From assembly GCF_000568815.1 (NCBI RefSeq), contig NZ_CP007201.1, positions 2,117,654 to 2,181,653 on the forward strand: a DNA stretch of 64,000 nucleotides. Direction: 5' to 3'. A program made the translations under genes and the position numbers. Source of the DNA: Sulfurospirillum multivorans DSM 12446 (GTDB lineage Bacteria; Campylobacterota; Campylobacteria; Campylobacterales; Sulfurospirillaceae). Each line of letters opens with the position of its first letter. Within the stretch, counting starts at the first letter, position 1. Shown one piece after another: positions 1 through 64,000 of the stretch. A model generated the notes under the pieces. The model saw nothing but the letters and a program-made list of their open reading frames with translations, was not told the origin of the DNA and did not search any database.

Positions 1-169
1 TGGGCATCTCATCTTTGTATTCTTGAAAAATACGTTTAAAATCTCCGACAACGACATCGTCTCTTTTAAAGGCGGTGGTATTTAAATTGGCAAGGTTATT
101 GGAGATAAGGTCGAGTTTATTAAACTGAGTGACCATCGCTCCTGTAACGCTGTAGTAGCTACTTTGCAT
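1..169 (-). CDS. Flagellar basal-body rod protein, FlgF/FlgG family (5' part only)
   Basis: The reading frame starts at the ATG ending at 169 and runs off the left edge, giving about 56 residues. The visible N-terminus contains LDLISNNLANLNTTAFKR, the hallmark of the flagellar rod/hook family (FlgB, C, F, G, E), whose amphipathic N-terminal helix packs in the axial structure. The start MQSSYYSVTGAMVTQFNKLD is closest to proximal rod proteins of the FlgF/FlgG type. Family is well supported; the choice of FlgF over FlgG is a guess because only the N-terminus is present. It is divergent from rpoD. Confidence 0.8.
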   Translation of the reverse strand, partial: MQSSYYSVTGAMVTQFNKLDLISNNLANLNTTAFKRDDVVVGDFKRIFQEYKDEMP

Positions 170-267
170 TGTTTTTCCCGCTGTTTTTAAAATCTTTCCT
201 TACTTGAAGCAACTCCCGTTCCACTTTGCCAAAATAATTTTTTAACGTCATTTAAAAGAAAACTCGG

Positions 268-273
268 TATAAT
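268..273 (+). promoter_or_regulatory. -10 box of the rpoD promoter
   Basis: A perfect TATAAT (within CGGTATAATCC) lies 70 nt upstream of the rpoD ATG with no recognisable -35 hexamer. That is the usual form of housekeeping promoters in Campylobacterota. Confidence 0.6.
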
Positions 274-342
274 CCACATCTTTTATTAAAGAAAACAAGA
301 AATTTCCACCTCCATACACCTTACTCAAGGAGAGTCACACTT

Positions 343-2199
343 ATGGCTTCAAAAGAACTCTATACCGCATTAGAAGAACTTTTTGCAGAAAATGAAAAAG
401 CATACGTCACTTACGAAAATGTCATGGATCTTTTTGTAAAGCCACCTACCCCTGCAAACGTTAAAAAACTGATGAGCCTTTTAGAAAAATACAAAGTTAC
501 CCTTATCTCTTCAGCTGAAATTGCCAAAATGCGCAACAAAGAAGAGGCACGAAGACGCGAAGAAGAGCGCCAAAAAATCAAAGATGATGCCCTTGAAGAA
601 GAGTTTGATCTTGCGAGCGAAAAAGAGCTGTTAGAGTGGTCACGCAGCGATAGTCCTGTGCGAATGTATCTTCGTGAAATGGGACAAATCTCACTTTTAA
701 CGAAAGATGAAGAGATCGACATCAGCAAAAAAATTGAATTTGGTGAAGACATCATCATCGATGCGTTCTGCTCTGTTCCGTATCTTATCGACTTTATTCT
801 AGACTATAAAGAAGCGCTGATCAACCGTGAGCGTCGTGTTAAAGAGCTTTTCAAAACCTTTGAAGATGACAGCGACGATGGCGATGATGATGAAGAGTTT
901 GATGAAGAAGAAGGCGAAGAAGGGGAAGAGAAAAAAACCTTCTCGAAAAAAGACAACACGAGAACTGAAAAAGTCATCGAAAGCTTTAAGTCCCTTGAAA
1001 AAGCGAAAAAAGATTGGCTTAAGAGTCTTACCAGACCACCTGAAGAGAACTTGGATGATGCTGAAGAGATGATGAACTACGATCTAGGCCTTGCGTACAA
1101 AAAGAAATTGCTTAAAGACGCATTGATGGATCTTGGACCTACCAGTAAGTTAATTAACGAGCTTGTAAAATCTATGGAAACAGCGCTTAAAAGTGACTTT
1201 GAATTTGACAAGGAGCTTAAACGTTTAGAGTACCGTTTGCCCCTTTTCAACGATACCCTCAGAGAAAATCACGTTAAACTTTTAACCAACATCGTTGATC
1301 TCACCAAAGAAGACATCACGACGATGGTTCCCGAAGCGACGATGGTTTCGACCTACATGGAGATCAAAAAGCTTTTCCAAACTAAGGAAGCCAGCAAACA
1401 AGGCTTTGATCTTGATCCTGAGAAACTCAAAGAGGTTCTTGAGCAGATCAAGCGCGGTAAAAAAATTGCCGACGAGTCTAAAACGCGTATGGCAAAAAGT
1501 AACCTTCGTCTGGTGGTTTCCATCGCAAAACGTTACACCAACAGGGGTTTACCATTCTTAGACTTGATTCAAGAAGGTAACATCGGTTTGATGAAAGCGG
1601 TCGATAAATTTGAGTACAAAAAAGGGTACAAATTCTCAACCTACGCGACATGGTGGATCAGACAAGCCATTTCACGTGCCATTGCCGATCAAGCGCGTAC
1701 GATTCGTATTCCGATCCACATGATCGAGACGATTAATCGTATCAACAAGATCATTCGTAAACACCTTCAAGAAGAAGGCAAAGAGCCTGACATCGAAACC
1801 ATTGCATTGGAAGTGGGTCTGAGTGCCGATAAAGTTAAAAACGTTATAAAAATCACCAAAGAGCCTATTTCGTTGGAAGCGCCTATTGGTAACGAAGACG
1901 ATGGTAAATTTGGCGATTTCGTTGAAGATAAAAGCTCCATCGCCCCAATCGACCACATCTTGAAATCAGATCTTAAAGATCAAATCGATGAAGTGCTCGA
2001 TCAACTCAATGATCGTGAAAAAGCCGTCATTCGTATGCGTTTTGGTTTGATGCACGATGAGAGCGACCGTACGCTTGAAGAGATCGGTAAAGAGCTTAAC
2101 GTAACGCGTGAGCGTGTCCGCCAGATCGAGAGTTCTGCGATTAAAAAGCTCAAACATCCAAAAGTTGGACGTAAACTTAAAAACTATATCGAGAGCTAG
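343..2199 (+). CDS. rpoD: RNA polymerase primary sigma factor RpoD (sigma-70)
   Basis: Housekeeping sigma factor that directs core RNA polymerase to promoters. Seen: region 1.2 ([18 protein letters not shown]), a strongly acidic non-conserved insert at about residues 172-200, region 2 from about residue 387 ([20 protein letters not shown], then the [13 protein letters not shown] -10-binding segment), region 3, and region 4 from about 557 with the helix-turn-helix [20 protein letters not shown] near 577-596. The 618-residue length matches the family. The ATG follows AAGGAG at 328-333. A PAS-like gene begins 3 nt after the stop and is probably cotranscribed. Confidence 0.97.
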
Positions 2200-2202
2200 T
2201 CT

Positions 2203-2889
2203 ATGAGTAGTTTCGCAGAAGCGTGGATTGAGCACGACTACAATCCTTTCATTGTTTTTGATAACACTGGCAAGATCATCTCCCTCAACCAAGAAGCGCA
2301 ATACCTTCTTGGTGAGGTCAACCATAAAAAAATCTTCGACATTGCCCAGACCTATGCGAGCATGACCTATGGTTTTAAAACGACCATCGTCGACATCGCC
2401 TTTAGTTCATACAAATTTTACGCCATTACGGTGGGGTATGATGATGAGACATCTATCGGCATCAAGCTTTACAAAAGTGCTACCAAAAAGTTTGCCAACG
2501 TTGAAGAGTACGGCGAAAGTGTCAACATCTACGCACTCCTTGATCTGTGCATCAGTGCCTCATCCACCAACTCAACGATCAAATTTAAAAAAGAGTTCGA
2601 CCCCACGTTTCCCGATGTTCGCCTCAAAGTTGAAGACTTTATGAAACTGCTGACCAAGGTCTACCAGTCACACATCACCTCTTCGGTCATTACGACGCGC
2701 TTATCGCTTATTACAGGTGAATACATCCGTTTTAACACCAAAAAATACCCAATTTTTTCCATCTCCATTAAAGGCGATAACAGGGATAGAAACTACGAAA
2801 AAAGCATCGAAGAGATTGCCGTAAAAGGTAACTGTACGATTCACTTTGAAAACGACGAAACACTGATTCACTCAGCCATGGTTTCCTAG
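2203..2889 (+). CDS. Uncharacterised protein with PAS-like N-terminus, cotranscribed with rpoD
   Basis: I do not recognise a named family over the full 228 residues. Residues about 14-50 (FIVFDNTGKIISLNQEAQYL) read like the first strands of a PAS sensor domain. The rest, including YALLDLCISASS and KVEDFMKLLTKVYQ, is faintly like the ATPase half of a histidine kinase but has no phospho-acceptor His and no glycine-rich G boxes. No signal peptide or membrane segment is seen, so it is probably cytosolic. The ATG is 3 nt after the rpoD stop, suggesting translational coupling. It ends at a pair of TTACATGTAA palindromes. Confidence 0.6.
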   Translation: MSSFAEAWIEHDYNPFIVFDNTGKIISLNQEAQYLLGEVNHKKIFDIAQTYASMTYGFKTTIVDIAFSSYKFYAITVGYDDETSIGIKLYKSATKKFANVEEYGESVNIYALLDLCISASSTNSTIKFKKEFDPTFPDVRLKVEDFMKLLTKVYQSHITSSVITTRLSLITGEYIRFNTKKYPIFSISIKGDNRDRNYEKSIEEIAVKGNCTIHFENDETLIHSAMVS

Positions 2890-2894
2890 AAATC

Positions 2895-2928
2895 TTTACA
2901 TGTAAAGTCATTTGGCTTTACATGTAAC
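2895..2928. repeat. Paired TTACATGTAA palindromes between convergent genes
   Basis: Two exact cores at 2896-2905 and 2918-2927, centres 22 bp apart, fill most of the 45-bp gap between the convergent PAS-like and HxlR genes. Each is a palindrome, and because the two copies are also complementary they can form one larger stem. They may act as a bidirectional terminator. Confidence 0.85.
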
Positions 2929-2934
2929 CTTCAT

Positions 2935-3297
2935 TTAAGAGCTTAAACATGCTCCTCCATCAAGCGCTTCACCTGGTTTCATGTGCTCTTTTCCCCACTG
3001 ATACATCAAACTTAAAATCGGTATAAGTGTTTCGCCCTCTGGAGTGAGCGAGTATTCTACTTTGGGAGGCACTTGGTTGTACTGCTCTCTGTGAATGATG
3101 TTATGGCTCTCAAGCTCCTTGAGCTGCTGACTCAACGTTTTATGCGCGATGGGCTGTAGCATCTCTTTTAAACGATTGTAGCGTATGACTTTTGTCTCAG
3201 ATATCTTCCACAAAATAATCCACTTCCACTTTCCCTCTAGAATCGACATCGCATAATACATCGGACATTTTTCGTATTTATCGCTGAAATTTTCCAT
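2935..3297 (-). CDS. HxlR-family winged-helix transcriptional regulator
   Basis: A 120-residue protein with the HxlR pattern: the CPMYYAMSILEGKWKWIILW opening with its single Cys near the N-terminus, then recognition region RYNRLKEMLQPIAHKTLSQQ, then wing PPKVEYSLTPEGETLIPIL. HxlR proteins (YodB, HypR, QorR) are small dimeric repressors or activators that often sense electrophiles or disulfide stress through that Cys. It is divergent from a flavoprotein gene with a 113-bp gap holding an inverted repeat, so that gene is the likely target (inference). Confidence 0.9.
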   Translation of the reverse strand: MENFSDKYEKCPMYYAMSILEGKWKWIILWKISETKVIRYNRLKEMLQPIAHKTLSQQLKELESHNIIHREQYNQVPPKVEYSLTPEGETLIPILSLMYQWGKEHMKPGEALDGGACLSS

Positions 3298-3323
3298 TTT
3301 TTGCTCCGTTACTTCCCTTTTGG

Positions 3324-3338
3324 TTAGTATATAACTAA
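3324..3338. promoter_or_regulatory. Candidate operator for the HxlR regulator
   Basis: TTAGT-ATATA-ACTAA is an inverted repeat with 5-bp arms and a 5-bp spacer in the divergent HxlR/flavoprotein intergenic region. It lies about 35 bp upstream of the flavoprotein -10 and 27 bp upstream of the HxlR ATG, placed to control both. Confidence 0.45.
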
Positions 3339-3372
3339 AAAGTTCATTCTATACTTAAGTCATAAATAACCC

Positions 3373-3378
3373 TATAAT
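3373..3378 (+). promoter_or_regulatory. -10 box for the flavoprotein gene
   Basis: A perfect TATAAT lies 33 nt upstream of the ATG at 3411. The ribosome site AGAAGGA is at 3398-3404. Confidence 0.55.
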
Positions 3379-3410
3379 TCAATTCAACAAAATCTTTAGA
3401 AGGAATACCG

Positions 3411-4094
3411 ATGAAAATTGTAGCGATCAATGGAAGTCCACGTAAAAATGCCAATACCACAACCCTGCTTAAAAATGCCCTTGAAGGCGCAGCAAAAAAT
3501 GGTGCTCAAACAGAGCTGATTCACCTTTACGACCTCAACTATCAAGGCTGTGTAAGCTGCTTCGCCTGTAAACTCAAAAGTGGAAAATCCTATGGAAAAT
3601 GCACGCACAAAGATGAGCTCAAACCTCTTTTAGAAAAACTACGAGATGCAGATGCCATTCTCTTAGGCTCACCCATTTACTTTGGAAATATCACCGGAAT
3701 GATGCGCTCTTTCATCGAACGTTTAGCCTTTCAATACACCCTTTACGATGTCAATTACTCTTCTTTGTTCCCTCGAAAAATACCCATAGGGTTGATGTAC
3801 ACGATGAATTTAGATGAAAAACGAATGCGAGAATGGGGTTATGTTGAAGCGCTTAGTGGTCTTGAAAAAAGACTGGGCAGTATATTTGGCTCTTCCGAAG
3901 CACTCTATGTCACCGATACCTACCAGTTTAAAGACTACTCCAAATACGAAGTAACCGCTTTTAGCGAACCGCACAAAGCCCAAAGGCGTAAAGATGTGTT
4001 CCCAAAAGATTGCGAAAAAGCGTTTGATATGGGAGTTCGCTTTGCCACGCTAGGTGTTTCACCTACGTTTTGCAGTGAAATGGCGCCACATTAG
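3411..4094 (+). CDS. Flavodoxin-fold NAD(P)H-dependent FMN reductase / iron-sulfur-flavoprotein-like
   Basis: N-terminal KIVAINGSPRKNANTTTLL is the FMN-phosphate loop of the NADPH-dependent FMN reductase superfamily. LLGSPIYFGNITGMMRSFIE is the second FMN-contact segment. A cysteine cluster CVSCFACK, followed ten residues later by another Cys, resembles the CX2CX2C(n)C cluster of iron-sulfur flavoproteins, but the last spacing is longer than usual, so cluster binding is uncertain. It probably reduces quinones, nitro compounds or other oxidants in the cytosol. Divergence from an HxlR regulator fits a redox or electrophile response (inference). Confidence 0.8.
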   Translation: MKIVAINGSPRKNANTTTLLKNALEGAAKNGAQTELIHLYDLNYQGCVSCFACKLKSGKSYGKCTHKDELKPLLEKLRDADAILLGSPIYFGNITGMMRSFIERLAFQYTLYDVNYSSLFPRKIPIGLMYTMNLDEKRMREWGYVEALSGLEKRLGSIFGSSEALYVTDTYQFKDYSKYEVTAFSEPHKAQRRKDVFPKDCEKAFDMGVRFATLGVSPTFCSEMAPH

Positions 4095-4107
4095 AAGAAG
4101 ATTTGCG

Positions 4108-4140
4108 TTTACATGTAAGAGTGAAACCTTTACATGTAAC
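4108..4140. repeat. Paired TTACATGTAA palindromes between convergent genes
   Basis: Cores at 4109-4118 and 4130-4139, centres 21 bp apart, lie between the 3' ends of the convergent flavoprotein and SapC genes. Flanking GCG and CGC extend the complementarity between the two copies, so a hairpin joining them is possible. Confidence 0.85.
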
Positions 4141-4160
4141 CGCTTTTAAGGTTCAAAATC

Positions 4161-4850
4161 CTACAAACCCAATCGTCTGATATTGCTCAGCGAGATCAGA
4201 TGCGCAGTCATAAAAGGAGTCGCTCCTTTTTTGCAGATGTCGAGTTTTTTCTTCTCACTTAGGTGGTTCAGTTTTTCTTCATTGAGCGTAAAAAAGCCAT
4301 TGATGGTATGTGTTTTACCCTCTTCATCCAGAACAGTGGCACTTTTTTCCACCAAAAGCTCCCATGCTTCGAGTTCTTTAACAAAAGCGCTGCACGCTTG
4401 CAATTCGCCTTGGAAACGAATGAGAAAATCCAACGTGTTTTTGGTCAAATCGCTCGGCGTTTTGTCCTCTTTAAAAAGCGCTCTTGGTTGATTTGAGGCG
4501 TTTAATGCTTCCAAAGCCTCTTCTTCAATACCTAAAGAAAAGCCCTCTTTTCCCTCATTTTGAACCAAAATAAACGGATAACGTCTCAAAAAAGCAGGAA
4601 GGTATTTGCCTTTTTTAAAACGACGGGTCTCATCTAAGTAGACGTTTTTATCGTTAAAACCAAGTAACGCGATGGCAAGCCAGTCCCCTTCTTTATTTTT
4701 CGTAAATAAAATCGGATAGTCCTTGCACGCTTCGTAAAACTCTCCAATGCCCAAAGGAACGCTTATCATCGTCTCTAAGTTTGGATAGCCAAGGGCGTCA
4801 TTGACAGCTTTGGTTTGATCTTGCGGTTGGTTGATAATATGCAATGCCAT
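4161..4850 (-). CDS. SapC family protein
   Basis: A 229-residue soluble-looking protein matching the SapC family (named from the Campylobacter fetus surface-layer locus). Recognisable parts are the central YLPAFLRRYPFILV segment, the FSLGIEEEA stretch and the C-terminal INGFFTLNEEKLNHLS motif. There is no signal peptide and no catalytic motif. The molecular function of the family is not established, and no surface-layer gene is seen nearby. It lies just downstream of acs on the same strand but is separated by 122 bp carrying a hairpin, so it is probably transcribed separately. Confidence 0.8.
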   Translation of the reverse strand: MALHIINQPQDQTKAVNDALGYPNLETMISVPLGIGEFYEACKDYPILFTKNKEGDWLAIALLGFNDKNVYLDETRRFKKGKYLPAFLRRYPFILVQNEGKEGFSLGIEEEALEALNASNQPRALFKEDKTPSDLTKNTLDFLIRFQGELQACSAFVKELEAWELLVEKSATVLDEEGKTHTINGFFTLNEEKLNHLSEKKKLDICKKGATPFMTAHLISLSNIRRLGL

Positions 4851-4936
4851 AGGTTATGTTCCTCTAAGTGATCGTAATATGTTTGAGCATCATACCATTT
4901 TAAGGGCAAAATTTCACTGTAGGGGAAGAGGAAAAG

Positions 4937-4965
4937 AAGCGGTCACATGTTACATGTAACCGCTT
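4937..4965. terminator. Hairpin downstream of acs containing a TTACATGTAA palindrome
   Basis: Arms AAGCGGT (4937-4943) and ACCGCTT (4959-4965) enclose GTTACATGTAAC. It begins 8 nt past the acs stop, and on the minus strand it is followed by CTTTTCC, a weak T-rich tail. It is a plausible acs terminator built around one copy of the dispersed palindrome. Confidence 0.5.
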
Positions 4966-4972
4966 TGGAGGG

Positions 4973-6919
4973 CTAAAATTCGATGAGATTTTGGATTTTC
5001 TCAACGATGCTTGGATCTTCAAGCGTTGAGATATCTTGTGTGATAGGCTCTTTTTTCGCAATCGAGCGAAGGATTCTTCGCATGATCTTACCACTTCTGG
5101 TTTTTGGAAGTCCCGGAACGAAGCGAATCGCATCGAGTTTGGCGATATTTCCAATTTCCTTAACAATCAGCTTGTTAAGCTCTTGGATCATATACACCTC
5201 TTCGCTTAAGCTATCTTCGCCCTTAATAACAATATAGGCGAAAATTCCCTCGCCTTTGATCGGATCAGGACGACCGACAACAGCCACTTCCGCAACGTTT
5301 TCATGATGCGCAAGAACCGCTTCGATCTCAGCCGTACCAATTCTATGCCCTGAAACGTTGATAACATCATCGGTGCGCCCTGTAATGACGATGTAGCCAT
5401 CATCATCGTACATCGCGCCATCACCCGAAAAGTAAACCGGTTTACCGTCTTTCTTACAATCCCCAAAGTACGACTTCACAAAACGATCACTATCGCCCCA
5501 GATATTGCGGATCATGGATGGCCAAGGTTTGGTGATACACAAGAATCCTTTTTCACCTTTGGGTGTTGGATTGCCGTGCTCATCGATGATCTCTGCTTTA
5601 ATACCTGGAAGTGGGAATGTCGCAGAACCTGGCTTGATCGGTGTAGCACCCGGAAGTGGCGTAATCATATGACCACCCGTCTCTGTTTGCCACCATGTAT
5701 CAACGATAGGACAGTTTCCACCACCGATTTGCTCATAGTACCACATCCACGCATCAGGATTGATCGGCTCACCAACGGTTCCAAGCACTTTGAGAGAACT
5801 TAGATCGTACTTTGAAGGAGCATCAGCCCCCTCTTTGTGAAGCAAACGAATCGCTGTTGGCGCGGTATAGAACTGATTGACCCGGTGCTCTTCGATCATA
5901 CTCCACCATCTGCCTACATCGGGGAACGTTGGAACACCTTCATACATAATGGTCGTTGCACCCATCGCAAGTGGTCCATAAACGATGTATGTATGTCCTG
6001 TAATCCAACCAACGTCCGCCGTACACCAAAACGTATCGTTCTCTTTAACATCAAAAACGTGTTCCATCGTGTACTGCGCCCAAAGGATGTAGCCAGCACT
6101 TCCGTGTTGAACACCTTTTGGTTTGCCAGTACTTCCTGATGTGTAGAGCAAGAAGAGTGGATCTTCTGAGTCCATCCATTCAGGATCACAGTACTGAGAT
6201 TCATTCATGATGATCTCGTTGTAAACATAGTCACGTCCTGGAACGTAGTCGATGTCTTCAAAGTTTCTCTGAACGATCAGTACTTTTTCACAACTCTCAC
6301 ACCCGACACTGAGTGCTTCATCCACAACGGGTTTTAACATGTAAGGTTTACCACGACGAAATGCACCATCGGCGGTAATGACAAGCTTAGCCTCAGCATC
6401 TTGGATACGATCACGTAACGCTTCAGCAGAGAACCCACCAAAAACAACGGAGTGAATTGCACCAATTTTTGCACATGCAAGCATCGCAAATGCCGCTTCA
6501 GGAATCATTGGCATATAAAGAACAACACGATCCCCTTTTTTGATGCCAAATTTATTGCGCATCAAGTTTGCCAAGCGGTTAACACGGTAGAAAAGTTGAA
6601 GATAGGTGATAATGCGACGTTTGCCGTCCTCACCCTCCCAGATAATCGCTGCTTTATTTTTGCGAGTCTTTAAATGACGTCCTAAACACTGATGCGTAAC
6701 ATTTAATTTGCCACCTTCGAACCATTTGTAGAACGGAGCATTATCTTCATTTAATACTCTATCATAAGGCTTAAACCACTCAATTTTCTCACGTGCTAAC
6801 TTGTCCCAATAGCCTTCAAAATCCTCATCCGCTTGGATACAAAGCTCCTTGTACTCACACATGTTCTTAATTCTGGCTTCTTTACTTAAAGCTCTACTTG
6901 GTTCAAAAAGTTGTGACAT
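4973..6919 (-). CDS. acs: Acetyl-CoA synthetase (AMP-forming)
   Basis: Activates acetate: acetate + ATP + CoA gives acetyl-CoA + AMP + PPi, in the cytosol. The adenylation P-loop [10 protein letters not shown] is at residues 260-269. WWQTETGG and the A8 hinge [13 protein letters not shown] are present. The C-terminal TRSGKIMRR places the lysine that is acetylated in the family at about K611. Length 648 matches bacterial Acs. It lies downstream of actP and a DUF485 gene on the same strand, forming an acetate scavenging unit, but an intrinsic terminator separates it from actP, so it probably also has its own promoter in the 93-bp gap. Confidence 0.97.
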
Positions 6920-6985
6920 TGTTACGATCCTTTGTTCTATAATTTAAAACGCCTTTTGATAAATCTTTGAAGGCTATTTTTGAAA

Positions 6986-7011
6986 AAATTTGCCCCTTGC
7001 GAGGCAAATTT
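6986..7011 (-). terminator. Intrinsic terminator just after actP
   Basis: A 9-bp perfect stem, AAATTTGCC (6986-6994) with GGCAAATTT (7003-7011), has an 8-nt loop and is followed on the minus strand by a run of T. It starts 2 nt after the actP stop and would limit read-through into acs. Confidence 0.75.
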
Positions 7012-7012
7012 C

Positions 7013-8656
7013 TTAGTGACTTGAAGCGCCTTCCGCTCCAATACCTGTTTGACTTCGAATAAACTGATGCTCATATGCTGCAATCTCTTTTGCCGCATCG
7101 TCACTTTTATCCATTAAAGAGATGATCCAAATACTGATAAACGCTATACCGACTGAGAAAAGTGCTGGATTACCGTATTTGTAAATAGGCGCTGCATTGT
7201 GTAGAACATCTACCCAAACTGCTTTACTCAAAATAACCAACACAATCGCGGTAAAAAGTCCTAAGCCTCCGCCATAAACGGCACCTCTGGTTGTAAGCTT
7301 TCTCCAAAACATGGAGAGGAAAAGAATCGGGAAGTTAGCACTTGCCGCAATCGCAAACGCAAGTCCAACCATGAACGCAATGTTCTGTTTTTCAAACGCA
7401 ATGCCTAATAATATCGCAACGATACCAAGAGCAATCGTAGCGTACTTAGACACTCTCATCTCTGTCATTTCATCCACACGACCTCGTGCAAAAACATTGG
7501 CATAAAGATCATGACTGACCGCACTTGCACCTGCAAGTGTCAAACCAGAAACAACCGCTAAAATGGTTGCAAAAGCAACGGCTGAGATAAATCCTAAGAA
7601 AAGGTTTCCGCCAATAGCATGAGCAGAGTGAATCGCTGCCATATTACCGCCACCAATCAATGTGTTTTTAACAGTATCAAAATATTGTGGATGACCTGTT
7701 AATAACACGATAGCACCAAATCCTATAATAAAGGTTAAAATATAAAAATAACCTATAAATCCAGTGGCAAAAAAGACGGACTTTCGAGCCTCTTTAGCAT
7801 CGCTTACGGTGAAAAAGCGCATCAAGATATGTGGAAGACCTGCGGTTCCAAACATCAAAGCAACACCTAAGCTGATCGCTGAAATGGGGTCACTGACAAG
7901 ACCGCCTGGGCTCATAATCGCCGCCGATTTTTTCACAGCAACCGCTTGAGAAAAGAGTGTCTCAACATTAAAATCCATTTTGTACATAATCATAACCGCC
8001 ATGAATGTTGCACCAGAGAGCAAGAGGCATGCTTTAATAATTTGTACCCATGTGGTTGCAAGCATGCCACCAAACGTAACATATAAAATCATCAAAATTC
8101 CAACCATAACGACCGCATACGCATAGTCAAGCCCAAATAAAATTTGAATCAATTGACCTGCACCAACCATTTGAGCAATCAAATAAAGTGCAACGGTTGC
8201 CAAAGAACCAAGGGCAGCAAGAGTGCGAATTGGGGTCTGTCTTAAACGGTACGATGCAACATCAGAAAAGGTGTATTTACCCAAATTTCGAAGTTGCTCC
8301 GCTACCAAGAAAAGAATGATCGGCCAACCAACCAAAAAGCCTATGGAGTAAATAAGTCCATCAAAACCTTTGGAATACACCAACCCTGAAATTCCAAGGA
8401 AAGATGCTGCTGACATATAATCACCCGCAATCGCTAAACCATTTTGGAACCCTGTAATTCCTCCACCTGCGGTGTAAAAATCTTTCGCTGTTTTGGTTCG
8501 TTTTGCAGCCCAGTACGTAATACCAAGTGTTCCCGCAACAAAGACTAAGAACATAACGATAGCCGACATATTCACTTCACTTTTCCCTGAAACCTCTGCA
8601 GCCCCAGCAGCAAAGAGAACATTGCTTAATGCTAAAAGCAACAATCCCCATCTCAT
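7013..8656 (-). CDS. actP: Cation/acetate symporter ActP (sodium:solute symporter family)
   Basis: Inner-membrane sodium/solute symporter that takes up acetate and similar short carboxylates. The 547-residue protein starts with a cleavable-looking signal segment ([16 protein letters not shown]) followed by about 13 hydrophobic segments. Family stretches include [30 protein letters not shown] and [19 protein letters not shown]. It overlaps the upstream DUF485 gene by 4 bp (ATGA), the arrangement usual for the yjcH-actP pair. The acs gene follows after a terminator. Confidence 0.95.
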
Positions 8657-8967
8657 TTTTCACTCCTTGCTTCTTCTTTGATTTGATTGTTTAAGTCATC
8701 AAACTCGCCATTGGCTCTTTGGATATAAACACCCGTTAAGATAAATGATAAGACAATGATGCCAAATCCTATGGGGATGCCTACGGTGGTTACGCCACTT
8801 CCAATGGTCTGTCCAAAGGTCGTAGGTGAAAAAGCAATTACAAGGATAAACGCATAATAAACAACCAATATAGTGATGGTTAGCTTCCATGCGAAACTAC
8901 TTCTTTTTTGCACGAGTTCGGTATATTTCGGATTAGCTCGTACTCTGTCATAGATGTTCTGACTCAT
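8653..8967 (-). CDS. DUF485 (YjcH-type) small membrane protein
   Basis: A 104-residue protein with two hydrophobic segments ([20 protein letters not shown] and [19 protein letters not shown]), the DUF485 pattern. Partners of this type are nearly always encoded just before ActP and are thought to assist the symporter, though their role is unproven. The start is set at the ATG ending at 8967 because AGAAGGAG lies just upstream; the longer frame to 9021 has no good ribosome site. Its 3' end overlaps actP by 4 bp. Confidence 0.88.
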
Positions 8968-9095
8968 AAATGCTCCTTCTTTGTGATGTGGTAGCCTGAT
9001 GACATTGTAAAGAAGTAACATAGCATTAACGTAGCATTTTTATTTTTGGAACAAAAGAGGATTTTTTTCTAAATAATATGAGTAAAAAAGTAACT

Positions 9096-9773
9096 TTAGC
9101 GGTTTTTCTCGGGGAAATACTTCTCAATCTTATACCCAACACCCTTAAGATTGATGATAAAATCCTCCTTAAGAAGCTTGCGAAAACGACTGATTTCAGC
9201 CCTAATAGAGGCATTATCGATGGGTTCATCGTTCCATACGTAAGTGCGGAATTTCTCGAAGTCAACGACCACACCCATGTTCTCAGAAAGTAGTGTCACA
9301 ATTTGTAACTGCTTCTTCGTAAGGACTTGGACATTGTTATTGTAAAAGAGCATCTGCTCCTCTTTGGAGAAGACATATTTGGAGTTTAAGATGATGTGTT
9401 TGAGGTTTTTGATTGCAGACTCTTTTTTGATCTTGTCGATACGAAGTCCCAATTCTTTAAGATGAAACGGCTTTTTGAGATAGTCCGAAGCGCCTAATTC
9501 AAACGCTTGAGAGATGTCATCGATGTCCACATTGGCACTGATGAAAATGGTCGGAAACGCATGCTCGATCTCATTGAGCGCTTTGAGCAGGTTCAGCCCA
9601 CTCATTTTAGGAATGTTGATGTCTAAAAGTAACAGATCAAACGCATCTTTTTTGATCGCTTCATACGCCTCTTCGCCGTTACCAAAAGCGATGACTTTGT
9701 GCCCCAACGCTTCTAGATACTCCTCGATAGAACTTCGTAACATCAACTCATCTTCGAGCAGTAAAATTTTCAT
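9096..9773 (-). CDS. OmpR/PhoB-type response regulator of the acetate module
   Basis: A 225-residue two-domain regulator. The receiver domain (about 1-115) has the acidic pair ED near residues 7-8, phospho-acceptor D51 in LLLLDINIPKMSG and conserved Lys-Pro at about 101-102. The C-terminal winged helix (about 145-220) includes VLTKKQLQIVTLLSEN, ASIRAEISRFRKLL and the wing KGVGYKIEK. It begins 3 nt after the histidine kinase stop, with AAAGGAT overlapping the kinase end, so the two are one operon. Position just upstream of the DUF485-actP genes suggests it controls them (inference). Confidence 0.9.
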   Translation of the reverse strand: MKILLLEDELMLRSSIEEYLEALGHKVIAFGNGEEAYEAIKKDAFDLLLLDINIPKMSGLNLLKALNEIEHAFPTIFISANVDIDDISQAFELGASDYLKKPFHLKELGLRIDKIKKESAIKNLKHIILNSKYVFSKEEQMLFYNNNVQVLTKKQLQIVTLLSENMGVVVDFEKFRTYVWNDEPIDNASIRAEISRFRKLLKEDFIINLKGVGYKIEKYFPEKNR

Positions 9774-9776
9774 TGG

Positions 9777-11249
9777 TTATCCTTTTGTAAAACAGTAGCG
9801 AAAACAGGTTTTAGATTCATTCGAGTCAACCTCTATCATGACATCATTCGCATCGCAAATCTCTTTGACGATGTTTAGCCCCAAACCAAACCCGCCACGC
9901 GCCTCATCTTCTCTGTAATAACGATCGAACAGCTGCTTAGGCGCTTTGATCTTCTCGCCTCTATTTTCCACCTCAAACACAACCTCATTTTCACGCGCAT
10001 AAAGTCTTACATGTAAAGGTTGTTTTTCGTAACTGTACTTGATCGCATTGGAGAGATTATTGTCACAAATGCGCTGTAATTCGATCTCATTGAAGAGTAT
10101 AAAAAGCTCCGGCATGATGTCCATGCTGATGTGCAGTTTATTGCCTTGTGCTACATCTTCAAAGTAATCCACGCGTTCTTTTAAAAACGTCGAAACGTTG
10201 ATCATGCTTTTTTCGTACACGACGCTGTCTTTTTTCACGACATACGCTAGATCTTCATAGATATTATCGAGCACCTTTACCGCCGCTTCAATTTTGAGCA
10301 AATAAGGATTGGTTTCAAATTTGAGATTGTACAGATCGATGTTCATGAGAATGATAGAGAGTGGCGTGTTGATCTCATGAATCGCGTTTTTGACAAAACG
10401 ATCTTGCTTTTCTAAGAGCTCCTGTGTAAAATCAATCGAGCGTTTAAGCTCCACTGTCTTTTGCTCGACAATGCCCTCAAGGTTGCTGTTAAGCTCCACA
10501 AGCGCACTGTTTTTGGCTTTAATCTCTTCGATCATCACGTTCGCATGGGTGACGATCTCTTGAAACTCTTGAAACTTGATCTTTTCCATATCGATAAATT
10601 CATAACTTTGAGACGCCTTTTTAAACGAGTAGACGATAAAGCGAATTTCACGCTTCATAATGTCACTCACATAGCGGTACTCCACCGTGCTTACCAAGTA
10701 TAAAAAGAGTGTGAGCATATAGATTTTCAGCACAAAATTGATGATCTTATCTTGGTACGCTTTTTTCTTTTCAGCCAGTACATTTTCGATATTTTTTGTG
10801 CTCACGCCACTGCCCAAAATGAGATCCAGTGGCGCATAATGCTCCGTAACAACGATGTCTTTGCCCACATCTTCCACAGGCAGTTCAGCGCTACGGTAGA
10901 GCATTTTTCCTGAATGATGCTGCAAAAAAAGATAATTTTGTCCATTACTTGGAGAAATAAGTGCTTTCATATCTTCTTTGAGTTTTTGATAAATCTGCTC
11001 TTTGGAAAGCCCTTCGCTTTGAGAAAAGCGGTACTGCGTGATGTTATGAAGTAAAAGCAGTTGCTCTTCGGCACTTTTTTGTTGCGTCTGAATGTAGCTC
11101 TCTTCGACGATTTTGATCTCTTTTTGAAAATCCATGTATTCATTGACAATGACCAAACACGCGGAGATAAACGCAAAAACACCTGCAAAAAGAATCGCCA
11201 TGAAATTGATCTGATTGATGCTTTTGGTGTCTTTTCGTTTTTGGAGCAA
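9777..11249 (-). CDS. Membrane sensor histidine kinase with periplasmic Cache-like domain
   Basis: A 490-residue sensor. TM1 is near residues 16-36, a periplasmic region of about 140 residues with a Cache-like YLFLQHHSGKMLYRS segment follows, and TM2 is near 170-190. Then comes a coiled stretch, a dimerisation/phosphorylation helix with NAIHEINTPLSIIL (phospho-His), the N box DNNLSNAIKYSY and the G2 box GGFGLGLNIVKEIC. The start is a TTG ending at 11249, supported by AAAGGA 7 nt upstream; that ribosome site overlaps a TTACATGTAA copy. One internal copy lies at 10007-10016. The ligand is unknown; context suggests acetate or a related carboxylate. Confidence 0.9.
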   Translation of the reverse strand: MLQKRKDTKSINQINFMAILFAGVFAFISACLVIVNEYMDFQKEIKIVEESYIQTQQKSAEEQLLLLHNITQYRFSQSEGLSKEQIYQKLKEDMKALISPSNGQNYLFLQHHSGKMLYRSAELPVEDVGKDIVVTEHYAPLDLILGSGVSTKNIENVLAEKKKAYQDKIINFVLKIYMLTLFLYLVSTVEYRYVSDIMKREIRFIVYSFKKASQSYEFIDMEKIKFQEFQEIVTHANVMIEEIKAKNSALVELNSNLEGIVEQKTVELKRSIDFTQELLEKQDRFVKNAIHEINTPLSIILMNIDLYNLKFETNPYLLKIEAAVKVLDNIYEDLAYVVKKDSVVYEKSMINVSTFLKERVDYFEDVAQGNKLHISMDIMPELFILFNEIELQRICDNNLSNAIKYSYEKQPLHVRLYARENEVVFEVENRGEKIKAPKQLFDRYYREDEARGGFGLGLNIVKEICDANDVMIEVDSNESKTCFRYCFTKG

Positions 11250-11329
11250 AAAAATCCTTTACATGTAAAACTTTTGGAGACTATTTTACCTACATTCTCC
11301 CCAAAAAAGGAGATACAAGCCATTTTTGG

Positions 11330-11335
11330 TATAAT
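11330..11335 (+). promoter_or_regulatory. -10 box for the agmatine deiminase gene
   Basis: A TATAAT in TTTTTGGTATAATTTGAC, 34 nt upstream of the chosen ATG at 11369. A longer frame would start immediately after this box, which argues for the downstream start. Confidence 0.55.
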
Positions 11336-11368
11336 TTGACTCAAACCTACGCTACAGGGAGTGACACA

Positions 11369-12361
11369 ATGAAAATCCGAATACCTGCCGAATGGGAAGA
11401 GCAAGAGGCACTGATCGTCGTTTTTCCTCCAAAGATGAGCGATTGGGCACACTCGATTGATGCGATTCATCAAACCTACTTGAGCTTTATCACCACCATT
11501 GCGCGCTTTCAAAAGTGCATGGTCATTTGTGAAGACAAAACAGCACTGGCAACTTCACTGCCAAATCTGCAAAACATCGAACTCATCCAAATGCCAACGA
11601 ATGACACATGGATACGCGATTTTGGTGGCATTAACATCTATAAAAATCATAAACGCAAGACCTACGACTTTGTTTTCAACGCGTGGGGCAATAAATTTGA
11701 AGCCAACTTGGACAACAGCATCACCAAACAGCTTTTTGAGGAAGGCTATTTGGAAGGAAAACTCAAAAGCTTTGACTTTGTACTCGAAGGCGGAAGTATC
11801 GACAGCAATGGGCAAGGCGTGATGCTCTCAACCGCATATTGCCTTTTTGAAGAGAACCGAAATGCGCATCTTTCCAAAAAGAAAATCAAAAAAACGCTGA
11901 TGGAACTTTTTGGGCTTAAAGAGCTGGTTATCCTTGAACACGGCGCACTGATGGGCGATGACACCGACTCGCACATCGACACGTTGGCTCGTTTCATCAA
12001 CAAAAACACCATCGCGTATGTGAAATGCTACGATAAAAAAGATGAACATTACAAAGAACTTCGCAAGATGGAAAAAGAGCTTCAAAAAACAGACTTTCAT
12101 CTGCTTCCACTCCCACTTCCATCAGCGAAATACTTTAACGATCACCGCATCCCTGCGACTTACATGAACTTTGTACTGATCAATAACGCCGTGCTCGTTC
12201 CAACCTACTCAGACGCTTGCGATGAAGAGGTTTTAGCGATCTTTGAGCGTTATTTTCCTGATCGTGAAGTGGTTGGCATCGAATCATCCGTGCTGATTCG
12301 CGAACACGGAAGTTTGCATTGTGCGTCTATGAATATTTACAAAGAGAGAGATGACGCCTAA
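11369..12361 (+). CDS. aguA: Agmatine deiminase
   Basis: Hydrolyses agmatine to N-carbamoylputrescine and ammonia in polyamine synthesis. It is a guanidino-group-modifying (pentein) enzyme. IPAEWEEQEALIVVFP opens the fold, and TWIRDFGGI, EGGSIDSNGQG and GDDTDSHIDTLARF carry substrate-binding acids and His. The catalytic Cys is about C318 in GSLHCASMN. The 330-residue length fits the family. The start is the ATG at 11369, preceded by CAGGGAG. The aguB partner lies about 3.4 kb away at 15730, beyond unrelated genes. The stop overlaps the next ATG by 1 bp. Confidence 0.88.
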   Translation: MKIRIPAEWEEQEALIVVFPPKMSDWAHSIDAIHQTYLSFITTIARFQKCMVICEDKTALATSLPNLQNIELIQMPTNDTWIRDFGGINIYKNHKRKTYDFVFNAWGNKFEANLDNSITKQLFEEGYLEGKLKSFDFVLEGGSIDSNGQGVMLSTAYCLFEENRNAHLSKKKIKKTLMELFGLKELVILEHGALMGDDTDSHIDTLARFINKNTIAYVKCYDKKDEHYKELRKMEKELQKTDFHLLPLPLPSAKYFNDHRIPATYMNFVLINNAVLVPTYSDACDEEVLAIFERYFPDREVVGIESSVLIREHGSLHCASMNIYKERDDA

Positions 12362-13269
12362 TGACTTTGCAGAAAAAAGCGACTGTTGTATCGAGTGCTA
12401 CGGCTACCATTCTTATCGTTATCAAGCTTTTTATTGGAATTTTGAGTGGTTCTGTCGCTGTTTTAGCCTCTGCCATCGACTCTGTTTTAGACTTAATCGT
12501 CTCAGCCTTTAACTATTTTGCCATCACGAAAGCCGAGCAACCTGCCAACAAAACGTTTAACTACGGCAAAGGTAAGATCGAAGCACTTGCCGCCGTCATC
12601 GAAGGTACGGTCATCACCGTTTCGGGTCTTTTTATCTTTTACAGCGCGATCAAAAAAGCGATTTTTCATGAACCGCTTGAACACTTAAGTGAGTCTATCC
12701 TTGTGATGCTCATTTCACTAGGACTGACCGTTGCTTTGGTCATTTTTCTCAATTATGTTGCCAAAAAAACGCACAGTATGGTGGTCAAGTCTGACGCGCT
12801 GCACTACAAAACAGACGTGCTCAGCAATGGCGCCATTTTGATCTCTTTAGTACTTATTCAAGTCACGGGATTTGAGCTAATCGACTCCATTATGGGTGTG
12901 ATTATCTCCATTTACATTATCCACTCTGCGTATGAGATCATTCGCGATGGCGTCTACATTTTGCTGGATGCCTCACTTGATGAAGAGATTGTTGAGAGCA
13001 TTAAAAACATCATTCTTGAAGAAAAAGAGCTCAGCGATTTTCACTACCTCAAAACCCGAAAATCTGCCAATACGAACTTCGTTGACGTTCACTTGGTTTT
13101 TAGCCCTGGCATTTCACTGATGCGAGCACATCATGCAGGAGATCGGATCGAAGAGAAGATTAAAGAGCTGATTCCTGAAGGTGAGTGGGTCATCAATGCC
13201 CATCTTGATCCTTACGATGACTCAGAGATTAACGATATGAGGCAACGCGTCAAAGGAGAGATGGATTAA
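12361..13269 (+). CDS. Cation diffusion facilitator (FieF-like metal exporter)
   Basis: Inner-membrane proton-coupled exporter of divalent metals (Zn, Fe, Mn or Cd). Six hydrophobic segments lie in residues about 10-195. The metal site is visible as DSVLD in the second helix and HYKTDVLSN in the fifth (His and Asp ligands). The C-terminal cytosolic domain includes FVDVHLVFSPGISLMRAHH. Length 302 matches FieF. It is translationally coupled to aguA by a TAATG overlap, and it faces feoB tail to tail with only 12 bp between them, so iron uptake and metal export genes adjoin. Confidence 0.92.
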   Translation: MTLQKKATVVSSATATILIVIKLFIGILSGSVAVLASAIDSVLDLIVSAFNYFAITKAEQPANKTFNYGKGKIEALAAVIEGTVITVSGLFIFYSAIKKAIFHEPLEHLSESILVMLISLGLTVALVIFLNYVAKKTHSMVVKSDALHYKTDVLSNGAILISLVLIQVTGFELIDSIMGVIISIYIIHSAYEIIRDGVYILLDASLDEEIVESIKNIILEEKELSDFHYLKTRKSANTNFVDVHLVFSPGISLMRAHHAGDRIEEKIKELIPEGEWVINAHLDPYDDSEINDMRQRVKGEMD

Positions 13270-13281
13270 TTCCCTCTCCTT

Positions 13282-15378
13282 TTAAAACAGCAGCGCTATC
13301 CGATACCCAATAAACGCCAATCCCCACGCAATCACGGTCGTAAAGACAAAAAGATAGACAAGGTATTTGTAACTCCCACTCTCTTTCATAAAAACGACTG
13401 AGGCTGCCATACAAGGTAGATAAAACATCACAAAGATGATAAACGAAACTGAAGAGGCAAATGAGATCTGCTTTTGAAGCTCACTGATCAAGCCTTCATT
13501 ACCCTCATCCACATCTGAGCCAAGCGCGTATAAAACGCCCAGCGTTGAGACCACGACCTCTTTTGCCGCCAGACCTGATTCAAGCGCTACGGTCATCTTC
13601 CAGTCAAAGCCGATGGGTTGAAACAGAACATCGGTTGATTTGCCCAGCATGCCTAAGAAACTCTTTTCAAGTAAGAGTTGCGCTTTTGCATTTTCAAGCG
13701 TTGCTTTCTCTTCATCGCTGCTGACTAATTCGATTTTTTGATTATAACTCTCTTCGATGGTTGGGTATTTGGGATAATTGCTCGCAAACCAAATGAGCAG
13801 TGAAGCCGCTAGTATGAATGTTCCTGCTTTTTTGAGATACATGACAGCCTTCGTGACCACGGTATGCCAGATGAGTCTCACAGAAGGTAGGCGATACTTT
13901 GGCATCTCCATAACAAAGGGTTCGTCCACACCTTTAAAGACAAACACTTTTAAAAATTTAGCTGCGATCAAACCGATAAATGCCCCTGCAATGTAGATGA
14001 AGAACAGCACATTTCCCGCGTTACTCCCTGCAAAAAAAGCACCTGCGAAAAGTACATACACGGGCAGTTTCGCCCCACAACTCATAAAACCGATGATGAA
14101 AAGCGTGATGAGTCGATCTTTGTCATTTTTCAGAGTTCGCGCACTCATATACGCTGGCACCGAACAGCCAAAACCTGTCACAAGGGGAATGAAACTTTTG
14201 CCGTGCAGACCAAAACGGTGAAAAAAGCCATCGAGTAAAAACGCCACGCGCGCCATATATCCCGTCGTTTCCAAAAGCGCGATGCCAAAAAAGAGGATGA
14301 CAATGTTAGGTAAAAACATCACCACCGCACCAACACCTGAGATGGCACCATCGGCGATCATGGAGCCTAGCTCTCCTTCTCCAAAAATCGTTTTGGCATA
14401 ATTTCCAAGAGCCACAAAAAAAGCATCAATCCAATCCATCGGAATGGAACCCAGCTCAAACGTGAGTTGAAACAAAGCCCACATCAAAAATATAAAAATA
14501 GGAATCCCAAAAAATTGGTGAATCAAAAGAGCATCAATTTTCTCAGTGACATTTTTAGAAACACTCTTTTTACATGTAACCGTTTCAAGTACCGCCCCTT
14601 TAGCAAAAGCGGCTCTCTCTTCCGCAAAAATTTCACTCACATCTTTTGTCTCATGGTGCAAGTAAAGATGTTCCAGCGCCTCTTTAAGCAAAGGTGAGAA
14701 TTCAAGCCAAATGGGCTCATCGTGCATTTTATGGTAAATTCTTGGATTTTCCTGTAAGAGTTTGAGCACCAAATCACGATACGCAAGCTCTGTTTTATAC
14801 CGCTTTTGCTTCAAAAAGAACGAAAGTTTTTCAACCTCTTCTTCGACCACATCGCTGTAAATCAGTTTTGATTTTTCAAACGGAAATAACGAGACATCAA
14901 TCGCACGATTCAGCAGTTTCCCAATCCCTCTTTTCGTAGCAGCCGAAACCTTGACACAGGGTACGCCAAGAATGGAGCTTAACTGTTCGTGGTTGATGCA
15001 AATGCCCTCTTTATGGGCTTCGTCCATCATGTTTAATGCCACAATCATCTTTTTATCGAGTTCTAAAAGTTGCGTGGTCAGATAAAGATTGCGTTCCAAA
15101 TTGGTCGCATCCACCACGTTGATGATAAGATCGTAATGCTCATTTTCCAAAAAATCTTTCGTTACGCGCTCATCTTGCGTGTAGTCATTGAGTGAGTAGG
15201 TTCCAGGAAGATCGACGATTTTGATGGAGCGATTTTGCGTCATAAAACGCACTTCCGCCTTTTCAACCGTCACTCCTGAGAAGTTGCCTACTTTGAGGCG
15301 CGCATCGGCGATGGAGTTGATGAGCATGCTTTTGCCCACATTGGGTTGCCCCACAAGGGCGATGATCAGTTCGTTCAT
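13282..15378 (-). CDS. feoB: Ferrous iron transport protein B
   Basis: GTP-dependent Fe(II) uptake protein of the inner membrane. The N-terminal G domain has G1 GQPNVGKS at residues 9-16, G2/switch GNFSGVTVEK, G3 DLPGTYS and G4 NMMD. The membrane part has gate segments VTGFGCSVPAYMSARTL and ESGLAAKEVVVSTLGVLY. Length 698 is slightly short of the E. coli protein (773). It overlaps feoA by 4 bp and shares its promoter. One TTACATGTAA copy at 14570-14579 encodes Thr-Cys-Lys in the G-domain-to-membrane linker. Confidence 0.96.
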   Translation of the reverse strand: MNELIIALVGQPNVGKSMLINSIADARLKVGNFSGVTVEKAEVRFMTQNRSIKIVDLPGTYSLNDYTQDERVTKDFLENEHYDLIINVVDATNLERNLYLTTQLLELDKKMIVALNMMDEAHKEGICINHEQLSSILGVPCVKVSAATKRGIGKLLNRAIDVSLFPFEKSKLIYSDVVEEEVEKLSFFLKQKRYKTELAYRDLVLKLLQENPRIYHKMHDEPIWLEFSPLLKEALEHLYLHHETKDVSEIFAEERAAFAKGAVLETVTCKKSVSKNVTEKIDALLIHQFFGIPIFIFLMWALFQLTFELGSIPMDWIDAFFVALGNYAKTIFGEGELGSMIADGAISGVGAVVMFLPNIVILFFGIALLETTGYMARVAFLLDGFFHRFGLHGKSFIPLVTGFGCSVPAYMSARTLKNDKDRLITLFIIGFMSCGAKLPVYVLFAGAFFAGSNAGNVLFFIYIAGAFIGLIAAKFLKVFVFKGVDEPFVMEMPKYRLPSVRLIWHTVVTKAVMYLKKAGTFILAASLLIWFASNYPKYPTIEESYNQKIELVSSDEEKATLENAKAQLLLEKSFLGMLGKSTDVLFQPIGFDWKMTVALESGLAAKEVVVSTLGVLYALGSDVDEGNEGLISELQKQISFASSVSFIIFVMFYLPCMAASVVFMKESGSYKYLVYLFVFTTVIAWGLAFIGYRIALLF

Positions 15379-15602
15379 GCTCTTTGCACTCCGATGCTCT
15401 TGGCTTCTTCAAAACGAAGGGCTAAAAGGGTACTTCCCACTTCGATCTCCATCGTACTTTTTGCGATACTAGTTGCTTTGATTTTGAGGTGACTTCCTCT
15501 GCGAAGTCCCAATGAAAAAAGTCTCTGTTTGAGTTCGCCATCGGCTTCTATGTGCGTTACGAAGGCTTTTTCTCCCGCATTCAATTGTGAAAGTGTGATC
15601 AT
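15375..15602 (-). CDS. feoA: Ferrous iron transport protein A
   Basis: A 75-residue SH3-like cytosolic partner of FeoB. The sequence has FeoA hallmarks: GEKAFVTHIEADGELKQRLF, SLGLRRGSHLKIK and a C-terminal GSTLLALRFEEAKSI. The ribosome site GAGAGG precedes the ATG. The operon is feoA-feoB, with a Fur-box-like inverted repeat just upstream. Confidence 0.92.
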   Translation of the reverse strand: MITLSQLNAGEKAFVTHIEADGELKQRLFSLGLRRGSHLKIKATSIAKSTMEIEVGSTLLALRFEEAKSIGVQRA

Positions 15603-15621
15603 AAATATACCTCTCTTTGTC

Positions 15622-15644
15622 CATTATCATAGTTTTTGATAATG
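15622..15644. promoter_or_regulatory. Candidate Fur box upstream of feoAB
   Basis: Perfect 8-bp arms CATTATCA and TGATAATG separated by 7 bp lie 20 nt upstream of the feoA ATG. The arms match half-sites of the classical Fur consensus (GATAAT/ATTATC). Iron repression of feoAB through Fur is known in related bacteria; here it is inferred from position and sequence. Confidence 0.6.
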
Positions 15645-15729
15645 CCCATCAAGATAATAGGTTAAAACGGATTAAAAGCTTATTAATGTAGAATAAGTTA
15701 TTAAAAATAACTCATACTAGGTGGATTTT

Positions 15730-16602
15730 ATGAAAGTCGGTCTCATCCAACACGCCGTTGAAAGTACCAAAGAAAAAACCATAGCCAAAACCGTTTCCCT
15801 CATACAAAAAGCCGCCAAACAAGGTGCTCAATTAGTCGTTTTGCAAGAGCTTCACCAAGACCGCTACTTCTGCATCAACGAAGATGTCGCTTGTTTTGAC
15901 CTTGCAAGCAATTGGGAAGAGGACATCGCGTTTTGGTCAGGCATCGCCAAAGAAAACAAAGTCGTTTTAGTCACCTCACTCTTTGAAAAACGCTCCGCAG
16001 GACTTTACCACAACACCGCCATTGTCTTTGAAAAAGATGGCACGATAGCAGGCAAATACCGCAAAATGCACATCCCTGATGACCCAGGATTTTACGAAAA
16101 ATTCTACTTCACCCCCGGTGATCTTGGCTACACCCCCATTCAAACCAGTGTCGGCAAACTAGGACTCCTCGTCTGTTGGGATCAATGGTACCCCGAAGCC
16201 GCTCGTTTGATGGCGCTTAAGGGTGCTGAAATGCTCATCTACCCCACCGCCATCGGTTGGTTCGATGAAGACGCCGAAGATGAAAAAACACGCCAATGCG
16301 ACGCATGGGAGACCATCCAACGCGGTCACGCCGTAGCAAATGGACTTCCCGTCATCAGCGTAAATCGCATCGGCAAAGAAGCGGACAATCATGGTGTACT
16401 GGACGGCATCCGCTTCTGGGGAAACTCCTTTGTCGCAGGACCCCAAGGCGAGATCATCGTACGTGCAAGCCACGACCAAGAAGAAGTGCTTATCGTCGAA
16501 GTCGATCTTGAAAGAGGCGAACACGTCAGACGCATCTGGCCATTTTTACGGGATAGAAGAATTGAGACATACGGGGATTTGACCAAGCGATTTATCGATT
16601 AA
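15730..16602 (+). CDS. aguB: N-carbamoylputrescine amidase
   Basis: Nitrilase-superfamily amidase that converts N-carbamoylputrescine to putrescine, CO2 and ammonia, completing the arginine/agmatine route to polyamines with AguA. The catalytic triad is visible: Glu in VVLQELHQDRYF, Lys in YRKMHIPDDPGF and Cys at about C149 in LLVCWDQWYPEAARL. Length 290 fits. The chosen ATG at 15730 follows AGGTGG; an in-frame GTG 9 nt upstream is less likely because it overlaps that site. Two palindromes follow the stop. Confidence 0.93.
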   Translation: MKVGLIQHAVESTKEKTIAKTVSLIQKAAKQGAQLVVLQELHQDRYFCINEDVACFDLASNWEEDIAFWSGIAKENKVVLVTSLFEKRSAGLYHNTAIVFEKDGTIAGKYRKMHIPDDPGFYEKFYFTPGDLGYTPIQTSVGKLGLLVCWDQWYPEAARLMALKGAEMLIYPTAIGWFDEDAEDEKTRQCDAWETIQRGHAVANGLPVISVNRIGKEADNHGVLDGIRFWGNSFVAGPQGEIIVRASHDQEEVLIVEVDLERGEHVRRIWPFLRDRRIETYGDLTKRFID

Positions 16603-16608
16603 AACCTT

Positions 16609-16642
16609 TTTACATGTAAAGACTCAAAGCTTTACATGTAAA
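16609..16642. repeat. Paired TTTACATGTAAA palindromes between aguB and the defence-like pair
   Basis: Full 12-mers at 16609-16620 and 16631-16642, centres 22 bp apart, fill the 54-bp gap after the aguB stop. They may terminate aguB transcription. The second ends 6 nt before the GGAG ribosome site of the ATPase gene. Confidence 0.85.
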
Positions 16643-16656
16643 CCTTTGGAGTGAGT

Positions 16657-18396
16657 ATGGAACTGGTTTATTTGTGGGTTGAAGAATATAAAAATATTAA
16701 AAATCAAGGGTTTAATTTTTCGCCTAGGTTTACATGTAAGTATGATAAAGATAAAAATGAACTCACGATTGAAGAGAAAAAAGACTATGTATCTATCTTT
16801 CCTGACAATATTAATATGACAGCGATTGTTGGAGAAAATGGAAGTGGGAAGAGTAGTATTAGTGGGTTATTAGTTGAATATTCTTACCAAGAATTTTCTA
16901 GTAATAATAAAAAAGGTTTTTTAGTTTTTTTTGATGGTGAGAAATTTTTATTTAAGCAAGGCTTTACAGGTAAAACATTAGATTTCAACATTCAAAACAA
17001 TACAGCTTATACGTATGAAAATCAAAATAAACCTAGGTCTATAGATACTATTTATTTTTCAAATGATGTCGCCTCAATATTTAATAATCCAGATTATGCA
17101 TTTAGATTACAAAGATATAGTCATCTCGACGCATATTATGAAGAAAAAAAAACTTTAATGCCTAGCAATAAATACATAACAAGTAATGAAAAAAAAGAAA
17201 AATTAGAAACATTTAATAAAAGATTGCAAAGTCTATTAAGTGAGGATGAAAAAATATTATCTTTTATTCAAAACAAACTTGTTTTTAATTCATATAAAAG
17301 AGAATTGCACTTTTATGAAATAGGAGCGTATATCACAGGAAATAAAGATTTTTTACAATTGTTAAATCTCGATAAGCTTTCTGGCAATACCGTTTTTAAA
17401 GATTCTATGGATTTAGAAGAGCATTTTCTTAAATTATTGATTTTATTTAGACTTAGAGAACATTTTTGGGATAATGAAGTTGGTGCAGTTATTAACTCTA
17501 TAAAAGATGAGTTTAATACAAAAAATTTTGAACTATCAAACTGTATGAAAATTTTTGAAGTCATAAATCCATATGATAAAAAAAATCATGTTTATACAAA
17601 AAAGAATATTCAAGATATTTTAGATAAATTTGAGTATTTAAAAAATGAGATTTGGGTTGAGAAAAAAACAAACACTATTAGTAGTATTTTTAAAACCTCA
17701 AATGAATTACTTAATATTTTATTGGAAAATATTAATAGAACAAATTATTTTAATAGTAAAGATTCTACTTATACTTATTTTTCACTAAGTTCAGGCGAAA
17801 GAGAATATATAAGCATATTCGTAGCATTTATACATCACTTAAAAAGAGTAAACAAGAATCTTAGTGTCTCAGAAAATGAATTTATTTTTTTATTTGATGA
17901 AATTGATTTAGGACTACATCCAAATTGGCAAAAAAATCTGATAAAAGATTTAATATATTTTGCCAAGAAAAATACAAATAAAAAAGTTCAAATAATTGTC
18001 ACTTCGCACTCTCCCTTTATTCTCTCAGATATACCCAAAGAAAATGTTATTTTTTTAGAAAACGGAAAACAAGTTTACCCCAATATCGAAACTTTTGGAG
18101 CCAATATCCATACCCTACTCTCGCATGGCTTTTTTATGAAAGATGGGCTTATGGGTGAATTTGCGAAAAGTAAAATCAATGAAGTAATTGACTATTTAAA
18201 CGGTAAAAATTCTCCCATTACCGATGATGACGAAGCACAAAGGTACATTCGCATCATCGGTGAGCCTATCGTCAAAAAACAATTACAGCGTATGCTTGAC
18301 AGTAAGAAATTGGACAAGATGAAAGAAATTGATGCACTTAAAAACCAAATAGAAAGCCTCCAAAGTCGCTTGGAAAATTTGGAAAAGAAATCATGA
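16657..18396 (+). CDS. AAA/ABC-type ATPase of a Septu-like (PtuA-like) two-gene system
   Basis: A 579-residue ATPase of the SMC/RecF-related AAA_21/OLD-like group. Walker A GENGSGKS is at residues 59-66, the ABC signature LSSGERE near 377-383, Walker B with catalytic acid FLFDEIDLGLHP (D414, E415), and the H-switch TSHSPF at 449-454. A long variable middle separates the two ATPase halves, and a charged coiled coil closes the C-terminus. It overlaps the HNH gene by 4 bp. ATPase plus HNH is the composition of Septu (PtuAB) anti-phage systems, so defence is inferred. G+C is about 17-28% up to about 18000, then jumps to 35-40%. The start is the ATG at 16657 after GGAG. Confidence 0.8.
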   Translation: MELVYLWVEEYKNIKNQGFNFSPRFTCKYDKDKNELTIEEKKDYVSIFPDNINMTAIVGENGSGKSSISGLLVEYSYQEFSSNNKKGFLVFFDGEKFLFKQGFTGKTLDFNIQNNTAYTYENQNKPRSIDTIYFSNDVASIFNNPDYAFRLQRYSHLDAYYEEKKTLMPSNKYITSNEKKEKLETFNKRLQSLLSEDEKILSFIQNKLVFNSYKRELHFYEIGAYITGNKDFLQLLNLDKLSGNTVFKDSMDLEEHFLKLLILFRLREHFWDNEVGAVINSIKDEFNTKNFELSNCMKIFEVINPYDKKNHVYTKKNIQDILDKFEYLKNEIWVEKKTNTISSIFKTSNELLNILLENINRTNYFNSKDSTYTYFSLSSGEREYISIFVAFIHHLKRVNKNLSVSENEFIFLFDEIDLGLHPNWQKNLIKDLIYFAKKNTNKKVQIIVTSHSPFILSDIPKENVIFLENGKQVYPNIETFGANIHTLLSHGFFMKDGLMGEFAKSKINEVIDYLNGKNSPITDDDEAQRYIRIIGEPIVKKQLQRMLDSKKLDKMKEIDALKNQIESLQSRLENLEKKS

Positions 18397-19235
18397 TAAA
18401 AATTGCTACGCCACATTTAGAAGAATTGGCACAAAAGCATTATGAAGCACTGAAATCAAAAATAAAATTTCCTACATGTAAATATTCTCTTGAAGAAGTC
18501 ATTACCGCCAAACCTGACAAACTGCATGAAATTGCGATGCACTATAAAGACAATCATAAATTTGATGTAATGAGAAAAGAGTACAAAAAATTTACCGTTA
18601 AAACAGATAATGATACATACGATGCCTATACGTTAGCGCAATCTCTTAACGTCACCGTTTGCCCGTATTGCAACCGAAATTATACGTTTACGGTTCGCTC
18701 TAAAAACGGCTCAACACGTCCGCAATTTGACCATTTTTACGACAAAGCGACGTATCCTATTTTGGCATTGTCGTTTTACAACCTCATTCCCAGTTGCCCT
18801 ACATGTAATGCAAGCATAAAAGGGCGCAAGGAATTTTCTCTTACGACACACGTGCATCCATACGTTGAAGGCTTCGATGACAAGGCGCGTTTTGCTTTAC
18901 ATGTAAAGGATAGTTCATTTTATTACGATGAAAAAGGGTTTGATTTAGAATTTGGCTCAAACGATGCCAAAGAACAAAAAAACATCGACGATTTTGCGTT
19001 GGAAGAGATTTATAAAAACCACAAAGACATCGTCTTAGAACTCATCCAAAAATCTGTGATGTACAACGAAAGTTACATCGAAGAGCTGATGAAAAACTAC
19101 GAGGGAACGCTTTTTAAAAATGAAGAAGATTTACTGCGGTTGATTTTTGGCGGTTACATCAGCGATGAAGACTTAGGTAAACGCCCTCTTTCCAAACTTA
19201 CCAAAGATATTTTAGAGCAGTTGGAGATTATCTGA
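18393..19235 (+). CDS. HNH endonuclease, PtuB-like partner of the ATPase
   Basis: A 280-residue protein with a zinc-stabilised HNH core: CPYC at 90-93, the metal/catalytic QFDHFYDK (D113, H114), an Asn in SFYNLIPSC and the second zinc knuckle CPTC at 135-138. The N- and C-terminal parts are mainly helical and unfamiliar. In Septu the HNH subunit is thought to degrade nucleic acid when triggered by the ATPase. The ATGA overlap indicates translational coupling and probable complex formation. Base composition is like the host chromosome, unlike most of the ATPase gene. It carries one exact palindrome (18897-18906) and two CTACATGTAA variants. Confidence 0.8.
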   Translation: MIKIATPHLEELAQKHYEALKSKIKFPTCKYSLEEVITAKPDKLHEIAMHYKDNHKFDVMRKEYKKFTVKTDNDTYDAYTLAQSLNVTVCPYCNRNYTFTVRSKNGSTRPQFDHFYDKATYPILALSFYNLIPSCPTCNASIKGRKEFSLTTHVHPYVEGFDDKARFALHVKDSSFYYDEKGFDLEFGSNDAKEQKNIDDFALEEIYKNHKDIVLELIQKSVMYNESYIEELMKNYEGTLFKNEEDLLRLIFGGYISDEDLGKRPLSKLTKDILEQLEII

Positions 19236-19347
19236 ACGCTTTACATGTAAAACACTCCGTATATGCTGGTGAAAAATAAACCACTCTATCGTTATATATT
19301 TATTAATACTATGATATACTTCTATTATCAATTTCGGGAGCATGACA

Positions 19348-19545
19348 ATGAGTGAACTTTATTCGATTTTTTTATCGGCGGTTTTTTCAAGTTTCATTGT
19401 AACGATGGGCATTGTAGCTGTTGTTGGGTCGTTGTATTACCTTACGTTTAAGTGTTTTGCTTCGTATATCTCGTTTGATAAAATTGCTCACAAGCACCAC
19501 TTAAATTCTAAAACATCAAACACTCAGGAAAATTCTGCACTTTAA
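19348..19545 (+). CDS. Small single-pass membrane protein, unknown function
   Basis: 65 residues with one hydrophobic helix (FIVTMGIVAVVGSLYYLTF) and a polar His/Lys/Asn-rich tail. Its own promoter is likely in the AT-rich 112-bp gap upstream. CGGGAG is 7 nt before the ATG at 19348; the ATG at 19342 is too close to it. No family recognised. Being next to the ATPase/HNH pair it could be an accessory factor, but the gap and separate ribosome site make that only a possibility. Confidence 0.5.
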   Translation: MSELYSIFLSAVFSSFIVTMGIVAVVGSLYYLTFKCFASYISFDKIAHKHHLNSKTSNTQENSAL

Positions 19546-19592
19546 TGTGCCTAACTATATTATTTTTTTACCCCAAATACTACCGTTCCCAA

Positions 19593-19622
19593 TTGACATT
19601 ACATAACACTCTGTGAGATAAT
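19593..19622 (+). promoter_or_regulatory. Promoter of the Mop-domain protein gene
   Basis: TTGACA at 19593-19598 and GATAAT at 19617-19622 with an 18-bp spacer. A consensus -35 is unusual in this window, suggesting strong expression. Confidence 0.5.
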
Positions 19623-19635
19623 TTTATTAACCATT

Positions 19636-19647
19636 AAGGGAACCCTT
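19636..19647. promoter_or_regulatory. Inverted repeat in the Mop gene leader (possible operator)
   Basis: AAGGG-AA-CCCTT lies 14-25 nt downstream of the -10 and 28 nt before the ATG. It could be a repressor site or a small RNA hairpin near the 5' end. No match to the ModE consensus is evident. Confidence 0.3.
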
Positions 19648-19674
19648 GATAGATCAAACATAAGGAAGTGTGTT

Positions 19675-20100
19675 ATGAAAATCAGTGCAAGAAATCAAAT
19701 CGTTGGAAAAGTATCTGAGATCAAAAATGGTCCTGTGAACAGTGAAGTGGTCGTTACAACAGCCAGTGGCGATAAAATCGTTTCTGTCATCACCAACAAC
19801 GCGGTTGAGACATTGGGTTTAAAAGTGGGTGTTGAGACGTTGTGTATCTTTAAAGCGCAAAGTGTTCTTCTTGCAAAAGCAGACATCGCTCTAGTCGTAA
19901 GTGCTCGCAATAAAATCAAAGGAACTGTGTCTGAGATCAAAGATGGCGCCGTTAATTGTGAAGTTATCATCACGACAACAACGGGTTTAACCGTCACTGC
20001 CATCGTCACAGAAGATGCGAAAAAAGAACTTTCTCTCGCAAAAGGTGACAGTGTTTATGCCATCATCAAAGCTTCAAGCATTTTAGTAGGCGTTAACTAA
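19675..20100 (+). CDS. Duplicated Mop (molybdate-binding TOBE) domain protein
   Basis: 141 residues made of two tandem Mop domains, about 1-70 and 71-141. The repeats are obvious: SARNQIVGKVSEIKNGPVNS and SARNKIKGTVSEIKDGAVNC. Mop proteins (ModG, molbindins) bind molybdate or tungstate oxyanions at subunit interfaces and buffer or deliver them in the cytosol. Two-domain forms such as ModG assemble as trimers. Molybdate storage is inferred from the family; no modABC genes are in the window. AAGGAAG precedes the ATG. The stop codon lies at the start of a palindromic terminator. Confidence 0.9.
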   Translation: MKISARNQIVGKVSEIKNGPVNSEVVVTTASGDKIVSVITNNAVETLGLKVGVETLCIFKAQSVLLAKADIALVVSARNKIKGTVSEIKDGAVNCEVIITTTTGLTVTAIVTEDAKKELSLAKGDSVYAIIKASSILVGVN

Positions 20101-20117
20101 GCGTTACATGTAACGCT
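20100..20117. terminator. Bidirectional terminator built on TTACATGTAA
   Basis: AGCGTTACATGTAACGCT is an 18-bp perfect palindrome (7-bp stem, CATG loop) followed by ATTTTT on the plus strand. It sits exactly between the convergent Mop and Nudix genes, overlapping both 3' ends by 1-2 bp. Confidence 0.7.
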
Positions 20118-20685
20118 ATTTTTCGTAGGTTTTAAAGTACCACATCAGCGCGAACATCAAGCCTGATGTGGTCGCGATGCTCTCATCAAACATAAACGTA
20201 AGCGCTTCTTCCCGTTTTAAGTAGATGACTTCGATATTTTCAGAATCAATACCGCCACCATCTCCCACTCTCATACTTTCATCAATACTCGCAAAATAAA
20301 AGGTTTGAAGTCCTCCTGCAAAACCAACCGCCGTATAAAAAGAGGTGACTTTTTGAAGTTCGTTGAGGGAAACATCATACCCTGTCTCTTCTAAAACCTC
20401 TTCTTGGGCGATTTCGATGAGGCTTTTGTTTTTATCGACGAGGCCTGCGCACAATTCATACGTAAAACCGTCGTTATTTTTGAGGTAAATGGAAGGGCGA
20501 AACTGCTTGACAAAGACAAACGAGTCTAAATCTTTGTGGTAGAGCAAAATGGCGACGCTATTGTGCGTGTCAACAATGTCCCAACGCTTTTCAACGCTGT
20601 TGTGCAAATAGTACATACTTTTAGGTTTGATGTAGTCTGAATGCAGACACTCTTCAATTTTAAGCACCTCAATCGTATGTTTCAT
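20116..20685 (-). CDS. Nudix hydrolase (nucleoside-diphosphate-sugar pyrophosphatase type)
   Basis: A 189-residue Nudix protein. AGLVDKNKSLIEIAQEEVLE followed by ETGYDV is the Nudix box: the metal-binding EEVLEE core is kept, while the usual first Glu is Lys and the usual Arg is Glu. That form is common in UDP-glucose/ADP-ribose pyrophosphatases of the NUDT14-like group. It presumably cleaves ADP-ribose or a sugar nucleotide in the cytosol. It is 4 nt downstream of corA on the same strand, so probably cotranscribed. Confidence 0.85.
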   Translation of the reverse strand: MKHTIEVLKIEECLHSDYIKPKSMYYLHNSVEKRWDIVDTHNSVAILLYHKDLDSFVFVKQFRPSIYLKNNDGFTYELCAGLVDKNKSLIEIAQEEVLEETGYDVSLNELQKVTSFYTAVGFAGGLQTFYFASIDESMRVGDGGGIDSENIEVIYLKREEALTFMFDESIATTSGLMFALMWYFKTYEK

Positions 20686-20689
20686 ACGC

Positions 20690-21652
20690 TTAGATCCACC
20701 CTTTTTTCTTGAAAATCACAATCGGGGTAATCGCAGAAAGCACCATCAAAACAAGCGAAAAAGCATAGCCGTACTGCCAATTAAGCTCAGGCAAAATCTT
20801 AAAGTTCATACCATAAATGCTCGCGATAAGCGTTGGTGGAAGGAAAATAACGTTCATAATCGTAAAGATTTTGATGACTTTATTTTGCTCAATGTTCAAA
20901 ACGCCCACGAAGATGTTTTGTAAGTAATCCAGACGCTCAAAGTTAAACTCGGTGTAATCAATCAACGACTTAATATCTTTAAGCATGATGACAATGTCGG
21001 CACGAAGGGAGCTGTCATCGTATTTGTTTGATTTGATGAACGAGGTTAAAATGCGTTGTTTATCCATCAAGTTTTCACGAATGTTCATGTTCAGATCTTC
21101 AAACGAGGAGATTTTTTCCAACATCTCTTCATCATCATTCGTGTAGTCGGTAAAAACGTGTTTGCGAAGACGTGTGATGTCTTTGGAAAGCTTTTCGATG
21201 ATGTCCGCATCCGCGTCGATTCTGATGTCTAAAAGCTGTGAAAAGATGTAGTAACCGTTTTTAAATTCACGAGGAGCATAGTAAAAACGCTTACTAAATT
21301 CTTCAAAGGTTTTGAGCTCTTTATACCGAATGGAGATCAGCAAATTGCCTTGGAGAATGAACGAAACCGTTTCGTTGTGCGCACTCTCTTCCGTAGCGAT
21401 CAAGAAGAAGCTGTTGATCTCGATCTTTTTGTCCTCTTCCCAGTAACGCGAACTGATCTCGATCTCTTCAGACTCTTGTTTCGTTGGAAAATCGATACCA
21501 AATATCTTCTCGACAAACACGATTTCTTCACTGGTTGGAAGCAACATATCAAGCCATACGACTTTGCTCTTTTTATCCTCGTCATCATCAAATTCACTCA
21601 AATCTGTGATCACTTCAAGCTTATTACTATTTCTAAAAAAACATCGTATCAT
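20690..21652 (-). CDS. corA: CorA-type magnesium/cobalt transporter
   Basis: A 320-residue CorA-family channel. It has a long acidic, helical cytosolic N-terminal domain and two C-terminal membrane helices with the selectivity signature YGMNF near residue 279, followed by ELNWQYGYAF and a basic end (KKKGW). It forms a pentamer that imports Mg2+ under control of cytosolic metal. It heads a two-gene unit with the Nudix gene. The start is the ATG ending at 21652. Confidence 0.94.
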   Translation of the reverse strand: MIRCFFRNSNKLEVITDLSEFDDDEDKKSKVVWLDMLLPTSEEIVFVEKIFGIDFPTKQESEEIEISSRYWEEDKKIEINSFFLIATEESAHNETVSFILQGNLLISIRYKELKTFEEFSKRFYYAPREFKNGYYIFSQLLDIRIDADADIIEKLSKDITRLRKHVFTDYTNDDEEMLEKISSFEDLNMNIRENLMDKQRILTSFIKSNKYDDSSLRADIVIMLKDIKSLIDYTEFNFERLDYLQNIFVGVLNIEQNKVIKIFTIMNVIFLPPTLIASIYGMNFKILPELNWQYGYAFSLVLMVLSAITPIVIFKKKGWI

Positions 21653-21732
21653 GGCACACTCTTTTATTTGATCAGTTTAGGGCACTTACTTTTTTACACG
21701 AACTTCATTCTATCGCAAAACAGTTTCAGTTT

Positions 21733-21746
21733 GTTTACATGTAAAC
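21733..21746. repeat. TTACATGTAA palindrome after the Csd3-like gene
   Basis: GTTTACATGTAAAC is a 14-bp palindrome (core 21735-21744) beginning 2 nt past the peptidase stop and upstream of corA. It is a possible terminator, without a T tail. Confidence 0.7.
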
Positions 21747-21747
21747 G

Positions 21748-22926
21748 TTAACTTTGTTTTTGTTCAAAAGGATAAGAAAGGTTAAAATTTTCCTCTTTAT
21801 AAACAGGAGCATCGCTCTCTTGGGTACTCTCAACTTTTTGTCTAAGGTCGTTAGTATAGTTCATAAAGGCTTTAAGTTCATTACCACGTAATGCACTCTT
21901 CGCAATTTTAACGACGCTGGAAGGATTGATTGCTACATTACTACGGTACAAACCAAAATGCAAATGCGGTCCACTGCTAAGCCCCGTATTGCCCACATAG
22001 CCGATGACCTGACCTTGCTTGACATTTTGACCTCTACGTAAACCCTTTGCAAAGCCATTAAGATGCGCATAAAGTGTTCTGTAGCTGCTGGCATGGCTCA
22101 CTTCGATCGCATTGCCATACCCACCTTTTTGACCGACAAATACGACTTTGCCACCACCTGCTGACTTCACCGGTGTTCCAATACGTGCAGCATAATCAAT
22201 ACCCAAATGCGCACGGTATTTTTTCAAAATCGGATGCCATCGTTTTTGGGTAAAGACAGATGAAATGCGCGTATAATTCACAGGATTTGAGAGTAAGAAA
22301 TTGTCGAGTTCTTGCCCTTTAGGATCGTAATAGTTCTCTTTATAAAAAAAGATGTAATTTTTCTTCTTTGCCGTTTCTACCATGGAAACGTCGATTTTAA
22401 TGGAACCAAAGAGCTTTCCAAGACGCCTTTTTTGCTGATAGACCAGTACGAGTTTATCGCCTTTTTGGAGGTTTCGAAGGTTCACTTCGCCTCTAAACGT
22501 TTGGGCAAATTCATTGGCAAGACCGTAACTGTTCGTGGCATTGAGAATGTCCACATACGGTGAGTTTTGAATATCTATCGTTAAAGAGCGCTTCTCTTCT
22601 TGTAAAAGAATCGGGGTAATCTCCATGATAAACTTGTCATCTATTTTTTTAAGATGCATTTGGAGTTCTTCACCAATAGGAATTAAAACTTGCTCTAGCT
22701 CGTTGTCGTCATTTTTAAGAACCTGATACTGTATTCCTGCGACAATCTCCGCTGCGAGTTCTTGTTCTTCTTTATCAAGCGTATAGTAAATAGCTTGCGG
22801 TAAATGATTTTTCTCTAAGAAAGTCAGAAACGTTTCGCCTTTTGGCCACTTCAACTCTTCCATATAAGAAGCAGATGCAAACGATATAAAAAAAGATAAT
22901 AGTATGATGAATTTTGCCATTCGCAC
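21748..22926 (-). CDS. M23 metallopeptidase, Csd3/HdpA-like cell-shape peptidase
   Basis: 392 residues: an N-terminal signal segment (KFIILLSFFISFASAS), a large inhibitory/pre-domain, and a C-terminal LytM/M23 domain. Zinc ligands are visible as HLGIDYA (about H240, D244) and GPHLHFGLY (about H321, H323). Length and layout match Helicobacter Csd3/HdpA and Campylobacter Pgp3, periplasmic peptidoglycan DD-carboxy/endopeptidases that shape helical cells. Assignment to that subgroup rests on architecture, so the gene name is withheld. Confidence 0.85.
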   Translation of the reverse strand: MRMAKFIILLSFFISFASASYMEELKWPKGETFLTFLEKNHLPQAIYYTLDKEEQELAAEIVAGIQYQVLKNDDNELEQVLIPIGEELQMHLKKIDDKFIMEITPILLQEEKRSLTIDIQNSPYVDILNATNSYGLANEFAQTFRGEVNLRNLQKGDKLVLVYQQKRRLGKLFGSIKIDVSMVETAKKKNYIFFYKENYYDPKGQELDNFLLSNPVNYTRISSVFTQKRWHPILKKYRAHLGIDYAARIGTPVKSAGGGKVVFVGQKGGYGNAIEVSHASSYRTLYAHLNGFAKGLRRGQNVKQGQVIGYVGNTGLSSGPHLHFGLYRSNVAINPSSVVKIAKSALRGNELKAFMNYTNDLRQKVESTQESDAPVYKEENFNLSYPFEQKQS

Positions 22927-23021
22927 CCCCTAGTTCTTTTTCGATTTTAGCGGAACAAATCTTACAAAATGCCTAAAAGACTCTCTTTCGATAAAAATAA
23001 GTTTTTTTAAAACAGTTATAG

Positions 23022-23027
23022 TATAAT
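23022..23027 (+). promoter_or_regulatory. -10 box for the PgbA-like/glcD/yihY unit
   Basis: A TATAAT in TTATAGTATAATCTC, 50 nt before the TTG start at 23077, with no clear -35. Confidence 0.5.
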
Positions 23028-23076
23028 CTCTCGATACAAAATAAAAGGGTGTTATGTGCCCTTCAAGGAGTTCCCG

Positions 23077-23886
23077 TTGAACAAGCTATTTTTGGTTATG
23101 TGTCTGTTTTTGTTTGCCTCATTTGCAGAGGCTCAATCTTTTTTTAAAGAGTTCAAAACAACCGTTTTAGAATCAAATGAAAAACAAATTGTGATCCCTG
23201 ATTCACCAGAATTTGTGCTCGGAGCAAGCGGCGTTGTCAGCCATAAATTTGATGCAACACATTCAACCATTATCGCGCGTGTTGATGTTATCAGTAAAGA
23301 TGGTATGAAAGCCGTTTTAAATGTTGAAAAATTTGAGATGCTTGCCCAAGGTGCCTTCCCAGAGACGGGCGTTAAACCTGCCATTGGCGATGAAGTCATC
23401 ATTAACTACCTTTACGATCGTGCACTGATTATCGTGCCAAACCAAAGTGTTTACAATGAAGTCACTAAAAATTTCAACACGATTACATGGATTCATCCTG
23501 ACATCGTTGCAGCCTATTTAGCAAAACTCTACCGTCCAAATCCCGATAAAAAAATCTTCCAACAAGCATGCTACCAAAATGCCGCATCGATCATCTTCTT
23601 TGGCATTGAGAACAAAGGTTTCTTTGTGGATTGCCACAACTTCCGTATTCTTCAAAGTATCGACGTTAAAAGCAGTGGGGAACCAATGCTTCCATTTTAT
23701 TCACGCATCAATAAACAGATTGATTCATCATGGTTCAACTGGGACAGTGGAACGATTGCCGAATACAACAATTACTATGCCTATCTTTTAGGTCAAACCA
23801 ATACCCTTAAAGGTGCTGGGATGGATGGCATTATCCTAAAATTACCTTTTGACATCGTAGAGAGAAAAGACACCCAATGGAAATAA
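23077..23886 (+). CDS. PgbA-like (plasminogen-binding N-terminal domain) exported protein
   Basis: 269 residues starting at TTG 23077, chosen because AAGGAG lies at 23065-23070 and because the product then begins with a clean signal peptide (KLFLVMCLFLFASFAEAQS). The mature part matches the domain named from Helicobacter pylori plasminogen-binding protein PgbA: IVIPDSPEFVLGASGVVSH, GDEVIINYLYDRALIIVPNQ and the HPDIVAAYLAKLY segment. The C-terminal Lys-rich plasminogen-binding tail of the pathogen protein is absent, so plasminogen binding is doubtful and the role is unknown. It overlaps glcD by 10 bp. Confidence 0.8.
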   Translation: MNKLFLVMCLFLFASFAEAQSFFKEFKTTVLESNEKQIVIPDSPEFVLGASGVVSHKFDATHSTIIARVDVISKDGMKAVLNVEKFEMLAQGAFPETGVKPAIGDEVIINYLYDRALIIVPNQSVYNEVTKNFNTITWIHPDIVAAYLAKLYRPNPDKKIFQQACYQNAASIIFFGIENKGFFVDCHNFRILQSIDVKSSGEPMLPFYSRINKQIDSSWFNWDSGTIAEYNNYYAYLLGQTNTLKGAGMDGIILKLPFDIVERKDTQWK

Positions 23887-25256
23887 GACATATTGATTAT
23901 TTTAAAAACCTTATTGGCGCTGAGAATGTTTATGATGACAAAGCGCATTTGATCGCGTATTGCTACGATGCAACCCGCGCACGTTACGAACCCGATGCGG
24001 TTTTGTTTCCACGAGAAGAGAGCGATGTCAGTGAGATTTTAAAGTATTGCAATGAACACCGCATTATCATCACGCCTCGTGGAGCAGGAAGTGGCTTCAC
24101 AGGAGGTGCTTTGCCCGCAAACGGAGGCATCATCTTAGCATTTGAAAAACACATGAACAAAATCCTCGAGATCGACATGGAAAACATGGTCGCTGTGGTA
24201 CAACCTGGCGTCATCAACATGGCATTGCAACGAGCTGTTGAAGCACGAGGACTTTTTTATCCACCCGATCCTGCAAGCGAAGAGTACTCAACGATTGGCG
24301 GCAATGTCAGCGAAAATGCAGGCGGTATGCGTGCGGCAAAGTATGGCATCACAAAAGATTACGTCATGGCATTACGTGCTGTTCTTCCAAATGGCGAGAT
24401 CATTCGTGCGGGAAAACGTACCATTAAAGATGTCGCTGGTTATAACATTGCGGGTATTATTATCGCCAGTGAAGGCACGCTTGCGTGTATTACTGAAATT
24501 ACGTTAAAACTGATCGCAAAACCAAAAATGGCGCAAACCGCTATGGGTGTTTTTCCCAGTGTTGAAGCAGCCATGAACGCCGTCTATAAAACAATGGCAG
24601 CAGGCGTTACGCCCGTTGCGATGGAATTTTTAGACAATCTTTCGATTAACGCGGTTGAGAAGAAATTCAACAAAGGCTTGCCAAAAGACGCCGGGGCGAT
24701 TCTCATCACCGATGTCGATGGCAATACAGAAGAAGAGCTCACCCAACAACTCGACGTCATCGAAGAGGCATTTTTAGAAAATGGTTGCAGTGGATTTAAA
24801 AGAGCTACGAGCCTCGAAGAGTCTAAAAATCTTTGGTTTGCCAGACGCAATGCCAGTCAATCGATCACAATTTACGGCAGTAAAAAACTCAATGAAGACA
24901 TCACCGTTCCACGCAGTAAACTGCCTGCACTTCTTAAAGCCATTGGCGAAGTTTCCCAAAAATACAACGTCACCGTGCCGTGTTTTGGGCACACAGGTGA
25001 TGGCAACGTTCACACCAATGTGATGGTCGATGGCAGTGATCCGAAACAACTTGAGATCGGACACCAAGCAATTGAAGAGATCTTTAAAGCAACCGTAGCC
25101 TTGGGTGGAACGCTCAGTGGAGAGCACGGCATCGGGCTGAGTAAAGCACCGTTTATGCACCTCGCTTTTAGTGAAGGTGAAATGGAGCTTTTCCGTTCCG
25201 TTAAAAAAGCATTTGATCCACATAATATTTTGAATCCTGCCAAAATGGGACTCTGA
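23877..25256 (+). CDS. glcD: FAD-linked oxidase, GlcD / D-lactate dehydrogenase type
   Basis: A 459-residue PCMH-type flavoprotein that oxidises glycolate or D-lactate, passing electrons to the respiratory chain. FAD-binding parts: PRGAGSGFTGGALPANGG near 60-77, and DPASEEYSTIGGNVSENAGG followed by AAKYGITKDYVM. The C-terminal catalytic part contains CFGHTGDGNVHTNVM and GEHGIGLSKAPFM. Substrate choice between glycolate and D-lactate cannot be settled from sequence by eye, and no GlcE/GlcF partners are adjacent. It overlaps the PgbA-like gene, and yihY follows 1 nt after the stop. Confidence 0.88.
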   Translation: MEIRHIDYFKNLIGAENVYDDKAHLIAYCYDATRARYEPDAVLFPREESDVSEILKYCNEHRIIITPRGAGSGFTGGALPANGGIILAFEKHMNKILEIDMENMVAVVQPGVINMALQRAVEARGLFYPPDPASEEYSTIGGNVSENAGGMRAAKYGITKDYVMALRAVLPNGEIIRAGKRTIKDVAGYNIAGIIIASEGTLACITEITLKLIAKPKMAQTAMGVFPSVEAAMNAVYKTMAAGVTPVAMEFLDNLSINAVEKKFNKGLPKDAGAILITDVDGNTEEELTQQLDVIEEAFLENGCSGFKRATSLEESKNLWFARRNASQSITIYGSKKLNEDITVPRSKLPALLKAIGEVSQKYNVTVPCFGHTGDGNVHTNVMVDGSDPKQLEIGHQAIEEIFKATVALGGTLSGEHGIGLSKAPFMHLAFSEGEMELFRSVKKAFDPHNILNPAKMGL

Positions 25257-25257
25257 T

Positions 25258-26061
25258 GTGTTAAACACTAAAAATGGTGTCGAATTTTTCAAAAAACTCA
25301 GAGACGTAGAGCTTGCGCACTACGCCTCTTCTTTGAGTTTTCACACCATTTTAGCGCTGATTCCTATTCTTCTCATTACCTTTAGTATTTTTACCAAAAT
25401 GCCTCTTTTTTCGGTTTACTACGAAAAACTTCAAGGCTTTATTTTTAGCTCACTGATTCCCACACAACAAGACATTATGATTGGCTATTTGCATGATTTC
25501 ATGGAAAATACAGGCAATATGGGCGTTGTGGGCGTTATTTTTGTGCTGTATATCTCTATTATGTTCTTTTTAGATTATGAAAAAATCGTGAGCAAAATCT
25601 TCGAGATTCCTTCCCGCAGTTTTTGGGAAGCGCTTTCAACCTACTGGACGATGGTCACACTCATGCCTCTTGGACTCATCATCTTTTTTTACAGCTCTGC
25701 TGTGGTGCAAGAATTTTTAGATCAAAGTGATGTCACGAGTTCGATTAACTTAGTGCGTTTTTCGCCCTATTTGATTGTCTGGCTTTTGTATCTTATTATG
25801 TATTCCATCTCTGCCAAAACCAAAGTCCACATCAAAAGCTCTCTACTCTCCTCGTTTGTAGCCTCACTGTGTTGGTATGTTTCTAAAATTCTTTTTGTCT
25901 ATTATGTCAGCTACAACAAAACGTATCTGAGCATTTACGGCTCGTTTAGCATTCTGCTTTTCTTCTTCCTCTGGATCTATTTTTCATGGTTTATTTATCT
26001 TTATGGTCTGAAATTCTGCTTTTTATTGAATGAAAAAGAGACTGATAAAAGCAAAGCCTAA
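25258..26061 (+). CDS. YihY/BrkB family inner-membrane protein
   Basis: 267 residues with about six hydrophobic segments and the YihY opening LAHYASSLSFHTILALIPIL. It was once annotated as ribonuclease BN, which is wrong for this family; its function is unknown. The start is GTG at 25258, next to the glcD TGA. The last 39 bp overlap the 3' end of the convergent comEC gene. Confidence 0.85.
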   Translation: MLNTKNGVEFFKKLRDVELAHYASSLSFHTILALIPILLITFSIFTKMPLFSVYYEKLQGFIFSSLIPTQQDIMIGYLHDFMENTGNMGVVGVIFVLYISIMFFLDYEKIVSKIFEIPSRSFWEALSTYWTMVTLMPLGLIIFFYSSAVVQEFLDQSDVTSSINLVRFSPYLIVWLLYLIMYSISAKTKVHIKSSLLSSFVASLCWYVSKILFVYYVSYNKTYLSIYGSFSILLFFFLWIYFSWFIYLYGLKFCFLLNEKETDKSKA

Positions 26062-27285
26062 ACAGGCATAAAGCGCAACCTTATAGCGTATCGCGACGAG
26101 TGAAACGCCCACATACACACCTAAAACCCACCACGGAAAGCTTAAAAGATAACTCTGCGTTTTTACATGTAAGAAGGTGAGCAAAACCGTATCCAAAATA
26201 CCTCCTAAATTTGTTACATGTAAAAACAACCCTAAGGGATAAAAGGCGATAAACACTAGACTCGTGAGGGGTGAAGTCAGTTGTAAAAAGGTAAAGACGG
26301 GAAAAAAGGTATGAATAATGGGTACCATTAAGAGAAAAACACCCAAATCGATGATGCCAAGCAATACCCAGCGATTTAAGCTTGCAAAATGATGCAAAAA
26401 GAGAAAGAGATAAAAGACTCCTGCTACTGAAAACCAAAACGAGAGTGAAAAAAGAAGGTGGGGGAAAAGTGCTAAAAGCCCCAGTGTTGTGAGTCCTAGC
26501 ATCTCGAAAGAGAGCACCTTTATGCCCCTTGAATAGATAAAAAAGCCCAAAACACTCATGGCAAAGGCACGCAAAAAAGAGGGCACAAAATCGATCACGA
26601 CCATATAGATAAACAAAACGACCAACACCACCATGGTCAAATCCGCTGTGAGATTGCGATACGGAAAATAGCGACTTTGAAAAAACTGATACAGCGGTTT
26701 AAGTAAGAAAAAAAGCAGAAACGAGATGACGCCCACGTTGTAACCGCTAATCGCAATCAGATGCGTAATGCCCCATTTTTGCACCTCCTCACGAAGCTCT
26801 TTGGAGATAGGTGTTGCAAACAGAAGTGTTTTGTACAGTTCGGCTATCTTTTCACTTTCATGTTGCTCTTCAACAAAGCGGTAAAGAGGCTTCACATCAA
26901 GCGGTGGGTCATCTTCGTAGATGGTATACAAGGCAAGGGAAGGGGCAAAAAAGCCTTTGAGATAGTCGTAAAACGTGATTTTATCTACTTTGAGTTTCAC
27001 TTTAACACGGGTTTTAATGCTCATGGAGACAACACGCCATGAGACGGTGTAAACTTCCGCGCCACTGCCATCAAGCTTGAGCTTGAAAACATCGTACGTA
27101 CGCCCTTTTTCATTGGTTTTTGTGTAGTGATTGAGTACGGTTGCGGTGTTTACATGTAAAGCGTTTTTTGTTAGTTCTTTGAAGTGGTAAAACTCGATGG
27201 CAAGGGAGAGGCAGGCAACACAAAGTACCACTGAGAGTGTCAGAAAAAATTCCTTTTTACTGACAAAGAGTGGTACGCTGAGCAT
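26023..27285 (-). CDS. ComEC/Rec2-type DNA-uptake channel (short form)
   Basis: A 420-residue polytopic protein with the competence domain: LFATPISKELREEVQKWG, the diagnostic THLIAISGYNVGVISF, and FVPSFLRAFAMSVLGFFIYS. It lacks the C-terminal metallo-beta-lactamase domain of Bacillus ComEC, as do other Campylobacterota forms. In transformable relatives it passes single-stranded DNA across the inner membrane. It contains three TTACATGTAA copies (26163, 26214, 27150), all read as Leu-His-Val. It starts 3 nt after the dnaB stop, so the two are likely cotranscribed. Confidence 0.88.
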   Translation of the reverse strand: MLSVPLFVSKKEFFLTLSVVLCVACLSLAIEFYHFKELTKNALHVNTATVLNHYTKTNEKGRTYDVFKLKLDGSGAEVYTVSWRVVSMSIKTRVKVKLKVDKITFYDYLKGFFAPSLALYTIYEDDPPLDVKPLYRFVEEQHESEKIAELYKTLLFATPISKELREEVQKWGITHLIAISGYNVGVISFLLFFLLKPLYQFFQSRYFPYRNLTADLTMVVLVVLFIYMVVIDFVPSFLRAFAMSVLGFFIYSRGIKVLSFEMLGLTTLGLLALFPHLLFSLSFWFSVAGVFYLFLFLHHFASLNRWVLLGIIDLGVFLLMVPIIHTFFPVFTFLQLTSPLTSLVFIAFYPLGLFLHVTNLGGILDTVLLTFLHVKTQSYLLSFPWWVLGVYVGVSLVAIRYKVALYACLGFAFISLFFIQ

Positions 27286-27288
27286 TTT

Positions 27289-29736
27289 TTAAAGCGGAGG
27301 CAAACTAATCTTCGCCTCTTGCGAAATGGAGGCATTGTATTGAACGACTTCGATCGGAATAGAATTTTTCCCGCCATCCACAAAGCGCGTACACGCCTTT
27401 TGAAAAATCAAGTTCGCCACACCAACCGGTCCATTTCTGTTTTTACCCACAATGACCTCGGCTAACTCTTCAGGTCTTTCAAAAAAGTCACTTTTGTACT
27501 CTTTGCCCTCAGTTCTAGCTTTTTGCTCTTTCTCTTTCTCTTCACGCATGCGGTAAACATCGTCACGGTAGACAAACAAGATCATATCGGCATCTTGCTC
27601 GATGGCACCTGATTCCCTAAGGTCGCTCAGCATCGGGCGTTTATCGCTTCTGGCTTCAAGCCCACGGTTGAGCTGCGAAAGTGCGATGATAGGAATATTC
27701 AGCTCCCTAGCCAAAAGCTTCAAACCTCGACTGATATCACTCACCTCAATATGTCTGTCACGATTTCCAGCAGAGGTCATCAACTGCAAGTAGTCGATGA
27801 TCGCGAGTGAAATTTCAGGGTGCTGGGATTTAAGTTTACGAAGCTTGGCACGCACTTTGTGAATATCCACAGAGCCGTTATCATCAACAAAAAATTTCTT
27901 CTTCGCCATCTCATCTGCAGCGCTCGTCAGTCTTCCCCACTGCTCATCGCCCATATCACCTACTTTAAGCTTTTGAAGTGGAATGGATGTCTTCGCACTG
28001 AGCATCCTAAGCATCAACTGCTCCGCTGGCATCTCAAGGGAAAAGATCGCAACCCCTTTACCTCGATCTAACGCATTTTGAGCTAAATTCAAACAAAAAG
28101 CCGTATTGTGCGTTACGGTCATATCTTCGAGTAAAAAGAGGCTATTGCCATCAATTTCAAACCCATAATAGTCATCGACCTGATCAAATTCAACCTGAAT
28201 TCCTGTTTGATTCCAACTACGTTTAACACGCCATGGCTCGGCAATTTTGCGTTTAATTTTTACAGGAATCGTATCAACATTGCCAAAAATGCGTACGCGA
28301 TACACTTTACATGTAAAGCCAATCGACTCAATCGCAGCCTCTTTTTCTTTCAGTGACGTTCTAAAACCCAACGTATCGGCTAAAAATTTAATTTGCCTAG
28401 CAATCCCTTCTTCTTTTTGGGTAATCTCATAGCCGTTGCACTGTGCGTCATAGTGACCATCGCTGTCTAAAAGTCCTGCTAAAAGTTCCAAACGATTGTG
28501 CGTTGAGTTGATAAGAAAATCGTGTGGAATATGCTTGTTTTCAATCACACCCAATTGTCGAAGCGTGGCTTGCAGACTCTCTTTTTTAGTATGATCAACA
28601 TTCACAATGCCATACATTGGGCATTTGCCATCCTCTTTTGACTGACTCACCCCCAGTCCTAAACGCGTCGCATAGTCACTCAAATACGCCACAACTTCTT
28701 CATCTTGCGTTGCAATACGGACATCCGATTTTCTGCCATCGCCCAACCACAATCCTAAAAAATAAGGCTCAATCTCCAGCTCTTTTTCCATAAATTTAAC
28801 AGGGACTTTGTAGCCTTTGTAGTTGCTTTTAAACTTTTTACTTTTATCCAGATACTCACGAATCGAAATATTTAAAACATCACCATGCGTATGCTTTCCC
28901 TCATTTCGTGAACGTTTTAAGGAGAGAATGTGTGACTCATTAACACGATAATCGATTCCCTTATTTTGCCTTACCCAGTACATTTTTTCTCTGCCACGCG
29001 CTAAAGAGAGTACTTTGCGTGGTGTAGAGTCATCGCCCATCAAGAGTTCACCCACGCAGATATCTTCAACATTTTTCAAAACACCATCATACATCAGTAC
29101 TTTCGTACCTTTAGCTAGACACTTACCCATCGCCGGCCTTGCTGCAACGATGATGAGATCGCCTTCACCAAAACCTGATGTCAAACGGTTAATTTCGGCA
29201 AATCCACTGTCAACGCCAACCACACCCGAGTTTCCACGCTTTTTCATCTCGTGAATGTGCGCGATGGTGGCGTGCGTCATCTCAGGCGATTCGCGAAACT
29301 CTTTTGTACCGCTCTCTTGCGTGATCTGGTAAAGTTTTTGTTGCACCAGATCGACCACTTCATTGGACGGCAAATCTTTCTCAACCGCAATCTCTTTGAT
29401 GTCGCTGGTGAGTTGCACAAGCTCTCGCTTGATCGCTTTTTCACGTATCTCTTCGACATACGCTTTGGTGGCAGGAAGAGGATTGGTTGAGAGGATTTCC
29501 AACATCGCGTCTTCATCAAAACGCCCTTGTTGATTCAGCTTTTTCTTGATGAACTCTTCATCAATCGGAAGATCTTCCCTCTCACACGCCTCCATCGCTT
29601 CGTAAATATAACGATGGCTTGGCAGGTAAAAATCTTTCGCGCCAACGACCGCCGCCACATCTTCAAACGTTGCAGGATTAAATAAAATGGAGCTAAGAAC
29701 CGAGCGCTCTATGTTGACATTGTGCAGATTGCTCAT
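27289..29736 (-). CDS. dnaB: Replicative DNA helicase DnaB interrupted by an in-frame intein
   Basis: 815 residues, of which 476 are helicase and 339 intein. The N-extein (1-205) has the DnaB N-domain and ends ARPAMGK. The C-extein (545-815) resumes TAFCLNLAQ, completing Walker A GKT, then has IIDYLQL (Walker B), the [21 protein letters not shown] region and FVYRDDVYR. The helicase cannot bind ATP until the intein is removed, because the insertion splits Lys and Thr of the P-loop. Exteins total close to the 471 residues of E. coli DnaB. It overlaps ispG by 4 bp and precedes comEC by 3 bp. Confidence 0.97.
28105..29121 (-). mobile_element. DnaB intein with LAGLIDADG homing endonuclease
   Basis: Residues 206-544 of the dnaB product. 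Block A starts with Cys ([13 protein letters not shown]). Block B has [10 protein letters not shown], with Asn in place of the usual Thr of TxxH. Two endonuclease motifs, FLGLWLGDG and [13 protein letters not shown], keep their acidic residues, so the endonuclease may be active. Blocks F and G read [16 protein letters not shown] and VTHN, with penultimate His, terminal Asn and +1 Thr, all as needed for class 1 splicing. The P-loop site is used by DnaB inteins in other phyla. One TTACATGTAA copy lies inside (28307-28316). Confidence 0.95.
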
Positions 29737-30797
29737 GCTTTGTACTCCTTGGCAGCAAGCTCAACCGCTTCTAAAAATTTATCGACGAGGTCTTCTTCTT
29801 TGAGTTTAGCCACCACTTCGCCTTTGACCATGACCAGTCCCTGCCCTTTGCCAAACGCAATGGCGACATCGGCATGTTTGGCTTCGCCAATGGCGTTGAC
29901 CACGCATCCCATGACCGAAATATTGAGCGGTGCTTTGATATGTTTCGTGCGACGCTCCACTTCAGCAACAGCATTGACCAAATTGGCTTCCAAACGCCCG
30001 CAGGTTGGGCAGGAGATGATGTTGATGCCTTCGGCTTCAACGCCACTGTCTTTTAAAATGGCGCGCCCAACTTTGATCTCCTCTTCAAGCTCACCTGTAA
30101 TGGAAACTCGCAAAGTATCGCCGATGCCATCGAGTAAAAGTGAACCCAAAGCGATGGAAGATTTAATGGTTGAGTGAAACAACGTTCCTGCTTCTGTGAC
30201 ACCCAAATGAAATGGGTACTCAACAAGAGGCCTCAGCATACGGTACGCTTCAACGGTACGAGCAACATCACTCGCTTTTAAAGAGACTTTCATATTGGTA
30301 AAGCCTAGATCCTCTAGGTATTTGATGTTATACAAAGCCGATTCCACCATACCTTTAGCCGTAGGGCCATACTTCTCGTCAAACTCTTTTTCCAAACTTC
30401 CGCTGTTCACGCCAATGCGAATCGGAATCTTGCGCTCATTACATGCCTTGACGACCTCTTTAACACGCTCTTTATTACCAATATTGCCAGGATTAATGCG
30501 AATACAATCCACCACTTCCGCCGCAATCAGCGCTAAACGGTAGTTAAAGTGAATGTCTGCAACGATAGGAAGCGTTGAGCGCTCTTTAATCGCTTTAAGC
30601 GCGTGCGCATCGTCATAATCAGGCACGGCTAAACGCACGATGTCAGCTCCAGCAAAATGCAAACGACGAATTTGTTCTACGGTCGCTTCCACATCATGTG
30701 TTTTTGAAAAGGTCATCGACTGAACAGGAATTTTAGCATTGCCACCGATGGGGACATTGCCCACAAAAATTTGTTTGGTTGGGTATCGTTTTATCAT
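29733..30797 (-). CDS. ispG: 4-hydroxy-3-methylbut-2-enyl diphosphate synthase (IspG/GcpE)
   Basis: A [4Fe-4S] enzyme of the methylerythritol phosphate isoprenoid pathway, converting MEcPP to HMBPP. N-terminal TIM barrel: [30 protein letters not shown] and [11 protein letters not shown]. Cluster ligands: SCPTCGR, then [10 protein letters not shown] about 35 residues later. The 354-residue length fits the short bacterial form. The ATG overlaps nothing upstream; two TATAAT boxes lie about 45-55 nt before it. The 3' end overlaps dnaB by 4 bp. Confidence 0.97.
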
Positions 30798-30838
30798 TGT
30801 TTATCACTTTCAGAAGCCAAAGCTTTTTTGTACATTAA

Positions 30839-30854
30839 ATTATAATGGATTATA
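30839..30854 (-). promoter_or_regulatory. Tandem -10 boxes upstream of ispG
   Basis: On the minus strand TATAAT occurs at 30854-30849 and again at 30844-30839, 10 bp apart, upstream of the ispG ATG at 30797. Either could start the ispG-dnaB-comEC transcript. Confidence 0.45.
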
Positions 30855-30866
30855 CATTTTTTGGAT

Positions 30867-32702
30867 TTAAGAAAACGAAAGAGGATCTATATCTGCTTCT
30901 ACATGTAAAAGTTTTACCGCATGGGCAAACTCGAGTAACGCTTTACTAGAGTCACTGCGGGCTAGAAGTTCATAACGGTATTTATTGGCGATTTTGGAGA
31001 TATTGGCTTTGCCAAACCCTACCACTTCGACCTGTGGAAAACTTTGCGCGATGAGCGCTACTTTATCGATCAACTCTTTGGCTTTTTCATCTTTGACGTG
31101 AGCACTCATGAGTCTGAGCATCTTTTTAAACGGCGGGTAAAGGTTTTTTCGAAACACCAATTCATCCTTTAAAAACTGCTCAAAATCGCTCAAATATTGC
31201 TTGAAAAATTCGCTGTTTTTACTTTGAATCAACACTTCGCCGTACCCTTTTCGCCCTGCTCTTCCTGCGATTTGTAACACCAATGCCAGCGTTTTTTCGC
31301 GCGATCTAAAATCACTCATACCCAACAGTGCATCGACGCCTAAAATGACAGCCAGCCCCACACCGTGGTAATCGTGCCCTTTGCTGAGCATCTGTGTGCC
31401 GACCATAATGTCGATTTTATGCTCATTAAAATCGCTCAAAATCTCAGAGAGTTTTTTCTCTGTTCTTACCTCATCGCGGTCAAACTGTTGCACCACATGT
31501 TCACTAAAATGCTCGCTAAGCTTTTGGCTCACTTCCGCCGTTCCCATGCGCGTCGCGACGATCTCTTCGCACCCGCATTTGGGGCAGATTTTGGGGATGA
31601 CTTCGGTGTAGTTGCAGTAGTGGCATTTCAGTGCGTTCATGTTGTGGTGAATGCTCATTCCCACACTGCAAAACGGACACTCAACATTCGCTCCACAGCT
31701 TTTACATGTAATGTACTTGAAGTTCGCGCGTGTCGGTAAAAAGACGATGACTTGTTTTTTAGCGTTCAATGCTTTTTGAATCGCTTGTGTCATCTTAAAA
31801 CTTAGCCCATGTTCGCCATCGTCGTACATAATGTGACTTTGTGACTCAAAAAATGTACCCTTAAGTCTAAACGTTGGAATTTTATGAAAGCTTCCAAGTG
31901 TCGGAGTTGCCGAGCCTAAAAGTACTTTGCAACCGATTTTTTGCCCAAACAGAAGTGCCAAATCTTTCGCGTTGTAGCGCGGTCTGTTGCCAGATTTATA
32001 ACTCTCATCGTGCTCTTCATCGACCACGATTAACCCTAAGTGTTGAAGAGGCAAGAAAAGCGCTGAACGCGTTCCTGCGATGATAGAAATTTTCCCCTCT
32101 GAGAGATCACTCAGTATCTGCTCTTTTTTCTTCGCACTAATCTTTGAGTGCCAAATAGCAACGTGTGTGCCAAAATGGTGCTTCAAACGGTTTTTCATCT
32201 GAGGTGTTAACCCAATCTCAGGAAGCAAAAAGATCGCTTGTTTGCCCTCATTGATGCTCTGCTCAAAGAGTTTCATATAGATTTCAGTCTTACCACTGCC
32301 CGTATCGCCAAAAAGGAGTGATGTTGGATGCGCTTCGATAAAATCATACGCTTTTTGTTGTTCAGTGGAAAGTGTTATCTCTATCGTGATTGTTTCGTTT
32401 ACATGTAAAGCATTTGAAGCATACGGCACAAAAAGGCTCAACGCTTCACCCAATGAACAGACATAATACTCAGCGATAAACCGAGCCAGTTCAAGCGTTT
32501 TGGAAGGGTAAAATGGTTTACATGTAAGCGAGATAGTTTCGCATTCAAAAGAGGGTTTTTCAACTTCGGCTATGACGACACCTTGCGTAGTTCGTTTGGA
32601 AAGTGTGACTTCAACGATAGTACCTAAAGGAAGTGTTTGCTCCGACTGATAGGTTAAAGGAGAAAGTGGGGATTTTAAAAGAGCAATATGGTAGTAAAAC
32701 AC
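30867..32702 (-). CDS. priA: Primosomal helicase PriA
   Basis: Replication-restart helicase that recognises stalled forks and reloads DnaB. Walker A GDTGSGKT is at 132-139, with a DEEH box, a zinc-binding region with CKSCGANVECPFC, CHYC and CPKCGCEE, and C-terminal helicase motifs including QIAGRAGRKG. The 611-residue length is short compared with E. coli (732), typical of the group. The start is a GTG, 3 nt after the pseudopilin stop. It contains three TTACATGTAA copies; the one at 31702 encodes part of a zinc-knuckle (Ile-Thr-Cys-Lys). Confidence 0.95.
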   Translation of the reverse strand: MFYYHIALLKSPLSPLTYQSEQTLPLGTIVEVTLSKRTTQGVVIAEVEKPSFECETISLTCKPFYPSKTLELARFIAEYYVCSLGEALSLFVPYASNALHVNETITIEITLSTEQQKAYDFIEAHPTSLLFGDTGSGKTEIYMKLFEQSINEGKQAIFLLPEIGLTPQMKNRLKHHFGTHVAIWHSKISAKKKEQILSDLSEGKISIIAGTRSALFLPLQHLGLIVVDEEHDESYKSGNRPRYNAKDLALLFGQKIGCKVLLGSATPTLGSFHKIPTFRLKGTFFESQSHIMYDDGEHGLSFKMTQAIQKALNAKKQVIVFLPTRANFKYITCKSCGANVECPFCSVGMSIHHNMNALKCHYCNYTEVIPKICPKCGCEEIVATRMGTAEVSQKLSEHFSEHVVQQFDRDEVRTEKKLSEILSDFNEHKIDIMVGTQMLSKGHDYHGVGLAVILGVDALLGMSDFRSREKTLALVLQIAGRAGRKGYGEVLIQSKNSEFFKQYLSDFEQFLKDELVFRKNLYPPFKKMLRLMSAHVKDEKAKELIDKVALIAQSFPQVEVVGFGKANISKIANKYRYELLARSDSSKALLEFAHAVKLLHVEADIDPLSFS

Positions 32703-32705
32703 ATT

Positions 32706-33167
32706 CTATCGCGTTAAAAGCTTACAATTGGTACCCGTTGTAGTATCACTTGCATTACAATCAAATGTACCTGCCGTGTCACTATAAGTAAAGGTAATAG
32801 CTGTGCCACTGATATAAAACTTATAGCTTGTATCACTTGTCTTTGTCCAGCCATTGTCTTTATTGTCTTCTTTAGCATAAAGGGGAGAAGAGAGAACATT
32901 ACCATAGTCACCCGCACTAAAAAGAGATGCGCCGGGGGTATCATTACCTGCTTTATCTAATTTTGAAGGAAGCGTTGTATTGCCTTCTAACAATCGTTGT
33001 GATCTTAAAAGTGCAATACCGCCACGAATTGAAGCAACTTCAGCTTTGCCTTTGGAGATAACAGCATCTTCACGTACACCAACAAATCTTGGAATAGCAA
33101 TTGCAGTAAGGATTCCTAAAATAACCATTACAAAAATAAGTTCTATCATCGTAAAAGCTTTTTTCAC
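32706..33167 (-). CDS. Type II secretion/type IV pilin-like pseudopilin
   Basis: 153 residues beginning MKKAFTMIELIFVMVILGIL, a class III signal (cleavage before FTMIE, Glu5 present) and hydrophobic N-terminal helix. The rest is a small globular domain. It is likely processed by a prepilin peptidase and assembled in a periplasmic pseudopilus. Relatives in Campylobacter (CtsG-type) act in DNA uptake or secretion; the exact role here is unknown because no assembly genes are nearby. It is 3 nt upstream of priA. Confidence 0.88.
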   Translation of the reverse strand: MKKAFTMIELIFVMVILGILTAIAIPRFVGVREDAVISKGKAEVASIRGGIALLRSQRLLEGNTTLPSKLDKAGNDTPGASLFSAGDYGNVLSSPLYAKEDNKDNGWTKTSDTSYKFYISGTAITFTYSDTAGTFDCNASDTTTGTNCKLLTR

Positions 33168-33202
33168 TAGTCACCTTTTTAAAAACATCAATATATAAAG
33201 AA

Positions 33203-33224
33203 AGAGGAAGAAAATTCTTCCTCT
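33203..33224 (-). terminator. Terminator after the second pseudopilin gene
   Basis: AGAGGAAGAA-AA-TTCTTCCTCT forms a 10-bp stem with a minimal loop, followed on the minus strand by TTTCTTTATAT. It begins 12 nt past the stop at 33237 and separates the two pseudopilin genes. Confidence 0.6.
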
Positions 33225-33236
33225 GATAATTAATTT

Positions 33237-33683
33237 TTAGTTATTTTGTGCAGAGACATTTAAGTCTTCAGTAAATCCAAACATTGGAGCAGAAGTCGAG
33301 TTTCCATCACGACAATAAATTGTTTCTTCAACTGGTAGTGCTGGAGAACCATAAGTACCTGCACTTGTTCCGTTACCATCACCTGTGTTTTTACATTTCG
33401 TCAGATCCATAACAAAGCCTTTTGGAATCTCTGTATAGTCAGAAAGATTAAAGGTATTTGCAGCGCCTGCAGTACTACCGTTAATTGATCCATTGCTATC
33501 TCTCATAGAACGTGACCACATAGATGGAGCAACGGTTCTATTAAGTGTACCGATAAATGCTTCAGCTGTACCAACTTTTGCATCTGTGACCGTACCTGTC
33601 AATCTTGGCAAAGCCACTGCCGCTAAAATACCTAAAATAACAATGACGAAGATCAATTCGATCATCGTGAAACCTTTTTTCAT
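33237..33683 (-). CDS. Second pseudopilin, paralogue of the gene at 32706
   Basis: 148 residues starting MKKGFTMIELIFVIVILGIL; the ATG ending at 33683 is chosen for its AAGGAG and because the preceding 18 codons would spoil the class III signal. Glu5 is present. The C-terminal domain contains several Cys (LTKCKN, IYCRDGN) that could form disulfides. It is similar to its neighbour only in the N-terminal helix, so the pair are probably different subunits of one pseudopilus rather than a recent duplication. Confidence 0.87.
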   Translation of the reverse strand: MKKGFTMIELIFVIVILGILAAVALPRLTGTVTDAKVGTAEAFIGTLNRTVAPSMWSRSMRDSNGSINGSTAGAANTFNLSDYTEIPKGFVMDLTKCKNTGDGNGTSAGTYGSPALPVEETIYCRDGNSTSAPMFGFTEDLNVSAQNN

Positions 33684-33764
33684 ATTCACTCCTTGTTTTT
33701 TGTTAGCCAATACACTTATTGACCACGTAAAAGCCATTCTAGTACAATCTTTTTAAAGCTCGAC

Positions 33765-33983
33765 TTAAATCTCATCTATTTGGTATAATAGCTTGGTAAC
33801 CTCTTGTTCGAGGACGAAATTATCATAACATTTTCCAACATAGGCAAACAGGAGTTCTTTAGGGTCAATGGTGCTTTTCTCTTTAAACTTCTCTTTAAAA
33901 TCCGCTTCAAACTGCACGGCGAAATCACCCTCTAACTTGATGTCAAAGTCTTTGCCACCAAGGCTAATGGTTATTTTACTCAT
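33765..33983 (-). CDS. Small protein, possibly ZapA-like
   Basis: 72 residues. N-terminal KITISLGGKDFDIKLEGD and ELLFAYVGKCYDNFVLEQEV resemble the head strand and start of the coiled helix of cell-division protein ZapA (compare QLVFIAALNISYELAQE in E. coli), but the C-terminal coil is shorter. A role in FtsZ-ring bundling is only a suggestion. The ATG overlaps the preceding coiled-coil gene by 4 bp. Confidence 0.55.
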   Translation of the reverse strand: MSKITISLGGKDFDIKLEGDFAVQFEADFKEKFKEKSTIDPKELLFAYVGKCYDNFVLEQEVTKLLYQIDEI

Positions 33984-34213
33984 TTTCCAAGCACAGCTTC
34001 GATTTTGCTGAGCAAATCATCAGAATTGACGTTTTTATTTATGAGGTCTTGCTCCAATTTTGCAATCTGAACATTTTTAGCTTCTGCCAACGCTTTGGCT
34101 TTGACCACTTCTTGACGTAGGGCTTCATTTTGAGCCAGAAGATCTTTGTATTTTTCCAAAAGTTCCGTTATCTTTTGGCTTAATGTGCTAATGTTTCTCT
34201 CTTCTTCAAACAT
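33980..34213 (-). CDS. Small coiled-coil protein, possibly ZapB-like
   Basis: 77 residues, almost entirely heptad-rich helix ([20 protein letters not shown] onward). Pairs of a short coiled-coil protein and ZapA are known in other Proteobacteria, and the 4-bp overlap with the ZapA-like gene supports joint function. Not otherwise identifiable. It is divergent from uvrB. Confidence 0.55.
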
Positions 34214-34243
34214 GCGAGTGCCTTTTTGTATAGCGTTGTTTGG

Positions 34244-34249
34244 TATAAT
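34244..34249 (+). promoter_or_regulatory. -10 box of uvrB
   Basis: A TATAAT in GTTTGGTATAATTGTAAC, 31 nt before the ATG at 34280. It excludes the in-frame start at 34226, which lies upstream of the box. Confidence 0.6.
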
Positions 34250-34279
34250 TGTAACAAAATAATGGGAAAAGTATCAACT

Positions 34280-36256
34280 ATGAGTGAATTTTATTTAGAA
34301 AGTCCCTATCAGCCTTCGGGCGATCAACCTCAAGCCATCGATAAACTCGTAGCTTCCATTAAAAAAGGGAGTCGTTACCAAACGTTGATTGGTGTGACGG
34401 GCAGTGGAAAAACCTACACCATGGCGCAAATCATCCAAAAACTTAAGATGCCCACCCTCATCATGACGCACAACAAAACCCTTGCAGCGCAACTTTACAG
34501 TGAATTTAAAGGCTTTTTTCCTAAAAATCATGTGGAGTATTTTATCAGTTATTACGACTACTATCAGCCTGAAGCGTACATACCACGCAGTGATCTTTTC
34601 ATCGAAAAAGACAGCTCTATCAACGAAGAGTTAGAGCGTTTGAGGCTAAGCGCTACGGCTTCACTGCTCTCTTTTGATGATGTCATCTGTGTCGCTTCTG
34701 TTTCAGCAAACTATGGTTTGGGCGATCCAAGCGAATATAAAGAGATGGTGCAAGTCATTGAAAAAGGTGAAAGCATCAACCAAAAAAAGCTTCTTTTGCG
34801 CCTTGTCGATATGGGTTATAAACGCAATGACACTTTTTTTGACCGTGGCTGTTTTAGAGTCAGTGGCGATGTCATCGACATTTACCCCGCGTACAATGAA
34901 GAAGAGGCGATTCGTGTAGAGTTTTTTGGCGATGAAGTGGAGAGCATCAACTACTTTGAAGTCTTCCTCAATAAAAAAATGCAAAACCTTAACAAAATCG
35001 TCATCTATGCTGCCAATCAGTTTATCGTCGGACACGAAAGGCTTCAAAAAGCGATCAAATCCATCGAGCAAGAGCTGGGTGAACGGCTTGAATACTTTAA
35101 AAAAGAGGACAAATTGGTCGAGTACCAACGCCTCAAACAACGTGTTGAGTTTGACCTTGAGATGTTAGGCTCCACAGGAGCGTGTAAAGGCGTTGAAAAC
35201 TATGCGCGTTACCTCACAGGCATAGAACCGGGTGCTACGCCCTACTCACTGTTTGACTACTATGAGTCGATGAATAAAGAGTACCTTGTTATCGTTGATG
35301 AATCGCACGTCAGCCTTCCCCAATTTCGCGGTATGTTTGCAGGCGATCGCAGTCGTAAAGAAGTGTTGGTTGAGTACGGCTTTCGTCTCCCCAGTGCTCT
35401 GGATAACCGCCCTTTGATGTTTGATGAGTTTATCAACAAAGCGCCACGTTACCTTTTTGTCAGTGCCACACCTAAAGAGTTGGAACTAGGACTCAGTGGT
35501 GATAATACCGCCGAACAGGTCATTCGACCAACGGGACTGCTTGATCCTGAGGTGGAAATTTTGAGCAGTAAAAACCAAGTCGAAACTCTTTTTGACAAGA
35601 TCAAAGAGGTGACAGCCAAAGATGAAAAAGTGCTGGTCACCGTGCTCACCAAAAAGATGGCAGAGGAGCTGACACGCTACTACGCCGATCTGGGCATTAA
35701 GATCAAGTACATGCACTCCGACATCGACGCGATTGAGCGCAATCAGATCATTCGATCTTTACGTATCGGTGAATTTGATGTACTGGTGGGTATTAACCTC
35801 CTTCGTGAGGGGCTGGATCTCCCTGAAGTTTCGCTTGTTGCCATTTTGGATGCGGACAAAGAGGGCTTTTTGCGCTCCGAAACCAGTCTGATTCAAACCA
35901 TGGGACGTGCAGCTCGTAATCTCAATGGTAGAGTTATTTTATTCGCAGAAAAAATTACAGATTCCATGCAAAAAGCGATTGAAACGACGCTAAGACGCCG
36001 TGCCATTCAAGAGACGTATAACACGGAGCACAACATCACGCCCACGAGCACCACGCGAAGAATGGATGAAAATCTGAAACTCGAAGAACACGCCGACATC
36101 TACAACACGTTTGATAAAAAAGATAAGATTCCACCGAGTGAAAAGAAGAAGATTATCACTGAACTGACCAAAGCGATGCATGAAGCGGCGAAGATTTTGG
36201 AGTTTGAAAAAGCGGCAAAACTACGCGATCAAATCGAAAAATTGAAAAAGATGTAA
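34280..36256 (+). CDS. uvrB: Excinuclease ABC subunit B
   Basis: Damage-verifying helicase-like subunit of nucleotide excision repair, 658 residues. The start [20 protein letters not shown] is the canonical N-terminus. Walker A is [10 protein letters not shown], and the beta-hairpin region includes [12 protein letters not shown]. Helicase motif [10 protein letters not shown], domain 3 motif [15 protein letters not shown] and QTMGRAARN follow, then the C-terminal UVR (UvrC-binding) motif [20 protein letters not shown]. One palindrome lies 7 nt after the stop. Confidence 0.97.
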
Positions 36257-36315
36257 AAAATCTTTACATGTAAGGATATTTTAGAGTAGAATAGAGATGT
36301 TTTAGGAGACACACT

Positions 36316-36864
36316 ATGCAAATAGCCAACACGCTCAATGCCTCTTACATCCATATTACAAACACACCATCCTCGCAGAAAGAGGTAAGCACCTCCTCTT
36401 CGTCTCAAAAAACTGAAAAAAATAACGAAACTGAAACATTAACGACCGCACAAAAAGCTGTCATCTCCGAACTTCAAGCTACCGATACGGCTGTACGATC
36501 CCACGAGCGTGCTCATATCGCCGCAGGTGGTGGCGTCATTCGAGGTGGCGCTGTTTTTAGCTACGAAAAAGCACCCGACAACAAGCTCTACGCTGTTGGA
36601 GGCGAAGTGGGCATCGATATTTCGGAAGGAAATACGCCCGAAGAGACCATTGCAAAAATGCAAACGGTGCGCTCCGCTGCGTTAGCACCTTCTGATCCAA
36701 GTGCCACGGATTATCAAGTGGCGTCCACGGCGTCCATACTGCAACTCAAAGCTCAATTAGAACTCTCCAAGACCAATCAAGCTGAACGCTTAGCCAAATC
36801 AGATGAGCCCTACGCATCTGCCAACAACGAAGAGAGCTCCACACTTTTTTCAAATTATGCTTAA
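36316..36864 (+). CDS. Putative zinc metalloprotease of the CJM1_0395/SprA-related family
   Basis: 182 residues with a low-complexity Ser/Thr-rich N-terminus, then an HEXXH zinc motif HERAH at residues 63-67 within RSHERAHIAAGGGVIRGGA, followed by YAVGGEVGIDISEGNTPEET. This matches the small SprA-related family annotated as putative metalloproteases in Campylobacter. No signal peptide is seen and the substrate is unknown. It lies 59 nt after uvrB, separated by a palindrome, and is transcribed in the same direction. Confidence 0.8.
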   Translation: MQIANTLNASYIHITNTPSSQKEVSTSSSSQKTEKNNETETLTTAQKAVISELQATDTAVRSHERAHIAAGGGVIRGGAVFSYEKAPDNKLYAVGGEVGIDISEGNTPEETIAKMQTVRSAALAPSDPSATDYQVASTASILQLKAQLELSKTNQAERLAKSDEPYASANNEESSTLFSNYA

Positions 36865-36935
36865 GTGTTTCCATCTCGTTACCTTTTTATAACTTTTTTT
36901 TGATAAAATAATCCACTTTTACTAAAGGATAAAAC

Positions 36936-39047
36936 GTGCCTGATTTAACCGACTCTAGCCTTTACCTTAACCGCGAGCTTTCATGGCTCAAATTTAATAC
37001 AAGAGTCCTCACTCAATCTCTCAAAAAAGAACTACCTCTTTTTGAGCGACTCAAATTTTTAGCCATTTATGCTACCAACCTTGATGAATTTTACATGATT
37101 CGTGTGGCGGGTCTTAAACAACTCTTTAGCGCCGGTGTCATTGAAACAGGAGCGGATCAAAAAACGCCTCTGGATCAGCTTCGAGAGATCAGAAGCTACC
37201 TTGCCAGCGAAAAAGAGGTGATTCAAAGCAGTTATGAAGAGATCGTTAAAGATCTTGAAAAAGAGAACCTTTTTATTACGGCATACGACGATCTTACGCC
37301 TGCACTCGCAAAGCTTTCGGATGAGTATTTTTTCTCCAATATTTTGCCTGTCATCGTCCCCATTGCCGTCAATGCAACCCATCCGTTTCCGCATCTAAAC
37401 AACCTGAGTTTCTCTCTTGCCGTCAAATTACAAGACAGCGAAAGCGATGAAGAAGGAAACTATAAATACGGCATGATTCGCATTCCGCGCGTGTTGCCAC
37501 GCTTTTTTCAAGCAGGAGATCATACGTATGTGCCGATTGAAACGATTGTTCGCAAACATGCGGAAGAGATTTTCCCTGGGTATAAGCTGGTCGCATCCGC
37601 TGCGTTTAGAGTGACACGAAATGCGGATATGGTCATCGAAGAAGAAGAAGCCGATGATTTTATGATGATCATGGAACAAGGTCTAAAACTGCGCCGCAAA
37701 GGGGCTTTCGTACGCCTTAACATCCAAGAAGGAGCCGATCCTGATCTGCTCAATTTCCTCAATTCGCACATGCAAATTTTCTTTAAAGACATCTATGCCT
37801 ATAAAATCCCTCTCAACCTTGGGGCACTGTGGCAAATTGTAGGCAATAAAGACTTTTCACATCTTGCCTTGCCACCGTACAATCCCAAAACATTGCCTCC
37901 CTTTGATAGTAACGAGTCCGTTTTTAACGTAATCGACAAAGGCGATGTGTTGCTTTTTCATCCGTATGAGAGTTTTGATCCTGTTTTAAGACTGATTCGT
38001 GAAGCATCTAAAGACCCTAAAGTTGTCTCTATTCGCATGACACTTTACCGTGTGGAGAAAAATTCGCAAATCGTTCAAGCGCTGATCGACGCGGCGAATG
38101 AAGGCAAACAAGTCACTGCTGTGGTAGAGCTTAAAGCGCGTTTTGATGAAGAGAATAACCTGCATTGGGCCAAAGCGTTGGAGCAAGCGGGTGCGCACGT
38201 GGTGTATGGCATCACGGGATTTAAAGTGCATGCAAAAATTGCGCAAGTGATTCGCCAAGAAGAAGATGGAAAACTGAAATTTTACATGCACTTTAGCACG
38301 GGAAATTACAACGGCTCAACGGCAAAAATTTATACCGACACCAGTTTCTTTACATGTAAAGAAGATTTTGCCAAAGATGGCACGATGTTTTTCCACATTT
38401 TATCGGGCTTTTCAAAGCATAGAAGACTTGACACACTTTCAATGTCACCAACACAAATCAAGCCTAAAGTCATTAGCCTGATCAATAATGAAGCCAAATA
38501 TGGTGCCGAAGGGCGTATCATTGTGAAAATGAACTCTTTGGTTGATCCTGATGTGATTCAAGCGCTCTACAACGCTTCGATGCAAGGCGTTCAGATCGAT
38601 ATTATCGCACGAGGAATTTGTTGTTTACGCCCAGGCGTTGAAGGTATTAGTGAAAATATTCGCGTCAAATCTATCGTGGGTAAGTATTTGGAACATGCGC
38701 GTATCTTCTACTTTAAAAATGGCGATCCAACGCCAACGTTTATCTCCAGTGCCGATTGGATGCCTCGAAATCTTGAGCGAAGATTGGAGTTGATGACACC
38801 AATTTTTGACAAAGCGTTGCAACAGAAGCTCTTTGAGATTTTACAACTTCAACTCAATGACAATGTCCTCAGTTGGAATTTAGAGAACAACGGTGACTAC
38901 ACGCAAATTGCGTCAACCGATGAGCGTGCTATCAATAACCATATGGTTTTGGAAGATTATATGAATAAAATCTACAAAGCGCAAAAGAAAGACACCAGCT
39001 CACACAAAGCTGAAAAACTCGCACGTCGCTTGTTTAAAGAGAGCTAA
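36936..39047 (+). CDS. ppk: Polyphosphate kinase 1
   Basis: Makes inorganic polyphosphate from ATP through a phospho-His intermediate; membrane-associated. The 703-residue protein has the PPK1 opening [16 protein letters not shown], the [13 protein letters not shown] region, the autophosphorylated His in [13 protein letters not shown] and its partner in [12 protein letters not shown]. The start is GTG at 36936 after TAAAGGA. One palindrome at 38350 encodes Phe-Thr-Cys-Lys. The next gene begins 1 nt after the stop. Confidence 0.96.
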
Positions 39048-39048
39048 G

Positions 39049-39579
39049 ATGATTATGGAGTTTCAAGGCATGAAGCCTTGCATTGCCTCTGACGTTTTTG
39101 TAGCACCCAGTGCGGACATCATCGGTGACGTGTGCATCGGTGAAGGAAGTTCCGTCTGGTTTGGCTGTGTCATCAGGGGCGATGTAAACTCCATCAAAAT
39201 TGGCAAACGAACTTCGATTCAAGACCTCAGTATGATTCATGTCACGCATTTTAAAAAAGCCGATCGCAGTGATGGATTTGCCACCACTATCGGCGATGAT
39301 GTAACCATCGCACACCGTGTGATGCTGCATGGGTGTACCATTAAAGATGCCTGTTTGATCGGGATGAGTGCGACGATTTTAGATGGTGCGGTAATTGGCA
39401 AAGAGTCGATTGTTGGGGCGAATTCACTCGTCACCAAAAACAAAACTTTCCCGCCACGCTCACTCATTATGGGCAATCCTGCGAAGGTCGTACGCGAACT
39501 CAGTGACGAAGAAGTCGCATCGCTTTACCATTCCGCCGATAATTATGTGAAATTTAAAGCGATGTATCAGTCGGTTTAA
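39049..39579 (+). CDS. Gamma-carbonic-anhydrase-like left-handed beta-helix protein
   Basis: 176 residues of hexapeptide repeats ([LIV]-G-x4), as in GSSVWFGCVIRGDVNSIKIG and GDDVTIAHRVMLHGC, ending in GNPAKVVRELSDEE. The family (YrdA/CaiE/Cam-like) trimerises and binds Zn with His at subunit interfaces. HVTHF and HRVMLHG supply such residues, but many members lack carbonic anhydrase activity. Translation is probably coupled to ppk (1-nt gap). The 3' end overlaps the convergent exonuclease gene by 26 bp. Confidence 0.87.
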   Translation: MIMEFQGMKPCIASDVFVAPSADIIGDVCIGEGSSVWFGCVIRGDVNSIKIGKRTSIQDLSMIHVTHFKKADRSDGFATTIGDDVTIAHRVMLHGCTIKDACLIGMSATILDGAVIGKESIVGANSLVTKNKTFPPRSLIMGNPAKVVRELSDEEVASLYHSADNYVKFKAMYQSV

Positions 39580-40357
39580 CAGGCTTCTCTTTTTTCTTCT
39601 TTTTTTGATTGTGCGGTTTGGTAAAATCAATCAATTGCTCAACCGTTTGAACCTCTTCGGGTAATTTTTCCAACGCTTTAAAAAAAACTTGTGCCGTCGC
39701 TTTGGCATCGCACAGTGCACGGTGATGGTTTTCAAAGCCGATGCCCAAATAATCCGTCAATGCGCCAAGCCCATATTTGGGTGCTTCAATACATTTTTTC
39801 GCCAAATCAATCGTATCCAGTCTTCGGTTCAAAAGTGGACCAAAGCCTGCTTGTTCTAGCGAATAGGAGATAAAATAGTAGTCAAAATTGACATTGTGTG
39901 CCACAAAAACTGCATCTTTGATAAACAGGCGAAATGCTTCTAAAACAGAGCTGAGGGAAGGAGCATTTTGAAGCGCGGAAAGGCTGATGCCTGTGAGTTG
40001 TTCAATGCTATCAGGTAAAACATCGGCTTTGGCTAATGAGGAGAATTCCGCCACTTCCTTGCCATTTTCAATCATCACCGCACCAATTTCGATGATCTGA
40101 TGCAAGGTGGGTTTACTGCCATTGGCTTCAATGTCCACGATGCAAAATTTTCCCTGCGTTATAGGCGTGCTCAGCGTCTCTAGTGTAAAAGCGTAGTTAT
40201 TGTATTTCGTGATGGGAAGCCCCAAAAGCTTCAGCATAGAGAGGTCTTCAACATCCACAAATTCCAACTCTTTAAAGGTGTGCATTTTGGCAAAAAACTC
40301 TTTGTGAAAAATGGGCTTTTGCGTCATCTTATGGATATAACTATCGAAGGCTCTCAC
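39554..40357 (-). CDS. DEDDh 3'-5' exonuclease (DnaQ/PolC epsilon-like)
   Basis: 267 residues. The exonuclease core carries DIEANG (Asp, Glu), HNVNFDYYF (Asp) and HHRALCDAKAT (His, Asp), the complete DEDDh set. About 85 extra N-terminal residues precede the core, and a Lys-rich tail (QKKKKKEKPVK) ends it. It could be the proofreading subunit of DNA polymerase III or a separate repair exonuclease. The ATG overlaps trpF by 4 bp, and the 3' end overlaps the beta-helix gene. Confidence 0.87.
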   Translation of the reverse strand: MRAFDSYIHKMTQKPIFHKEFFAKMHTFKELEFVDVEDLSMLKLLGLPITKYNNYAFTLETLSTPITQGKFCIVDIEANGSKPTLHQIIEIGAVMIENGKEVAEFSSLAKADVLPDSIEQLTGISLSALQNAPSLSSVLEAFRLFIKDAVFVAHNVNFDYYFISYSLEQAGFGPLLNRRLDTIDLAKKCIEAPKYGLGALTDYLGIGFENHHRALCDAKATAQVFFKALEKLPEEVQTVEQLIDFTKPHNQKKKKKEKPVKPTDTSL

Positions 40358-40941
40358 GCTTTGGCTCTTTGGATAAATGCGCTTACTTTGTCGTGATCTT
40401 TAACACCCTTGTTTCTTTCCACGCCACTGCTCACATCCACGCCGTAAAAGCCTAACGGTTTGATCTGTGCAACATTTTCAGGGCTCAGACCGCCTGCTAA
40501 AATAATATTGTCGCAATCCATAGTTTCAAACCATGAAAGATCGATCTGTTTTCCGCTACCACCAAAGCCATCCACATACGCATCCACCAGCCTGATCAAG
40601 CCTTTGTACTGCGCAATATCAGAAGCTTTTTGAGCTCGCACAACGCGTAAATAAGGCACTTTGAGCGCACTCCAAAAGGCATCATCGACCTCAAAATGAA
40701 TCTGCGCCATATCCATTTTAGAGGCTTTACATGTAAGCTCAATTTCTTCTGGCGTTGCATCCACAAATAGCCCCATTTTCTTTACATGTAAAGGCAATTT
40801 CTCTGCAATGGCTTTCGCATTTTGAGGCGTTATGTAGCGAGGAGACTTTGGATAAAAGACAAATCCAAGCGCGTCTGCACCTGCATCTACCGCGCACAAG
40901 GCGTCTTCAAGATTGGTAATACCACAAATTTTGACCCACAT
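40354..40941 (-). CDS. trpF: Phosphoribosylanthranilate isomerase
   Basis: Third step specific to tryptophan synthesis: isomerises phosphoribosylanthranilate to CdRP. The 195-residue TIM barrel has VKICGITNLEDALCAVDAGA (catalytic Cys), GFVFYPKSPRYI, the catalytic Asp region LVDAYVDGFGGSGK and LAGGLSPENVAQI. It is detached from other trp genes, lying between rpe and an exonuclease. Two palindromes (40727, 40782) are read in different frames, as Thr-Cys-Lys and Leu-His-Val. Confidence 0.96.
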   Translation of the reverse strand: MWVKICGITNLEDALCAVDAGADALGFVFYPKSPRYITPQNAKAIAEKLPLHVKKMGLFVDATPEEIELTCKASKMDMAQIHFEVDDAFWSALKVPYLRVVRAQKASDIAQYKGLIRLVDAYVDGFGGSGKQIDLSWFETMDCDNIILAGGLSPENVAQIKPLGFYGVDVSSGVERNKGVKDHDKVSAFIQRAKA

Positions 40942-40943
40942 TT

Positions 40944-41588
40944 TTAGACTTTTAAAGCATCAATAGCGCTTTTGTAATCGTTGGAGCCAAAAACATAATT
41001 ACCAGCAACCACGATGTCAACACCTGCATTTGCAAGCGCTTCAATGTTGTGATTATTCACTCCACCATCGACTTCAATGAGTGTTTTTGCATTGCGTTTT
41101 AAAATCATCTCTTTTAAAATCGGTGCTTTTTCTAAAACACTGGGAATAAATTTTTGCCCGCCAAAACCAGGATTGACGCTCATTAAAAGCACCATATCCA
41201 AATCTTCAAGCAGATATTCAATGTGAGAAGGTGGCGTATGCGGGTTGAGAACAATCGCGGGAGAGATACCCAAGTCACGGATTTTTTGAATGAGACGGTG
41301 CGGATGTTTCTCCTCTTCAATATGAAAAGAGATGTATTTTGGTTTTAAAGGTGCAAAAAGATCGACAAAAAAAGTGTTGTTTTCAACCATCAAATGAATG
41401 TCTAGAGGCTTGGTAGAAGCCTTAGCTACCGCACTGACCACAACGGGTCCAATGGTGAGATTGGGAACAAAATGCCCATCCATCACATCCACATGTACCA
41501 AATCACAGCCTGCTTCACAAATCGATACGATCTCTTCTCTTAACCTGCCAAAATCAGCGGAGAGAATGCTTGGAGCCACTAACATCAT
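40944..41588 (-). CDS. rpe: Ribulose-phosphate 3-epimerase
   Basis: Interconverts ribulose-5-P and xylulose-5-P in the pentose phosphate pathway. The 214-residue TIM barrel has APSILSADFGRLREE, HVDVMDGHFVPNLTIGP (metal-binding His and Asp), LMSVNPGFGGQKFIP and EVDGGVNNHNI. Two adjacent ATGs are possible; the first is used. AAAGG precedes it. trpF follows 2 nt after the stop. A 117-nt perfect-armed hairpin stands 26 nt upstream of the ATG and must be in, or block, the leader. Confidence 0.96.
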   Translation of the reverse strand: MMLVAPSILSADFGRLREEIVSICEAGCDLVHVDVMDGHFVPNLTIGPVVVSAVAKASTKPLDIHLMVENNTFFVDLFAPLKPKYISFHIEEEKHPHRLIQKIRDLGISPAIVLNPHTPPSHIEYLLEDLDMVLLMSVNPGFGGQKFIPSVLEKAPILKEMILKRNAKTLIEVDGGVNNHNIEALANAGVDIVVAGNYVFGSNDYKSAIDALKV

Positions 41589-41614
41589 CTAAACCTTTTA
41601 AAATCTATTTTAAG

Positions 41615-41731
41615 TTAAAAAGAGTGACAAAACCCGCACGAAACACGTTGTTCCGATGGGACGAAGAGCGAAGCTTCGGGTTCCTATCGTGAACAACTGT
41701 GTTGAGAAAGTGGTTTTGTCACTCTTTTTAA
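41615..41731. repeat. Long rod-like inverted repeat in the rpe/rpmB divergent region
   Basis: Perfect 20-bp arms at 41615-41634 and 41712-41731. Inside, ACACGTTGTTC (41643-41653) pairs with GAACAACTGTGT (41691-41702) with one bulge, CGATGGGA (41654-41661) pairs with TCCTATCG (41682-41689) with one G-U, and CGAAG (41662-41666) pairs with CTTCG (41674-41678). The whole folds as one interrupted rod. Both outer ends are T-runs in their respective strands. No gene lies in it. It could be an RNA leader, a small RNA or a miniature mobile repeat. Confidence 0.8.
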
Positions 41732-41763
41732 TGAAATTGTATCAAAATTTATAATATTTTCGA

Positions 41764-41769
41764 TATAAT
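41764..41769 (+). promoter_or_regulatory. -10 box of rpmB
   Basis: A TATAAT in TTCGATATAATCTC gives a leader of about 68 nt before the rpmB ATG at 41845. It lies downstream of the long hairpin, so the hairpin is not in the rpmB transcript from this promoter. Confidence 0.6.
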
Positions 41770-41844
41770 CTCAGGCTGCATTGAATTAAGCGTTTTTTTT
41801 GCTTGTTTCGTGTAGAATTCACGAAAAATTTTAAGGATATCAAG

Positions 41845-42033
41845 ATGGCAAGAAAATGTGCTCTTACTGGAAAAGGCCCTATGGTTGGTAACAACGTAAG
41901 CCATGCTCACAACAAAACTAAAAGAAGATTCCTTCCAAACCTTAGAACTGTCCGTGTGACACTCGAAGATGGAACGACTAAGAAAATTAGAATTGCTGCT
42001 TCAACACTTCGCACGATGAAGAAAAACGGCTAA
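41845..42033 (+). CDS. rpmB: 50S ribosomal protein L28
   Basis: 62 residues, [20 protein letters not shown] onward, the complete L28 signature with C-terminal [10 protein letters not shown]. The ATG at 41845 follows AAGGA; the upstream in-frame ATG at 41803 has no ribosome site and breaks the conserved N-terminus. It is a single-gene unit with its own promoter and a terminator that includes the stop codon. Confidence 0.97.
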
Positions 42034-42059
42034 AATTTCTCCTTCACGGGGAAATTTTA
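42031..42059 (+). terminator. Terminator of rpmB
   Basis: TAAAATTTCTCC (42031-42042) pairs with GGGGAAATTTTA (42048-42059) with one G-U, loop TTCAC, and a T-rich tract follows shortly after. The rpmB stop codon forms the base of the stem. Confidence 0.6.
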
Positions 42060-42117
42060 TGCGTGTTTTTTTTACGTTGCCACCCACTTTCACACCAAAA
42101 TCCTAAAGGATTTACCC

Positions 42118-43308
42118 ATGTTTACCATTCTCCCGCTTAAAAATGGACTTGATAACGTAGCTGGTTTTTTCTGCCAAGGCGTTCACGCAGGTTTTAAACC
42201 AAACGGCAATAACGATGTTGCGTTTATTCGCTCAAACGAACTCTGTGATGTTTCTTCTGTTTTCACTACCAATGTCTTTCAAGCCGCACCCATTAAGCAC
42301 TTTTTACGTTACCCCAAAGGATTTCAAACCAATTTTATTTTGATGAACGCTAAAAATGCCAATGCCATGACGGGTGAAAAAGGGATTGAAGATATAGAGA
42401 CCCTTTTTGGTAAACTCAAAATGAAATTTCCTTCGATTCAGAACCCAATTATGAGCTCAACGGGTGTGATTGGCTATCGTCTCAATGTGGAGAAACTCTC
42501 AACCGCGTTTGATCTTTTTGATTTTAACGCCAAAGATTCGCACGCAACCGCATCAGCGATCATGACAACCGACAGCTTCAAAAAAGAGCTCTGCTTTAAA
42601 GTCCTTTTAGACGATGGTCGTTTCTTTCATATTGCCGCGATCTGCAAAGGTGCGGGCATGATCAACCCAGCAATGGCAACGATGCTTTGCTTTATATTGA
42701 CGGACGCAAACATTCCTAAGGCCGATATGGATGAACTTTTACCCCCAGCGATTGAGCATTCGTTCAATGCGGTCAGTGTCGATGGTGATACCTCAACCAA
42801 CGATACCGTCTTACTTCTAAGCTCAAAACAGAGTGGTGCTTACCATGAAGAGGCGTTTAATGAAGCCCTTTGCATGATCACGAAGGAGCTGAGTTTAATG
42901 CTCGTACGCGATGGCGAAGGCTCAACTAAAGTGGTCGCTTTTGAAGTCAGTGGCGCGAAAAGTGTTGCTGAAGCAGAACGTGCGGCTAAAGCTTTGAGTA
43001 ACTCTCTTTTAGTAAAAACGGCGCTTTTTGGCGAAGACCCTAACTGGGGGCGTATTGCTTCCACGATTGGTGCGAGTGGCATTACATGTAACGAAGACAC
43101 CCTTGTGATTCACTACGATGATGTCTTAATTTACTCAAAAGATCAACGCTCACTCGATGCAGAAGCAGAGAAAAAAGCAGCAGCGGTTATGAAAAAAGAG
43201 TCGTTTCGCATTCACTGTGAACTGGGAATGGGCGAGGAAAATTTTACGGCATACGGCTGTGATTTAGGACATAAATACGTTGAGATTAATGCGGATTATA
43301 GGACTTAG
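42118..43308 (+). CDS. argJ: Bifunctional ornithine acetyltransferase / N-acetylglutamate synthase
   Basis: Recycles the acetyl group in arginine synthesis: transfers acetyl from N-acetylornithine to glutamate. 396 residues, with the self-cleavage site in KGAGMINPAMATML (cleavage before the Thr, which becomes the nucleophile), VSVDGDTSTNDTVLL and NWGRIASTIGASG. Whether it also uses acetyl-CoA cannot be judged by eye. AAAGGA precedes the ATG. One palindrome at 43082 is read as Ile-Thr-Cys-Asn. Confidence 0.96.
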   Translation: MFTILPLKNGLDNVAGFFCQGVHAGFKPNGNNDVAFIRSNELCDVSSVFTTNVFQAAPIKHFLRYPKGFQTNFILMNAKNANAMTGEKGIEDIETLFGKLKMKFPSIQNPIMSSTGVIGYRLNVEKLSTAFDLFDFNAKDSHATASAIMTTDSFKKELCFKVLLDDGRFFHIAAICKGAGMINPAMATMLCFILTDANIPKADMDELLPPAIEHSFNAVSVDGDTSTNDTVLLLSSKQSGAYHEEAFNEALCMITKELSLMLVRDGEGSTKVVAFEVSGAKSVAEAERAAKALSNSLLVKTALFGEDPNWGRIASTIGASGITCNEDTLVIHYDDVLIYSKDQRSLDAEAEKKAAAVMKKESFRIHCELGMGEENFTAYGCDLGHKYVEINADYRT

Positions 43309-43361
43309 CCCTTAAATTAAGCACTTTTTGATACAATAAAATAAATATACAAGGAGTTATC

Positions 43362-43589
43362 ATGCTACACGAATACAGAGAAGTTATCTCAAAACTTAAA
43401 GTTGACAATGCACACTTTGCTAAAATTTTTGAAAAACACAATGAGCTTGACCAAAAAATTGCGGATATCGATGAAGGTAGAGAGCATTTGAGTGATGCAG
43501 ATCTTGATGTACTCAAAAAAGAGAAACTAAGACTAAAAGATGAAGCATACGCAATGATCGTTGCGTACAAAAAAGAGAATAACCTCTAA
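43362..43589 (+). CDS. YdcH family (DUF465) small helical protein
   Basis: 75 residues, two amphipathic helices, with the YdcH pattern FAKIFEKHNELDQKIADID and LKKEKLRLKDEAYAMI. Widespread, cytosolic and of unknown role. AAGGAG precedes the ATG. It ends in a strong bidirectional hairpin shared with the convergent glycosylase gene. Confidence 0.88.
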   Translation: MLHEYREVISKLKVDNAHFAKIFEKHNELDQKIADIDEGREHLSDADLDVLKKEKLRLKDEAYAMIVAYKKENNL

Positions 43590-43596
43590 AAAACCT

Positions 43597-43618
43597 GTTT
43601 GGGCTTAAAAGCCCAAAC
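43597..43618. terminator. Bidirectional terminator between ydcH-like and magIII-like genes
   Basis: GTTTGGGC-TTAAAA-GCCCAAAC, an 8-bp perfect stem extendable to 10. On the plus strand it is followed by TTT; on the minus strand it is followed by AGGTTTTTT. It overlaps the last codons of the glycosylase gene. Confidence 0.75.
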
Positions 43619-44267
43619 TTTCCACATTAACCACTTTCCCTCGACTGTTTTCTTTACAAAATTCTACAATCTTTCCATGAAATCGTGCAAAAAGTGCAGG
43701 TATTGCAATCTCTTTGCCATAAAGGTGATCGACTTTAGCCTGATTGCTTACAATTCCCTCTACCATCCACTCTTGCAGTGCGCCGTACGATTCAAAACTG
43801 TATCCAAAGGACGCTAAGAGTCGTGCCGTATACGCATCAACGACCATAGCTTCTTGCTTGCACGCATAACAGAGTATCGAATCCGCACTCTCTTCGCCAA
43901 TCCCTTTTTGTTCCAACAACCACTCACGATCAACCGTTTCGCAAAACACCTCAAAAGAGTTAAACGTTTTAAGAATGGCTTTGGCTAAAAGATGTAGATT
44001 TTTAGCTTTCGTGTTGTAAAAACCACTGGGTTTAATGCAGGTTGAAAGTAAGTCAAGATCAAGTGTAACAAGTGTTTCCAAGCTATCAACGCCTGCTCTT
44101 TCCAAATGCGCCATGCTCTCTTCAACCTTTTCCCATTTGGTTTGTTGGGTTAAGATGGCACCTACAATCACCCAAAACGTGCCAGAACGCGGCCACCACA
44201 AAGGATCGCGCATGGTTTTAAGATAGCCTTGATTTTTAAGGGCGACCAAAAGATCAAAACTATTCAT
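43605..44267 (-). CDS. 3-methyladenine DNA glycosylase, MagIII type (HhH-GPD)
   Basis: Base-excision repair glycosylase. The 220-residue frame from the ATG ending at 44267 aligns by eye with Helicobacter pylori MagIII: NSFDLLVALKNQ, the Trp-rich DPLWWPRSGTFWVIVGAILT, IKPSGFYNTKAKNLHLLAKA, the helix-hairpin-helix LLEQKGIGEESADSILCYA with the catalytic Asp in MVVDAYT, and ARFHGKIVEFCKE. No FeS-cluster cysteines follow, unlike endonuclease III. It overlaps ymdB by 8 bp, which sets the start; the longer frame would extend deep into ymdB. Confidence 0.9.
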   Translation of the reverse strand: MNSFDLLVALKNQGYLKTMRDPLWWPRSGTFWVIVGAILTQQTKWEKVEESMAHLERAGVDSLETLVTLDLDLLSTCIKPSGFYNTKAKNLHLLAKAILKTFNSFEVFCETVDREWLLEQKGIGEESADSILCYACKQEAMVVDAYTARLLASFGYSFESYGALQEWMVEGIVSNQAKVDHLYGKEIAIPALFARFHGKIVEFCKENSRGKVVNVESLGF

Positions 44268-45066
44268 GCACGGCTCGTGCGATAATGCGCTCTTGGTCAT
44301 CAAATACACGCAGTTTAAATGCCTCAACACATTTGCCCTTTTCGATTTCTATGATGACCATCTGCAAAATCTTTTTACATTTTTTTGGAATTTCTAAGGA
44401 AGCTGGAAGTCCCGTGAGAAACCGTTTGAGTGGAGCGGCCTTATCCATGCCTATAACGCCATCACGTGCCCCGCTAAGCCCTACATCGGTTACATAGCAT
44501 GTTCCATCCACAATTTGCAGATCGTCTGTTCCTACGTGCGTGTGGGTACCTAAAATGGCACTCACGTTTCCTTTTAAAAGCATGTGCATCGCCCTCTTCT
44601 CAGAAGTCACTTCCGCATGAAAGTCAATAATGATGCTCTCAATACCTTCAGCTCGAAGTTCATCGACAGCTTTTTGCGCACGCAAGAAAGGATTTTCAAC
44701 CATCGGCATCCCATAATGTCCCATCACATTGATGATCGCGACCTTTTCTTCCTTTACATGTAAAACGCTCACCCCTTTTCCAGGTACACCTTGCGGGTAG
44801 TTCAGCGGTCGTAAAATGGGCATCACATCCAAAAGCGGGATAATCTCTTTTTTATCCCACGAATGATTTCCACCCGTGAGAATATCCGCACCATAGGAGA
44901 AAAGCTCTTTGGCATGTTGCGCGCAAAGTCCAAAACCATGGCTGGCATTTTCGCCATTGGCAATCACGAGATCTAACCCAAACTCTTGACGAAGTTTGCG
45001 AAGGTGAATTTCAAGCATACTGCGCCCAGGACGGCCTACAATGTCTCCAATAAAGCCTATTTTCAT
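44260..45066 (-). CDS. YmdB-family metallophosphoesterase (TIGR00282)
   Basis: 268 residues. Metal ligands in KIGFIGDIVGRPGRS, ANGENASHGFG, TGGNHSWDKKEI, FHAEVTSEKRAM and GTHTHVGTDD are all present, so the enzyme is probably active. In Bacillus YmdB hydrolyses cyclic nucleotides and affects RNA turnover and biofilm; the substrate here is unknown. It overlaps mfd by 4 bp. One palindrome (44754) encodes Leu-His-Val-Lys. Confidence 0.9.
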   Translation of the reverse strand: MKIGFIGDIVGRPGRSMLEIHLRKLRQEFGLDLVIANGENASHGFGLCAQHAKELFSYGADILTGGNHSWDKKEIIPLLDVMPILRPLNYPQGVPGKGVSVLHVKEEKVAIINVMGHYGMPMVENPFLRAQKAVDELRAEGIESIIIDFHAEVTSEKRAMHMLLKGNVSAILGTHTHVGTDDLQIVDGTCYVTDVGLSGARDGVIGMDKAAPLKRFLTGLPASLEIPKKCKKILQMVIIEIEKGKCVEAFKLRVFDDQERIIARAVHE

Positions 45067-48032
45067 GCTTTGCCCCTTAGCTGTACGAGCACGGTTGCGA
45101 TGACATCATCATCGTCACGACTGCGTGATTGCAATGTTATCTTTTTCTCATCTTCGTATTTGATCGTAATGTTTTGCGCATAATTGGAAACGAGTACAAC
45201 GTTCTGCCCTGTGGCTAAAATCTTGATCTCGATCAGCTCTAAAAACTGTTTTGTTGGAACATCAAGCTTGCCAAAACGATCCACCATCTCTTCTTCGATC
45301 TCTAAGACATCATGAATGCTTCCACACTTGCTCAGACGTCTGTAAAGCTCCAAGCGTACGCGATCTTCGGGAATGTAACTGTCGCTGATAAACGCGCTGA
45401 TCGAGAGCTTGATGTCCACTTCACGTGAAGCAATCGGTGTTTTTCCCATCAAAGAGTTAATCGCATCTTCGAGCATTCGCAAATAGAGTGAATACCCAAT
45501 GTTTTTAAGATGCCCACTTTGAGCCTCACCGACCAAGTTACCGCCACCTCTGATCTCAAGGTCGTGGTATGCTAGGATGGAGCCACTGCCCAGATACGAA
45601 TTAGATTCGAGTGCGATCAGACGTCTTTTAGCTGACTCAGAGAGCTCTTCTTTATCTTTCACCAAAAAGTAGCAAAAACCTTGACGGCGAGAACGTCCCA
45701 CACGACCGCGAAGTTGGTGAAGATCTGCCATACCAAAATGATCAGCCGAATCGATCAGAATCGTATTCACATTGGGAATGTGAATGCCTGATTCGATGAT
45801 GGACGTGCTCAAAAGCACATCGTACGCCTTCTCTTCAAAGTGCAACATCTCTTTTTCGGTCACCGTCGCGCTAATTTCTGAGTGAAGCGTTAAGATGCGA
45901 AGATTGGGCATCATGGAGAGCAACTCTTTGCGTTTAGCTTCGATGGTCGCGATGCGATTGTGAACAAAAAAGACTTGACCGCCGCGTCTCATCTCACGGA
46001 TAATCGCCTCTTTAATCACCTTGGCATCGTACTCTTTGACAAAGGTTCGCACATCTTCTCTGTCGTTGGGAGGTGTGAGCAGTTGGGAGTACTGCTTGAT
46101 GGAACTCAGCGCCATATTAAGACTTCGAGGGATTGGCGTGGCACTCATGGAGAGAATATGAACGTTTTCACGGAAATTTTTAAGCTTCTCTTTTTGCTTT
46201 ACGCCAAATTTATGCTCTTCATCAACCACGACAAGCGCTGGATTGAACAGTTCGACTTCAAAAAGGGAATGCGTTCCCACACACACCTGCAAAGCGCCAC
46301 TTTTAAGCTCTTTTAAAATGACCTGCTTTTGTGCCGCGGTCGTAAAACGATCGAGTTGTGCTACTTTGATGTTGTACTTGGCAAAACGCGAGGAGAGGCT
46401 TTTAAAGTGTTGCGAACATAAAAGCGTGGTAGGGGCAATTAACAGGGCTTGAAAACCATTGCGAATGGTCGCAAAAATGGCATTCATCGCGACTTCTGTT
46501 TTACCAAAACCGACATCACCACTTAAAAGCCTGTCCATCATTTTACCGCTTTTAAAATCGCTCAGAATTTCGCCAATGACCCGTTTTTGATCTTCGGTAT
46601 ACGCAAAACCAGCGTCGGCTTCAAACTGAACCATCTCGCCCTCTTCCATTGCAAGACTAAGTCCATCCACCATCTCACGCTTGGCGGCAATGGCGATAAT
46701 TTCGCTGGCAATTTCCAACAGTCGCTCTTTGGTTTTGGCTTTGAGTTTTTGGAAACTCCCTTTTCCAAGACGATCGACACTGACCAAACCGCCGCTTTCA
46801 CCGATGTAACGATCGATTACATGTAAATTCTCAACGGGCAATAAAAGCTTGTCATCGCCCAAATATTCGATCAAAACAAAATCTTTGGTCGCACCAAGCA
46901 CGATCGCTTGGGTTAACCCTTTAAAAATACCGATACCGTAGTTTTCATGCACCACATAGTCGCCATTTTTCAGCTCATCAAGGACGATATTGGCACGTTT
47001 GCGTTTGATTTTCGTCGTAGGCTTATTGAGAGAGAGAATGATCTCTTCAGCGTTCATAATGTTTACAATGCGCTCACTTTGAATCCACTTTACATGTAAA
47101 GAATCCACATCCACCATGCGAAGCAACACTTCGTTTCGAGCTAAAATCGTAATCTTTTTGGCTTGATGGAGTTCTAAAAATGTTTTGATATTGCTAGGCG
47201 CAATTTCGCGGTACTGTTTTGCTTCAGGGATGCAAGGAAGATTGTGAAGTTTTTGGGCCCCTTCTTCATCAAACAGGGCAATTTCACCCAGCTCTTCGAG
47301 CGCATCTGCACTCAAATAGGTTTTAAAACTCTCCGTATAAACCGCACCACTCTCGCCCAAAACCCAGAGTCCAAGGGAGTGAATGTCTTTGGTAAAGCTA
47401 TCACTTTTAAGCGAATCAATACGCTTTTGCATCTGTGTATGACGCTCTTCATCAAGGGCAAAAAGGGCAGGAAAAAGGGTATAGCTCTCCAACTCTTCTT
47501 TCTCACTTTTTTGGCTTTCACAGTCAAAAAAACGAATGCTCTCTACTTCATCATCAAAAAGGCTGAGACGTAATGCTTTTTCACTATCGGGAGGAAAAAC
47601 ATCAATGATGTCACCCCGAATGGAGATTTCACCTTTGCCTTGCACCACATCGACTGCAAGATAACCCCAGTAAAACATCTGCTCACGAAAGCGCTCCAGA
47701 TGCAGACGCATCCCAAATTCTAATGAAAACGTACTAAAAAGTTCAGCTTTGGGCAGGGGTGTTAAGAGGGTTCGAATCGGGGCAATTAAGATCTTTTTGC
47801 TGGAAGGATCTTTGTAGTACGCATGCAATGAGCGTAAAAGCTCCACCATCTCTTCATGAAAGGAGAGCAGATCATCGCCCATGTTGGCTCTAAGATCGGG
47901 TAAGAGATAGCTTTTTTTACCTAAAAACAGAGCGACTTCAGAGGCTAAGAAAGCCTCTTTTTCGCCTTTAACACCTAAAAGTTGGAGGTCATTTTTGGTC
48001 TGAAAAAATTCATAACACGCAGCTTGTAACAA
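45063..48032 (-). CDS. mfd: Transcription-repair coupling factor Mfd
   Basis: Displaces RNA polymerase stalled at DNA damage and recruits UvrA. 989 residues, with an N-terminal UvrB-homology region (GEISIRGDIIDVFPPDSE), the RNAP-interaction domain (NGDYVVHENYGIGIFKGL), Walker A SGDVGFGKTEVAMNA, DEEH (VVVDEEHKFGVKQKEKL) and the translocation motif region QLRGRVGRSRRQGFCYFL. Shorter than E. coli Mfd (1148), usual for the group. It starts 1 nt before the bactofilin stop region. Two palindromes lie within (46817, 47090). Confidence 0.96.
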   Translation of the reverse strand: MLQAACYEFFQTKNDLQLLGVKGEKEAFLASEVALFLGKKSYLLPDLRANMGDDLLSFHEEMVELLRSLHAYYKDPSSKKILIAPIRTLLTPLPKAELFSTFSLEFGMRLHLERFREQMFYWGYLAVDVVQGKGEISIRGDIIDVFPPDSEKALRLSLFDDEVESIRFFDCESQKSEKEELESYTLFPALFALDEERHTQMQKRIDSLKSDSFTKDIHSLGLWVLGESGAVYTESFKTYLSADALEELGEIALFDEEGAQKLHNLPCIPEAKQYREIAPSNIKTFLELHQAKKITILARNEVLLRMVDVDSLHVKWIQSERIVNIMNAEEIILSLNKPTTKIKRKRANIVLDELKNGDYVVHENYGIGIFKGLTQAIVLGATKDFVLIEYLGDDKLLLPVENLHVIDRYIGESGGLVSVDRLGKGSFQKLKAKTKERLLEIASEIIAIAAKREMVDGLSLAMEEGEMVQFEADAGFAYTEDQKRVIGEILSDFKSGKMMDRLLSGDVGFGKTEVAMNAIFATIRNGFQALLIAPTTLLCSQHFKSLSSRFAKYNIKVAQLDRFTTAAQKQVILKELKSGALQVCVGTHSLFEVELFNPALVVVDEEHKFGVKQKEKLKNFRENVHILSMSATPIPRSLNMALSSIKQYSQLLTPPNDREDVRTFVKEYDAKVIKEAIIREMRRGGQVFFVHNRIATIEAKRKELLSMMPNLRILTLHSEISATVTEKEMLHFEEKAYDVLLSTSIIESGIHIPNVNTILIDSADHFGMADLHQLRGRVGRSRRQGFCYFLVKDKEELSESAKRRLIALESNSYLGSGSILAYHDLEIRGGGNLVGEAQSGHLKNIGYSLYLRMLEDAINSLMGKTPIASREVDIKLSISAFISDSYIPEDRVRLELYRRLSKCGSIHDVLEIEEEMVDRFGKLDVPTKQFLELIEIKILATGQNVVLVSNYAQNITIKYEDEKKITLQSRSRDDDDVIATVLVQLRGKA

Positions 48033-48425
48033 TCAATCCCTTTGCTCTTCATACGTCAGTGCTTCCACACTTTCCGTTTTAATTTTGCTTTCGCCCTCAA
48101 AGATGGCTTTGGCTTCAATGACAAGCTCTTTGGAGATCACTTTTCCCAAAAACTTGCCACCCTCTAGCACTTCAACATTGTCACAATTCGCATTGCCTTC
48201 AAAAAGACCGTTGATAATCAAACGGCTTGCATTAATCTCGCCACTAATGCGCCCTTGTTTTCCAATGGTCACAATGCTATCAGAGAGTACTTTTCCAATG
48301 ATTTCACCGTCTACATGTAAACGTGTTTTGCAATTAAAAATGCCCTCAATTTTGGCTCCACTGGCTACGATGGTTGTTTCGGAAGCGGGTACTGCGTATT
48401 GATCAGCTTTATTAAAGATTCCCAT
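48033..48425 (-). CDS. Bactofilin (CcmA-like polymer-forming cytoskeletal protein)
   Basis: 130 residues of short beta-helix repeats (GKVLSDSIVTIGKQGRISGE, NGLFEGNANCDNVEVLEGGK), the bactofilin fold. Bactofilins polymerise without nucleotide; in Helicobacter pylori CcmA localises peptidoglycan peptidase Csd1 to generate helical shape. Here the gene overlaps the M23 peptidase gene by 61 bp, reproducing that pairing. It contains a CTACATGTAA variant (48311-48320). Confidence 0.93.
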   Translation of the reverse strand: MGIFNKADQYAVPASETTIVASGAKIEGIFNCKTRLHVDGEIIGKVLSDSIVTIGKQGRISGEINASRLIINGLFEGNANCDNVEVLEGGKFLGKVISKELVIEAKAIFEGESKIKTESVEALTYEEQRD

Positions 48426-49264
48426 GTGACTCTCTTCTCCTTTTTAAAGATTTCTGCAAAGTTAGACCCGCGCCATTTTAAAAATGTCTCAGGATTAAGG
48501 ATGCGCCCAATAAACTTTATCTCATAATGCAAATGTGGTCCCGTTGACATACCACTGTTTCCAGAATAAGCAATCAAATCACCTTTTTTAACAAATTGTC
48601 CCTCTTTAACAGCAATTTTATTTTGTAAGTGTGCATAATAACTCTCAAATCCATAATTATGACTGAGAGAGACTACATTCCCATAGCCACTGTTCTGATT
48701 ATACTGAATAATTTTAACAACACCATCCGCTGGTGCTAAAATAGGAGTTCCAACGGGAGCACGAAGATCAATGCCTGCATGAAAAATACGCCGTTTTAAA
48801 ATAGGATTTTCGCGCCAACCAAAGTGAGAAGAGATATCGCTATACGCCATCACATCGCCACTAGGGATGTTATCAAAAAAAGTTTTTTGCTCCATGACCG
48901 TGACATCAATCTCTTCAAGCCTACTATCAAGACTCTCCTCTTCATTAATACGAAGACCAATCAATTCTTCCACATTACTGATTTTATCGCGAATGTTCTC
49001 ATACTCTTGTGCTTTTTCAGAAATTTTGGCTTGAAGATCCTCATTTTGGAGAATAAGCTCATTGCGTTCTGCTATGGCACTCTCTTTTTTTGCCTCCAAG
49101 GTAGAGACCTCTTTCATCAAAAACAAGATGACAAAGCTTCCAATCAAAATAGACAAAGCAACGAACAGTGTAAAATAGAGCAAAAATTTCTTAATCAACT
49201 GATGCAATAAAAAATGTCGTGAACCATTCACATCGGAGATCGTGACGGTAAATTTATTTTTCAC
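48365..49264 (-). CDS. M23 metallopeptidase, Csd1-like cell-shape endopeptidase
   Basis: 299 residues: cytosolic N-terminus, one membrane helix (about 28-52), a periplasmic coiled coil (about 55-115) and a C-terminal LytM domain. Zinc ligands: FHAGIDLRAP (about H162, D166) and GPHLHYEIKF (about H243, H245), so catalytically complete. Architecture and the overlapping bactofilin partner match H. pylori Csd1, a DD-endopeptidase that relaxes cross-links to curve the cell. The 61-bp overlap with the next gene is unusually long. Confidence 0.88.
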   Translation of the reverse strand: MKNKFTVTISDVNGSRHFLLHQLIKKFLLYFTLFVALSILIGSFVILFLMKEVSTLEAKKESAIAERNELILQNEDLQAKISEKAQEYENIRDKISNVEELIGLRINEEESLDSRLEEIDVTVMEQKTFFDNIPSGDVMAYSDISSHFGWRENPILKRRIFHAGIDLRAPVGTPILAPADGVVKIIQYNQNSGYGNVVSLSHNYGFESYYAHLQNKIAVKEGQFVKKGDLIAYSGNSGMSTGPHLHYEIKFIGRILNPETFLKWRGSNFAEIFKKEKRVTWESLIKLINTQYPLPKQPS

Positions 49265-50408
49265 ATAAACCCTTTAAAAATGCTTCCACAACCGAAAAAG
49301 AGCCAAAAACTAAATACTCTTTATCGCTCAAAATAGTCTCAAACGAAGCGATAGGAAGTGCTAATGTTTTCGCAACATCGTACAAATCAGCTTGATTTGC
49401 GGCCCTTGGACTCTCGATCTTAATCACTAAAATCGCTTCAATAATTGGTTTTAAAACCTCTAAAATAGTTTTAAAATCTTTATCTTTATAACTATTATAG
49501 ACCAAGAAAACCTTTTTTTCGCCTAAACTCTCCACCAGCGCTTTCGCTGCCATCACATTGTGCCCGACATCCATCAGCACATTGGGCAAAATTCTCTGAC
49601 ATCGTCCTTGCAAAATCGTCGGAGAAAACGTTTCAAGATCACAATCATACCCAAGAATGGTTAATGCACAAAGGGCTGTTTTAAAATTTTCCTGTAAATA
49701 AAGTGGCAGTTGATGCTTCATTCCATAATCAATCAAAGCTTCGAGGTGAGGTTTATCAAAAAAGGTTTCGACCTCGTAAAGTTGGCTTTGAAGTTCTTGG
49801 GATTTTGCGTGTGCAATAGGCACAACTTTCGCATCATACTGCTTCGCTAAGACGATTATGCCCGTAGCACTGTTGATCTTCGTTTGAGCGATCTCTTCGA
49901 TGGTTTCACCCAAAAACGCTTGGTGATCAAGCCCAATTGGAGTGATGATAGAAAGGCATTTTGGAAAGACATTGGTCGCATCAAACTCACCACCAAGCCC
50001 TGCTTCCAAAACAACAAAGTCACACAGGGGAGAGAAAATAACCATGGCGAGTAGTGTGGTGTATTCAAAGTACGAGAGCGATTGGGCTACCACAGGATCA
50101 AGCCAAGAGAGAAGTTTTTGATGCGCTTCTTCAAGGTGTTCTTCATCCACATCGTTTCCATCCAGCCAAATGCGTTCATTAAAGTGAAGAATGTGTGGTG
50201 ACGTATAGTGTCCTACATGTAAACCATTTTCAAAGAGCATGTGTGCTAAAAAACGCCCCGTTGTCCCTTTTCCATTGGTGCCAACGAGGTGAATTATTTT
50301 AGGAAGCGTAAAATGAGATGCGATGCGCTCATAAGCTTTGGGCATACGCGCATAATCAATCTCATCGTAAAAAAGCGGTTTGGTCTCTAAAAAAGCGTGT
50401 AAATTCAT
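49254..50408 (-). CDS. folC: Folylpolyglutamate synthase / dihydrofolate synthase
   Basis: Mur-ligase-like enzyme that adds glutamate to dihydropteroate and folates. 384 residues: ATP loop IHLVGTNGKGTTGRFLAHML, folate-site YTSPHILHFNERIW, LEAGLGGEFDATNVF, and the C-terminal domain with LMDVGHNVMAAKALVE. Overlaps the Csd1-like gene by 11 bp and the GGDEF gene by 1 bp. A CTACATGTAA variant at 50213 falls in the Leu-His-Val-Gly codons. Confidence 0.95.
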   Translation of the reverse strand: MNLHAFLETKPLFYDEIDYARMPKAYERIASHFTLPKIIHLVGTNGKGTTGRFLAHMLFENGLHVGHYTSPHILHFNERIWLDGNDVDEEHLEEAHQKLLSWLDPVVAQSLSYFEYTTLLAMVIFSPLCDFVVLEAGLGGEFDATNVFPKCLSIITPIGLDHQAFLGETIEEIAQTKINSATGIIVLAKQYDAKVVPIAHAKSQELQSQLYEVETFFDKPHLEALIDYGMKHQLPLYLQENFKTALCALTILGYDCDLETFSPTILQGRCQRILPNVLMDVGHNVMAAKALVESLGEKKVFLVYNSYKDKDFKTILEVLKPIIEAILVIKIESPRAANQADLYDVAKTLALPIASFETILSDKEYLVFGSFSVVEAFLKGLCEK

Positions 50409-51952
50409 TACAGAACAGGCATCACTCGATTGCGCCCTGCCTCTTTGGCTTTGTATAAAAAGGCATCGGCAGTACTGAGCGTTTCATCTTTAGATTTTTG
50501 CTGTGAGCGTTGAGAGACACCACAACTGACCGTGACATCGATACGCTCATTTTTGTAAAGGAATTTAAACTGTTCCACAATAGCACGAATTTTATCGGCA
50601 AAATGAATCGCATGCGCAAGATCGGTACTCGGAAGAATCACTAAAAACTCCTCTCCACCATACCGTCCAACAAAATCAACTTGACGAATGTATTTGCGCA
50701 AAATCTTACCTACGGTGGAGAGAATCACATCACCTGCTTCATGTCCGTAGGTGTCATTAACCACTTTAAAGTGATCGATGTCGATAAAACAGAGGGTATA
50801 ATCGATTTTATAGCGCATAAACGCATCTTCCACACGACTCATCTCATTGGCAAGGGCGCGTTTGGTGGCTACATGGGTCAAGAAGTCTTCTTTGACCTCT
50901 TGTTTTGCGACTAAAAGCGCAGATTCGAGTTTTACAACACGGTTTTGAAGCTTTGTAATAGTCTCTTGATTGCTAACCATACGCTCACTGAGTGACTTGG
51001 TTTCATTTTCCAAAGAAGAGGCAATATTGAGTAACTTGACATGAACGTTTTCAAAACTATCCTGCGAAAAATTGATATTTTGAAGATCCGCTTTAATGAC
51101 TTTGACCTGTTCATGGCTGAGATTGCTGCTTTGGATCAGTTCAAGGAGCTTTTTATTGATCTCATCAAGGATTTTATCCAACGCTGAAATTTTCTTTTGA
51201 ACCTCTGTTTTATCCAGCTCAATGCGTTTGCCAATCAATGCTTTAATCTCTTTTTGAAGCGCCGGTGTGCCCAAAACATCTGGAGAAGTGCGCAATTCAT
51301 GGCTGATCGCGGCTAATTCATCATTCATCCCTGAAGCAATCGAAGGCACAAGGGTTGCAATAATGAGAGGAACAATATCTCGATAAAGCTCCGTACTGGT
51401 ATCTTTGCTCAAAATCTTAATCAGATCTCGAACCATCGCTTCTAGATCTTCTTTGCTGACATGCCCAAAAGCATCGAGTTTTTTAAGGTAACTGTCATCG
51501 TAATTGGAGATAAAATCAAACCACTTCTCTTTGACCAGATCAATGGACTGTAAGTTTTGATGAAAATCGAGGCGTTCGAGTGAAGCATTCGCCAAACTGG
51601 TGGCTTTTGCATCATGTAAAAGGGTAATTGCTTGAAGCACGCGTTTGGTCAAAATAGCTAAAGAGCTGACCATTTTAAGAGAATCGCCTTCGTTAGCACG
51701 GTTGAGCTTTGCGACCAAAAAAGCGAGGAGTTCATCGACATTGCTGATGCTAAAACGCTTCATATCCGTCACAATGTTCGGATCAAGTTTTTTAGTGTAT
51801 TTATCAACTTTTTGGCAATCTTCAACAATCACGCCCTTTTGTTTCGCCACTTTACAAAAGACTTTGGCGTAATTATCGGGCGTTAAATTAAGATGTTCTT
51901 CCTTAATAAGCTCTAGCGAATCTCTAATAATTTCATTAATTGTTGTTGCCAT
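50408..51952 (-). CDS. Diguanylate cyclase (GGDEF protein) with long helical N-terminus
   Basis: 514 residues. The C-terminal GGDEF domain has FVGRYGGEEFLVILP (active GGEEF near residue 427), with an inhibitory RxxD site (RQVD) exactly five residues upstream, so it should make cyclic di-GMP with product inhibition. The first 350 residues are helical and coiled with no membrane segment, so it is cytosolic with an unknown input. The start is the ATG ending at 51952, preceded by AAAGGA; the frame extends upstream but into lptE. It overlaps lptE by 17 bp. Confidence 0.9.
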   Translation of the reverse strand: MATTINEIIRDSLELIKEEHLNLTPDNYAKVFCKVAKQKGVIVEDCQKVDKYTKKLDPNIVTDMKRFSISNVDELLAFLVAKLNRANEGDSLKMVSSLAILTKRVLQAITLLHDAKATSLANASLERLDFHQNLQSIDLVKEKWFDFISNYDDSYLKKLDAFGHVSKEDLEAMVRDLIKILSKDTSTELYRDIVPLIIATLVPSIASGMNDELAAISHELRTSPDVLGTPALQKEIKALIGKRIELDKTEVQKKISALDKILDEINKKLLELIQSSNLSHEQVKVIKADLQNINFSQDSFENVHVKLLNIASSLENETKSLSERMVSNQETITKLQNRVVKLESALLVAKQEVKEDFLTHVATKRALANEMSRVEDAFMRYKIDYTLCFIDIDHFKVVNDTYGHEAGDVILSTVGKILRKYIRQVDFVGRYGGEEFLVILPSTDLAHAIHFADKIRAIVEQFKFLYKNERIDVTVSCGVSQRSQQKSKDETLSTADAFLYKAKEAGRNRVMPVL

Positions 51953-52451
51953 TTCGAAGTCCTTTAATCGCAATCTTAGAGACAAACTCATCTAAAGCAT
52001 CACTTGCGGCATATCGGATCGCTTCAAAGCGGTTGGTGTCAGAGATGACACTGTTGGCTTCAATGGAGAAGTCATACTCGCCTGTTGCTGTTAATTTTTC
52101 AACTTTTTTCGCGGCATTTTCGTAATTCATAGCTAAAACAACTGTCGTTTTATAGGCGATAACATACCCATAGGTATCATACACAGTTGGTGAAAAAGAG
52201 ATGCTTTGAATTCTTACATGTAAAACACTGTCCGCTTGTTCTTTTGAAACCAATTTGCCACTAAAACGGCTTACAATCGCTTCATTCACGGCATCTTTGA
52301 TAAGAACACTGTTTCTTGGATCTTGCCTTGAGATGGTCACTTCAGCATAGATTTTATCGCCTAAGGCACTTTTCGCATAATACGAGGATGGTTTATAACC
52401 GCATCCACTGATAAAAGCTATTATTAAGAGTCCAAGAAAAAGTTGTTTCAT
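51936..52451 (-). CDS. lptE: LPS-assembly lipoprotein LptE
   Basis: 171 residues with lipoprotein signal QLFLGLLIIAFISGCGYKPS (lipobox ISGC). The mature protein (IYAEVTISRQDPRNSVLIKD onward) resembles LptE, the plug of the LptD outer-membrane LPS translocon. Sequence similarity is weak by eye, but its position immediately after leuS is the conserved leuS-lptE arrangement seen in Proteobacteria, which is the main support. One palindrome (52214) encodes Leu-His-Val-Arg. Confidence 0.75.
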   Translation of the reverse strand: MKQLFLGLLIIAFISGCGYKPSSYYAKSALGDKIYAEVTISRQDPRNSVLIKDAVNEAIVSRFSGKLVSKEQADSVLHVRIQSISFSPTVYDTYGYVIAYKTTVVLAMNYENAAKKVEKLTATGEYDFSIEANSVISDTNRFEAIRYAASDALDEFVSKIAIKGLRNGNNN

Positions 52452-52452
52452 A

Positions 52453-54900
52453 TTACTTTACCACCAAGTTTATCAATTTATTGGGAACGTAGATCTCTTT
52501 GAGAAGCTCACATCCTTCTAACCATTTTGCCACACTCTGCTTGCCAAGGCGTAAAGCTTCTTCTTTTGAGATGGAGGTTTCCACTTCAATTTCAGCGCGC
52601 TTTTTACCATTGACAGTTACTGCGAGTATCATACTATCTTCTACAAAAACTTCTTCTTTAATCGCAATGGGTGCTAAATTAACACGTCCAAAAAGGCTCT
52701 CACTCATCTCCCAGCACAGATGCGGCACAATTGGCTCTAAAAGATTAAGCAGGACAAAATACCCTTCACTCCAAACCGCTTGATCGTTTTGGTCACTCAG
52801 CGCATTTAAGGCTTCCATACATGCAGCGATTAACGTATTGAAGGTGTAACTTCCTTCAAAGATCTCATTGGACTTCTTAAGCGCTTCGTAGACTTTCTTA
52901 CGTGCGTATTTGGACTCTTTAGAAAGAGCGCTATGCTCAATAGAAGGGATTGCTTTACATGTAAAGCAGTTTTCACTCTTCTGCGCAAAGCGTTTTAAAA
53001 ATCTAAAAGCACCTTCCACCGCACTGTCATTCCACTCAAGCTCTTTTTGAGGCGGAGCGGCAAAGAGAATAAACAGACGTGCCGTATCGGCACCATAGGT
53101 TTTGATAATCGCATCAGGATCAACCGTATTGCCCTTACTTTTACTCATCTTGGAGCCATCTTTTAACACCATACCTTGGGTCAAAAGGTTGGCAAAAGGC
53201 TCATCGCAATTCACATAACCAAGGTCTCTTAAAACTTTGGTGAAAAAGCGAGAATACAAAAGGTGTAAAATCGCATGCTCAATGCCGCCCACATATTGAT
53301 CGACATTCATCCAGTAATTAGCACTCTCTTTATCAAAAGGGACATCATTCCACAACGATGGATCGGTTGTGTAACGTAAAAAGTACCAGCTCGATTGAAA
53401 AAAGGTGTCCATCGTATCGGTTTCGCGAACAGCGTCTGCGTTACATGTAGGACATTTCGTATGCTTCCACGTTGGATGTTTATCCAAAGGATTGCCCTCA
53501 CCTTTGATCTCAACATCATCAGGCAATGCAACAGGAAGATTTTCAATTTTTTCAGGAACAAGCCCACATTTAGGGCAGTGAATCATCGGAATCGGTGCAC
53601 CCCAGTAACGCTGACGACTAATACCCCAATCACGCAATTTGTAATTAATGACTTTCGTACCGATTTTTTGCGCTTCAAAATGTGCAATGATTGCTTTTTG
53701 TGCACGCTTAGAATCAAAACCTGTGAATTCACCTGAGTTGACTAAGGTACCATATTCTGTTGTTGCAACACTGCCATCAAACGCCGATGTTGTTTCAATA
53801 CTTTGAAGAATCGCTAAATCATACTTTCTAGCAAATTCAAAATCGCGTTCATCGTGTGCAGGAACGGCCATAACAGCACCGCCACCGTATTCGATCAAGA
53901 CAAAATTGGCAACCCAAACAGGTACCGTTTTTCCAGTAAGAGGATGAATCACATCGATCTCTAAACTCACACCCTCTTTGTCCGCTTGTGCGCGCTCGCG
54001 CGCTCCCACACTTTGCATTTTTTTGATCTGAGCAATTTTGTCGTCGCTTAAAAGCTTATGCGCGATGAGATGTTTAACAATAGGATGCTCAGGCGCAAGT
54101 GCGGAATAACTCACACCGTAAATCGTATCAGGACGGGTCGTAAAGACTTTGTAACTCTCAAATTGATGATCAAGTTTAGCACGAGATGCATCACTGAGTG
54201 TAAAACTAAACTCCAAACCTTCACTTCTTCCGATCCAGTTTTCTTGCATCGTTAAAACTTGACTTGGCCACCCAGCGCGGAGTTTTTCACAATCATCGAG
54301 TAATTCTTGTGCATACTGCGTGATTTTAAGGTAGTAACCTGGAAGTAAGCGTTGCTCAACAGGGTTATCACAACGCCAGCAGCACCCCTCTTCCACTTGC
54401 TCATTGGCAAGAACGGTTTGACACGTATTACACCAATTGAGTGTTGCGCTTTTTTGATACACCAACCCTTTGTTAAACATCTCAATAAAAATGCGTTGTT
54501 CATGCTTCGTATAAAGGACATCACTTGCTGCAAATTCTCTTTTTTTAGAAAATGAAAGCCCCAAAGAAGCAAGCTCTTTACGCATATAATCAATGTTTTC
54601 ATAGGTCCATTTTTTAGGATGAACACCATGCTTAATCGCCGCATTTTCAGCTGGCATACCAAAGCTATCCCACCCAATAGGATGAAGAACGTTAAAACCA
54701 TTTTTACGGTGATGACGTGCAATAGCATCCCCAATGGTATAGTTGCGCACATGCCCCATATGAATTCTTCCACTGGGATAGGGAAACATACTTAAAATAT
54801 ATTTTTTTGCTTTTGTAAAATCAGCCAAAGGTTCAAATGCATTCGTTTGATCCCATGTCTGCTGCCATTTTTTTTCAAGTTCTAAAGGGTTGTATTGCAT
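52453..54900 (-). CDS. leuS: Leucyl-tRNA synthetase
   Basis: Class I synthetase charging tRNA-Leu. 815 residues: HIGH-type [20 protein letters not shown], a CP1 editing domain with [20 protein letters not shown], a zinc-binding insert with [10 protein letters not shown] and [23 protein letters not shown] in [16 protein letters not shown], and a C-terminal anticodon-binding domain. One palindrome (52955-52964) within an 18-bp palindrome, and a TTACATGTAG variant (53441) in the CPTC knuckle. lptE follows after 1 nt. Confidence 0.98.
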
Positions 54901-54915
54901 CTTCTCTCCATCAAA

Positions 54916-55887
54916 TTAAACGGTACCTTTTTCATACTGGGAACGCATTTTATTTTTTTCAATTCTATTTTTCTCTTTGATCGCAATATTAGCTTTATAT
55001 TTTTCAACATTAAAGCCAATTAACGTTAAAAATGGCGCTGAAATAAAAATAGAGCTGTACGTACCAATGATAACACCAAGTAACATTGTAAAACTAAAGC
55101 CATGAATAATCTCTCCACCAAAGACATAAAGGGTTAAGACAACAAAGAAAACCAATAAAGAAGTAATAGTGGTTCGAGAGAGTGTTTTGGAGACACAAAT
55201 ATCAATAATTTCTGAAAAATTCGTATTTTTTGTCTCTTCAAGTTCTTCACGAATACGATCAAAAATAATAATAGTATCGTTCAGGGAGTAACCAATCAAT
55301 GTTAAAACAGCCGCCAATACATCAAGACTAAATTCGATATCGAATAAAATAATAGCCCCTAATGTAATGGTAATATCATGCAACAATGTAATAACAGAAG
55401 CAATAGCAAACTTCCATTCAAAACGAACTGCCACATAAATTAAGATACCAATCATTGCTAAAATAGCCGACATAATACCTTTTGATCGTAGTTCACTTCC
55501 GATTTTGGGTCCAACAATATCTACTTTTCGAATATCAAAAGCACCCGTATCTTTTAAAAGTGTACGGATATGATCTCCAATATCTTGAGCAACGCTATCA
55601 CTTACCGTTGAAAAACGAATGACAATCTCTTCAGGTGAACCAAATTCTGTAATCAAGGCACCTGCAAATAATTTATCTTTGGCAAGATCGTCTCGAATCT
55701 TATCAATAGGTGCACTTTGCTCATATTTAAGTTGAACAACGGTTCCACCCACAAAATCAACACCATAATTAAATCCTTTGGTAAAAACAAGGACTAAAGA
55801 GATGAACGCTAAAATAAGTGTGGTCGCGATAAAAACACGAGCATACTTCATGAAATTGTAAATTATACCTTTTGAAAAAAATTCCAT
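54916..55887 (-). CDS. secF: Protein translocase subunit SecF
   Basis: 323 residues, six membrane segments, periplasmic P1 domain. Signature YGVDFVGGTVVQLKYE near the N-terminus and SLNDTIIIFDRIREEL in the membrane core. With SecD it uses the proton gradient to pull exported proteins through SecYEG. The start is the ATG ending at 55887, sharing one base with the secD TAA and preceded by AGAGAGG; a longer frame to 55917 lies inside secD. Confidence 0.96.
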   Translation of the reverse strand: MEFFSKGIIYNFMKYARVFIATTLILAFISLVLVFTKGFNYGVDFVGGTVVQLKYEQSAPIDKIRDDLAKDKLFAGALITEFGSPEEIVIRFSTVSDSVAQDIGDHIRTLLKDTGAFDIRKVDIVGPKIGSELRSKGIMSAILAMIGILIYVAVRFEWKFAIASVITLLHDITITLGAIILFDIEFSLDVLAAVLTLIGYSLNDTIIIFDRIREELEETKNTNFSEIIDICVSKTLSRTTITSLLVFFVVLTLYVFGGEIIHGFSFTMLLGVIIGTYSSIFISAPFLTLIGFNVEKYKANIAIKEKNRIEKNKMRSQYEKGTV

Positions 55888-57473
55888 TAGTGACCTCTCT
55901 TTTTCATACCAAACCAAAAACGAATGCTGTGGTTTTTTTCAATATAGGACATTAATAGTTCATATATTCCATGGGTTCCCAAAATGGCTGTGAGCATTGA
56001 GATCAAGTTACCAATCAACATACTAATGGCAAACCCTTTAATAGGTCCTGTCCCATACACATAAAGGATAACCGAAGAGACCGCTAACGTTAAGTTACCA
56101 TCGACAATAGCACTCATGGCATTTTCATACCCTTTTTCAACAGCTTGCCGTACGGCAATACCTTGCCGTAAGAGTTCACGAATACGTTCATTAATAATAA
56201 CATTTGCATCTACGGCCATACCAAGGCTTAAAACAATACCCGCCATACCAGGAAGTGTTAAAGTGGCGCCAAAAAGTGCCATAATGGCAATTAATAAAAT
56301 AAAGTTAACCAAAAGTGCAAAGCTGGCAAAAACGCCTGCCATATGATAGTACAGTATTAAAAATCCAACAATCAGGAAAAATCCAGAAATTAAAGCAATC
56401 GAACTTGCTTGAATACTATCGGCACCCAAAGAAGGACCAACACTTCGTTTTTCAAGCAGTGTCACAGGCGCTAGTAAAGCTCCACTACGAAGAGCAATCG
56501 CAACATCGTGTGCCTCTTTAACACTAAAACCACCACTAATCTGTCCGCTACCTCCACCAATACGTTCACGGATAACAGGGTCTGAATAAACTTTGTTATC
56601 TAAAACAATCGCTAAACGATTACCAATGTTATTGGCTGTAAAATCGCCAAATATTTTTGCACCCTCAGAATTGAGCGTAAAGTTAATAACAGGCTGATGC
56701 ATGTCACTAAAGGCAACTTTGGCATCACTGAGCATACTACCATCAAGAACAGGAATCTCTTTTAAGATATGCTTCACTTGTTCACTTCTCGCATCGGGTA
56801 AAATAACATCGCCATACTGCGCTGCTTCAATCGGACTCATTGTCGTCGTACGATCTTTTCGCTTTTCATCCACAGCCATCAGTTGTAAATGGGCCGCTTT
56901 TGCGATCAATTCACGCGCACGTTGCTCATCTTCCGCTGTTTTAATGCCAGGGAGTTCTACAACAATTTTATCCGTACCCTGTTTAGAAACATTGGGCTCG
57001 GCTAAGCCAAATTGATCCAAACGATTACGAATGGTTTCAACCGCTTGTGAAATCGCATATTCGCGAATAAGATCTTTTTCTTTATCATTTAAAGAGAGTG
57101 TGTATCGAAGGGACTCTTTCGAGACTTCTAAACCACTAATGGTTTTAAGCATCTCATCAATTTTTTTCTCTTCGTCTTTATCAAGAAGCGTAAAGGTGAG
57201 CATCTCTTCATCAATTTTCAAATCGTCAATAATAATATCTCCACTTTGTGCAAAGAATTTAATACTCGAAGCAATAGACTTAACTTTGGATTTGATGGCT
57301 TCTTCAGTTTGAACACCCAAAACCATATGCAGACCACCTTGAAGATCAAGACCTAAGGCAATTTTAGCCCCTTTGTCACTTTGCAAAAAAGTAGGCAATG
57401 AATAGCCTACTCCGAAAATAATTGCAAGAACAAAGATGACTAAACGGTAACTAATTTTACCACTAAGCATCAA
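55887..57473 (-). CDS. secD: Protein translocase subunit SecD
   Basis: 528 residues, RND-family fold. GLDLQGGLHMVLGV after TM1, a periplasmic domain with NRLDQFGLAEPNVSKQGTDK and ALRSGALLAPV, and membrane core GMAVDANVIINERIRELL holding the conserved Asp. It overlaps yajC by 11 bp and secF by 1 bp, giving the standard yajC-secD-secF order upstream of leuS. Confidence 0.97.
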   Translation of the reverse strand: MMLSGKISYRLVIFVLAIIFGVGYSLPTFLQSDKGAKIALGLDLQGGLHMVLGVQTEEAIKSKVKSIASSIKFFAQSGDIIIDDLKIDEEMLTFTLLDKDEEKKIDEMLKTISGLEVSKESLRYTLSLNDKEKDLIREYAISQAVETIRNRLDQFGLAEPNVSKQGTDKIVVELPGIKTAEDEQRARELIAKAAHLQLMAVDEKRKDRTTTMSPIEAAQYGDVILPDARSEQVKHILKEIPVLDGSMLSDAKVAFSDMHQPVINFTLNSEGAKIFGDFTANNIGNRLAIVLDNKVYSDPVIRERIGGGSGQISGGFSVKEAHDVAIALRSGALLAPVTLLEKRSVGPSLGADSIQASSIALISGFFLIVGFLILYYHMAGVFASFALLVNFILLIAIMALFGATLTLPGMAGIVLSLGMAVDANVIINERIRELLRQGIAVRQAVEKGYENAMSAIVDGNLTLAVSSVILYVYGTGPIKGFAISMLIGNLISMLTAILGTHGIYELLMSYIEKNHSIRFWFGMKKRGH

Positions 57474-57738
57474 TTTTCTTTGCGATATATTCTCGCGAAA
57501 CCTTCACAATAATGCCATCATCATTAAGCTTAACTTTGATAGAATCTTCTTCAGGTTTCACGACTTCACAGATTAAACCACCGCTAGTAATGACTTTATC
57601 GCCTTTTGAAAGTGCATCAATCATTTCTTTGTGTTTTTTTACCTGTTTTTGTTGAGGCCGAATCACTAGAAAATAAAAAATCGCGAAAAGAACAACGAGT
57701 GGAAGTAAAGAAGATAATAAACTTGCAGAACCTTGCAT
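57463..57738 (-). CDS. yajC: Preprotein translocase accessory subunit YajC
   Basis: 91 residues: one membrane helix (LLPLVVLFAIFYFLVIRPQQ) and a short cytosolic domain with ALSKGDKVITSGGLICEV. Component of SecDF-YajC. First gene of a long minus-strand run down to the ydcH terminator. Its ATG is only 12 bp from the GTG of the divergent lnt gene, so their promoters must lie inside each other's coding regions. Confidence 0.95.
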   Translation of the reverse strand: MQGSASLLSSLLPLVVLFAIFYFLVIRPQQKQVKKHKEMIDALSKGDKVITSGGLICEVVKPEEDSIKVKLNDDGIIVKVSREYIAKKIDA

Positions 57739-57749
57739 GGAAATCCTTT

Positions 57750-58982
57750 GTGAAAAAAAATTTAGATATCTATTTTACCCGCATTTACATAATAAAAGCC
57801 TTTGTTATAGCCCTCTTGCTTTCTGCTTTTATCTACCTCGATTATTTTGAACTAACATTGCTCATACTTAACTCCCTCTTAGCCTTTGCAGGGTTTTACC
57901 TCCTCTTGGGCGAAAATCGTGTGGTATGGTTTTGGAGTGGTCTGTTTATTGGGCTTTTATGGTTTTACTGGATTAGTTTTAGTTTTGTCTATTACGATTT
58001 GAGCTTTCTCATCCCGTTCATCATTTTCGGTGTGGCTTTCGTTTATGGCGTTCTTTTTTGGCTGATTGGACGCTTTGGAAGCACTATGTATCTCCAAGCA
58101 CCATTGCTATTTGGAGTAAGCTTTGTCGATCCTTTTGGCTTTAATTGGTTAAAGCTTGAAGTGGTCTTCATTGATACCTATTTTTCAACCACACACCTTG
58201 CATTTGGACTTTTTTTAAGCGGAATTACCCTTTTAAAAGCTCTTCCAAAATGGTTTAAAGCAGTAGCGCTGATTCCGCTTCTAGGAGCTCTTTACCAAAC
58301 AACACCTACGGTGACGCTTCCGAAAATTGATATTGCTATCCCTTCGATGCACATTCCTCAATCCCAGCGTTGGGATGAGAAGTACCAACAAGAGGCGATT
58401 GATCTGAATTTTGCGTTGATTGAGCAAGCCATTGCGCAAAATAAAGAGCTGATTATTTTCCCTGAAAGTGCCTTTCCACTCTACCTAAACCGAGCACATC
58501 GTTTGATCGAAGCGCTTAAAGCGTATTCTCAAAAGATTACCATTGTTACAGGGTCGTTAACGTATGAAGAGGATCAAGGATTTTTTAACTCGTCGTATCT
58601 GTTTCAAAAAGGAGAAATGCAGATTGCCCATAAAATTATTCTGGTTCCGTTTGGTGAAGAGATACCTTTGCCCAGTTTTATGGTTGAGCTCATCAATAAA
58701 CTCTTTTTCGATGGCGCCAAAGATTATCAAAAAGCAAAAGAGCCGCAAGATTTTGTGATCAATGGAATCTCTTTTCGAAGTGCCATTTGCTATGAAGGAA
58801 CCAATCCTACACTCTTTGAAGGCAATCCCAAACAGATGATTGTCATCAGCAATAATGCGTGGTTTAGCCCATCCATTGAGCAAACACTGCAATATCTACT
58901 TTTACGGTTGTATGCAAAAAAATATCAAACGGTGATTTATCACAGTGCCAATAGTGGAAAAAGCGGAGTCATCCTGCCTTAA
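57750..58982 (+). CDS. lnt: Apolipoprotein N-acyltransferase
   Basis: Transfers the third acyl chain to the N-terminal Cys of lipoproteins in the inner membrane. About six N-terminal membrane segments are followed by a periplasmic nitrilase domain with triad Glu in IIFPESAFPLYL, Lys in AHKIILVPFGEE and Cys in RSAICYEG. The start is taken as GTG 57750, giving 411 residues; the frame extends 144 nt further upstream but entirely within yajC. GGAAA precedes the GTG. The protein is shorter than E. coli Lnt (512), as in relatives. Confidence 0.88.
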   Translation: MKKNLDIYFTRIYIIKAFVIALLLSAFIYLDYFELTLLILNSLLAFAGFYLLLGENRVVWFWSGLFIGLLWFYWISFSFVYYDLSFLIPFIIFGVAFVYGVLFWLIGRFGSTMYLQAPLLFGVSFVDPFGFNWLKLEVVFIDTYFSTTHLAFGLFLSGITLLKALPKWFKAVALIPLLGALYQTTPTVTLPKIDIAIPSMHIPQSQRWDEKYQQEAIDLNFALIEQAIAQNKELIIFPESAFPLYLNRAHRLIEALKAYSQKITIVTGSLTYEEDQGFFNSSYLFQKGEMQIAHKIILVPFGEEIPLPSFMVELINKLFFDGAKDYQKAKEPQDFVINGISFRSAICYEGTNPTLFEGNPKQMIVISNNAWFSPSIEQTLQYLLLRLYAKKYQTVIYHSANSGKSGVILP

Positions 58983-59004
58983 AGGCACTCTTTTGAGTGC
59001 CTTT
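58981..59004. terminator. Bidirectional terminator between lnt and metK
   Basis: AAAGGCACTC-TTTT-GAGTGCCTTT, a 10-bp perfect stem. The lnt stop codon overlaps its first bases. A TTACATGTAA copy (59012-59021) follows 7 nt later, directly before the metK stop. Confidence 0.8.
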
Positions 59005-59022
59005 AAACGCTTTACATGTAAA

Positions 59023-60237
59023 CTATTTTTTGAGTGCTTTAAAGAGCTCTAAACTGTCCAATTTTTCCCATGGATAATCACTCTGCCCCACTTGTCCACG
59101 CGCTGCAACATCGGCATACAAAAAGGTTTCGCCACTTGGCTTATCCAAACCAAATTTTGCAGTAATCCAACGCGGTGTTAAACTAAAAGTTTCAAGCACA
59201 AATGTAGAAAGATCATCATCTCCGATGCTAGTATACGTTCCTGACGTATCAACAGCGATAGAGACAGGTTTGGCAACGCCAATAGCGTAAGAGAGTTGAA
59301 CGGAGCATTTTTTAGCCAGACCTGCAGCTACAATGTGTTTTGCAATCCAACGTGCCGCATACAGTCCACTACGATCAACTTTAGTGTAATCTTTACTCGA
59401 TTGTGCACCGCCACCAATGGGGGAGTAGCCACCAAAACTATCCACAATCAATTTACGACCCGTGAGTCCAGAATCATGCAATGAACTGTGGTTGACATAA
59501 CGACCCGTTGGGTTGATGTGAATAATGGTGTTATTGGGATCATAAAGCTCTGTTGGAAGCCCTGTATCGTCAATCAATCCTTTGATGAGAGAACGAACCT
59601 CTTCAATGGAGAGATGCTCATTGGAAGGAGCAGAGACAACAATAGTATGAATTTTTTGAGGTTTACACTCTTCAAAATTTTGTTTCGTACCGTAATCCAC
59701 CGTCACTTGCGTTTTGATATCAACGCCTAGTTTATGGTTATGAGTCAGTGCATAGCTGTAGACTTTATCGCACAGCATTCTGGCATACGTAATCGCAGCA
59801 GGCATAAAATCAGCGGTCTCAGAAGAGGCAAATCCAAACATAATGCCTTGATCACCTGCGCCAATTTCACCACTCTCTTGATCAACGCCTTGGTTGATGT
59901 CACTGCTTTGTTGGTTAAGCAGTACTTGCACTTTCACATCATCGGGGTGAAGACACTGCTCTTTGGTAAAGGCAGATTTTCCATCATACCCAATTTTTGC
60001 CAGTGCATTTTTCACGATTGTTTCATAATCTGTAAAAGAGAGAATACTTTTCGTATTGACCTCGCCACCAATGATGACATGCTTTCCAGCAACAAAAACC
60101 TCACTCGCAACGCGTGAATTTTTATCCGCAATAATAAGTGCATCCACAATGCTATCAGCAATGATATCGGCACATTTGTCAGGATGCCCTGGGCTTACCA
60201 CTTCAGAGGTAAAAAGGTAGTGTTTTGTGTGTTCCAT
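59023..60237 (-). CDS. metK: S-adenosylmethionine synthetase
   Basis: Makes S-adenosylmethionine from methionine and ATP. 404 residues: VSPGHPDKCADIIADSIVDA, GAGDQGIMFGFA, GGGAQSSKDYTKVDRSGLYA and a C-terminal WEKLD end. The start is the ATG ending at 60237; the frame upstream to 60291 has no family resemblance. A 305-bp leader precedes it, unusually long for this compact genome, with repeats, hairpins and a short Met-rich ORF. Shares a terminator with convergent lnt. Confidence 0.97.
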   Translation of the reverse strand: MEHTKHYLFTSEVVSPGHPDKCADIIADSIVDALIIADKNSRVASEVFVAGKHVIIGGEVNTKSILSFTDYETIVKNALAKIGYDGKSAFTKEQCLHPDDVKVQVLLNQQSSDINQGVDQESGEIGAGDQGIMFGFASSETADFMPAAITYARMLCDKVYSYALTHNHKLGVDIKTQVTVDYGTKQNFEECKPQKIHTIVVSAPSNEHLSIEEVRSLIKGLIDDTGLPTELYDPNNTIIHINPTGRYVNHSSLHDSGLTGRKLIVDSFGGYSPIGGGAQSSKDYTKVDRSGLYAARWIAKHIVAAGLAKKCSVQLSYAIGVAKPVSIAVDTSGTYTSIGDDDLSTFVLETFSLTPRWITAKFGLDKPSGETFLYADVAARGQVGQSDYPWEKLDSLELFKALKK

Positions 60238-60542
60238 TTTTGTTTTCCATTTCTTTGTTTTCCCGTTTACAAACACGTTTTTTAAAAACACTTGTTTTTT
60301 AAAACCCCTGCGGGTATAAAAAATTCGTTTTTTTAAAAACTTTTATGCTTTCGAGCAAAGCATCTCAAGCATAAAGTTTGTAAACTCGTTTTCCATCCTT
60401 TTGTTTTCCATTTACGGTTTCAAGAAGAGACGAAACATAAAGTAAAATTAAAAGTTTGAACCAAGGCTCTCTTGAGCCCACCGCTTACTAAGAAGAGTAT
60501 AATACTCTCTTTATTCTAAAAATTTCTTTGACCATTTTATTA
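60238..60542 (-). promoter_or_regulatory. Structured leader region upstream of metK
   Basis: The longest non-coding stretch here. It holds a 15-bp exact direct repeat TTTTGTTTTCCATTT at 60238-60252 and 60399-60413. GTTTTTTAAAAAC-like units sit at 60277-60289, 60294-60305 and 60327-60340. A 10-bp inverted repeat is formed by GTTTACAAAC (60265-60274) and GTTTGTAAAC (60376-60385). There is a GGCTC/GAGCC stem at 60465-60478. It also contains a short ORF with two competing hairpins. It does not look like a known SAM riboswitch class to me. Confidence 0.5.
60343..60411 (-). CDS. Candidate methionine-rich leader peptide of metK
   Basis: ATG at 60411 reads 22 codons to TAA at 60343. Met occurs at positions 1, 6, 14 and 17 (begins MENKRMENEF, ends MLEMLCSKA). 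AAAGG precedes the second ATG. The Met14-Leu15 and Met17-Leu18 codons (ATGCTT, ATGCTTT) can each pair with AAAGCAT overlapping the stop, giving mutually exclusive hairpins. It may be a real attenuator peptide or just a decayed copy of the metK start, since the flanking 15-bp repeat also precedes metK. Confidence 0.3.
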   Translation of the reverse strand: MENKRMENEFTNFMLEMLCSKA

Positions 60543-61436
60543 CTAAGAAATGATTAGATTCCAGACACCCATGCTTATAAAGGAGAAGAGAATGCCTAAA
60601 GCTAGGGCATTAATCAACAATTCTCGATTCAACCCTCCCCTGATGCCAAAGACCACTGCAAGCGTCATCGGAGGCATCGCCGTTTCCAAAAAAGTAACCT
60701 TCATCCATTCGGCTTTTAAATCGGCAAAAACGTAAAATCCTATAAGCATCAACAGTGGAGCAATCACCATTTTAAGGCTGAGTGCGACCATGTTTTCTTT
60801 AAAGTAAAGCGAGAGCGTTCGAAACTCCAACTTCATGCCTACAATTGCTGTAACCAATGGAATCAATGTCGCTTGAAACTTATCCAGTATGGTTTCAATG
60901 AGTGGAGGAAATTCCGTGCCTTGAAACCCAATGGCAACAACGATGGCAAGCAGTGGCGGAGAAAAAGCAACCTGTTTGGCAACATCGCGCACCCGCTGTT
61001 CTTGCCCTCCACCCCATGCAATCAGAGGAATGCCAACCGCCATCAAGGCAATAAACGTCCCAATTTGATCGTACACGAGCGCGTAACTGACCGCATGCAA
61101 CGAGTAAAATGACTCGATGTAGGAAAAGCCCACAAAGCCTGTATTGCCAAAACCGACAATGACCATCATTGTGACGAGATTTTTTCGGTCCAGTTTCATA
61201 AAACGCCCAGCAAGATAGCCCAGAGCCAAAGAGAGCGCCATCGTAATGTACGCAATGAGGATAATCAAAAAAACTTCATGGCTAAAGGTCATATGGCGTA
61301 TTTTGGAAAGGGCAAGGGCTGGGAGGGAAAAGTAGATCACAAACTCGGTTAACGCCTCTGAAATATCGTGTTTGATTTTTTTAAACAGATACCCTAAGGC
61401 AACAAAAATAAAGACGGGAGCAACATTTTCAATCAT
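60543..61436 (-). CDS. AEC (auxin efflux carrier) family transporter
   Basis: 297 residues, about ten hydrophobic segments in two inverted halves, opening with VAPVFIFVALGYLFKKI and containing GFGNTGFVGFSYIESFY, the family's conserved NxGxxG-type crossover. Bacterial members such as MleP/MdcF export or import small carboxylates like malate or malonate; the substrate is unknown. A palindrome lies 13 nt upstream of the ATG, and the metK leader follows. Confidence 0.88.
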   Translation of the reverse strand: MIENVAPVFIFVALGYLFKKIKHDISEALTEFVIYFSLPALALSKIRHMTFSHEVFLIILIAYITMALSLALGYLAGRFMKLDRKNLVTMMVIVGFGNTGFVGFSYIESFYSLHAVSYALVYDQIGTFIALMAVGIPLIAWGGGQEQRVRDVAKQVAFSPPLLAIVVAIGFQGTEFPPLIETILDKFQATLIPLVTAIVGMKLEFRTLSLYFKENMVALSLKMVIAPLLMLIGFYVFADLKAEWMKVTFLETAMPPMTLAVVFGIRGGLNRELLINALALGILFSFISMGVWNLIIS

Positions 61437-61477
61437 TCTAAACTTCTTTTACATGTAAAGGCAAAAAGGCGCAAAAA

Positions 61478-62158
61478 TTACCACGGTTTCGTCGTGCAAT
61501 TTTCCAAAGCGTTTTCTAACATACCTAAAAATTTCTCGCGTGATAGGACACACGCACCTAAGGATTGGAGGTGATCGGTCGGTAACTGACAATCAATAAA
61601 ATCGCCCCCTAAAGCGTTCAACTTTTCACAAAGTCCTACTAAAGCGGCTTTGGAAGCATCACTTTGAGTCGAAAACATCGACTCACCACAAAACACACCG
61701 CCAAGATAGAGTCCATACAAACCGCCTACCAATTTTCCCTCACAAAAGGTCTCCACCGAGTGCGCAAACCCTTTTACATGTAACGCACAAAAAGCTTCAA
61801 TCAAATCTTCACTGATCCAGCTTTTTTGCCCTTTCGCGATCCTTGTTTCCAAACATTGGCGCATCACCTCTTCAAAGCAGGTGTCATAGCGTATCTCAAA
61901 ATGTTTCATACGTTTGGCTAGACTTTTGGAGATTTTGATGTCGGAGGGAAGCAGAATCAGTCTAGGATTGGGCGACCACCACAGAATCGGATCGCCCTCA
62001 TTAAACCAAGGGAAAATGCCTTGAACGTACGCACGAAGGAGGCGTTCTGGTTTGAGATCGCCACCCCATGCTAAAAGCCCCTCATCACTCGCCGCCCTTG
62101 GATCTGGAAACGTATAATCACGTGCGTGTAACCGAGGGATGAGTATCTTAGTTTCCAC
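61478..62158 (-). CDS. aat: Leucyl/phenylalanyl-tRNA-protein transferase
   Basis: Adds Leu or Phe to the N-terminus of proteins starting with Lys/Arg, marking them for ClpS-ClpAP degradation. Signature: GLLAWGGDLKPERLLRAYVQ, GIFPWFNEGDPILWWSPNPR, WISEDLIEAFCALHVKGFAH and GGLYGLYLGGVFCGESMFS. The start is uncertain: GTG ending at 62158 fits the family N-terminus but lacks a clear ribosome site; the frame stays open to 62230 inside clpA. It overlaps clpA by 11 bp, so coupled translation is likely. Confidence 0.92.
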   Translation of the reverse strand: METKILIPRLHARDYTFPDPRAASDEGLLAWGGDLKPERLLRAYVQGIFPWFNEGDPILWWSPNPRLILLPSDIKISKSLAKRMKHFEIRYDTCFEEVMRQCLETRIAKGQKSWISEDLIEAFCALHVKGFAHSVETFCEGKLVGGLYGLYLGGVFCGESMFSTQSDASKAALVGLCEKLNALGGDFIDCQLPTDHLQSLGACVLSREKFLGMLENALENCTTKPW

Positions 62159-64000
62159 CGCTGTAACTAAAGACCAATTTTTTAGACTTGTAATCGATCT
62201 TGCACACACCACCATTTTTAAGCTTTCCAAAAAGAACCTCTTCAGAAAGAGGTGTTTTAATCTGCTCTTGAATCACCCGACGCATGACGCGAGCACCCAT
62301 CTCTTTGCTGTAACCCTCCGTTGCGAGGTATTTTTTAGCTGCCATTGTGGCTTCGATCGCTACATTTTTATCTTTAAGCTGATCGGTGAGTTCGCTCAAA
62401 AGCTTCTCAACCACATTGATCATCACCGTCTCAGAGAGTGGCGCAAAATGAATCACCTCATCCAAGCGGTTTCTAAACTCTGGTGAGAAAAACTCCTTAA
62501 TCGCATGATCCGTTCGTGAACTCTCACTCTTCGTAAAGCCCATCGTTGGCGCTTCTTTCGTTCCAAGATTGGAGGTCATAATGATAATGACATTGCGAAA
62601 ATCGATCTTTGTGCCATTGTTATCGGTCAAGGTCGCACTGTCAAAAATCTGAAGCAAAATGTTCAGCATATCGGGATGCGCTTTTTCGATCTCATCTAAC
62701 AGTAACACGGTATACGGGTGTTTTTTGATCGCTTCGCTGAGCTGTCCACCCTCATCGTAGCCTACATATCCCGGAGGTGCCCCGATGAGACGACTGACCG
62801 TGTGCTTCTCCATGTATTCACTCATATCGTAACGTTCAAAATGCACACCCAGCTCATATGCAAGCTGTTTGGCCACTTCGGTTTTTCCCACACCCGTAGG
62901 GCCTGCAAACAAGAAAGAGCCAATCGGTGAAGTTGGATGCCCAAGACCCGCACGGGAGCGTTTAATCGCTTTGGTAAGAGACTCAATCGCAGCGTCTTGT
63001 CCAAAAATCTTAGCCTTAAGATGCGTTTCTAAGTGTTGCATCACCACACCCTCGTCTTTATTCACACTGCGCGTTGGGATATTGGCAATCTTGGCAAGTA
63101 CGGCTTCAATGTCACTGAGCTCCACCACTTTTTTACGTTTTTTAGCCAAGTGAAACGAAGCGCCCACTTCATCGATCAGATCAATCGCAGAATCGGGTAA
63201 AAATTTATCACTGATGTATTTTTTAGCCAGTTCCACGGAAGCACGTATCACTTCTGTTGGATACTTCACGCCATGGTGTTGCTCGTAACTTCCCTTAAGC
63301 CCTTTAAGGATCAAAAAGGCGTCTTCAAGGCTTGGTTCTAAAACATCAATCTTGGCAAAACGACGGCTGAGCGCTTTGTCTTTATCGAAGAAATTGCGAA
63401 ACTCTCCATAGGTTGTAGCACCAATGCAGCGAATTTTTCCCGAAGCAAGGGCTGGTTTAAGCAGGTTGGAAAGATCCATTGAACCACCACTCGTGGCACC
63501 AGCTCCCACGATGGTATGAATCTCATCGATAAATAAAATAGCCCCTTTTTTGGCTTCGAGTTCGTTTAATATCTCTTTAAGACGTTTCTCAAAATCGCCT
63601 CGGTATTTGGTTCCTGAGAGAAGTGCTCCCATATCGAGGGCATAAACGGGAGTCTCTTTTAAGATTTCAGGCACAGCCCCTTCGCTGATCTTTTCAGCCA
63701 ACCCTTCAACAATGGCGGTTTTACCGACACCCGGTTCGCCCACAAGCAGAGGATTGTTCTTCTTTCTGCGACACAACACTTGCATGACGCGCTTCACTTC
63801 ATCGGCTCTGCCAATGAGAGGATCGATCTGTTTTTGCTTCGCAAGCGCAATCAAATCGAGCGTGTATTTTGCCAACGCACTCTCTTTTTGCTCGCCCAAA
63901 CTTAGCTCTTTATTTTGAGGTGCACTGAGCGCTGTCACCTCTTCAACGATCAAAAGTTTATCAACACCTTGTTGCAGTAAAAGCGAAACACAAAAGGCAT
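62148..64000 (-). CDS. clpA: ATP-dependent Clp protease ATP-binding subunit ClpA (5' end missing)
   Basis: Unfoldase of the ClpAP protease. The frame is open to the right edge, so the N-domain is mostly missing; about 617 residues are visible. First AAA module: GEPGVGKTAIVEGLA and LFIDEIHTIVGAG. Second: GPTGVGKTEVAKQLA and LLLDEIEKAHPD. An MGF tripeptide in APTMGFTKSE matches the ClpP-docking loop. The absence of a long ClpB-type middle domain supports ClpA. It pairs with aat downstream, joining tagging and degradation steps of the N-degron pathway. Confidence 0.95.
   Translation of the reverse strand, partial: AFCVSLLLQQGVDKLLIVEEVTALSAPQNKELSLGEQKESALAKYTLDLIALAKQKQIDPLIGRADEVKRVMQVLCRRKKNNPLLVGEPGVGKTAIVEGLAEKISEGAVPEILKETPVYALDMGALLSGTKYRGDFEKRLKEILNELEAKKGAILFIDEIHTIVGAGATSGGSMDLSNLLKPALASGKIRCIGATTYGEFRNFFDKDKALSRRFAKIDVLEPSLEDAFLILKGLKGSYEQHHGVKYPTEVIRASVELAKKYISDKFLPDSAIDLIDEVGASFHLAKKRKKVVELSDIEAVLAKIANIPTRSVNKDEGVVMQHLETHLKAKIFGQDAAIESLTKAIKRSRAGLGHPTSPIGSFLFAGPTGVGKTEVAKQLAYELGVHFERYDMSEYMEKHTVSRLIGAPPGYVGYDEGGQLSEAIKKHPYTVLLLDEIEKAHPDMLNILLQIFDSATLTDNNGTKIDFRNVIIIMTSNLGTKEAPTMGFTKSESSRTDHAIKEFFSPEFRNRLDEVIHFAPLSETVMINVVEKLLSELTDQLKDKNVAIEATMAAKKYLATEGYSKEMGARVMRRVIQEQIKTPLSEEVLFGKLKNGGVCKIDYKSKKLVFSYSGGN

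Follow-up and report, generated by a model that had tools for sequence, protein, structure and literature searches.

A two-gene locus with overlapping ATPase and HNH genes

Analysis of the window (the whole 64,000-nt stretch of DNA studied, from a 3.18-Mb Sulfurospirillum genome) showed two adjacent genes on the forward strand. The first (16657 to 18396) encodes a 579-aa ATPase with a PtuA-like SMC/ABC-type head and a large insert, as judged from its open reading frame (ORF), PADLOC match, fold, and alignment, and the second (18393 to 19235) encodes a predicted HNH nuclease with a PtuB-like fold. ATG at 16657 is more likely to be the start of the ATPase than GTG at 16651 because the homologs start with MELVYLW. 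The two ORFs (16651/16657 to 18396 and 18393 to 19235) share bases 18393 to 18396, the same 4-bp overlap that had been pointed out in an earlier note on this DNA. Numbered from the methionine at 16657, the ATPase carries the Walker A motif GENGSGKS at residues 59 to 66, the signature LSSGE at 377 to 381, Walker B with D414-E415, and the H-switch TSHSP with H451, and the insert of ~300 aa between Walker A and the signature is real. All of these had been claimed in that note, and in an alignment of 62 relatives, residues G59, N61, G62, G64, K65, S378, G380, D414, and E415 do not vary. Similarly, C90xxC93, D113-H114, N130, and C135xxC138-N139 of the HNH protein are invariant across 70 aligned relatives. 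This agrees with the earlier reading of an HNH protein but not with its "two zinc knuckles," as the cysteines are best interpreted as a single four-cysteine zinc site that surrounds the HNH core. Finally, an ATPase ORF lies immediately upstream in 63 of the 79 relatives whose HNH ORF could be read, and the pairing is therefore not due to chance.

Family assignment by profile and fold

Both genes were matched best by the PDC-M62 models of PADLOC, the ATPase by PDC-M62A (3.5e-119 over 3 to 580) and the HNH protein by PDC-M62B (1.2e-87 over 23 to 279), with the PtuA and PtuB models trailing widely. The NCBIfam cutoffs for PtuA and PtuB (retron Ec78) were also missed, with 62.5 bits against 500 and 18.5 against 150, respectively. 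The same genome has a canonical Septu pair 320 kb away (G000:C1:2455725-2457041; PtuA of 439 aa and PtuB of 221 aa), which scores 2.3e-153 and 6.2e-71 with the PtuA and PtuB models, compared to 3.3e-26 and 3.8e-9 for the window pair. The earlier note had proposed a Septu-like system and a search against Septu profiles; the Septu-like character held up by both PADLOC and fold, and the match was to a candidate defense system, but the PDC-M62 models were far ahead of PtuA/PtuB, and the pair is PDC-M62 rather than canonical Septu. PDC-M62 is an unpublished, computational-only candidate system of PADLOC, and no paper testing it was found in the literature searched. It has the same two-gene layout, and its models cover nearly the full length of both window proteins; none of the searchable papers describes its fold assignment, the hotspot, or the exchangeable cassette. 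PADLOC calls of PDC-M62 overlapped with those of Septu when the Bacillus cereus group was surveyed (PMC11811056).

The AlphaFold model of the HNH protein had a pLDDT of 94.8. In the ATPase model, the head and tail were mostly above 90 and the insert was at about 30 to 65; with this low pLDDT and an input alignment that mixes unrelated inserts, the fold of the insert is not readable from the model. Compared with solved structures, the HNH model matched PtuB in eight entries (Z 12.3 to 10.9), the next fold being at 3.8, and the ATPase model was closest to retron and Septu PtuA (Z 18.9 to about 16), followed by AriA and Rad50/SMC heads (Z about 14 to 15). The nearest solved folds were the PtuAB effectors of type I-A retrons (Ec78/Eco7 and Ec83; Z 18.9 for the ATPase and 12.3 for HNH), but these retrons carry a reverse transcriptase and msDNA, and the window pair has neither. 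Septu PtuAB of Escherichia coli, likewise an ATPase with an HNH protein, matched at Z 17.8 (8ee4) and Z 11.6 (8eea_G), with about 20% (ATPase) and 15% (HNH) identity over the aligned parts. Unlike this system, the window pair has its own conserved tail, TFGANIHTLL...FFM.DG.MGEFAK, and far weaker PtuA/PtuB model scores. In AriA of PARIS and the Rad50/SMC heads, Walker A and the signature of the ABC-type head are likewise separated by a large insert, but these proteins score lower and their partners are Toprim AriB or Mre11/kleisin, whereas that of the window ATPase is an HNH protein. Canonical Septu PtuAB forms a PtuA-PtuB 6:2 assembly and has anti-phage activity. The profile and model comparisons assign the pair to PDC-M62, Septu-like and stand-alone in fold and architecture, and do not demonstrate strict membership in canonical Septu. 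The earlier reading is partly supported.

The pair occupies a variable chromosomal site

The locus was compared across 24 Sulfurospirillum genomes, one per species; at three sites, contig ends or gaps in the sequence hide what the interval holds. The left flank is a carbon-nitrogen hydrolase gene (AguB-like; 15721 to 16602, forward strand), present in 23 of the 24 genomes, and the right flank is a gene for a nudix-like protein, annotated by inspection (20116 to 20685, reverse strand), present in all 24. Between this AguB-type amidase and the nudix gene, 11 of the 24 species carry the pair; two of these have a broken ATPase, through a transposase-like gene (G002) or a frame break (G005), and three other species have short empty spacers of 24 to 55 bp. 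A comparison of presence and absence had been suggested in the earlier note, and what it showed is a patchy site whose occupant has a defense candidate as its best match, rather than a universally present gene pair of a nondefense family. Other cargos at the hotspot are AbiEi/AbiEii in G004, an MBOAT protein in G014, and an HSDR_N protein in G017. In G013, a C5 methyltransferase occurs beside a GHKL ATPase, and G003 has a Gp49/HigB-like toxin-antitoxin pair, as does G020 by position and sequence. For instance, in G016 the pair is replaced by a 478-aa protein (L027:1190-2623), with a 121-bp scar from the end of the HNH region. This protein had no PADLOC, Pfam, NCBIfam, or PDB match and is a candidate defense gene.

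The junctions of the site are also recognizable. At the left one (16610 to 16641), two copies of the palindrome TTACATGTAA lie directly 5′ of the ATPase gene, and this arrangement is kept before the pair and before several replacement cargos. The right one (19189 to 19251, forward strand) consists of the 3′ end of the HNH gene and one TTACATGTAA (19241 to 19250), and it is the scar that remains in G013 and G016, where the pair was replaced. In all, G004, G013, and G016 retain a remnant of the pair, either from its start (the leader plus the initial codons) or from the 3′ end of the HNH gene, and judging from these sequences the pair therefore probably sat at the hotspot in an ancestor and was then replaced several times.

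Several further features of the hotspot were apparent. First, the G013 cargo (L025:1267-6078) has three genes, encoding the C5 methyltransferase, a 728-aa GHKL-type ATPase with weak likeness to the BbrUII/HgiDII restriction enzymes, and an unmatched protein of 458 aa, and is possibly a restriction-like system. Second, an 8- to 10-kb island present in G012 (L024:1693-11269) and G004 (L015:3484-11800) resembles, on inspection of the translations, an operon for TonB-dependent uptake and ABC transport with a sigma factor. Third, a small membrane protein of 67 aa (19342 to 19545, forward strand, with a start at 19342 or 19348) occurs jointly with a two-domain Mop (molybdate-binding) protein at the hotspot (19342 to 20100 for both), whether or not the pair is present. 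The membrane gene, which the earlier note had left as a possible member, is not part of the system: it accompanies the Mop gene, occurs without the pair in G004 and G014, and is missing beside the pair in G021 and G022.

Relatives beyond the genus

At E ≤ 1e-30, PDC-M62A was found in 60 of 397 Campylobacterota species, distributed over 24 of 68 genera. The species-genome scan yielded 421 HNH relatives, 80 of which were kept, among them relatives from Bacteroidota and Paenibacillus. Relatives also occurred on plasmids, in 36 records; phage records gave one weak match, and a viral_contigs scan with the HNH protein gave no relative. The canonical Septu of the same genome, used as a control for insert exchange, had relatives (E ≤ 1e-40) in 7 of the 397 Campylobacterota species, which is a small sample. 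Second, divergent PDC-M62-like pairs occur elsewhere in G017 (L036:1006-3988) and G002 (L037:11-3431). Two contigs titled "Helicobacter pylori PMSS1" MAG (L122 and L138) carry PDC-M62 genes that are nearest to those of free-living Campylobacterota, and the title is probably wrong.

The ATPase gene is a mosaic with an exchangeable middle cassette

The ATPase gene consists of three segments, all read on the forward strand: a conserved head (residues 1 to 66; 16657 to 16854) that ends in Walker A (16831 to 16854), an exchangeable cassette (residues 67 to 449; 16855 to 18003) that contains the insert, the signature (17785 to 17799), and Walker B (17896 to 17901), and a conserved tail (18004 to 18396) that runs from the H-switch (H451 at 18007 to 18009) to a C-terminal coiled coil. 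Neither this mosaic structure nor the fixed hotspot had appeared in the earlier note. Over residues ~67 to 449, which begin right behind Walker A and end at the H-switch, the species differ almost totally, with inserts 11 to 28% identical compared to 86 to 92% for HNH. The five congeners that share the HNH type and have an unbroken ATPase were 77 to 87% identical to the window ATPase in the head (residues 1 to 72) and 14 to 23% identical in the insert (residues 86 to 375), the latter being equal to the background of shuffled sequences (mean 15.5, maximum 27). A two-state fit placed the borders of the swap at A67 to A69 and A448 to A449 in all five. In two genomes with other HNH types, G007 and G023, the same fit placed the border inside the HNH gene, at B222 and B262. 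The last quarter of the HNH protein in G007 and G002 is nearly identical to that of the window and the preceding part only about 40% identical, which by sequence marks a second recombination border. The GC content of the inserts is 22 to 28%, compared to 30 to 38% in the conserved parts, among the species of the main HNH type; that of the window insert is 22.7%.

The clearest example of exchange is the G006 insert. At 86% identity over its full length, it matches the insert of the Campylobacterales MAG L082; it is 56% identical to that of the Sulfurimonas MAG L092 but at most 28% identical to those of its congeners. Between G006 and L082, dS was 0.21 for the insert and 0.05 for the core (signature to H-loop), compared to 1.60 for the head, 1.34 for HNH, and saturation for the tail. 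Exchange of the cassette recurs in other Campylobacterota. For example, L084 and L106 share an insert at 86% identity and HNH at 46%, with dS of 0.10, 0.82, and 1.13 for the insert, head, and HNH, respectively, and the converse was found between L106 and L112, where HNH is 90% identical and the inserts are unrelated (23%). Among 44 systems, all 16 pairs with an HNH identity of at least 85% had insert identities of 11 to 28%. The trees conflict in the same manner. In a quick search, the six Sulfurospirillum rows formed one clade in the HNH tree with a support of 98, whereas they were scattered in the core tree, and constraining their cores to one clade was rejected, with a log-likelihood 96 lower and an AU test P of 4e-59. 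Rapid divergence in place was rejected, on the dS values and the AU test, as the source of the insert differences. The exchanged inserts stay open frames despite a raised dN/dS, which was 0.36 to 0.70 in the two closest pairs compared to about 0.1 for HNH within the genus. Over all pairs, the Spearman correlation of identities was 0.72 for tail and HNH and 0.33 for insert and HNH, the latter being only moderately lower because the majority of pairs lie at background level. The case for exchange rests on the dS and tree conflict and not on these correlations.

By these comparisons, lineages repeatedly exchanged the cassette that begins right behind Walker A and ends at the H-switch, and the head, the tail, and the HNH gene stayed. 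The window's own insert has weak relatives only (26%), and its exchange is therefore deduced from the pattern in the genus and not from a recent donor. As far as could be searched, a cassette delimited by Walker A and the H-switch that recurs across Campylobacterota is undescribed, while the fold and layout are known. The literature search gave nothing relevant on swapping or hypervariable inserts in Septu, which is weak evidence as subscription papers lay outside its coverage.

A possible sensor-effector defense system

The middle cassette is swapped while the nuclease stays, and the middle is therefore suggested as the virus-recognizing part. We consider the whole explanation, namely a Septu-like, stand-alone PDC-M62 pair that acts against phages with an exchangeable sensing insert and an HNH effector, to have a probability of about two-thirds. 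The more general proposal, that PDC-M62 is a defense system with a swappable sensor, in which recombination near Walker A and the H-switch draws on donors across the phylum, the nuclease and site stay fixed, and each species has its own specificity, stands in our judgment at even odds. The ATPase would restrain the HNH nuclease within an ATP-dependent complex, the exchangeable insert would sense an infection cue, and sensing would alter ATPase dimerization. The signal may then reach the HNH subunit by way of the conserved C-terminal tail; the tail is assigned this coupling because its similarity tracks that of HNH. The nuclease would then cut nucleic acid, either phage DNA or host tRNA as in characterized PtuAB, and phage production would stop. 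The insert may be replaced by recombination because it sets what is recognized. In type I restriction, the target recognition domains of HsdS are exchanged between conserved parts by recombination. The analogy is that a recognition part is exchanged between conserved parts, but that of HsdS reads DNA sequence, whereas that of PDC-M62 would sense an infection cue. The mechanism draws on characterized PtuAB, which cleaves tRNA-Tyr or reportedly degrades DNA and requires its Walker and HNH residues (PMC13096335, PMC11555353, PMC12948488). In one case, Walker and HNH mutants of Septu lost defense and tRNA-Tyr was cleaved (PMC13096335), and in another, PtuA and PtuB were toxic together and neither was toxic singly (PMC11555353).

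The sensor reading of the insert rests on the exchange pattern and on its place in the ATPase, and phage inhibitors might instead target the insert, or it might serve as an oligomerization arm. In the former case, the pair would be a defense system whose cassette is selected to escape phage-encoded inhibitors (anti-Septu proteins) and not to sense phages. Exchange and the raised dN/dS of the inserts would suit any attacked interface, and nothing speaks directly against this alternative; however, the cassette is a whole domain and not a surface, and it includes the signature and Walker B segments. We regard inhibitor escape as unlikely, though a serious contender. Distinctly less probable is a simple canonical Septu (PtuAB) in which the inserts differ through ordinary fast divergence of a noncritical coiled-coil region. 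The PtuA/PtuB fold matches and the overlapping PADLOC calls in another bacterial group (PMC11811056) fit it, but the PtuA/PtuB models score far lower. Its divergence part is refuted by the dS conflict, as the insert that is 86% identical, at dS of 0.05 to 0.2, to that of a bacterium with flanks at dS > 1.3 is nevertheless unrelated to the inserts of congeners, and by the rejection of a common descent for the core segments of the genus. A role other than against phages, such as exclusion of plasmids or mobile elements or a toxin-antitoxin-like addiction pair, appears similarly improbable. It would accommodate the fixed chromosomal site and the plasmid relatives, but repeated loss and replacement with scars speaks against strong addiction, and several of the other users of the hotspot are defense genes. 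That the two are retron effectors, with the reverse transcriptase lost or encoded elsewhere, is hardly credible and already largely refuted, even though the top folds include the PtuA/PtuB of retrons Ec83 and Ec78, because the only RVT_1 of the genome is 380 kb away in a 621-aa open frame, as the earlier note's stand-alone claim would have it, the window has no Rfam match, and the pair-carrying congeners other than G012 with its transporter island have no space for a reverse transcriptase between the flanks.

On the preferred reading of the insert as a sensor, its natural swaps bear on how Septu-like systems detect phages. Ready-made sets of alleles in which the insert changed and the nuclease did not are available, e.g., in G000, G012, G021, and G022. 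They also offer a possible rule for building chimeric defense systems, with a sensor cassette and an effector module bordered at Walker A and the H-switch.

An abundant palindrome at the junctions and across the genome

The 10-bp palindrome at the junctions of the hotspot is widespread. The window has 35 copies compared to 0.05 expected, and the genome has 1484 compared to 2 for a reversed control. Examples are those at 16610 to 16619, 16632 to 16641, 19241 to 19250, and 20104 to 20113, and copies sit both between and within genes. It is abundant in most Sulfurospirillum (49 to 1496 per genome in the genus) and in some relatives of the same family; a second family has a few genomes with up to 367 copies, and counts are near zero elsewhere in the sampled phylum. 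No paper on this sequence was found in the literature searched; it resembles a highly iterated palindrome or a DNA uptake sequence.

Follow-up and report, generated by a model that had tools for sequence, protein, structure and literature searches.

The window analysed here, a 64,000-nt stretch of the Sulfurospirillum multivorans DSM 12446 genome, contains the divergent genes rpe and rpmB and, between them, a palindromic element (positions 41615–41731) delimited by its inverted repeat, its predicted fold and its absence from most related genomes. The rpe gene, encoding ribulose-phosphate 3-epimerase (PF00834), lies at 40944–41588 on the minus strand and is followed by trpF, encoding PRA isomerase (PF00697; 40354–40941, minus strand); rpmB, encoding ribosomal protein L28 (PF00830), is on the plus strand at 41845–42033. 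Forming the ends of the element are two 20-nt arms (41615–41634 and 41712–41731, plus-strand numbering), 100% complementary and separated by 77 nt. Among the 22 inverted repeats of at least 18 nt in the window, this is the sole perfect pair. A rod hairpin is predicted on both strands: RNA folding of positions 41605–41741 gives −62.2 kcal/mol (z-score of −9.40) on the plus strand and −53.5 kcal/mol (z-score of −9.13) on the minus strand, with none of 200 shuffles equal in either case. Within the outermost stem is an A-run/T-run symmetry (AAAAAG...CTTTTT). The initial annotation, made from the sequence alone, had described a rod with perfect 20-bp arms and T-runs at both ends, set between divergent genes 26 bp from rpe, and had advised folding it with an RNA energy program. 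Arms, gene map and fold bear this description out, with the T-runs forming part of the outermost stem and the fold far better than shuffles on either strand.

Located just outside the element is a predicted extended −10 sequence for rpe (TG-A-TACAAT, hexamer at 41736–41741, minus strand). Read from a comparison of the spacers in 22 genomes, the hexamer has the sequence TACAAT in 20 of them and TATAAT in the other 2. A TATAAT at 41764–41769 on the plus strand is the likely −10 of rpmB, picked out by eye from the sequence and the spacer comparison. The rpe transcript is predicted to start at about 41728–41730, at the outer edge of the element; owing to this position of the −10, the rpe–trpF mRNA would begin with the rod. 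The rod would end 26 nt 5′ of the rpe start codon (41588), leaving free the likely ribosome-binding site AAAAGG, which by eye lies outside the hairpin (41594–41599, minus strand). The earlier proposal that rpe transcripts start in or beyond the hairpin is plausible, backed by this predicted and conserved −10.

Of the 22 genomes of the genus with rpe, only that of the window (G000) and its sister G006 carry the hairpin there; in the other 20 the spacer is short or has different content. Its absence from these relatives identifies the hairpin as an insertion and not a conserved rpe leader. Its insertion, separating the rpe promoter from the start codon, would date to the common ancestor of the two sister species. 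Any effect on rpe–trpF expression is probably incidental; the rod might alter mRNA stability or RNase III processing. Capture of a pre-existing terminator at rpe was considered and rejected, as the other genomes all lack a hairpin with these arms at this position. Small hairpins of other kinds are present at sites that carry the element elsewhere (the rpe–rpmB spacer of L117, L119 and L120, and upstream of rdgB in L210 and L211), a hint that palindromes settle preferentially in such spacers.

The element belongs to a dispersed family, which we refer to here as type A. BLASTN places the hairpin at four positions in its own genome, one being the same hairpin on the other strand, and yields hits in 12 of the 24 genus genomes. 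A covariance model of the core (R1), built from 20 copies, matches positions 41629–41716 of the window on the plus strand (80.8 bits, E-value of 1.3e-17; G000:C1:2159282-2159369, the window beginning at 2117654). The model has 39 matches in 19 of the 24 genus genomes, with 1–4 in each and 3 in the S. multivorans genome. Across the phylum, matches were found in 21 of 397 sampled genomes and 7 of 68 genera, six of them beyond the host genus and all in the same order; the match in G213 is weak (E-value of 8.8e-5). The search for further copies that the initial annotation had advised thus revealed dispersed copies, in the genome itself and in relatives. Searches of 50,697 phage records and 72,556 plasmid records, and an exact-pattern search of viral contigs, detected no match to the element. 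A keyword search of the open-access literature found no description of the element for Sulfurospirillum or Campylobacterota; in the available part of PMC8865925, palindromic repeats are mentioned only as CRISPR.

The genes neighbouring the copies are unrelated. They include rpe/rpmB, rdgB, a JAB-domain gene with a sulphite/nitrite reductase gene (here ‘cysI’), metY and a saccharopine dehydrogenase gene (Pfam), together with recQ, ywbE, guaB, metX, mnmG, priA and a siroheme-synthase-like gene, named by eye without a family search. Several type A copies immediately follow a stop codon. Three of the 44 extracted copies are in-frame insertions in genes, twice in a phosphorylase-superfamily (nucleosidase-like) gene and once in valS. 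The nucleosidase-like gene, whose match to PF01048 is weak and below the cut-off of that family, is lengthened by 34 and 35 amino acids in G022 and G014, respectively, with opposite orientations of the element in the two, and is uninterrupted in six other genomes. The valS gene of G365 carries 27 additional amino acids and is uninterrupted in two congeners. The metY site, scored by eye in 19 genomes, holds type A in 8, another core in 5 and is empty in 6; the rdgB site holds type A in 5 of 22 genomes, again by eye. Filled and empty sites could be compared at rpe, the nucleosidase-like gene, valS, metY and rdgB, where boundaries are blurred and fix no duplication length. At the nucleosidase-like gene and metY, TTTACATGTAAA or a close variant of this palindrome occupies the empty sites, and relatives have stem-loops at the saccharopine dehydrogenase site; a target at or beside dyad symmetry may lie behind this, though TTTACATGTAAA is so common that chance could suffice.

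The centre of the element is conserved. In 25 of the 44 extracted copies, from 14 sites, the 32 core pairs hold in 88% of cells. Changes on both sides of a pair occur at 21 of the 32 pairs, in 96 cells compared with 33 ± 4.5 when partners are shuffled, a shuffle that ignores relatedness. A bulged T and two internal-loop G residues are invariant in all 25 copies, and a third G is kept in 23. The compensatory changes that the initial annotation had proposed looking for are thus strongly present, and covarying pairs together with invariant unpaired bases indicate that the centre is constrained both as a helix and at the unpaired bases, the pattern anticipated for a site that is recognised when folded. 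Selection for a conserved encoded peptide was considered and rejected, since the core is read in one orientation in some gene insertions and in the opposite one in others; open frames show a mild excess (1.89 of 6 per copy, compared with 1.08 in shuffles).

The outer arms, by contrast with the centre, are private to each site: their sequence varies from site to site, yet the arms of each copy are complementary. Among 19 copies, drawn at one or two per site from the 44 extracted, a copy’s own arms pair at a mean of −20.4 kcal/mol, compared with −8.1 kcal/mol for 332 pairs across sites, and three offset settings agree. Both arms at rpe are site-specific by this measure, the left pairing best with its own partner. 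One of the 19 copies, in G384, has no pairing arms. At recQ–ywbE the left arm contains the recQ stop codon, which is suggestive of arms arising as inverted copies of the host flank.

Orthologous copies also differ in orientation. Relative to the downstream gene, the copy at the cysI site runs sense in 8 genomes and antisense in 7, and that at the metY site runs sense in 5 and antisense in 3. With site states (type A, type B, empty, orientation) read by eye, the species tree requires a minimum of four orientation changes at the cysI site and three at metY. This tree was built from rpe, rdgB and metY for 22 of the 24 genomes (G013 and G019, with fewer than two of the genes, were omitted; G003, G016 and G018 are half filled; the small rpe hairpins of G004, G005 and G009 are coded ‘none’). 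Between the sister species G001 and G007, orientation differs at the cysI and metY sites alike. At rdgB all five copies point the same way, the pattern that a constrained RNA would give. Both arm types at the cysI site occur in both orientations. As arm type there also alternates between sister species, exchange of alleles between species may explain part of the flips. Inversion and change of the outer arms have recurred among type A copies, and the changes of orientation at orthologous sites argue against a strand-specific regulatory RNA.

We conclude that the rpe hairpin is very probably a copy of a low-copy palindromic mobile element of the Campylobacterales, a reading to which the dispersed non-orthologous copies, the empty sites, the in-frame gene insertions and the covarying core of about 90 nt all point. 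The core may be mobilised in trans by an enzyme recognising the folded single strand through the bulged T and the internal-loop G residues. After insertion, template switching between the arms during replication would homogenise and extend the arms and invert the centre, so that one process would explain private arms and flips together. According to the available part of PMC8604942, a yeast study, template switching at inverted repeats homogenises the arms and inverts the spacer between them. With a conserved centre, site-specific arms and recurrent inversion, type A would make the role of template switching in bacterial repeats directly testable. It would also add a further bacterial lineage in which palindromic selfish DNA lies in frame in genes, with close relatives offering natural empty sites. 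For annotation, the implication is that the rpe hairpin should not be taken for an rpe riboregulator.

The initial annotation had offered an attenuator leader, a small RNA or a miniature inverted-repeat element. The last of these is favoured by the dispersed copies, empty sites and in-frame insertions, though not in its classical form. A classical MITE, derived from a deleted insertion sequence and moved by a resident DDE transposase at conserved terminal inverted repeats, would share with type A a size of about 90–120 bp, dispersal and insertion; variable termini around a conserved centre are the reverse of that pattern, and no constant target duplication was seen by eye in the filled and empty comparisons, with their blurred boundaries; this origin is unlikely. 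The attenuator and the small RNA are not supported, given the absence from rpe in 20 of 22 genomes and the occurrence of both orientations at the same gene elsewhere. It is very unlikely that the hairpin is a small RNA or regulates rpe in cis as an attenuator or riboswitch-like leader: unrelated neighbours across sites, copies within coding sequence and the lack of any Rfam match in the whole window at gathering thresholds all stand against these roles, even though the fold is very stable, the family shows compensatory changes and invariant unpaired bases, and the predicted rpe start puts the hairpin in the leader.

We regard as highly improbable a bidirectional intrinsic terminator or insulating hairpin kept between the divergent genes by local selection. 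The A-run and T-run do flank the stem on both strands, and the position of several copies directly after a stop codon would suit such a role. Termination at a hairpin downstream of the predicted rpe promoter would, however, silence rpe; a scan found no terminator-like site; and a plain terminator needs neither conserved bulges nor sequence conservation across genera. In G021 the type A element at the saccharopine dehydrogenase site occupies a position that in relatives holds an ordinary stem-loop, which speaks for a terminator and makes capture of a pre-existing one possible there.

The mobile palindrome has partial counterparts in other bacteria. Rickettsia palindromic elements (RPEs) are described, in the available parts of PMC2229807 and PMC10969869, as short palindromes forming stable stem-loops, located between genes and in frame in protein genes. 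Type A resembles them in behaviour, lying between genes and in frame in genes with uninterrupted orthologues. It differs from them in its site-specific arms, its 1–4 copies per genome and its Campylobacterota host; RPEs are reported in these sources to bear inverted repeats at their termini and to number in the tens. YPAL/RU-2 of Yersinia is described in the same part of PMC2229807 as having internal inverted repeats, targets at or adjoining dyad symmetry, and filled and empty sites. Type A matches this description in its internal inverted repeats and its filled and empty sites, whereas YPAL is there given as 168 bp with target duplications of 3–26 bp. On our best reading, type A would work in the manner of the Rickettsia RPEs or of YPAL in Yersinia. 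Bacterial MITEs such as ERIC/IRU are likewise intergenic, sometimes intragenic, imperfect palindromes of about 100–130 bp in the accounts available; these MITEs are reported there with conserved ends and target duplications, whereas the ends of type A are not conserved. GTAG-type REP repeats are reported, in the available part of PMC3733652, from all divisions of Proteobacteria, epsilon included. REPs, mobilised by RAYT, are palindromic like type A but are 20–40 bp long and high-copy, compared with about 90–120 bp and low copy for type A, and no GTAG or CGTC tag common to all type A copies was seen by eye.

A second palindromic repeat unrelated to type A, referred to here as type B, is present in all 24 genus genomes with 1–38 matches in each. 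The S. multivorans genome has 28 matches (for example, C1:2975694-2975786); type B also lies at about 1345–1484 of L221. At metY, a type B centre lies between nearly the same arms in five genomes, that of the window included. At rpe, G008 has type B where G000 and G006 have type A; among the matches listed, the BLAST match there is only in G008, and G010 and G014 show a resemblance by eye. The arms might accordingly be standing docking palindromes with exchangeable centres, swapping between A and B at metY and perhaps at rpe, and flipping; we consider this rather unlikely.

Integron attC sites recombine as folded single strands with extrahelical bases. Type A differs from them in that no R-box pair was recognised by eye and no cassette array was seen. 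If centres were exchangeable, the process would be a novel recombination on folded single strands, swapping or inverting hairpin centres across a bacterial order; it would be attC-like in recognising bulged bases but would do so without an integron.

A further palindrome, TTACATGTAA, is highly iterated. The window contains 35 exact copies (for example, at 32399, 36264, 40727 and 43082), compared with 0.05 expected, and the 3.18-Mb genome contains 1484, compared with 2 for the reversed control. A keyword search found no paper pairing this palindrome with a second term. It resembles HIP1 of cyanobacteria. On a crude map of coding sequence, 20 of the 35 window copies fall inside genes, and base pairing commonly continues past the ten bases. 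In the spacer between the saccharopine dehydrogenase gene and the next gene (L192–L213), a stem-loop is centred on TTACATGTAA; its arms vary by species and stay complementary, giving the same pattern of conserved centre and variable arms as in type A.
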